DNA of 25,704 bases from a virus: IMG/VR virus record IMGVR_UViG_3300033143_001684, positions 1 through 25,704 of that record; one strand, written 5' to 3'. Positions 1 through 25,704 of the stretch are shown in pieces (within the stretch, counting starts at the first letter, position 1; the number at the start of each line of letters is the position of its first letter). Position numbers and translations under genes: made by a program. The notes beneath the pieces are model-generated. The model was not told the DNA's origin and ran no database searches. It saw nothing but the letters and a program-made list of their open reading frames with translations.

Positions 1-39
1 TGTCGGGTTCGATTGGTGAAGCCTGAAGGGGTTGACATC

Positions 40-387
40 ATGAGCATGAGTGATTGGATGTATGACGGTTTCAATCACAAGACTGTTGGGAAGCAGATCG
101 GTGCTGAAGGTATCAAGGGCAGACATCTGAAGATTGACAACACACGGATTTCATTTGTCCTCTCTGCTGACATGAGCCTTGAAGAGTACGGTGATCCTTC
201 TGTTGATTATGATGGTGTGATAGTTGCTCTGCGGAAGGACATGAAGGCTCTGGGATCACGGGTTTACAAATCGATGCGGGTGCTGAAGGAAGTCCCTGCT
301 GAAACTCAGAAAGTAATTCACGCTGCAATGAGTGACTTCGTTGAACTCTACAAACCCCATGCTCCTGAGAAAGCGAAGCAATGGTGA
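40..387 (+). CDS. Unknown phage protein, 115 aa
   Basis: I do not recognise a family. The protein is 115 aa, soluble-looking, without membrane segments or cysteine motifs. The N-terminal part (MSMSDWMYDGF) is aromatic and the C-terminal half is helical and basic (residues about 65-110). I place the start at ATG 40, because an AGGGG purine run lies 8 nt upstream. The frame is open to a TTG at 13, but that codon has no visible ribosome site. The reading frame may continue upstream of the window, so a longer protein cannot be excluded. It lies 54 nt before the replication initiator gene and is probably cotranscribed with it, hinting at a replication-linked role. No function is assigned. Confidence 0.7.
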   Translation: MSMSDWMYDGFNHKTVGKQIGAEGIKGRHLKIDNTRISFVLSADMSLEEYGDPSVDYDGVIVALRKDMKALGSRVYKSMRVLKEVPAETQKVIHAAMSDFVELYKPHAPEKAKQW

Positions 388-441
388 TAAGGTTGTTCCT
401 ATTGGGAGCAAAACGGAAAAGCCAGAACCGAAAAAGTAAAG

Positions 442-2067
442 ATGGGTTTTGAGCTTGCCCAAAAGGTTCTTCGGAACCGATTGCCAGTGACCCCAAATGA
501 AAAACTCCTGTTGGCTATGATTGCTGACAGGATAGATCACAAGGGGTATTGCTATCCGTCTGTTGCACGGTTGGCTTCTGAGTCTGGACTATCCACACGG
601 CATGTCATTCGATGTCTGAAGTCTCTGTGTGGGCTGAACGTGATTGTCATCCACAGGATTGCAGGAACCAACTCAGAATATAATATCATTGAGGATGTTC
701 TTGATGCGCTCATTACAAAAACAGGGAATTCCCCTGTGACGGTACTGACACACAGTCACCCCCTAAAAACAGGAAAACATACGAAAGACATAACCCAAGA
801 CAAAACCAAGAAGCCCCATAAGGATTCCAAGAAGCCCCATAAGGGGAAGGTACAGGAAGATGCGGGTACTGACACGGAGTCAGGGGTAGGGGTGACAGAC
901 AGTCAGGGGGGTGGTGACGGTGAGTCAGGGGAGGGGTGTCACACAGTCAGCCTAATAGATAAACCAATAAATAAACTCAAGAAAAAATTTAAGAAAGCGA
1001 AGCCTTCGCCTATCGCAAATCCAAAGAAGCAAATGATTGATGGGGTAGAGATAGTATCAGGGGAAAGCGTACTGCTTGGAGTGGACGTAGGAAAAGCAGA
1101 TTCGTTCACAGCAGTTCAGGTAATGCAGGGCGGGAAGAAGATGGTGATTGCAGATGAACCCATGCATCACTTCGACAAATACGCAAAACTGATTCAATCC
1201 CTTGGTCTCATACAAAACGGGGAAAGCAGTTCCTTCCTCTATCACATGCTTGAAGCTGTGGAGACATTGGAAGAGGGGCAGTGCTATAACATTGTGACTG
1301 AGAATGTTCCTATTGAATTAATCAAGCAGTGTCAGCACTGGCTAGAACATAAAGGATATAAAACCGATTACCTACATGCAAAAGATCAGTACATAAAAAT
1401 TTACAAGCCCAAGCAACCAACTGCTATGACCCACTTGATTCCCTCCATGCATTCATTGACTGTGATGACCAAGGAAGCAAGTGAGAGTGTTCAGAAGATT
1501 GGGCAAGCCTTTAAGATTGGGGATCATGTGCATGTTGATTTGGAGGCAGGAGAGTTCGCAAAAATTTACACTGAGGATGAAGATGTGGATGTTGATCAGA
1601 TTAATGAAATGGTAAAAAACGGGAAGACGAATTTGAAACCTGCCAAGGCAACACCAATCTCAACTTGGAGGGATTCTGTCCTTGAGTGGCGAAATGAAAA
1701 TGATGTGACTGGTGACCCTCTGGATTTCTCGCAGAAAGATGCGGGGATTCTGAACAAGGCAAAAAAGAAATATGGTGCGGGATTTGAGATTGCGATGGTA
1801 CATGCAATTTTGCATTGGGATAAGTTTGTTACCTATGCAAATCTGATCACGGGTAAGAATGACAAACCCCAACACCCATCAATTTTATATTTTGTTCTGC
1901 ATATTGATAATGTTAAACTATTTTTGAACAAAAAAAGTGATACTAAGGTCAAACTGAAACAACCGATAAAATTGAAGGTAACGAAGAAGGTACTGAAGGA
2001 AGGCAAAAGCAAAACACAGAAGTTACTTGCTGCTGTTAAAGCACAGGAGAAAACTGATGAGTCTTAA
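442..2067 (+). CDS. Replication initiator-like protein (N-terminal HTH, lambda O-like role)
   Basis: Probable origin-binding initiator of 541 aa. Residues 1-92 form a winged-HTH of the kind in phage replication proteins (SVARLASESGLSTRHVIRCL is the recognition region). Residues about 100-200 are a low-complexity linker containing a doubled KKPHK motif and Gly/Ser/Asp-rich repeats; the DNA of this linker carries iteron-like repeats. Residues about 205-310 contain a beta-strand GVDVGKAD (D215) and a later VTEN (E287), weakly reminiscent of an RNase H-like fold. Residues about 405-470 (TWRDSV to HWDKFVTYA) resemble the C-terminal domain of phage replication organisers. The C-terminus is a KLK-rich basic tail. 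It is followed immediately by a possible loader gene and a DnaB-type helicase, the order expected for initiator-loader-helicase. The HTH call is firm; the origin role is inference. Confidence 0.72.
   Translation: MGFELAQKVLRNRLPVTPNEKLLLAMIADRIDHKGYCYPSVARLASESGLSTRHVIRCLKSLCGLNVIVIHRIAGTNSEYNIIEDVLDALITKTGNSPVTVLTHSHPLKTGKHTKDITQDKTKKPHKDSKKPHKGKVQEDAGTDTESGVGVTDSQGGGDGESGEGCHTVSLIDKPINKLKKKFKKAKPSPIANPKKQMIDGVEIVSGESVLLGVDVGKADSFTAVQVMQGGKKMVIADEPMHHFDKYAKLIQSLGLIQNGESSSFLYHMLEAVETLEEGQCYNIVTENVPIELIKQCQHWLEHKGYKTDYLHAKDQYIKIYKPKQPTAMTHLIPSMHSLTVMTKEASESVQKIGQAFKIGDHVHVDLEAGEFAKIYTEDEDVDVDQINEMVKNGKTNLKPAKATPISTWRDSVLEWRNENDVTGDPLDFSQKDAGILNKAKKKYGAGFEIAMVHAILHWDKFVTYANLITGKNDKPQHPSILYFVLHIDNVKLFLNKKSDTKVKLKQPIKLKVTKKVLKEGKSKTQKLLAAVKAQEKTDES
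721..1000. other. Candidate replication origin inside the initiator gene (iterons plus AT-rich stretch)
   Basis: Within the linker-coding part of the initiator gene the motif AGTCAGGGG starts at 878, 901 and 923, and a shortened AGTCAG at 945. Spacing is 23, 22 and 22 bp, about two helical turns. Each full copy continues as a G-rich block ending in GTGAC or GTGTCAC. A related inverted arm GTCACCCCC lies near 755, GGTACTGACAC is repeated at 741 and 865, and ACAGGG-AATT-CCCCTGT (721-737) is a near palindrome. The iterons are followed at 953-1000 by an A/T-rich stretch. In phage lambda the origin likewise lies inside gene O, as iterons plus an AT-rich segment. The repeats are seen directly; origin function is inferred. 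Confidence 0.5.
808..844 (+). repeat. Direct repeat, 16 bp twice with 21-bp period
   Basis: AAGAAGCCCCATAAGG occurs at 808-823 and again at 829-844, encoding KKPHK twice in the linker of the initiator. It lies just upstream of the iteron block and may be part of the same origin-like region or a simple coding duplication. Confidence 0.85.
1937..1954 (+). repeat. Dispersed 18-bp dyad, copy 1 (in gene)
   Basis: TGATACTAAGGTCAAA with the first two bases diverged from the consensus TTTGATACTAAGRTCAAA. It lies in the 3' part of the initiator gene and encodes DTKVK in the frame GAT-ACT-AAG-GTC-AAA. Confidence 0.75.
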
Positions 2068-2677
2068 ACTGAAAACTACGGGGGTAGTCGAAGAGCATTC
2101 ACTTGATGAACTTGCTCACATGAAATCCTTTGCGCCATATTATGAGCCTGATGTTCTCAGTTATGAAAAGCATTGGAGGATGGTGCAGAACCTTTCCTTC
2201 TATGCAGAGCAAGCGGGAATCCCTGAGTATTTCATTTACAATAGCTCGTTGGACATCCTGTCTGATCCAGAGATTGAATATCTGACAGGCTTCAAAGGGC
2301 TACCCGCACAGGGTATCTCAGGGGCAGTGTATGAAGGCTCAGAGGGATTCATTGACAAGATGTATTCAATGGTCGGGTTGCTGACACGGAAGTTCATTGA
2401 GGCTAAATTCATCACCCTTCAGGATTTGATTTCTGCTATCAAGTCAAAGAACCCACCCAAGAGCAAATTGATTTGCATTCCAAACTTTGTCCTGAATAAA
2501 GATCAGGGGGGCAACGTGGCTCCGTGGGAAATGGCTTTGGTGTTGGGTTGGATTCTTGACACGCACAGTCACGGGAAGCAGGTTATCATTTACGTTGATG
2601 ATCTGGGATTAATTAAACAGCAGTATGGAACAGTTCTTTGGAATCATATTGACAACCATTTTGTAAAATTTCAGTAG
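2057..2677 (+). CDS. Unknown replication-linked protein, possible helicase loader
   Basis: A 206-aa protein without a firm family match. Start at ATG 2057 is supported by AGGAGA six nt upstream and by an 11-nt overlap with the initiator gene; the longer frame from TTG 2027 has no such site. The N-terminus is MSLKLKTTG, a short KLK motif shared with other proteins of the cluster. The C-terminal third has a strand LICIPNFVL and then VIIYVDDLG, which resembles the Walker B strand of DnaC/IstB-type loaders, but there is no Walker A P-loop, so a canonical ATPase is unlikely. Its position between initiator and helicase matches that of lambda P or other loaders. The loader role is speculation from context. 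Confidence 0.6.
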   Translation: MSLKLKTTGVVEEHSLDELAHMKSFAPYYEPDVLSYEKHWRMVQNLSFYAEQAGIPEYFIYNSSLDILSDPEIEYLTGFKGLPAQGISGAVYEGSEGFIDKMYSMVGLLTRKFIEAKFITLQDLISAIKSKNPPKSKLICIPNFVLNKDQGGNVAPWEMALVLGWILDTHSHGKQVIIYVDDLGLIKQQYGTVLWNHIDNHFVKFQ

Positions 2678-2687
2678 GGGATATTTC

Positions 2688-3977
2688 ATGGCTTCAAGTG
2701 TAGGCTTTAAGCTTGCATCATCGATCTTGGATGACGGTGACGTTAAGACTTTTTCGACGTTGGATATAAATCCAGATACGTTGAGACCACAGGAGCAAGA
2801 TGTTTTCACTTTCATTCAGGAGTTTCTTTATGAACATAAATCGCTTCCGCAAAAGTCAACGGTACTTCAGGAACTATCCTTGGAATCACTTCCAATTGTG
2901 CAGGAGGTTCCTAGCTATTACGCGAAGCAGATACGGAACAGGTTCATCAGTGATCGGATCAAGAAGGGGTATGCAGACAGCAAGGAATTTCTGACCAAGG
3001 GAGCGGATGGGGTTCAGGTTGAGGCAGGGATAGTTTGCTTGACTGAGACCTTGATGGACATCCACAGGGCAACCAATCAAAAGGACATGGTTGACTTCAA
3101 GGAGATAAAGAAATTTATTGAGAAGGCATACAAGGAAAAGAAAATTATGGGAATGGATGGAACCGTTCTCATCGGCTACCCAACTGTTGACATCCTCAGT
3201 GGGGGAATGGTGGGGGGTGATTTAGTCTCGATTGTGGGGAGACCTGCAATGGGTAAAACATGGAGCACATTATTCATTGCCCACAACGCATGGTATAGAC
3301 AACACAAAGTTGTACTATATATACCACTAGAAATGACCAACTTGGCTATCAGTCAACGATTGGTTTCCATGCATACCAAGCACAACCTCACTCAACTCAA
3401 GAAGGCTCAGCTATCCACCAAGGCACACAAAGACATGTTGGGGAAGCTGCAACTGCTGACGGATTTTAAAGAATCGTTTTGGATTGCGGGGGGAACCACA
3501 ACATCAACGGTTGAAGATATTTGGAAAATTGCTATGCAAGTTCAACCTGATTTTATTTTGGTTGATGGTGCTTACCTGCTGAGTCACGAGAATCCACGGA
3601 TGGGAAAATATGAGAAGGTTGCTGACAATGCAAGGAAGCTGAAGCAGATGCTTGCAATGGATTTCAATATCCCGGTAGTGGCATCGTGGCAGTTCAACCG
3701 AAACGCGACAAAGAAAATGGAGAAGGATGGGAAAGCAGGATTGGAGGACATCGGCTACACGGATGAGATTGGTCAACTGTCTTCTGTGGTGTTGGGTCTG
3801 ATGCAAGAGGAATCGATTGAGACAATCATTACACGGGAGGTTGAGATTCTGAAAGGCAGGGATGGGGAGATAGGAAAGTTCAATACCAATTGGGATTTCT
3901 ACAACATGGATTTCAGTGAGCTTGAGAAGCCAGAGAAGAAAGTTGAGCAACCAGAAGAAGAAATTGTGGTGGACTGA
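2688..3977 (+). CDS. DnaB-family replicative DNA helicase
   Basis: Hexameric 5'-3' replicative helicase of the DnaB/gp41 superfamily 4, 429 aa, close to the usual length. An N-terminal helical domain (about 1-130) precedes a RecA-like motor. Visible motifs are Walker A GRPAMGKT (184-191), motif H1a-like YIPLEM just downstream, Walker B FILVDG (289-294, D293) and VASWQFNR, the DnaB motif-3 glutamine region (canonically SQLNR). The acidic C-terminus EKPEKKVEQPEEEIVVD may be a protein-interaction tail. Start at ATG 2688 has AGGGG seven nt upstream. It lies 10 nt after the possible loader gene. It should unwind the fork and cooperate with the primase at 4924. Identification is confident. Confidence 0.93.
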   Translation: MASSVGFKLASSILDDGDVKTFSTLDINPDTLRPQEQDVFTFIQEFLYEHKSLPQKSTVLQELSLESLPIVQEVPSYYAKQIRNRFISDRIKKGYADSKEFLTKGADGVQVEAGIVCLTETLMDIHRATNQKDMVDFKEIKKFIEKAYKEKKIMGMDGTVLIGYPTVDILSGGMVGGDLVSIVGRPAMGKTWSTLFIAHNAWYRQHKVVLYIPLEMTNLAISQRLVSMHTKHNLTQLKKAQLSTKAHKDMLGKLQLLTDFKESFWIAGGTTTSTVEDIWKIAMQVQPDFILVDGAYLLSHENPRMGKYEKVADNARKLKQMLAMDFNIPVVASWQFNRNATKKMEKDGKAGLEDIGYTDEIGQLSSVVLGLMQEESIETIITREVEILKGRDGEIGKFNTNWDFYNMDFSELEKPEKKVEQPEEEIVVD

Positions 3978-4065
3978 TGCTATTTGGTTTGGCTCCCCAT
4001 ATACCTTTCAAACGCAAATCTCACATAGGGGGGGTGGATAGGATCAGTTTTTTTCAATAATTTGC
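3978..4065. other. Intergenic stretch after helicase gene
   Basis: It contains a G7 run (4028-4034) and a T7-8 run near 4048-4054. I could not draw a stable hairpin directly in front of the T run, so a terminator is not supported. No ORF is credible here. Confidence 0.4.
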
Positions 4066-4094
4066 TTGACAAATATTAACTGGTCAACTAAGCT
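4066..4094 (+). promoter_or_regulatory. Strong promoter, extended class (P1)
   Basis: TTGACA at 4066-4071, 17-bp spacer, TAAGCT at 4089-4094. It shares TTGACAAATA at the left end and TCAACTAAG at the right end with the promoters at 11939 and 25650. TTGAC and GTCAA form an inverted pair spanning the spacer. Transcription would start near 4101, well upstream of the next gene at 4475. Confidence 0.8.
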
Positions 4095-4100
4095 CTTTAT

Positions 4101-4450
4101 ATCGAAACAAGAAAAGGAGAAAGCAAGACGGAAATGGTAACAGTAAGGGGTTGATTGGTAACGGGCTGAAAAGTCGCATGAGTTAGGTAAGCCAATCAGA
4201 ACTAACGAGATTCGGAATATGATTCAGTTAGCTACCCCCAAGAGAAATATTCCTCCCGTTCATGGAAGCAGTAATAAGATTCGGGGTCACTGAGAAGGCG
4301 CAACAATGAGAGGATGCAATGACCACCCCCCCGCATTGGGAAAGACTAGGAAACAATCTAGAAATGCTAGGAGAGACAATGACTGTTCCTGATTCACGGT
4401 TATTTGATCCGCACCAAACAATTCACTAGCCCCTTCATTGGGGCTTTTTT
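4101..4450 (+). ncRNA. Candidate structured noncoding RNA or attenuator leader
   Basis: A strong promoter ends at 4094 and an intrinsic terminator lies at 4428-4450, with no convincing ORF between (an ATG at 4134 gives only six codons). Short complementary pairs suggest structure: TGATTGG 4152-4158 with CCAATCA 4192-4198; CTAAC 4202-4206 with GTTAG at 4227-4231, or alternatively with GTTAG at 4182-4186, which would be mutually exclusive; GGTCA near 4285 with TGACC near 4319; CAATG 4317-4321 with CATTG 4334-4338. ATTCGG is repeated in the segments GAGATTCGG and AAGATTCGG. It could be an independent small RNA or the leader of the operon at 4475. I find no match to tRNA, tmRNA or group I intron cores. 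Confidence 0.5.
4428..4450 (+). terminator. Intrinsic terminator or attenuator
   Basis: Stem AGCCCC / GGGGCT with a 6-nt loop TTCATT, followed by a run of T. It ends 24 nt before the start of the next gene, so it separates promoter P1 from the operon unless it is conditionally read through. Confidence 0.85.
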
Positions 4451-4474
4451 GGTAAACAAAGCGGAGACAGAGAA

Positions 4475-4924
4475 ATGGCAGTAAAATTGAAAACAGGTCT
4501 GAAGAAGACCACCAAAACCAAACTCAAAGCGGAAAGCGGAATTGCTCAAGCAACGAAATTGGTTCCTGATGCATTCGCAATTCAGGGAAAGATGAAAGTC
4601 CTTCAAGCCCAGATGAAAAATCTGACTGATCAATTGACTCCTATCGAAAAGGAAATTCGTAATCTGGTTGACAATGATATTGAAAGCACTGCTTCGGTTG
4701 ATCTGATTAGCGGGACTGATGTTCTGAAAGTTGCGGGACGTTTGCAGACACGTACCATCAAGAGCACTGATGATGTTGTGATTGCATTGGAAGAGTTCGA
4801 AGAAGGACTTGCCCTGAAGCTTGCAAAATTCGGTATCGGTGATCTGGACAAATACTTTAGCCCTGAAGAAATGGATGACCTCTGTGAGATTAAAGAGGGC
4901 AACCGAAGACTCACCTACAAGTAA
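4475..4924 (+). CDS. Unknown protein with lysine-rich tail and coiled coil, 149 aa
   Basis: No family recognised. The N-terminus MAVKLKTGLKK is followed by more Lys/Thr (about 1-20), a tail shared in style with other proteins of this replication block. Residues about 38-65 are a likely coiled coil (KMKVLQAQMKNLTDQLTPIEK). The remainder is alpha/beta with several acidic stretches (EEFEEGL, SPEEMDDL). Start ATG 4475 has GGAGA seven nt upstream in a GGAGACAGAGAAATGGC context repeated before other genes. Its stop overlaps the primase start (TAATG), implying translational coupling and perhaps a role as primase or replisome accessory factor. That role is inferred only from position. Confidence 0.75.
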   Translation: MAVKLKTGLKKTTKTKLKAESGIAQATKLVPDAFAIQGKMKVLQAQMKNLTDQLTPIEKEIRNLVDNDIESTASVDLISGTDVLKVAGRLQTRTIKSTDDVVIALEEFEEGLALKLAKFGIGDLDKYFSPEEMDDLCEIKEGNRRLTYK

Positions 4925-5865
4925 TGAATCAAGATCAGGTGGCAGATTTGCTCTCCGCACTTGGGGGGCAAGTCACAGCCAAAACTTCAAATTGGGTAAC
5001 GTGCAGATGCATCTTTGCACCCTTCACGCATGAGGGTGGGAAAGACAATCACCCATCAAGCGGAATGTCCATCAAGGCAGGAAGCTCAAAATATAATTGC
5101 TTTTCCTGTGGGGAACATGGAACCCCGTATGAAGTTTATAAGAAGCTGAAATTCTGGTACAAGGGGAAGCCTCCCACCAATGTCAATTTGTCGTTAGCAA
5201 TGAAAATTATTGACGGTGATGAGTATGACGAAGACCTTGATTTTCCTGACTACGAAGATGAGATTAATCGTGCTCCCCCGAAACTGATTGCATTTGATGA
5301 ACATTGGTACTCGTGTTTTTCAACTGCCTACAAACATCCATACACCCAAGTCAGGGAAATCTCAAAACAGTTAGCCAAGAAAATTGATATCAGGTTAGAT
5401 TTTGAGAGGTGCAGAATTCTGTTTCCAATTCGGGATTGGGATGGGGTTTTGATGGGGGTGCATGGCAGGACGTTTCTGGATGATGTTGAACCCAGATACT
5501 ACAGCTACCCAAGCAACGGAATCAGGAACCCTTCTGTCTGGATGGGAGAAGACCACGTTGACCTTGATGAGCCTGTGATACTGGTAGAGGGTCAATTTGA
5601 CTACGCAAAAATTCGGGTGCATTACGACAATGTTTTGTCGGGGCAGACAACCCAAGTTCAGCAGGACAAAATAAATCGTCTTGGTGAAGCAACAGAAATT
5701 ATCACGATCTTTGATAATGGTGTGGGAGGTGACAAGGGCAGGGATAGAATCACGAAGCACTTCACCACGATTCCGGTCACGCATTTAAACCCCCCTGAAC
5801 CCTTCGGGGATTTGGGGCAGATGCCTGATGATGCGGTGAGAGAGTTATTGGAATATGTCTCTTGA
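4924..5865 (+). CDS. DNA primase, zinc-binding and Toprim domains
   Basis: DnaG-type primase making RNA primers at the fork, 313 aa, shorter than bacterial DnaG because the C-terminal helicase-binding domain is absent. An N-terminal zinc-binding module has C27, C29, H36 and the pair C59/C62 (CFSCG). The RNA polymerase-like core includes FPIRDWDGVLMGVHGR (167-182). The Toprim signature is VEGQFDYAK (E222) and IFDNGVGGDKGR (D264, D270), the metal-binding residues. The start codon overlaps the preceding stop. A promoter for the SSB gene begins inside its last codons. Assignment is confident from motifs and from its place near helicase and SSB. Confidence 0.9.
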   Translation: MNQDQVADLLSALGGQVTAKTSNWVTCRCIFAPFTHEGGKDNHPSSGMSIKAGSSKYNCFSCGEHGTPYEVYKKLKFWYKGKPPTNVNLSLAMKIIDGDEYDEDLDFPDYEDEINRAPPKLIAFDEHWYSCFSTAYKHPYTQVREISKQLAKKIDIRLDFERCRILFPIRDWDGVLMGVHGRTFLDDVEPRYYSYPSNGIRNPSVWMGEDHVDLDEPVILVEGQFDYAKIRVHYDNVLSGQTTQVQQDKINRLGEATEIITIFDNGVGGDKGRDRITKHFTTIPVTHLNPPEPFGDLGQMPDDAVRELLEYVS

Positions 5866-5890
5866 CAAATAAATTGACTAATGCGAAAAT
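5862..5890 (+). promoter_or_regulatory. Promoter for SSB gene
   Basis: TTGACA 5862-5867, 17-bp spacer, GAAAAT 5885-5890. The left part TTGACAAATAAA matches the extended promoters, but the right TCAACTAAG block is missing and the -10 box is weaker. It overlaps the stop codon of the primase gene. Confidence 0.6.
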
Positions 5891-5894
5891 ACGT

Positions 5895-5910
5895 GTGTCC
5901 ATGAGGACAC
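5895..5910 (+). promoter_or_regulatory. Perfect hairpin at the 5' end of the SSB mRNA
   Basis: GTGTCC-ATGA-GGACAC, a 6-bp perfect stem with a 4-nt loop, placed where the transcript should start and followed by a strong AGGAGG (5925-5930). It may stabilise the message or serve as an RNA operator, as ssDNA-binding proteins of phages such as T4 gp32 are known to control their own translation. Confidence 0.55.
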
Positions 5911-5935
5911 TTTAACCAAAAACTAGGAGGGCTAA

Positions 5936-6760
5936 ATGGCTCTTAAATTGAAATCGCAGGAAGCCCCTGCTCAAAAGAAAGTAAGCAAGCTGAAAACTGG
6001 AAACAAAAAGCTTGGGAAATCCAAAGACAAAGCGGAAGATAAACCTGCTGTCCAAAAATCCTCATTCTTGAAAAGAGGTAAGGCAGCAAAAGAAGCTTTG
6101 GTTGCGGAACAACAAGCTGCTGCTGTTCGTCAAGAGCAGATGGATAATCAGGTATTCCGTTACTACATGAAACCAAAAACAGAACGTGTCATTACGTTCC
6201 TTGATGGTGGCTTGGATGTTGACGGTGATCTTGACAGTCTGGTTTATTATGAGCACACGATTAATAATCCTGCTCAGAAATATCCGAAGTACGTTTGTAT
6301 CAACGATCCTTCAAATGGTGTGACTTGCCCTGTGTGTGATTCTGGCAACACTCCCTACTTCGCAACTGTGTTCACGGTGCTCACTCATGAGACATGGCAC
6401 AGCAAGAAAGAGAAGAAGGATTTCGAAGGCTCTGTTCAACTGTTCGTAGCCAAGCAAGGTGTTGCTGACAAGCTACGGAAACGGGCAAAGAAATACGCCA
6501 ACGGTTTGATTGGAGCAACCTTTGAAGTCAGTCGGTCAAACGAGGATGCTTTTAATGTCGGTGATGACTATGAGTATGTTCAATCGGATAGTCTGGAAGA
6601 CCTTCAAGAAGCGTTTCCTGATTGTGATGTTGCGCCTCTGGATTATGATGAGGTCATCAAAGTTCACTCTGCTGAAGAGTTGAATGCTCTGGGTTTTGGC
6701 ACTGCCACAAATGCGGTTGGTGGTGAATCCGGTGTTGATGAGGATTCGGTTCTAGAATGA
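5936..6760 (+). CDS. Single-stranded DNA-binding protein (gp32-like)
   Basis: Coats and protects ssDNA at forks and recombination intermediates. The 274-aa protein has a very basic N-terminal tail (1-50; MALKLKS, KLKTGNKK), a core of about 70-215 with a zinc-type cysteine cluster C121, C131, C134 (VTCPVCDSG) and beta-strand-rich sequence consistent with an OB fold, and an acidic C-terminus ending GESGVDEDSVLE. A basic start, metal-containing core and acidic tail are the hallmarks of phage gp32-type SSBs, the tail recruiting partner proteins. It has its own promoter, hairpin and an AGGAGG six nt (5931-5936) from ATG, suggesting high expression. The stop overlaps the next start. Confidence 0.82.
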   Translation: MALKLKSQEAPAQKKVSKLKTGNKKLGKSKDKAEDKPAVQKSSFLKRGKAAKEALVAEQQAAAVRQEQMDNQVFRYYMKPKTERVITFLDGGLDVDGDLDSLVYYEHTINNPAQKYPKYVCINDPSNGVTCPVCDSGNTPYFATVFTVLTHETWHSKKEKKDFEGSVQLFVAKQGVADKLRKRAKKYANGLIGATFEVSRSNEDAFNVGDDYEYVQSDSLEDLQEAFPDCDVAPLDYDEVIKVHSAEELNALGFGTATNAVGGESGVDEDSVLE

Positions 6761-8115
6761 GTTTGCTGCTCAAAATGGCAAAGGAGAGCAGGTCGGCTAA
6801 ACCTGCTTCTCCATCAATTCAACCCCTGTGGACAGGTGCGGGGGCTGTGTTTGATTATGATGAAGCCCTTGAAAAGCGGTACACGCTCAGAGATAGGTTC
6901 AAGGAACCCTATGTGAATTTTCGGGTGGTCGGTGGGAGAATCCTGCTACCCAGAACAAAATATAAATTGGGGGCCAAAGATAAACGGGTTGAAGGAGAGT
7001 CCATTGATGTGACTTTTCAGGGAACCCCAAGGAACTCAGAACAGGAGCGGGTTCTTGATGAGGTGACGGAATACTTCCAGTTAGGCAAGACAGGAATCAT
7101 CGTCAATGCGTCAACAGGGTTCGGGAAGACCTTTGTGGGCTGCTCAGCAATCGATGACCTACAGGTGACCACACTGATACTGATTACCAAATCAGACCTT
7201 GAGAGGCAGTGGAGAGAGTCCCTGAAGCTGTTTCTAGGGCTTGAGTCCCATGAGGTAGGTTTGATCAAGGGGGATGTCTGCAACGTACAGGGGAAGCCTG
7301 TGGTGATTGCTTACGTGCAATCCTTGATGAAGTGGAAGAGATACACCAGTTGGGTCTATAAGTATTTCGGATTTGTGATAGTCGATGAGTGTCATTTAAT
7401 GGCTGCTGATAAATTCGTTGGGTGCATGTACCAACTCCCTGCAAAGTATCGGATGGGCCTGAGTGCAACATTGGACAGGGCAGATGGAAAGCAACATGTT
7501 TTCTTCGATCATATCGGGAGGACAATTGTACGGGCTGAATTGCTACCCATGAAATTCAATGTGGTGGTGGTCAGGGTGAATGTCATTGTTCCTAAATCTG
7601 TGAGGTTCAAAGCAGGAAGGACAATGGCACTGAATAATTTTTTAGGTTTGCATGAAAACAGGCAAGCCATGATTACAAGTAAGATTGTGAAGGCTTACAA
7701 AAAGGGTTGGAATATTGTTTGTTTCGCAGACACATTAGAGCACTTGAAATATGCAAATGAGTGTCTGGTGAATGCGGGTGTGAAGATGTCAGATGTCGGG
7801 CTGTATGTGGGCCTGAAGTCGGGTGCTAAAGAACATGACAAGGTAGCCATGAAAGAACAGGCTTACAAGCGGATTGTTTTGGCAACCTACAAAATGACTT
7901 CTTACGGTACAGATTTCCCTCATTGGGATTGTGCTGTATTGATGACACCCAGATCAGATGTGAGACAAATTGTGGGCAGGGTGTTGCGAGAGAAGGAAGG
8001 CAAGAGAACCCCTGTGATTTTTGATGTTGTTGATTCAGTGAGATTGCTGCAAGGCTATTTCAAAAATAGATTGAAATGGTATAAGCGGGAAGCACTGAGA
8101 ATAATCGGAGAATGA
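6757..8115 (+). CDS. Superfamily 2 DNA helicase (UvsW/RadD-like)
   Basis: ATP-dependent DNA helicase/translocase, 452 aa, of the type used for branch migration, fork regression or origin remodelling. Motifs in order: Walker A ASTGFGKT (118-125), DECH box (210-213), SAT (236-238) and motif VI QIVGRVLR (404-411). An N-terminal extension of about 90 residues resembles the DNA-recognition region in UvsW-type enzymes (PYVNFRVVGGRILLPR). Both RecA-like domains are complete. The start ATG 6757 overlaps the SSB stop (ATGA), so the two are coupled. Within the block its likely partner is the RecA homolog. The exact substrate cannot be told from sequence. Confidence 0.9.
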   Translation: MSLLLKMAKESRSAKPASPSIQPLWTGAGAVFDYDEALEKRYTLRDRFKEPYVNFRVVGGRILLPRTKYKLGAKDKRVEGESIDVTFQGTPRNSEQERVLDEVTEYFQLGKTGIIVNASTGFGKTFVGCSAIDDLQVTTLILITKSDLERQWRESLKLFLGLESHEVGLIKGDVCNVQGKPVVIAYVQSLMKWKRYTSWVYKYFGFVIVDECHLMAADKFVGCMYQLPAKYRMGLSATLDRADGKQHVFFDHIGRTIVRAELLPMKFNVVVVRVNVIVPKSVRFKAGRTMALNNFLGLHENRQAMITSKIVKAYKKGWNIVCFADTLEHLKYANECLVNAGVKMSDVGLYVGLKSGAKEHDKVAMKEQAYKRIVLATYKMTSYGTDFPHWDCAVLMTPRSDVRQIVGRVLREKEGKRTPVIFDVVDSVRLLQGYFKNRLKWYKREALRIIGE

Positions 8116-8118
8116 GAA

Positions 8119-8595
8119 ATGGCTAAGGCAAAGAAGAAGCGAACTTTTAAAGACTGGTACGGGGAGAATAAAAAAACCGTTACCAAGGCGAAAACTGATC
8201 GTTACAAAAAAGACCCTGCATACAGAGAAGCGGGGAAGTCTCGTGTGCGGGATCAGTATGCTGCTGAGCATCAGATTTTTGAGGACGGTTCCAGAGTTGT
8301 CAAAGTCAACGGTGTTCGGTTCGTTGCTTTCAAGCTGACGGATGCTGCTACCAGATTGAGCATGAACATCAATACCCTTCGGGGCTACATCAATCGTAAC
8401 TATTTTCCTGAAATGGTTTTTGATGATACCCAACTGAAAATGATTACAGTCGATCAGATTCCCTTGATTGAAAGTTTCCTTGAAGCTGCTGCGGAAGATG
8501 GTGCTGCGAAAACTGCTGTGAACATGAAAATCTTTTTGAAGAAGAATTGGAGAACGAGAAATGGCAGTAAAGAAATTATCAATCAAAAAAGGTAA
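8119..8595 (+). CDS. HTH DNA-binding protein, MerR-like fold
   Basis: A 158-aa basic protein. Residues 1-50 are rich in Lys/Arg (MAKAKKKRTF...). Residues about 70-120 (VAFKLTDAATRLSMNINTLRGY, then INRNYFPEMVFDD and an ITVDQIPLIESFL helix) follow the MerR/excisionase pattern of HTH plus wing plus helix. The C-terminal part is Ala-rich then basic. It probably binds DNA or acts as a regulator for this replication block. Start ATG 8119 has GGAG eight nt upstream within the repeated GGAGAATGAGAAATGGC initiation context. It overlaps the next gene by 35 nt. Candidate ligand sites in this window are the dispersed dyads, but nothing links them directly. Confidence 0.72.
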   Translation: MAKAKKKRTFKDWYGENKKTVTKAKTDRYKKDPAYREAGKSRVRDQYAAEHQIFEDGSRVVKVNGVRFVAFKLTDAATRLSMNINTLRGYINRNYFPEMVFDDTQLKMITVDQIPLIESFLEAAAEDGAAKTAVNMKIFLKKNWRTRNGSKEIINQKR

Positions 8596-9085
8596 AACCG
8601 GAAAGCTCAAAATCCACAAGAACAAACCTGCTGAAGAAGAGCAGGAAGAGCTTGAGCTTGAAGAACAGGAGGATGAGGTTCTTGAAGAGGAAGAGGTTGA
8701 GGATGAGGAAGCCGAAGAGGAAGAAGAACCTCCTTTTGATCCTGACCCTGTTGAGTTCGTGGATGATGAAACTGGTGAAATCTTTGTTGAAGGTCAAATT
8801 GTCAATGGATTTGTTGCGGTGGTCAAAGGCAAAGAATTGATCTGGGAAGAACAGGTTGAAGTTGCTGAAGTCAAACACAGCAAACAGCCAATGGCAAACA
8901 TCGGCTATGGTCTTGACAGGACTATCAATCTCGGAAATTACGAGAGCTTGAAAATCCATGTGACCATTCATGTTCCCTCAATTGTCAGTGAAAGTGAGAT
9001 TGAAGAGAACTATGCTTTCTGTAAGAAGTGGACGGAACTGAAAATGGATGAAGTCACCAAGGAATACACTGACCCTGATGCCTAA
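8561..9085 (+). CDS. Acidic-linker protein with conserved TINLGNYES domain
   Basis: 174 aa with three zones: a basic tail (1-22; MAVKKLSIKKGKTGKLKIHK), a highly acidic linker (about 25-62, mostly Glu), and a C-terminal domain (about 110-170) with YGLDRTINLGNYESLKI. The RTINxGNYES-type segment recurs, as I recall, in small phage proteins of replication clusters, but I know no named function. The bipolar charge suggests interaction with both DNA-binding and basic partners. Start ATG 8561 follows GGAGAACGAGAAATGGC. It overlaps the previous gene by 35 nt, and its own end overlaps the recA start. Nuclease inhibitor, DNA mimic and mediator roles are all possible. Confidence 0.68.
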   Translation: MAVKKLSIKKGKTGKLKIHKNKPAEEEQEELELEEQEDEVLEEEEVEDEEAEEEEEPPFDPDPVEFVDDETGEIFVEGQIVNGFVAVVKGKELIWEEQVEVAEVKHSKQPMANIGYGLDRTINLGNYESLKIHVTIHVPSIVSESEIEENYAFCKKWTELKMDEVTKEYTDPDA

Positions 9086-10124
9086 AATTTCAGATTTGCA
9101 GGGTGAGCTTAAAAAGGCCCACGGGGAGAAGTTTATTACCCAACCGGATGAGGTGGTTGAAGTTGATCGATTGCCTACCGGACTTTATCCATTGGATTAC
9201 GCGATGGGTGGAGGATTTCCCCGTGGGAAGTATTCCGTCATTTGGGGGCCAGAGTCTAGCGGGAAAACAAATATTGCTCTGAAGGCTCTTGCACTGAATC
9301 AAAAACTTGAACCTGACAAGAAGTGTGTGTTCTTGGATGTTGAACATTCCTTTGATCAGAAATGGGCAAAGATGTTAGGGGTGGATATTTCCCCTGATCG
9401 ATTGGCAGTCATTCAACCTCATTATGCTGAACAGGCTGTGGACATCCTTCAGATGATGCTTGCTGCTGAAGATATCGGTGCTCTGGTCTTTGATTCTATC
9501 GGGGCAATGGTGACCACCAATGAAGAGCAATCAACTGCGGAGAAGCAAGCGGTGGGTGGTGCTGCCCTGCTGATAACCAAGATGTATAAAAAGATGATGG
9601 TGGGGTTCTCGAAAGCTGCAACCGAAGGGAGATACCCCACACTCATTTTCATCAATCAGATGAGGGCAAAAATCGGAGTGATGTTTGGAAGCCCTGATGA
9701 TATGCCGGGTGGTAAAGCATTCCGTCACGGTTCAGCAATGACCCTCAAGGTTTATGGAAAGGATGAATTTGATACTAAGATCAATGATGAGCATCCTGCA
9801 TACAAGAAAATCACGGGGCAGATCGTCAAGCATAAATGTCCTACCCTGAACCGGACTTTTGAGGTGTGGTTTCCTGTCATCAATCAAGGTGGTCTGAGAA
9901 TCGGTCAGGTTCCTGACTGGAACACGATTGGAAATCAGTTGAAGGATTTGGGGTGGATGACCAAGGAAGGAAAAAAGGTGATTTGCTTCGGGGATGAATT
10001 CAACACGTATAAGGCAGTCAAGGAGCATCTTTACTCAAACCCCAAATTGATTCAAACCATACGGGATAAAATCATGGAAGCGAGGATGGAAGAGGTCTAT
10101 GGTCTGGAAGAAGAAACCGACTAA
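9078..10124 (+). CDS. recA: RecA-family recombinase
   Basis: Strand-exchange ATPase for homologous recombination, 348 aa, essentially RecA length. Walker A GPESSGKT (57-64), catalytic glutamate in FLDVEH (E90), Walker B LVFDS (136-140) and the L2 loop FINQMRAKIGVMFG (191-204, Q194) followed by GGKAF are all canonical, so it belongs with bacterial RecA rather than T4 UvsX. I chose ATG 9078 (MPKISDLQ) over the upstream GTG/ATG in frame at 9048, since the N-terminus then fits the family; an AAGGAA lies 13 nt upstream, so translation may depend on coupling with the gene it overlaps. A copy of the 18-bp dyad lies inside, encoding FDTKIN. Confidence 0.95.
   Translation: MPKISDLQGELKKAHGEKFITQPDEVVEVDRLPTGLYPLDYAMGGGFPRGKYSVIWGPESSGKTNIALKALALNQKLEPDKKCVFLDVEHSFDQKWAKMLGVDISPDRLAVIQPHYAEQAVDILQMMLAAEDIGALVFDSIGAMVTTNEEQSTAEKQAVGGAALLITKMYKKMMVGFSKAATEGRYPTLIFINQMRAKIGVMFGSPDDMPGGKAFRHGSAMTLKVYGKDEFDTKINDEHPAYKKITGQIVKHKCPTLNRTFEVWFPVINQGGLRIGQVPDWNTIGNQLKDLGWMTKEGKKVICFGDEFNTYKAVKEHLYSNPKLIQTIRDKIMEARMEEVYGLEEETD
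9768..9785 (+). repeat. Dispersed 18-bp dyad, copy 2 (in recA)
   Basis: TTTGATACTAAGATCAAT, one terminal mismatch to consensus, read in the frame GAT-ACT-AAG-ATC as DTKI. Confidence 0.75.
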
Positions 10125-10500
10125 GAATCGGAACCCTTATGCTCTTGATGTTACTAATCACACGCATGGTCAGAAAAGTGAAACACGGGTGGTCAAAAAT
10201 ATGGGAGCGGTTCAAGTGATTGCTTCGGGTGCTATCGAGGGCTTGAAGTCGGATGGTGTACTTGATCATTTTCGGATTGAATGCAAGTCAACTATTCATC
10301 AATCGATATCGGTCAAACGTGAATGGCTCATGAAAATTAGGAAGGAAGCACTTGAAACAAATCGGTGTCCTGTGCTGACGATTTCATTTGTAGATCGACA
10401 GGGGCAAGCGGATCAGTACGGAAGTGAGTGGGCTATGATTCCCCTACACCAATTTGCAGATTTTGCTCAATGGAAGAAAGAGAATGGTGACGAAATTTAA
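10099..10500 (+). CDS. PD-(D/E)XK nuclease, Holliday-junction-resolvase-like
   Basis: Small 133-aa protein with an ordered nuclease core: E29 in a SETRVV helix, D52/D56 before a strand, and FRIECKST giving E61-x-K63, the catalytic E-x-K. This pattern and size fit archaeal Hjc-like or VRR-like resolvases and phage PD-(D/E)XK endonucleases. The C-terminal half (PVLTISFVDR) continues the fold. It overlaps recA by 26 nt and is followed by another nuclease gene and a RuvC-like gene, so recombination or repair is the likely context. The substrate is uncertain. ATG 10099 has GAGG three nt upstream. Confidence 0.72.
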   Translation: MVWKKKPTKNRNPYALDVTNHTHGQKSETRVVKNMGAVQVIASGAIEGLKSDGVLDHFRIECKSTIHQSISVKREWLMKIRKEALETNRCPVLTISFVDRQGQADQYGSEWAMIPLHQFADFAQWKKENGDEI

Positions 10501-11374
10501 AAAAGCCAGTGACCTGAAGAAAGAGCAGGGTTTGAAATTCCTGCTGCATTCGGAGTTGGCTATTGTCGATCCTCCAAGGAGTTTGGATATTCTTCATGCT
10601 TCGGAATTGACACGGGAGGACAGAGAATTTTGCCCCCGTGAACGTGCTCTATTATTGCGGGATGGAGACAACCGAAAAGAAGAAAGACTTGGGACTTCGT
10701 TGAACGTCACCTTTCAGGTTGGGAGGTGGTATGAGAATCAAGTTCGGAATGTGTGGTTGAGAAAGTACGCGCTAGGAAATTGGGGGTGTGTGAATTGCTT
10801 GCACACTCACGAATATCAAACTGTCCCTGAGTCCTGTGACAATTGTGGGGAGGATGACCCCAACCGAATCACCTACATTGAACCCCGTGCATACTCACCA
10901 GAATTTGATACGAGTTGCGGGATCGATTTCCTGTTATGGAAGGAGCAAACACTGACCCCCGTGGAAATCAAAACCATCAAGGCAGAAGATTTCAAAGTGC
11001 TTCATGCACCAATGTCAGAGCACAGAAAACGAACAGCATTTTATCTTGACCTACTGAGTCATTCAACGTGGATGGATTTTGATGTGAACATAAATTTGGA
11101 TTATGGAATTCTACTTTATGTCTGCAAGGGGTTTGGATTTCATGATGAGTTCGAAGGAAGGCAGGGAGTACCAGACGCAAAATTTAGTCCGTTCAAAGAA
11201 TTTCGTGTGAAGAGGGCTGAAGGCAAAACCCTAAAAACAGTTTATCAAAAAGCCTTGGATGTGAAGAAATTCAAAAAAGATGGTGCGTTACCAAAGAGAA
11301 CGGTTTGCCCAAATTTGACTTGCACAAGAGCAAGGTGGTGTTCAGTTAAAAAAACTTGTTTCGGAGAAGCGTGA
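10484..11374 (+). CDS. Cas4/RecB-like PD-(D/E)XK exonuclease with inserted zinc ribbon
   Basis: 296-aa nuclease. A Cas4/AddB-like set is visible: H38, C50, GIDF (D148), VEIKT (E161, K163), the helix HRKRTAFYLDL, and a C-terminal cysteine cluster C275, C280, C286, C292. Together with C50 the cluster could hold an iron-sulphur site as in Cas4 and AddB. Between them a separate zinc ribbon C102-x2-C105 ... C118-x2-C121 is inserted. Such enzymes resect ends for recombination. I prefer ATG 10484 (MVTKFKKASDL), preceded by a GAAAGAGA purine run, over TTG 10454. It overlaps the previous gene by 17 nt and ends in an ATGA junction with the next. No CRISPR array is present, so this is not evidence for CRISPR adaptation. 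Confidence 0.82.
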   Translation: MVTKFKKASDLKKEQGLKFLLHSELAIVDPPRSLDILHASELTREDREFCPRERALLLRDGDNRKEERLGTSLNVTFQVGRWYENQVRNVWLRKYALGNWGCVNCLHTHEYQTVPESCDNCGEDDPNRITYIEPRAYSPEFDTSCGIDFLLWKEQTLTPVEIKTIKAEDFKVLHAPMSEHRKRTAFYLDLLSHSTWMDFDVNINLDYGILLYVCKGFGFHDEFEGRQGVPDAKFSPFKEFRVKRAEGKTLKTVYQKALDVKKFKKDGALPKRTVCPNLTCTRARWCSVKKTCFGEA

Positions 11375-11898
11375 TGAAAATTTTAGGAATTGATCCAAGC
11401 ACAAAAATGGGATTGGTGGTTTTGGATTATGACAACAAAGTGGTGAAGACGATTCATCAAGAATGCTATTCATCGAAACAAAAAGAAATGCCAAGGTTGG
11501 GAGATATCGGGGCAAGAATTTTTGAACTGTGTGATGTACATAAACCGGATTTGATAGCACTGGAAGGATATTCTTTTGGCTCCAAATTCAATCATGAAAT
11601 CATGTACTCAATCGGCACGGTGTTGCGTTACTTTCTCTGGCAATGGGAGTACACTTACAAGATCATCCCACCTACCACGTTGAAGAAATTTGTCACGGGC
11701 AAGGGGAACAGCAAGAAAGATTTGATGCTGTTGGGTGTGTTTAAGAATTGGGGATTTACTACTGAAGATGATAATGTTGCTGACGCTTATGCACTCGCGT
11801 TATGTTGCCTATTTCAACACCTTGAAATCACGGATGAAAAGGGAGTTTGGAAAAAGGGTGACACCAAGGATTTTCTCTTTAAACATATAAGCGCATGA
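11374..11898 (+). CDS. ruvC: RuvC-like Holliday junction resolvase
   Basis: RNase H-fold endonuclease that resolves branched DNA before packaging, 174 aa, matching bacterial RuvC (about 173). Catalytic acids are visible: D7 in GIDPSTKMG, E64 in IALEGYSFG and the pair D132/D133 with D137 in EDDNVADAYALAL. The helix rich in Lys (TTLKKFVTGKGNSKKD) matches the RuvC DNA-contact region. Start ATG 11374 (MKILGID) has GGAG seven nt upstream; the frame extends to 11356 but only the short start gives the family's N-terminus. It ends the long replication/recombination operon; a dyad and a promoter follow. Confidence 0.88.
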   Translation: MKILGIDPSTKMGLVVLDYDNKVVKTIHQECYSSKQKEMPRLGDIGARIFELCDVHKPDLIALEGYSFGSKFNHEIMYSIGTVLRYFLWQWEYTYKIIPPTTLKKFVTGKGNSKKDLMLLGVFKNWGFTTEDDNVADAYALALCCLFQHLEITDEKGVWKKGDTKDFLFKHISA

Positions 11899-11914
11899 TT
11901 TCCCCCCAAATTAA

Positions 11915-11932
11915 TTTGATACTAAGTGCAAA
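11915..11932 (+). repeat. Dispersed 18-bp dyad, copy 3 (intergenic)
   Basis: TTTGATACTAAGTGCAAA, 16 of 18 to consensus. It lies between the ruvC stop and promoter P2, ending 6 bp before the TTGACA box, an operator-like placement. Confidence 0.75.
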
Positions 11933-11938
11933 AACGGG

Positions 11939-11967
11939 TTGACAAATATTTACCCATCAACTAAGAT
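11939..11967 (+). promoter_or_regulatory. Strong promoter, extended class (P2)
   Basis: TTGACA 11939-11944, 17-bp spacer, TAAGAT 11962-11967. Shares TTGACAAATATT and ATCAACTAAG blocks with the promoters at 4066 and 25650. It drives the gene at 12014. Confidence 0.85.
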
Positions 11968-12013
11968 TAGAGAGTTAGACACTTAAACGAAACATTTACG
12001 GAGATAGAGACCA

Positions 12014-12871
12014 ATGGCAAAATCAAAAACTGCCCCAAACATGGCAGCACTTACAGCAGACAAACCTTCCACCAAGAAGGCTGTGACTAAGAAGGCTGCT
12101 ACCAAAGCGAAACCTTCGGTTGCTGATGTGAAAGACTTAATTGTTGCATCGTCAAACGAGGTTGAAAATCTTACCAAAGCAAAAGCTCTGAAGCTTGCTC
12201 CTGAGTTGATCGAAGCTGAAGGTATCAACGATTTCAAACTTGGTGGAGTCCTGCAAAAAATTCAGGAAGAAAAGTGGTGGGAAGGTGATGACCACGAATC
12301 TTTCAAGGACTACATTGAAACAGGTTTGGGACTTCCCTACAGAAAATGCATGTACCTCGTAAACATTTACGAGAAGCTTGTTGCTGCGGGAATCAAGTGG
12401 TCTGATGTTAAGACTATCGGTTGGTCAAAACTTCGTTTCATTATCGATCTGATCGACAAGGACAATGTTGCCGAATGGGTAAAACGTGCCAACACAATGA
12501 ACTCTCTGGAAATTCAGGAGTACGTGAAGGGACTGAAGACAGGCAAAAAATCTACTGACGGTGATGAAGAAAACACCACCAAGATTTCAAGCATGGTCTT
12601 CAAGTTGCACCCTGATCAGAAGGAACTCATCAAGGAATCTCTTGCCAAGAAAAAGGAAGAGATTGGAACTGAGTTTGATGCGGTTGCTCTGGAAAACATT
12701 GCCCTGAATTACATCGAAGGCAATACCGGAAAGCCGAAAGCAGTCACCAAGTCTGCTGTCAAAAAGTTCCTTGCAGCGATGAGTTCGGAAGATGCTGCTG
12801 CTCTGGTTATCGAAGTTCATCCTTCTCTTGGGGAAGATGAAGAAGAAGGTGACGAAGCCGAAACAGGTTAG
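12014..12871 (+). CDS. Unknown protein with histone-H1-like basic tail, 285 aa
   Basis: I do not recognise a confident family. The first 34 residues are a Lys/Ala/Thr tail (STKKAVTKKAATKAKP) resembling histone-H1-like tails. Residues about 75-150 form a helical domain with W88/W89 and FKDYIETGLGLPYRKCMYLVN, a pattern reminiscent of phage or plasmid proteins that carry a DUF3102-like helical segment. A KTGKKSTDGDEEN linker follows, then a second helical domain, and an acidic C-terminus (EDEEEGDEAET). It has its own strong promoter and a terminator, so it is likely abundant. DNA binding through the tail is an inference. Start ATG 12014 has GGAG about ten nt upstream. Confidence 0.75.
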   Translation: MAKSKTAPNMAALTADKPSTKKAVTKKAATKAKPSVADVKDLIVASSNEVENLTKAKALKLAPELIEAEGINDFKLGGVLQKIQEEKWWEGDDHESFKDYIETGLGLPYRKCMYLVNIYEKLVAAGIKWSDVKTIGWSKLRFIIDLIDKDNVAEWVKRANTMNSLEIQEYVKGLKTGKKSTDGDEENTTKISSMVFKLHPDQKELIKESLAKKKEEIGTEFDAVALENIALNYIEGNTGKPKAVTKSAVKKFLAAMSSEDAAALVIEVHPSLGEDEEEGDEAETG

Positions 12872-12900
12872 TCGAGACAGAGACCGAGAACGAGAAAAAC

Positions 12901-12930
12901 GGGTATGCCTTTCGGGGTATGCCCTTTTTT
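12901..12930 (+). terminator. Intrinsic terminator
   Basis: GGGTATGCC (12901-12909) pairs with GGTATGCCC (12916-12924) as a 9-bp RNA stem with two G-U pairs, loop TTTCGG, then six T. The wobble pairs make it efficient only on the + strand. Confidence 0.88.
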
Positions 12931-12951
12931 GCATCAGCGTAGGGGATACGA

Positions 12952-13206
12952 ATGAAGCTAGGCAGTAAGCACACCAAACCAGAAATTCAGGCTGAAGCAA
13001 AATCTGAATGGACAGGTATGCCCGAATTCGAACAGGAGCAACAGGAACCTCACGCAAAAATAATTGTTCGGTTTGCTACTGAAGAAGACCTTCAAGAATT
13101 TTCAAAACTGATCGATCAGAAACTTACCAAGAGAACAAAAAGCATTTGGCATCCTCAGATAGTGCGGGGCAAGAATGCAAACAAAAGGTTTGTTGATGAT
13201 GAGTGA
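12952..13206 (+). CDS. Small conserved phage protein, 84 aa
   Basis: The C-terminal two thirds (KIIVRFATEEDLQEFSKLID, then QKLTKRTKSIWHP) match a small domain I have seen in phage genomes, often next to modification or ParB-like genes; it has no assigned activity that I know. It looks like a compact alpha/beta fold. The start ATG 12952 has AGGGG six nt upstream, and its end overlaps the methyltransferase start by 11 nt, so it is probably coupled to the modification genes that follow. Confidence 0.75.
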   Translation: MKLGSKHTKPEIQAEAKSEWTGMPEFEQEQQEPHAKIIVRFATEEDLQEFSKLIDQKLTKRTKSIWHPQIVRGKNANKRFVDDE

Positions 13207-14017
13207 TTTCCTAAACACGAAACCGAAAGCCTCCCTTGAAGAATTCCTTCAACTTTATTGCTCCATGTTTGGGGCTGTGGATATTACCAAGGCAGCAAGG
13301 TTGATCAGAACTGCAACCCTGTACTATGAAAAAAAGGAAGTCGGAATTAATTACACGGAGTACATGGAAGCAGAATGGTATCGGAGTTTGAACCCGTTTG
13401 AACCTGATTATTCAATCTACAATGATGAGTATTATTTTACTGACATGTGGGTTTGTTGGCAGATGTTCAGTAGGGGATATTTGCGGTCAATCAATCATCC
13501 TAATTCTTGGAAGCCAGAGTATTCAATTGGTGACATGTTTGATCAGGTCAGGACGGTTGTTGATTTAGGTTGTGGGATTGGATACACAACATCAGCATTG
13601 ACGGAACTGTTTCCGAATGCATTTGTGGTTGCTACAAATTTAGAAGGTACACGGCAATGGAAATGGTGTGCAGAAATGTCCAAGGTTTTTGGATTTACGT
13701 TGCTACCAGACACCACGCAAATCAAACGGAAATTCAGTCAATATTCTTTGGTTGTGGCATTTGAATATTTCGAACATTTCTATAAACCCATCGAGCACAT
13801 GCAACAGGTGGTGAAGGACTGTGATCCTAAATTTTTGTATCTGGCAAATTCATTCAACACAAGGTCGATGGGTCACTTCACGGAATATGAAATTGATGGT
13901 CAGGTGATCAATCAAAAATATATCAGCAGGGAATTCAATGCTGCTTTGAAGCGGGAAGGGTTCCATCAAGTCAAAACAAATGTTTGGAATAACAAACCTA
14001 CATTGTGGCAACGATGA
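13196..14017 (+). CDS. Class I SAM-dependent methyltransferase
   Basis: 273-aa methyltransferase. Motif I VDLGCGIG lies at 122-129, followed by a strand ending in ATNLEG (motif II position) and a motif IV-like VVAFEYFEHF; the last is the signature of small-molecule or sugar/nucleotide methyltransferases, not of DNA N6 (DPPY) or C5 (PC) enzymes. The first 100 residues are a helical aromatic-rich domain. Of the two adjacent ATGs, 13196 has AAAGG at a good distance. It is coupled by an ATGA overlap to the glycosyltransferase, suggesting the two act on the same product, perhaps a modified base. Substrate is unproven. Confidence 0.82.
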   Translation: MMSDFLNTKPKASLEEFLQLYCSMFGAVDITKAARLIRTATLYYEKKEVGINYTEYMEAEWYRSLNPFEPDYSIYNDEYYFTDMWVCWQMFSRGYLRSINHPNSWKPEYSIGDMFDQVRTVVDLGCGIGYTTSALTELFPNAFVVATNLEGTRQWKWCAEMSKVFGFTLLPDTTQIKRKFSQYSLVVAFEYFEHFYKPIEHMQQVVKDCDPKFLYLANSFNTRSMGHFTEYEIDGQVINQKYISREFNAALKREGFHQVKTNVWNNKPTLWQR

Positions 14018-14898
14018 ATCCCAGATATCCAATTTTCATTGTGTCCAAAGGTCGATCACATTCACGGATGACCATGAAGGCATTGGATAGAATGAATGTC
14101 CCTTATCGGGTGATCGTGGAGCTTGCGGAGTATTGGGAATATTCGGCTCACATCCACCCTGACAATTTGTTGATCCTGCCTAGCAACTACCTGACTGAAT
14201 ATGATACCTGTGATGATCTGGGAGATAGCAAATCACGGGGGCCCGGTGCTGCCCGAAATTTCGCTATGGACATTGCCAAGTCCGAAGGCTTCAAACGTCA
14301 TTGGGTAATGGATGACAATCTTGATGACTTCCACAGGCTACACCAGAACATGAAGGTTCCAGTTCGAACAGGTTCCTGTTTTGCTGCTGCTGAAGATTTC
14401 GTTGATCGCTATCGGAATATTCCTGTGTCGGGTCTCAACTATTATTCATTTTGCAAATCAACAGATAGCTACCCTCCTTATGTTTTGAACACAAGAATTT
14501 ATTCCTGTCTACTGATTGATAATGATTGCGGTTATCGGTGGAGGGGCAGATATAACGAGGACACGGATTTGAGTCTTCGGGTTTTGAAGGATGGATTTTG
14601 CACGGTTCAGTTTAATGCTTTTCTTTGCGGGAAGACAACCACCCAGAGAATGAAGGGCGGGAACACCGAAGAGTTTTACAAGGCTGAAGGAACCAAGGCA
14701 AAGAGTCAGATGATTGCTGATCTGCATCCTGATGTTTGTGAAGTCGTTTGGAAGTTTAACCGTTGGCATCACAAAGTTGATTACAGTATGTTTCGCGGAA
14801 ACGTATTGAGAAAGGTCGTGGGGAAAGATATTCCCACGGGGATTAATAATTACGGCATGAAGCTCGTTGATGGGCTGAGTCGGAAACAGGAGATTTGA
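14014..14898 (+). CDS. TET-associated-type glycosyltransferase (GT-A fold)
   Basis: 294-aa glycosyltransferase resembling the TAGT family described from phages that glycosylate hydroxymethylated cytosines made by TET/JBP dioxygenases. Family-like segments are PIFIVSKGR (6-14), SRGPGAARN (74-82), WVMDDN (97-102, the metal/sugar-nucleotide site), YNEDTDLSLR (180-189) and CGKTTTQRMKGGN (205-217). I choose ATG 14014, which overlaps the methyltransferase stop (ATGA), over GTG 14005. It should transfer a sugar from a nucleotide donor to a modified base in phage DNA. No TET/JBP or cytosine C5-methyltransferase gene lies in the window, so its acceptor is unknown. The family call rests on remembered motifs. 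Confidence 0.78.
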   Translation: MNPRYPIFIVSKGRSHSRMTMKALDRMNVPYRVIVELAEYWEYSAHIHPDNLLILPSNYLTEYDTCDDLGDSKSRGPGAARNFAMDIAKSEGFKRHWVMDDNLDDFHRLHQNMKVPVRTGSCFAAAEDFVDRYRNIPVSGLNYYSFCKSTDSYPPYVLNTRIYSCLLIDNDCGYRWRGRYNEDTDLSLRVLKDGFCTVQFNAFLCGKTTTQRMKGGNTEEFYKAEGTKAKSQMIADLHPDVCEVVWKFNRWHHKVDYSMFRGNVLRKVVGKDIPTGINNYGMKLVDGLSRKQEI

Positions 14899-14901
14899 GA
14901 A

Positions 14902-15456
14902 ATGAATTATGATCGATACGCGCACAAAATTTATGAGTGGAACAAGACAGTGGGTTGGTGGGATGACCCTGACCGTTGCCTGTACCAGACGCTTCAACTG
15001 GTCTCTACGGAGATAGCAGAAGCCACGGAAGGAGAGCGAAAAGACCTGTGGGATACTCACCTACCTGATCGAAAAATGGGGGAAGTGGAATTGGCTGATG
15101 CGCTGATTCGTCTTCTGGATTTTGGTGCTCACCTAAACCTGAAATTCGATTGGAAGGTTGACGGTCATGGATGGGCAACGGAAGCCTGTACGATTGGCAA
15201 AAAACATCTTGCTATCAACATGTGTCTGATGGAGTTGGTCAGGGCTTACGTTATGTTTTCGGATAAAGGATGTGCGGGGGAGAAAGAAGCCTTGATGATT
15301 TTGTTCTATTCGATGACGATCCAGACGATTGCGAATGTTGCCGAAAGTCAAGGTTACAATCTTGAAGCTGCAACCAATGACAAGATGATTTACAACACTG
15401 AGCGGTTGGATCACAAGCGGGAGAACCGTGCTGCATCCAATGGCAAAAAATTCTAG
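14902..15456 (+). CDS. MazG-like all-alpha NTP pyrophosphohydrolase
   Basis: 184 aa. The core STEIAEATEGERKDL ... GEVELADALIRLLD shows the E-x-x-E and E-x-x-D magnesium-binding pattern of the MazG/all-alpha NTP-PPase superfamily. These enzymes hydrolyse (d)NTPs to monophosphates, and phage versions help reshape the nucleotide pool or host ppGpp. Residues 1-30 are aromatic (YEWNKTVGWWDD), usual for the family's first helix. Next to ThyX and a modification pair, pool sanitising for modified pyrimidines is plausible. The start ATG 14902 has GGAG about ten nt upstream in a GAGAAATG context. Confidence 0.75.
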   Translation: MNYDRYAHKIYEWNKTVGWWDDPDRCLYQTLQLVSTEIAEATEGERKDLWDTHLPDRKMGEVELADALIRLLDFGAHLNLKFDWKVDGHGWATEACTIGKKHLAINMCLMELVRAYVMFSDKGCAGEKEALMILFYSMTIQTIANVAESQGYNLEAATNDKMIYNTERLDHKRENRAASNGKKF

Positions 15457-15466
15457 GAGACTGATG

Positions 15467-15676
15467 ATGGAAAAGAAACAATGTGGTGATTGCTATCATT
15501 GGGAATTAACTGCGGGGGCAGTGCAACACGGGGAATGTTGTGCTACCCCTCCCAAGGTAATTCTTCAACATGATGGTGAGTTTGAATCTCACTTTCCTAC
15601 TACTGCTGCAAGTGAGCGGTGTGGGTTTTGGAGAGCATTGGAGACCAAGGAGGCTCCTGAACATGGAGCGGGGTGA
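15467..15676 (+). CDS. Small zinc-ribbon-like protein, 69 aa
   Basis: Cysteine-rich protein starting MEKKQCGDCYHW with C6-x2-C9, then GECCATPP and a final ERCGFW, a pattern seen in small phage or plasmid zinc proteins. The ATG at 15467 lies six nt after AGGAGA; the adjacent ATG 15464 is only three nt away. The gene's end overlaps ThyX by 14 nt and contains the strong AAGGAGG used by ThyX. No function assigned. Confidence 0.72.
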   Translation: MEKKQCGDCYHWELTAGAVQHGECCATPPKVILQHDGEFESHFPTTAASERCGFWRALETKEAPEHGAG

Positions 15677-16334
15677 CAGTGTAAAGGTACTTGATCACGG
15701 GCTTGTCAGGCTCATTGATTACATGGGGGGTGATCTGGCTATCAGTCGGAACGCTCGTGTCTCCTATGATGCCCCTGCGAGGGAAGAGGATAAGGGTCTG
15801 ATTGAATACCTGATGAAGAACGGACACAACACACCATTTGAATCAACGTGTGTGACCTTCGAAGTGAAGGCTCCTATATTCGTCTTCAGGCAGTGGCACA
15901 GGCACAGGACACAATCCTATAATGAATTGTCTGCACGGTACAGGGAGCTTCCTGATGAGTGCTATCTTCCTGAACTGAAGGTGATCACCAAACAGCACAC
16001 GGACAACAAGCAGATGAGAACCAAGGAAGAACACCCTGAGTCGGGTGAGATTCAAATTGCTATTCAGGCTGCTAATAGGGCATCGTTTCAGGTGTACAAG
16101 CATTTACTTGCAGGAGATTGCCCCCGTGAATTGGCGCGGTCTGTGCTGCCTGTGGGAACCTACAGCCACATGTTTGCAACTGCTAACCTCTTCAACTGGT
16201 ATCGATTCTGCAAGGAGAGAAGCCACACACACGCTCAGTACGAGATTCAAGTGTATAGTGATGTCATCCTTGAGTTTCTTGAAGGGATCGCTCCTATCGC
16301 AACTGAGGCATTCAGACGGAAGTATGAATTATGA
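15663..16334 (+). CDS. thyX: Flavin-dependent thymidylate synthase ThyX
   Basis: Makes dTMP from dUMP using methylene-tetrahydrofolate, FAD and NADPH. The 223-aa protein has the diagnostic ThyX motif RHRTQSYNELSARY (80-93, RHRxxSxNExSxRY), and the C-terminal half has the family's ARSVLPVGTYSHMFATANLFNW segment. Start ATG 15663 has AAGGAGG nine nt upstream, one of the strongest ribosome sites in the window. Phage ThyX usually boosts thymidine for replication; next to the modification pair it might instead act on a modified pyrimidine, but the active-site motif is canonical. A dyad copy follows the stop directly. Confidence 0.95.
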   Translation: MERGDSVKVLDHGLVRLIDYMGGDLAISRNARVSYDAPAREEDKGLIEYLMKNGHNTPFESTCVTFEVKAPIFVFRQWHRHRTQSYNELSARYRELPDECYLPELKVITKQHTDNKQMRTKEEHPESGEIQIAIQAANRASFQVYKHLLAGDCPRELARSVLPVGTYSHMFATANLFNWYRFCKERSHTHAQYEIQVYSDVILEFLEGIAPIATEAFRRKYEL

Positions 16335-16351
16335 TTGATCTTAGTATCAAA
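16334..16351 (-). repeat. Dispersed 18-bp dyad, copy 4 (inverted, intergenic)
   Basis: ATTGATCTTAGTATCAAA, reverse of the consensus with one end mismatch. It fills the whole gap between thyX and the next start, leaving no room for a ribosome site. Confidence 0.75.
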
Positions 16352-16614
16352 TGAGCTATCTGGGAAACTTCTTTATCTGCTCGTGGGCTTTGGTACGTGC
16401 TTACGCTTATACATTACTGCATCCGTTCAGGTGTCAGGTTTGCACTCAATACAAAGAAGCACGGCATGAAGGGGAGTGGGATGTTATTTTTATCGGGGTA
16501 GTAGAACGGAAGGTTGAACAGCATCCTAATTTTCCTGCCGGGAGATATGTGTGGTTGCCATGTCGTACCTATTGGGGGGAATTCAATAATGAACTGAGGG
16601 GGTATGATCGATGA
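16351..16614 (+). CDS. Unknown protein with hydrophobic N-terminus, 87 aa
   Basis: The first 25 residues (YLGNFFICSWALVRAYAYTLL) could be a membrane segment or hydrophobic helix; a C28-x2-C31 pair and C71 may bind metal. I know no family. ATG 16351 is the first in frame but is preceded only by the dyad repeat, with no purine-rich ribosome site, so initiation may be leaderless-like, coupled or further downstream. It ends in an ATGA junction with the next gene. Confidence 0.6.
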   Translation: MSYLGNFFICSWALVRAYAYTLLHPFRCQVCTQYKEARHEGEWDVIFIGVVERKVEQHPNFPAGRYVWLPCRTYWGEFNNELRGYDR

Positions 16615-16796
16615 ACGGTTTCCAACTAAACATATTGGCAAGGGCAGACACTCATTCTGAAAAACTGAGTGAGTGGGAACAGCATTTTGTTGAGTCTCTT
16701 TTGGAGCAGGATCAGGAAGAGTATGAATTGTCTGATGCCCAAAACAAAAAGCTGAATGACATTAGCACTGCTTTGATTCACAAAGGAGTCAAATAA
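16611..16796 (+). CDS. Small unknown protein, 61 aa
   Basis: Acidic helical protein (EQHFVESLLEQDQEEYELSD) with no recognised family. Start ATG overlaps the previous stop (ATGA), so translational coupling is likely. The sequence has no membrane segment or cysteine. Confidence 0.68.
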   Translation: MNGFQLNILARADTHSEKLSEWEQHFVESLLEQDQEEYELSDAQNKKLNDISTALIHKGVK

Positions 16797-16822
16797 CTTT
16801 ACCAACATCTAGGGGATAGATA

Positions 16823-17113
16823 ATGGCTGAATTTCTCGGACAAGACAAAACACACGAACCCGCTTATGAAGATGGGATGGGAAACATGGGCAAACCGATT
16901 CCTGATTTCAGGCGAGAGAATGCCTATCAGGATTGCAAAGCAATGGGGTTAGGCTCTGCTGATGCTATGGCTGCTGTGAGTGAGACTGCTGAGCAACTGG
17001 AACGTGACAAGCCTTATGAAGCGATGGGGAGAGGTATGAAGTATCTTGACCTGATTGGAACCTATCGTTTGTTTGCGGTGCTACTGGTTTCCTTGGAGAA
17101 GGTTGAAACATGA
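16823..17113 (+). CDS. Small unknown protein, 96 aa
   Basis: Soluble protein with a Gly/Pro-rich start (GMGNMGKPIPDFRR) and helical remainder, ending in a hydrophobic helix (LIGTYRLFAVLLVSL). No family recognised. AGGGG lies seven nt before ATG 16823. The stop overlaps the start of the cysteine-cluster gene (ATGA). Confidence 0.68.
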   Translation: MAEFLGQDKTHEPAYEDGMGNMGKPIPDFRRENAYQDCKAMGLGSADAMAAVSETAEQLERDKPYEAMGRGMKYLDLIGTYRLFAVLLVSLEKVET

Positions 17114-17550
17114 GTGAGGCTGAGTCATCGAATCACCTTAGCTTTAATTGTGTGATTGAAGGGCAACGATGCACGAAATGTTGTGAGGCAATTCATCTAC
17201 CTATTGAACATGTTGTTAAGATCGTGAAAGGGAATGTGTGTGATACCGATACAATACTTTTGAAATACTGGCGTAGGATATCAAAGCGGGTAGCCAAGAA
17301 AATCAATCCCTACATGTTCAGCAACACATGGAGCGAAGACCAAAGGGGTTTTGTCAATCAACGGGCAGGGTTCTTCAAGTGTCTTGCCCTAAAGGATGGA
17401 CGCTGCACGATATACGATGACAGACCTTTTGCTTGTCGGGATTTTGCGGGGCATGGAATGTATGCGTTTGAGTGTGCAACTGAGAATTATGAAAAGCAAC
17501 TAATCGAAAGCGCGAAAGCGAAACCGGAGAAAATTGATGGAATTGTTTGA
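17110..17550 (+). CDS. YkgJ-type cysteine-cluster protein
   Basis: 146 aa with the YkgJ family pattern: C14, C21-x2-C24-C25 in GQRCTKCCEAIHLP and the second set FKCLALKDGRC ... RPFACRDF. These proteins bind zinc or an iron-sulphur cluster; activities are poorly defined, and phage members occur in modification or nucleotide clusters. All the cysteines of the family motif appear present. Coupled upstream by ATGA and overlapping the next gene by 14 nt. Confidence 0.8.
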   Translation: MSEAESSNHLSFNCVIEGQRCTKCCEAIHLPIEHVVKIVKGNVCDTDTILLKYWRRISKRVAKKINPYMFSNTWSEDQRGFVNQRAGFFKCLALKDGRCTIYDDRPFACRDFAGHGMYAFECATENYEKQLIESAKAKPEKIDGIV

Positions 17551-17758
17551 AGAAAAGATTGGTGCAATCCTGACAGATTTTCGGGATCACAAAACGAATT
17601 ACCCTCAAGCGATTATTCAAATTGAAAATCTGATTCTTGATCGATTGGGTTTTACTTTGTGCTTGGCTGATCGAGCATTGAAAATTGAAAGGCAGACCAC
17701 CCAAAACATCAAGAAGAATTTGGAAGAGATTCGTGATGCTCAAAAAAAGAGGAACTAA
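17537..17758 (+). CDS. Small helical protein, 73 aa
   Basis: MELFEEKIGAILTDF followed by helical segments and a basic C-terminus (QKKRN). GGAG lies seven nt before ATG 17537; TTG 17534 is less likely. No family recognised; it may be a small adaptor. Confidence 0.65.
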   Translation: MELFEEKIGAILTDFRDHKTNYPQAIIQIENLILDRLGFTLCLADRALKIERQTTQNIKKNLEEIRDAQKKRN

Positions 17759-17761
17759 GTG

Positions 17762-18025
17762 ATGACAGACGAAATACCAAATCAAAAAATCAAGGTCAAA
17801 ATTGAACCTGCTAAGCCTCTTGCTTATCGGTGGTTGAACATGGACACCCAAGAGTTTTTGAAGTCGGGGGAATTGTTGGCTGCTGAGTTCAAAGGCATCA
17901 AGCATCTGGTCAGGATGATTCCTGCCCTACCCCAATACAATCAGATTTTATGTGCTGCGGGTACAAGAGAATTTACAGCACAGGAAGCAGTTCAAACTTG
18001 CAGAAAGCTGACAGGTGTAATATGA
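17762..18025 (+). CDS. Small unknown protein, 87 aa
   Basis: Starts MTDEIPNQKIKVKIEP; no recognised domain. I use ATG 17762, which follows an AGAGGAA site, instead of GTG 17759. Ends in an ATGA overlap with the nuclease-like gene, suggesting coupled expression. Confidence 0.68.
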   Translation: MTDEIPNQKIKVKIEPAKPLAYRWLNMDTQEFLKSGELLAAEFKGIKHLVRMIPALPQYNQILCAAGTREFTAQEAVQTCRKLTGVI

Positions 18026-18534
18026 CACCCAATGATTTGACGCTTGCATTTCATCGGACTCAACAACAACGATATGAGTTCATGATTCCCAACAGCCATT
18101 TTCAACAAGGATATGAAATGGACATTTTCTGTGTGAGGACAACAAGCCGAATGGTTGAGGAAATTGAAATTAAAACTTCACGTTCTGATTTCTTGGCTGA
18201 CTTCAGGAAGACGGTAGGCAGGAACAGATTGAAACATGCTGCCCTTGAGAGCGGTCAACTGCTTGCCAACTATTTTTGCTTTCTGGTTCCTCATGATTTG
18301 CTGACAAAAATTCAGGATGACATCCCTGACTATTGCGGAATTTATACCGGGTACAATGCACGGGATTTCAGGAACGTGGAAAGCGGGATGATTAGACGGA
18401 TCAGAAACCCGAAGAGGCTACACAAAAATAAACCCTCCAAGGAATTGCTGTACAAAAAAACAAAGGGGGCAACATTCAGATATTGGAGCTTAGCACATGA
18501 ACGACACACCCAAAGGCAGGAAGAGCAGACTTAA
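18022..18534 (+). CDS. PD-(D/E)XK nuclease-like protein (MmcB-like)
   Basis: 170 aa. The core YEMDIFCVRT ... EEIEIKTSRSDFLADFRK gives D34, E49 and K51, the D...E-x-K pattern, with the KTSRSDFLADFRK continuation seen in MmcB-like DNA repair proteins and some restriction-type nucleases. The C-terminus is basic (RRIRNPKRLHKNKPSK), fit for DNA contact. It could act in repair or in degrading host DNA. Start ATG 18022 overlaps the previous stop. It overlaps the next gene by 38 nt. Confidence 0.72.
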   Translation: MTPNDLTLAFHRTQQQRYEFMIPNSHFQQGYEMDIFCVRTTSRMVEEIEIKTSRSDFLADFRKTVGRNRLKHAALESGQLLANYFCFLVPHDLLTKIQDDIPDYCGIYTGYNARDFRNVESGMIRRIRNPKRLHKNKPSKELLYKKTKGATFRYWSLAHERHTQRQEEQT

Positions 18535-18709
18535 TCCGTTTGACTCTGGGTGGAACTGTGTGACCTGTGGTGCATACGTTGCTTCTAGTTTTGAAGATGG
18601 GTTTCCTGTGTCACGGTATTGGAGACCACAAACACAACCGGACATCATTGAAGCTTTCTGTGGGGCTGTGTGTGGGTTGAAGGATTACGAGGAAAACAAA
18701 AATGCATGA
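18497..18709 (+). CDS. Small zinc-binding protein, 70 aa
   Basis: C21-x2-C24 (NCVTCG) and a later CGAVC give a treble-clef-like cysteine set around a central acidic/aromatic stretch. Start ATG 18497 has GGAG eight nt upstream (18485-18488). Function unknown; it sits between the nuclease-like gene and the zinc-ribbon gene, with overlaps on both sides. Confidence 0.7.
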   Translation: MNDTPKGRKSRLNPFDSGWNCVTCGAYVASSFEDGFPVSRYWRPQTQPDIIEAFCGAVCGLKDYEENKNA

Positions 18710-18968
18710 ATGCCAACACTCAAAACGTAGGTGTGTTGATACGAGACCTTGCGAGGGGTACACAAGAAGACGGTGGGTGTGTCACTTCTGTAAAAAACGG
18801 TTCAGTACCATAGAGGTTGAAGTTGATCTTCGTGCGGGTCAGTCGGCTATGGATGCCCTGAAGGAGCAGTATGGTAAGCAGATAGACAGGAAAGAATTAG
18901 ATCGCGCTATCGAGCTTCTAGGACGTATCAAGGACGGTCAGACCTCAGAGGATGATTCAACTAATTGA
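18702..18968 (+). CDS. NrdR-like zinc-ribbon protein
   Basis: 88 aa. MHECQHSKRRCVDTRPCEGY ... RRRWVCHFCKKRFST resembles the zinc ribbon of NrdR, the bacterial repressor of ribonucleotide reductase genes (CPxC ... RRRECxxCxxRFTT), but the ATP-cone domain of NrdR is missing and the rest is a short helical segment. A phage protein using only this ribbon could bind DNA or mimic NrdR. The similarity is confined to about 35 residues, so NrdR function is not claimed. It overlaps the preceding gene by 8 nt and ends the operon. Confidence 0.7.
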   Translation: MHECQHSKRRCVDTRPCEGYTRRRWVCHFCKKRFSTIEVEVDLRAGQSAMDALKEQYGKQIDRKELDRAIELLGRIKDGQTSEDDSTN

Positions 18969-18983
18969 TATTATTGACTAAAG

Positions 18984-19030
18984 TGTGACGTAGTTCCATT
19001 GTAAAATATTTGTCAATGACTATACTTAAC
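18984..19030 (+). promoter_or_regulatory. Promoter cassette C1
   Basis: Contains TGTGA (18984-18988) with a degenerate partner, ATTTGTCAATGA (19008-) and TATACT (19021-19026), followed by an A-rich leader AAACAAACACGAGAAAAG before ATG 19057. Same organisation as three later cassettes, but the TGTGA-to-ATTTGTCA distance is 24 instead of 33 bp. The -35 element is not a classical one. Confidence 0.6.
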
Positions 19031-19056
19031 TTACTTAAACAAACACGAGAAAAGAA

Positions 19057-19212
19057 ATGATCAACGAACTGATGAGCAACGAACTGAAAACTGAAGAAAC
19101 TGTTGACATGATCCACACAACTTCAGAAAAGGAAATCAGAGTAACAGCTTCAAAAGTTGACAGCATGAAAGCTCTGGGTTTCAAAGTCGGAACTTACGAG
19201 TGGACTGCTTAA
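19057..19212 (+). CDS. Small unknown protein, 51 aa
   Basis: A 51-codon gene, starting MINELMSNELKTEETV and ending KVGTYEWTA. It is supported by cassette C1 immediately upstream, the same leader that precedes other small genes here, and by an intrinsic terminator 27 nt downstream, making a complete single-gene unit. Function unknown. Its repeated NEL start and helical character suggest a small regulatory or host-interaction protein, but nothing in the sequence decides this. Confidence 0.75.
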   Translation: MINELMSNELKTEETVDMIHTTSEKEIRVTASKVDSMKALGFKVGTYEWTA

Positions 19213-19239
19213 CACCAAACATCATTTGAGTTTTACCTT

Positions 19240-19264
19240 AGCCCCCTCACAGGGGCTTTTTTTT
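19240..19264 (+). terminator. Intrinsic terminator
   Basis: AGCCCC / GGGGCT stem with 6-nt loop and eight T. Its stem is identical to that of the terminator at 4428. Confidence 0.9.
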
Positions 19265-19275
19265 GTCTTCAATAA

Positions 19276-19343
19276 TGTGAATTACATCACACCGAAAGTT
19301 CAGCAATTATTTGTCAATGATGTATACTTTAGAGACTGAAACA
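19276..19343 (+). promoter_or_regulatory. Promoter cassette C2 (68-bp exact repeat with C4)
   Basis: Identical over 68 bp to 20219-20286. It holds TGTGA-ATTACA-TCACA (19276-19291), ATTTGTCAATGA (from 19309) and TATACTTTA (from 19323). The TGTGA-N6-TCACA palindrome equals the consensus CRP-cAMP site core. Its centre lies roughly 50 bp from the start site predicted by TATACT. It drives the gene at 19364. Confidence 0.7.
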
Positions 19344-19363
19344 GAAACACACGAGACACTGAC

Positions 19364-19588
19364 ATGAAAAAAGAAGCAACCAACATAACGGTACTGAAGG
19401 ACTTCGACGGACTGAACCCCAACACAGTAGAGGTTGTCAGTCGCATGGTTCAACGCTCTGGTTACCGTGACAGCAAGGGTAGACCCCAACAGCAACGCAA
19501 GTGGGTGAGCTACAAGGGCAGCAACAGGAGCGTATTCTTTCTGCCTAACATCGGCAATTGCATATCAATCGATTCTTGGGAGCTTTGA
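19364..19588 (+). CDS. Small basic protein, 74 aa
   Basis: Basic, mixed alpha/beta protein (KKEATNITVLKDF ... RPQQQRKWVSYKGSNRSVFF). The basic centre with QQQRKW could bind nucleic acid. Start ATG 19364 follows cassette C2; no strong AGGAG is present, only the ACACGAG leader common to this module. Its stop codon lies inside the dyad at 19584. No family known. Confidence 0.7.
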   Translation: MKKEATNITVLKDFDGLNPNTVEVVSRMVQRSGYRDSKGRPQQQRKWVSYKGSNRSVFFLPNIGNCISIDSWEL

Positions 19589-19601
19589 TCTTAGTATCAA
19601 A
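19584..19601 (-). repeat. Dispersed 18-bp dyad, copy 5 (inverted, supplies stop codon)
   Basis: TTTGATCTTAGTATCAAA, the most symmetric copy (TTTGAT-N6-ATCAAA). Its TGA is the stop codon of the gene ending at 19588, and cassette C3 begins right after it. Confidence 0.8.
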
Positions 19602-19603
19602 AG

Positions 19604-19670
19604 TGTGAACTAGTTACCCCAAATAACTCAGCAATTATTTGTCAATGATGTATACTTTACATACTGAAAC
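19604..19670 (+). promoter_or_regulatory. Promoter cassette C3
   Basis: TGTGA at 19604 with a degenerate partner, then the block CAGCAATTATTTGTCAATGA and TATACTTTA (19629-19659), identical over 31 bp to cassettes C2 and C4. The leader AAACAAACACGAGAAAAG precedes ATG 19691. Confidence 0.65.
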
Positions 19671-19690
19671 AAACAAACACGAGAAAAGAA

Positions 19691-19912
19691 ATGCAAGATT
19701 CATACATCAAACTTCAACTGAAAGAGACCGACAACGACAACCGCATAGTTGAGCGCGAAATTGACGGAAGCAACCTGATCATGGAGAACGGTGAAGTTGC
19801 CCAGACTCCTGCTGAAATCGAAGTTGAACTTTATTACTGGATGGAAGAACGTGGAGAAGATCAACACGGTTCAAAACTTGATTTGGTTTCTTACTCGGTA
19901 GAGGCTTACTAA
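19691..19912 (+). CDS. Small acidic protein, 73 aa
   Basis: Acidic protein (YYWMEERGEDQHGS) with alternating charged strands at the N-terminus (YIKLQLKETDNDN). No family recognised. Driven by cassette C3. The next gene starts one nucleotide after its stop. Confidence 0.7.
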   Translation: MQDSYIKLQLKETDNDNRIVEREIDGSNLIMENGEVAQTPAEIEVELYYWMEERGEDQHGSKLDLVSYSVEAY

Positions 19913-19913
19913 A

Positions 19914-20216
19914 ATGAAAGCCACCAAGAAAAACGTAGCAGCAGCAATCCTCAAGAAGCACGGTCACAAGGTCGAGCTTTGTAAGGGTGACGGTTATTAT
20001 CATTTTTCTCCTGCTGAATCTGATTGGGAGCTTGCCAAGGTTGAGCCGATTGCACACGCTCAAGAGACAATGGTTTATAGCATGTGGTTGACTGACTATG
20101 ACGTTGATGGTTGGGTTGAAAATTATGAGTATCTGATTTCTACTGCTGAAATGCCTGATCCAGATCATGACTATGACGCTCCTATTGTTATCAAGGTTGG
20201 AAGCGGTATCTATTAA
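19914..20216 (+). CDS. Small unknown protein, 100 aa
   Basis: Starts MKATKKNVAAAILKKHG and has a DGYYHFSPAESDW segment and an acidic YLISTAEMPDPDHDYD region; the family is unknown to me, though the pattern of a short basic start and aspartate/tyrosine rich core suggests a small alpha/beta fold. Cotranscribed with the gene before it from C3. C4 follows three nt after the stop. Confidence 0.7.
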   Translation: MKATKKNVAAAILKKHGHKVELCKGDGYYHFSPAESDWELAKVEPIAHAQETMVYSMWLTDYDVDGWVENYEYLISTAEMPDPDHDYDAPIVIKVGSGIY

Positions 20217-20218
20217 AC

Positions 20219-20286
20219 TGTGAATTACATCACACCGAAAGTTCAGCAATTATTTGTCAATGATGTATACTTTAGAGACTGAAACA
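20219..20286 (+). promoter_or_regulatory. Promoter cassette C4 (68-bp exact repeat with C2)
   Basis: Contains the exact CRP-like TGTGA-ATTACA-TCACA (20219-20234), ATTTGTCAATGA and TATACTTTA (20244-20274 block). It drives the gene at 20307. Confidence 0.7.
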
Positions 20287-20306
20287 AAACAAACACGAGA
20301 AAACAA

Positions 20307-20603
20307 ATGTCACAAGTAGCAAAAATTATTCAAGAGCAAATCGGTGGAAAGGCTTTTTACATGCTTGGCGCGAAAAACCTGCTGAGCCACGGTGAAGAGA
20401 ATGCCCTGAGTTTTCGGATTCGCGGAAGCAAGGCAGTCAACTACATCAAGATCAGCCTGAACGGAAAAGACCTTTACGACATGGAGTTTGGAAAAGTGTG
20501 GGGTCACAACTACAAAGTGGTTGCTACTCACAATGACGTTTATGCTGACATGATGCATGGACTGATCGAAAGCGAAACCGGACTTTACACGAAATTATTT
20601 TAA
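20307..20603 (+). CDS. Widespread small phage/plasmid protein, 98 aa
   Basis: Matches by eye a small family common in phages and plasmids, with IIQEQIGGKAFYMLGAKN, then LSFRI, a central YIKISLNG strand, the motif LYDMEFGKVWG and a C-terminal VYADMMHGLIESETGL. I know no function for it. It has its own promoter cassette and a terminator, so it is a complete unit. Start ATG 20307 follows an ACACGAG leader. Confidence 0.75.
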   Translation: MSQVAKIIQEQIGGKAFYMLGAKNLLSHGEENALSFRIRGSKAVNYIKISLNGKDLYDMEFGKVWGHNYKVVATHNDVYADMMHGLIESETGLYTKLF

Positions 20604-20610
20604 ATCAACT

Positions 20611-20635
20611 GCCCTCTTCGGGGGGCTTCATTTTT
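20611..20635 (+). terminator. Intrinsic terminator with UUCG tetraloop
   Basis: GCCCTC-TTCG-GGGGGC stem of six pairs (one G-U), closed by C(UUCG)G, followed by TTCATTTTT. Confidence 0.88.
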
Positions 20636-20650
20636 AACGAGGAACGAAAA

Positions 20651-20851
20651 ATGAACAAAGAACAAATGAGAAACGGGTTAGTCTTTCTCTATGCCGACAC
20701 CCTGAAGCAGATAGCTGCTAAGGTTGGGCATCCGAATCCTAGACCCCTGAACAAATTGCAAACGATTGCTTTTATCGTGGACAAAGCTGAGCACGGTGAA
20801 AAGCGGGATTACATTGTTCAGTGTGTCAACGAATGCATCAGGAGGAAATAG
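20651..20851 (+). CDS. Small unknown protein, 66 aa
   Basis: Helical basic protein (TLKQIAAKVGHPNPRPLNKLQTI) with an HTH-like or SAP-like feel but no clear match. GAGGAA precedes ATG 20651. Followed by the next gene with an AGGAGG site in its last codons. Confidence 0.68.
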   Translation: MNKEQMRNGLVFLYADTLKQIAAKVGHPNPRPLNKLQTIAFIVDKAEHGEKRDYIVQCVNECIRRK

Positions 20852-20853
20852 AC

Positions 20854-21087
20854 ATGAGTGGACTTTGGAACCAATACGATAGTAAGGAACTGGAAGCGGT
20901 CATTGCTGAGAATTACAAGCAGGGTGACACGCTCAACATCCAGACATCTGAATATGCTTACAACAATGTGCGGGAAGGCTTTCGATTTGATGAAGCTGCT
21001 TCTGCCCCTGCTGTTCGTGCTCTGATCAACAAAGGCATCCTGTCGGGTGAATGCGGTTGGAGATATTATGAGGTGACAGTTTTATGA
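20854..21087 (+). CDS. Small unknown protein, 77 aa
   Basis: MSGLWNQYDSKEL...; mixed alpha/beta, no known family. ATG 20854 has AGGAGG eight nt upstream (20840-20845), whereas the open frame back to 20821 has no such site. Ends in an ATGA junction. Confidence 0.7.
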   Translation: MSGLWNQYDSKELEAVIAENYKQGDTLNIQTSEYAYNNVREGFRFDEAASAPAVRALINKGILSGECGWRYYEVTVL

Positions 21088-21464
21088 AACCGTTTGATTT
21101 TGAAAAATTCGAAGGGAACACAGATAAGCTTGCACGAGGTTTGAAGATGCAAATGCAAACTCGGTTGTTCCATCCAGTGTCACCAGATTTCACGGTGACC
21201 GTTGAAGTTCATGAGGTGGGCAAGTGGAAGACCAAAAAGGTTGAGGTTCAGACATCGGACATCGGACACCACCAGAATTTCAAAATGTTTGATTCTGTCT
21301 ACCTTCACAATTTCGGGGGCAACCCTCTTGAAGATAGCCCTGATGGTTTGTACTGGCTTCCTATTGATTGGAGGTGGACTAGCAAGAGCGGGGGTGGTAA
21401 CGGAACCAGTGCATTCACTTGCTACATCAATGACGATGGTGAAATTGTAAAGGTGAAGGAATGA
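21084..21464 (+). CDS. Unknown protein, 126 aa
   Basis: Alternating strands (FTVTVEVHEVGKWKTKKVEVQ) and aromatic/Gly regions (GLYWLPIDWRWTSKSGGGNG) suggest a beta-rich fold, possibly a single small domain. No catalytic motif seen. Translation is coupled on both sides by ATGA. Confidence 0.7.
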   Translation: MKPFDFEKFEGNTDKLARGLKMQMQTRLFHPVSPDFTVTVEVHEVGKWKTKKVEVQTSDIGHHQNFKMFDSVYLHNFGGNPLEDSPDGLYWLPIDWRWTSKSGGGNGTSAFTCYINDDGEIVKVKE

Positions 21465-21679
21465 GAAATTCAACTAAAGGTTTATTGCAGTCGCTTGCCA
21501 TTATCGCTTTTGTGGTGATGGTCGCTGCTTTGATGGTGGGCTGTGGGTCAGAAGACAGCAACCCATTTGCACCAGACACAGCAGGAGAGTTCTGTGATGT
21601 TCGTGGTGGGGTTCAGTTGATTGAAGGTGGATACATCTACTGCAATGACGGAAGCTACATTGAGGAAAGCGCACTATGA
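21461..21679 (+). CDS. Small lipoprotein
   Basis: 72-aa protein with an N-terminal signal: basic start (MRNSTK), hydrophobic stretch LAIIAFVVMVAAL and a lipobox ending LMVGC28-GS. The mature part is about 45 residues with C45 and C61, which could form a disulphide in the periplasm. After Cys comes Gly-Ser, not Asp, consistent with an outer-membrane destination in Gram-negative hosts. Phage lipoproteins of this size include superinfection-exclusion proteins such as T5 Llp and the o-spanin; no i-spanin or lysis gene is near, so exclusion is the better guess. Function is not established. Confidence 0.75.
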   Translation: MRNSTKGLLQSLAIIAFVVMVAALMVGCGSEDSNPFAPDTAGEFCDVRGGVQLIEGGYIYCNDGSYIEESAL

Positions 21680-21918
21680 ACAAAATCAAAATGATCAACA
21701 GCCTGAAGAATACGGTTGGCTATAACGAGTCAGACAACAAAGCCGAATATCTGAAGGGAGCGGGAATGGCACTTGATAAAGCTCTTCTGTGTCATGAACT
21801 GGTAATTGGCAATCAGAGTCGAGCGATTCACAGCCTGAAGGCAGAGCTATCCCAGATCAAGCGGGTGGTCGGTCAGTTCGGAAATCTGGTGAAGAGTGTA
21901 TTGGAGGAAGCGGAATGA
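21676..21918 (+). CDS. Small helical protein, 80 aa
   Basis: Predicted coiled or helical (SLKAELSQIKRVVGQFGNLVKSVLEEAE). No family recognised. ATGA-coupled to the lipoprotein and to the following gene, which argues these small genes are one translational unit. Confidence 0.68.
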   Translation: MNKIKMINSLKNTVGYNESDNKAEYLKGAGMALDKALLCHELVIGNQSRAIHSLKAELSQIKRVVGQFGNLVKSVLEEAE

Positions 21919-22097
21919 CAAAGCGCGAAACAGCAGCAGAGCTAGTCGCTCTCTATGGTCGATACGATAAGACCTCACCAGACAAATGCTACAGTGTTCG
22001 TTTGGGGAGTCGTGCATTCTTCTCAGCCTGTACCTATGACCTTGCAAATCAGATTGATGCGGCATACCTGAAACGGGAAATGGATGTATTTTTGTAA
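21915..22097 (+). CDS. Small unknown protein, 60 aa
   Basis: MTKRETAAELVALYG ... KREMDVFL. Helical and moderately basic; no known domain. Coupled upstream by ATGA and downstream by TAATG. Confidence 0.65.
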   Translation: MTKRETAAELVALYGRYDKTSPDKCYSVRLGSRAFFSACTYDLANQIDAAYLKREMDVFL

Positions 22098-22288
22098 TGG
22101 CTACTTTATGGACAATGCCCGAAAGCGAAATAATCGAAAAGCGGGATAAGCTGAAGCGGGAACTTGAGGTTCACGAAGAAAACACGATTGTAAATCTCAA
22201 GGCATGGGAGACCATGCAAGGAGTTTATCAAATGCTGTTGGATCGGTATGAGGATGAATTGAGGAAGCGAGAAACGGACGCTATTTGA
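22097..22288 (+). CDS. Small coiled-coil protein, 63 aa
   Basis: Strong heptad-like helix (EIIEKRDKLKRELEVHEEN). No family match. The stop TGA at 22286-22288 is provided by the first of two tandem dyads. Confidence 0.68.
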   Translation: MATLWTMPESEIIEKRDKLKRELEVHEENTIVNLKAWETMQGVYQMLLDRYEDELRKRETDAI

Positions 22289-22301
22289 TACTAAGGTCAC
22301 A
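22284..22301 (+). repeat. Dispersed 18-bp dyad, copy 6
   Basis: TTTGATACTAAGGTCACA, two end mismatches. Supplies the stop codon of the preceding gene and lies 24 bp from copy 7. Confidence 0.8.
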
Positions 22302-22307
22302 CGCTTT

Positions 22308-22325
22308 TTTGATACTAAGGTCAAA
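22308..22325 (+). repeat. Dispersed 18-bp dyad, copy 7 (exact)
   Basis: TTTGATACTAAGGTCAAA, exact consensus. Its right half AAGGTCAAA is the 5' arm of the terminator that follows. Confidence 0.85.
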
Positions 22326-22345
22326 CATGTTTTGGCCTTTTTTTT
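22317..22345 (+). terminator. Intrinsic terminator built on the dyad
   Basis: AAGGTCAAA (22317-22325) pairs with TTTGGCCTT (22331-22339), one G-U pair, loop CATGT, followed by a T run. It ends the small-gene operon. Confidence 0.82.
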
Positions 22346-22361
22346 ATGTGCGGGATAGTTC

Positions 22362-22390
22362 TTGACTGAACTATTCACGTAGTTTAGGAT
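22362..22390 (+). promoter_or_regulatory. Promoter for terminase genes
   Basis: TTGACT 22362-22367, 17-bp spacer, TAGGAT 22385-22390. It differs in spacer sequence from P1, P2 and P3, so it may be under separate timing. The gene at 22425 follows. Confidence 0.75.
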
Positions 22391-22424
22391 TTGCGCGAAT
22401 TATGCAGGTATTTGGAGCAAAATA

Positions 22425-23180
22425 ATGGACGCACAAGTTGAAGCGGAAAAACCGAAAACCAAGAAAAAAATGTTCGGTAAAAAGACAAAAACAAAAATCA
22501 AATTGAGCAAAATCGAACCGGAAAAGCAGCAAGGCGAATTGCTAAATTATCCGTCCATCGATAAGGACAATATCAAGGTCACAAAACATCTGAATATAGC
22601 GAAAAATTCTACCGGGCTTGATACAGATCGGTTGGGGAACATCGGAAGGTTTGTGAACATGACAGATGAGGAATTGTTCGATGTTGTTCCTATCGGTGGG
22701 GCAGGACGTTACAACGGATTGAATGAGGATCAGAAGGATAGCAGATTGGTGCTAGTGCATAGGATGCATTTGCGGGGTTGGACAAATGAACGTATAGCGG
22801 AAAAGCTTGAAGTCAGTACACGGATGGTCTGCAAAATAAAAGACCAAATTAAGGACTTACACAAACGGAGCTTTACCAATGTCGATCTAAACGAGTTCCT
22901 TGGAGAGACAGTAGCCTTCTTTATGGAGGTCAGGAACATGTCTATGGGAATGGCTACAGACAAGGGTTTTAGTGCCAAGGAGCAGATAGCTGCCCTCAAG
23001 GTTGCCTCTGATACCGAAATGAACAAGGTGCGATTCTTGGACTATTGCGGGGTCTTTGCATACATTCGGGGGAACGCTTCTGTGATGGATGATGTAATCA
23101 ATACAGTGCCAGATTCAGACAAGGATTCTGCTTATGCTGCAATGGATGAATTTGCCCTAGAACTGTTTTCTCCTAAGTAA
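22425..23180 (+). CDS. Terminase small subunit candidate (HTH protein)
   Basis: 251 aa. The N-terminal 35 residues are Lys-rich (KTKKKMFGKKTKTKIKLSK), residues about 116-140 are an HTH (GWTNERIAEKLEVSTRMVCK), and the rest is helical. A DNA-binding HTH protein directly before a TerL gene, with stop and start overlapping (TAATG), is the expected layout of a small terminase that recognises the packaging site. It lacks any decisive motif, so the call depends on context. It has its own promoter and GGAG seven nt before ATG. Confidence 0.72.
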   Translation: MDAQVEAEKPKTKKKMFGKKTKTKIKLSKIEPEKQQGELLNYPSIDKDNIKVTKHLNIAKNSTGLDTDRLGNIGRFVNMTDEELFDVVPIGGAGRYNGLNEDQKDSRLVLVHRMHLRGWTNERIAEKLEVSTRMVCKIKDQIKDLHKRSFTNVDLNEFLGETVAFFMEVRNMSMGMATDKGFSAKEQIAALKVASDTEMNKVRFLDYCGVFAYIRGNASVMDDVINTVPDSDKDSAYAAMDEFALELFSPK

Positions 23181-25018
23181 TGCAGAACGCTAAAAAGCTC
23201 AGTCAAATGCATCGATCCCTAGCAGGGAAAAAAGATGCTTACTCCCTTGATGTCAGGCAATCAATAGAATGGTATTTGGAGGGAGAGAATATTGTTCGAT
23301 TGCCTTCACTCATGCTCTTGGAACGCTATCCTGTAACCGTAGAAGAATTCATATTTGAGAAGAAATATTTGGGGCGCGGTACAGAGGTTTGGCCTAAAGT
23401 AATGGACTCGATTATTGAGTTGAACAATCCCGGGGGAGATAGGTTAGGTCAGAGATACTATGAAAGCGTATTAACAGGAGGAATAGGAACAGCTAAAACC
23501 ACAAGAGCACTGTATACAACTGCTTATCAGCTTTATTTACTCTCTTGTTATCGGTCACCCCATCTGCTCCTGTCACAAGACAAGGTTTCAGAAATTTACT
23601 TCGTTTTCCAATCTTTGAATGCCCGTGTTGCCCGTGATGTGGATTATGCGCGTTTCAGAAACATGATTGAGGAAAGCGAATATTTCAATACAACTTTTAC
23701 CTACAGGAAGGACTTGGAGAGCAGACTTGTTTTCCCAAAGAATATTTCTGTGTTCCCTACTTCGGGTGATACGAGCGCAACAATCGGTCAAAATGTTTAT
23801 GGGGGGTTCATAGACGAAATCAATTTTATGGAAGTCGTTGAAGGCTCACGGAGGCTAGTTGACGGAGGGCAGTTTAATCAGGCTATAGAGCTATATAATT
23901 CTATTGCCTCACGGAGAGAAAGCCGTTTTATGCGTCAAGGGGTAGTGCCCGGCATTTTGTGCTTAGGCAGCAGTAAGAATTATCCCGGTCAATTCACTGA
24001 CAGGAAGGCAGCAGAAGCGCAACACGATGAGGGCATATACTATCGGGATGAAGTGATATGGGAGGTCAAGCCTGAAGAGGTGTTTACAGGCAAGTGGTTC
24101 CATGTGTTCATCGGATCGGACACAAAGAAGCCTTATATCATCAATGGGCCTGATGTAAAGAAGACCACCAAGGACTATCCCAACCAAGTGAAGCGGATTC
24201 CCTTGGAGTATAAGAAGCGGTTCATCAACGACATCTACAACGCACTCAGAGAGATAGCAGGAGTGAGCACGGTAGCCAAGGCTCCCTATTTCCCCAACGT
24301 GGAAGCCCTGAACCTGAACTTTGATACTAAGGTCAAATCAATCTTCTCAAATGACTGCTGTGACTTCGACAGGACAACAACAGCTATCCTCAAGGACGCT
24401 ATCACAGACCCACACAGACCACGCTTCTGTCATATCGATCTAGGGCTTACGTCTGATGCTGCGGGGTTCTGTATAGGGTACGTGGACAGGTTCATTCATG
24501 TGGAGGGGGATGAGGAAGAGACAGGGGGCATGATGCCTCACGTAAGGATAGACGGATTCCTGAGAGTGACACCACCCATCAATGATGAGATAAACTTTGC
24601 CAAGATAAGGACAATCCTGTACAGGCTCACTCAATTGGGGGTAGTCATCCGGTGGGTCACATTCGATTCCTACCAGAGTGTAGACAGTCAACAGATACTA
24701 AGGAGCAAGGGCTACATGACAGGCACACAGAGCATGGACAAGACACCCCTACCCTATGACCTACTGAAGAACGCACTCAACCAAGGGCGCGTCACATGCC
24801 CAGAGGATGCCTACCTGAGACAAGAGATTATCCATCTAGAGCGTACTGATAAGGGCAAGATAGATCACAATGCTTACAATACTAAGGATTTAGCTGATGC
24901 ATTTGCGGGGGTAGTGTATGGGCTGACAATGCAACGGTGGACATGGGCAAGCTTTGGAGTACAGCCAAGCCCAATGATAACGAGCCACTTCGACAGGGAG
25001 CCAGATCGTGAGGGATAA
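23180..25018 (+). CDS. terL: Terminase large subunit (packaging ATPase-nuclease)
   Basis: DNA packaging motor of 612 aa. The ATPase domain has a Walker A-like TGGIGTAKT (99-107) and Walker B FIDEIN (210-215, D212/E213). The C-terminal RNase H-like nuclease shows three acidic positions: D420 in HIDLGLTSDAAG, D496 in TFDSYQS and D570/D573 in KDLADAFAGV. Both domains are full length. Codon preference shifts toward C- and A-ending codons in the last third, which may mark mosaic origin. A dyad lies inside at 24320. Unlike most tailed phages, no portal gene follows directly. Confidence 0.93.
   Translation: MQNAKKLSQMHRSLAGKKDAYSLDVRQSIEWYLEGENIVRLPSLMLLERYPVTVEEFIFEKKYLGRGTEVWPKVMDSIIELNNPGGDRLGQRYYESVLTGGIGTAKTTRALYTTAYQLYLLSCYRSPHLLLSQDKVSEIYFVFQSLNARVARDVDYARFRNMIEESEYFNTTFTYRKDLESRLVFPKNISVFPTSGDTSATIGQNVYGGFIDEINFMEVVEGSRRLVDGGQFNQAIELYNSIASRRESRFMRQGVVPGILCLGSSKNYPGQFTDRKAAEAQHDEGIYYRDEVIWEVKPEEVFTGKWFHVFIGSDTKKPYIINGPDVKKTTKDYPNQVKRIPLEYKKRFINDIYNALREIAGVSTVAKAPYFPNVEALNLNFDTKVKSIFSNDCCDFDRTTTAILKDAITDPHRPRFCHIDLGLTSDAAGFCIGYVDRFIHVEGDEEETGGMMPHVRIDGFLRVTPPINDEINFAKIRTILYRLTQLGVVIRWVTFDSYQSVDSQQILRSKGYMTGTQSMDKTPLPYDLLKNALNQGRVTCPEDAYLRQEIIHLERTDKGKIDHNAYNTKDLADAFAGVVYGLTMQRWTWASFGVQPSPMITSHFDREPDREG
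24320..24337 (+). repeat. Dispersed 18-bp dyad, copy 8 (exact, in terL)
   Basis: TTTGATACTAAGGTCAAA, exact consensus, reading FDTKVK between the ATPase and nuclease domains of TerL. Confidence 0.8.
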
Positions 25019-25100
25019 TATAGGGTAGCCCTCTTACCCACCCTCGGAAGGATACCACATCATGACAAATAAATATAGTGCATACGTCACATAATGGATG

Positions 25101-25118
25101 ATTGACCTTAGTATCACA
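25101..25118 (-). repeat. Dispersed 18-bp dyad, copy 9 (inverted)
   Basis: ATTGACCTTAGTATCACA, reverse of the consensus with end mismatches, downstream of terL. Confidence 0.7.
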
Positions 25119-25142
25119 CGCATATCACACACCCCAAGGGGT

Positions 25143-25252
25143 AGCCCCTCCCCACCCGTGGTATATTAACATACATTGACAAATAAAAACGAGACATGCA
25201 TCACAGTATAGGGGGGGCATACGTGATACAATCCGTGGGTGGGTAAGGGGCT
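25143..25252. repeat. Long inverted repeat flanking a 71-bp spacer
   Basis: Left arm AGCCCCTCCCCACCC (from 25143) pairs with right arm GGGTGGGTAAGGGGCT (to 25252): two runs of seven pairs with a small internal loop. The spacer contains TTGACAAATAAAAACG and a G7 run. Confidence 0.75.
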
Positions 25253-25292
25253 GCTCATAGCATACACACATATACATACATATATGCTCTCT

Positions 25293-25328
25293 CACACTGA
25301 CCCCATTAATCACTCTGACCCCATTAAA
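25293..25328 (+). repeat. Tandem 18-bp repeat, two copies
   Basis: CACACTGACCCCATTAAT followed directly by CACTCTGACCCCATTAAA (16 of 18 identical), then an A-tract. Confidence 0.85.
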
Positions 25329-25499
25329 CAAAAAAAAATTTCCCTGCCCATCGAAAAAAAATTTTCAAACTTTCGGGGCGCGGGATTTCGCCTGACACGC
25401 TCGGATTACCTGTGAAAATTTTGAAATACCCAAGTGATATTTTGTGCAATTTTAAAGGGTTCCGAAATATTTTGGATTTTTTTGAGATTTCGAATCGGA

Positions 25500-25538
25500 T
25501 GCAAAGGAAAAGAGGGGTAATAGTGTCCACCCTTTGCA
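25500..25538. repeat. Inverted repeat TGCAAAGG ... CCTTTGCA
   Basis: Perfect 8-bp arms at 25500-25507 and 25531-25538 around a 23-bp spacer, just before dyad copy 10. Confidence 0.75.
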
Positions 25539-25546
25539 CGAAAGTT

Positions 25547-25564
25547 TTTGACCTTAGTATCAAA
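25547..25564 (-). repeat. Dispersed 18-bp dyad, copy 10 (inverted, exact)
   Basis: TTTGACCTTAGTATCAAA, the exact reverse complement of the consensus, 86 bp upstream of promoter P3. Confidence 0.85.
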
Positions 25565-25649
25565 CGTATTCTGATCAGGAAAAAAATTCGCGACAAAAGA
25601 CTTTCGTACTCTACCGGAAAATTATTTTCGATTTATTTTCGATATTAGC

Positions 25650-25678
25650 TTGACAAATAATAATCCATCAACTAAGCT
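25650..25678 (+). promoter_or_regulatory. Strong promoter, extended class (P3), firing out of the window
   Basis: TTGACA 25650-25655, 17-bp spacer, TAAGCT 25673-25678. The same left (TTGACAAATA) and right (ATCAACTAAG) blocks as P1 and P2. The transcribed gene lies beyond the window end. Confidence 0.85.
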
Positions 25679-25704
25679 CCTTGTATGAATTAAGTTTTAC
25701 GGAC

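Follow-up and report, generated by a model that had tools for sequence, protein, structure and literature searches.

A probable gene for a structured, pseudoknotted non-coding RNA between helicase and primase genes of a phage

Few structured RNAs of phages are known, and some of them form elaborate structures. GOLLD and ROOL are structured RNAs of phages and prophages whose function is unknown; they are large and elaborate and often lie near tRNA islands (PMC12286853). ROOL has multiple pseudoknots, and many GOLLD members exceed 800 nt (PMC12286853). The phage sRNAs PreS, VpdS, OOP, and IsrK are short transcripts that influence phage replication, lysogeny, or termination, and several characterized phage sRNAs are about 50-220 nt long and act by base pairing (PMC12197685). 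Type III toxin-antitoxin systems offer a further comparison, and one of them, ToxIN, is the subject of PMC3475682.

The window (the whole stretch of DNA analyzed here) is a linear virus record of 25.7 kb. Its segment 3978-4474 sits between a gene for a DnaB-like helicase (2688-3977) and an ORF of 149 aa, which is followed by the primase gene. As judged from its sequence, this segment probably contains the gene of a phage non-coding RNA about 350 nt long, structured and pseudoknotted. The parts of the locus are listed below, with relatives designated by their contig labels.

4026-4062, + strand: conserved block 5' of the promoter, ATAGGGGGGG...TCArTTTTTTCAATAA, retained by the window, L003, and L125/L126
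4066-4094, + strand: class promoter of the RNA, TTGACA (4066-4071), a 17-nt spacer, and TAAGCT (4089-4094), with class copies elsewhere
4101-4451, + strand: structured non-coding RNA of about 350 nt with predicted ends; homologues at 5468-5840 of L003 and 4143-4512 of L125
4428-4445, + strand: intrinsic terminator AGCCCC-TTCATT-GGGGCT, then T6; GCCCC/GGGGC arms unchanged in relatives
4475-4924, + strand: 149-aa ORF, distant counterparts of which adjoin the primase gene in phages without the RNA
4924-5865, + strand: DNA primase (phrog_47, E 1.6e-33)

The relatives, found by a primase search, are three other IMG/VR contigs (L003, which is 89 kb long, L125, and L126). All three carry the whole unit at the same place, between the DnaB-like helicase gene and the 149-aa ORF that precedes the primase gene, and a DNA search found a single copy of the RNA in each. 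The RNAs of L125 and L126 are identical, so that the comparisons involve three distinct sequences, two of them close. In five annotated phages whose helicases and primases are homologous (Rhizobium RHph_Y1_11 and RHph_TM16, Stenotrophomonas DLP_3, Rhodobacter RcZahn, and Vibrio V-YDF132), the gap between the helicase gene and the next gene is within about 70 nt, and there is therefore no room for the unit there. Full-length searches of 26 more distant phage records with a covariance model of the RNA core (R1) gave no match, and the retrieved relatives had no further ones elsewhere. When viral contigs were scanned loosely for a motif (AAATGCTAG..CTGTTCC), most of the matches listed were unrelated sequence and two were contigs of the clade. 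An exact search for the block of helix P1 (described below) returned clade members only, and a relaxed P1 pattern returned 46 viral and 13 genome stretches, of which none outside the clade has the other blocks of the RNA as a set; those viewed fall mostly in coding sequence. When the RNA was compared by BLAST with phages and plasmids, the matches listed were mainly to the terminator end of the query. At the sensitivity used and in the collections searched, the unit looks specific to one phage lineage, and further members of the RNA may exist.

The RNA resembles GOLLD and ROOL as a putative phage-encoded structured RNA, and it shares pseudoknotting with ROOL, but it differs from them in its length of about 350 nt, its position beside replication genes, the lack of a tRNA in the window, and the lack of an Rfam match. 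The Rfam search that the initial annotation had proposed placed neither the window nor the L003 RNA in a family: the window gave no match, whether at the gathering threshold or with E allowed up to 10, and L003 gave only sub-threshold, chance-like matches up to E 10. ARAGORN found no tRNA or tmRNA. The likeness to PreS, VpdS, OOP, and IsrK is that of short phage transcripts. Several of those sRNAs pair with targets, whereas here no shared pairing target was seen in six phage genes; inspection of their start regions, by eye and with no control, revealed no complementarity to the RNA common to the three phages. The RNA can be placed in neither group and is best filed as a structured phage non-coding RNA.

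The unit had been credited with a strong class promoter, and the class itself is borne out, as the joint pattern TTGACA..CAACTAAGCTC occurs at two sites in the window (4066 and 25650) and is absent from all 100 shuffles. The promoter of the RNA in the window consists of TTGACAAATA, the 17-nt spacer, and TAAGCT. Because TAAGCT is a poor -10 element, a generic sigma-70 scan of the window made no call for the copy at 4066, and the grade of 'strong' therefore depends on membership of the class. A weaker or variant copy lies at 11939 of the window, and L003 has class promoters of the form TTGACAAATA-N13-TAAGCT at 316 and 13319. In L003 and L125, the -10 element of the promoter that serves the RNA is TATTAT. 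The predicted start site of the RNA is near 4101.

Other repeats and motifs were also noticed. G7 tracts (ATAGGGGGGG) adjoin TTGACAAATA sites in the window at 4026-4062 and at about 25176-25230, and the first of these is conserved in L003 and L125. Three 88-nt repeats (19269-19356, 19597-19684, and 20212-20299) carry TGTATACTTTA on the + strand and TTGACAAATA on the - strand and are possibly promoters of small genes. In L146, positions 4200-4500 hold a sequence like the 5' half of a tRNA and then a long insertion; this may be a tRNA that is interrupted. An operator-like motif, TTGATCTTAGTATCAA / TTTGATACTAAGGTCAA, is repeated in the window at the following sites.

1931, 9763, 11910, 16335, 19585, 22284, 22308, 24315, 25102, and 25548, both orientations: operator-like motif (repeat listing)

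The clean terminator described at 4428 was confirmed as a stem-loop followed by T6, with a local hairpin of -12.1 kcal/mol and, on folding, a pair probability of about 1 in the window transcript. It lies about 30 nt 5' of the start codon of the 149-aa ORF, and no class promoter was recognized between the two. Expression of the ORF and primase would thus need read-through, upstream transcription, or an unrecognized promoter. The initial annotation had proposed that a primase-SSB-RecA operon may depend on read-through at 4428; this could matter for the 149-aa ORF and primase, but it is not obviously relevant to SSB and RecA since SSB has its own class promoter at 5862. The 149-aa ORF has no Pfam or NCBIfam family match above cut-off, and its AlphaFold model (pLDDT 51) is too poor for a fold search. 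The name 'Gam-like' was considered for this ORF, was unsupported in family searches, and was dropped.

Further downstream (5862-5908 of the window), this class promoter of SSB overlaps the end of the primase gene and is followed by a hairpin, GTGTCC-atga-GGACAC, 5' of SSB. The corresponding hairpin in L003 and L125 is TTGTCC/GGACAA, with one compensatory end pair. In L003 (5812-5862), the 5' arm of the terminator (CCCCTT) is predicted to pair, in the read-through RNA, with the AAGGGG ribosome-binding region of the next gene, a pairing that is not predicted in the window.

The covariance check took the form of a helix scan and pair counts on the three sequences, and its outcome upholds a conserved structure. 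All possible helices were scanned blindly on a MAFFT alignment made without structure, with 200 column shuffles. The top helix, 4214-4220/4247-4253 (P2), scored 19 against a shuffle maximum of 12, with six of its seven pairs changed on both sides. It was followed by 4147-4151/4234-4238 (score 11) and by P1 (4152-4159/4191-4198) and S1 (4202-4205/4228-4231) with scores of 10 each; the 95th percentile of the shuffle maxima is 10, so scores of 10-11 are each borderline alone. The helices of the RNA are as follows.

4152-4198, + strand: helix P1, comprising P1a (4152-4158/4192-4198) and P1b (4159-4162/4182-4185); 11 pairs, 100% of cells paired
4202-4231, + strand: pseudoknot stem S1, 4202-4206 (CTAAC) with 4227-4231 (GTTAG); four of five pairs double-changed, one broken cell
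4213-4254, + strand: pseudoknot stem P2, 4213-4220 with 4247-4254; six of eight pairs changed on both sides
4147-4151 with 4234-4238, + strand: possible helix between GGGGT and ACCCC in the third loop of the pseudoknot; three double changes, borderline
4101-4107 with about 4405-4410, + strand: tentative closing helix P0, ATCgAAA with TTTGAT; GTTAAG/CTTGAC in L003/L125
4254-4286, + strand: tentative helix P3, TCCCG (4254-4258) with CGGGG (4282-4286), drawn by eye; GTTAC/GTAAC core in L003/L125
4369-4390, + strand: likely hairpin P6, AGGAGAG (4369-4375) with CTGTTCCT (4383-4390); 3' strand invariant

When the four-helix structure (P1a, P1b, S1, and P2) was counted on alignment A7 of the three sequences, 97% of cells were paired and 12 of 24 pairs had changed on both sides and yet remained paired, a result reached in 0 of 500 shuffles. 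With the partner slid by 1-3 columns, at most one pair had changes on both sides. Because the three sequences used for the counting also guided the choice of the structure, these counts lean towards it; the blind scan is the more independent test. P1 has an invariant 3' bulge, GGTAAG (4186-4191), and one double change each in P1a and P1b. S1 and P2 cross to form an H-type pseudoknot, which is compatible with P1 and whose loops measure 6, 6, and 15 nt. Covariation is shown by computation for P1, S1, and P2.

The best-supported core is the bulged hairpin P1 followed by the S1/P2 pseudoknot, and P6, P3, and P0 are less certain. P0 has two double changes, and in the window alone it is at chance (29% of shuffles). 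P3 and P5 were read by eye and are less sure; P3 is placed at equal distances from P2 and a GGCGC block, and its position 4254 is also the outermost, mismatched column of P2. The minimum-energy folds of the three RNAs all include P6, whose pair probability is 0.03 in the longer window transcript versus 0.4-0.9 in L003/L125. The three RNAs show no excess folding stability (z of +1.9, 0.1, and 0.0).

The position among replication genes, with the conserved G7 tract and T-rich block just upstream, could also suit an element acting as DNA (a replication origin or protein-binding repeats, the conserved blocks being DNA sites). This is quite improbable. The crossing of the covarying stems S1 and P2 fits RNA rather than DNA palindromes, as do the one-sided bulge and the promoter-to-terminator layout, and GC skew has no turn at the locus.

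Conservation of the RNA exceeds that of neutral sites in the neighboring genes. L003 and L125 are 90.7% identical in the RNA compared with 64.7% at 300 fourfold sites of three flanking genes. The RNA of the window is 57-58% identical to those of L003 and L125 compared with 42-45% at fourfold sites, with blocks of up to 18/20 identical positions. For the window and L003 the values are 57% overall and 45% at fourfold sites, and at an identity of only 57% the alignment of much of the 3' half deserves little confidence.

Constraint of this kind could in principle reflect one or more small protein genes, the region encoding a short peptide in place of a functional RNA. The description of the unit as 350 nt with no convincing ORF was sound: the + strand of 3978-4474 of the window, including the roughly 330 nt from promoter to terminator, has no ORF of at least 50 aa, and a small-ORF listing contains none common to all three distinct sequences. 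The conserved small ORF that would have spoken for coding was thus looked for in the three sequences, and none was found. Short ORFs do occur in each sequence, such as one with an ATG-CTA start at 4364 whose position is common to L003 and L125, and a 38-aa frame is common to L003 and L125. However, the 38-aa frame is interrupted by a stop in the window, and the frame from 4364 runs through the conserved CTGTTCCT..TTCACGG block in one phase in the window and in another in L003. The small-ORF starts lack a strong ribosome-binding site at proper spacing, and substitutions in the region track base pairing, which runs counter to a peptide. A coding function is accordingly highly improbable.

The initial annotation also drew two helices competing for CTAAC (4202-4206), an arrangement taken as that of an attenuator. 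Both can be drawn, but only the partner at 4227-4231 (in S1) is conserved. The other, GTTAG at 4183-4187, aligns in the relatives with CCGCA and CCGAT, which cannot pair with the aligned bases, and its TTA falls inside helix P1b. Complements to the 3' arm of the terminator that the three sequences share are no more frequent than expected by chance (52% of shuffles contain one). With the competing pairing unconserved and these complements at chance level, the proposal of an attenuated leader is not supported.

A broader version of this idea is that the RNA is a cis-acting structured leader (an attenuator or a ligand or protein sensor) that sets read-through into the 149-aa ORF and primase. Attenuators and riboswitch leaders are likewise structured RNAs that end in a terminator before a gene, and the short distance from terminator to start codon, the lack of a class promoter between them, and the closeness of the helicase, ORF, and primase genes in related phages are in keeping with such a role. 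In contrast to those leaders, this RNA has no conserved antiterminator beyond chance. In addition to the failings of the competing CTAAC pairings and the 3'-arm complements, an 8-bp complement to the 5' arm of the terminator (4147-4154) is present only in the window and is lost in L003/L125, and the near-certain formation of the terminator in the window transcript also argues against the leader. A leader is rather unlikely, though a cis role by another route is conceivable given the lack of a recognized promoter between the terminator and the next gene.

Type III toxin-antitoxin loci of the ToxI type are ordered as promoter, pseudoknotted RNA, terminator, and small ORF. The same order of parts occurs here, as it would if the RNA were the antitoxin of such a pair. 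Unlike ToxI-type antitoxins, the RNA region has no repeated antitoxin unit among the 20 largest repeat families listed for the window, and the downstream ORF is not a recognized toxin (lacking a family match above cut-off, it shows no ToxN/CptN/TenpN-like toxin) and has counterparts in phages without the RNA. A type III antitoxin is barely conceivable.

The reading of the locus as a gene for a structured phage non-coding RNA fits the conserved promoter, terminator, and sequence blocks, the covarying helices, and the lack of a conserved ORF and of an Rfam family. The RNA would be transcribed from its own class promoter, starting near the predicted site at 4101, and the transcript would end at the intrinsic terminator (4428-4450), probably giving a discrete RNA molecule. 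Once folded, it may act in trans in the replication phase, with a protein of the phage or host as its most likely binding partner. Since the unit lies inside a helicase-ORF-primase cluster that is contiguous in other phages and no promoter was recognized 3' of the terminator, partial read-through probably accounts for expression of the 149-aa ORF and primase, which the unit would then also lower. As a more tentative and doubtful proposal, it may represent a new family of pseudoknotted RNAs that acts in trans in DNA replication (for example by protein capture) and was inserted into the helicase-primase cluster of one lineage.

The RNA is compact and lies among core replication genes, and covariation supports its pseudoknot. 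Direct tests can draw on a defined sequence, on predicted ends, and on specific pairs, and phages without the RNA offer a comparison for its arrival in the replication cluster.
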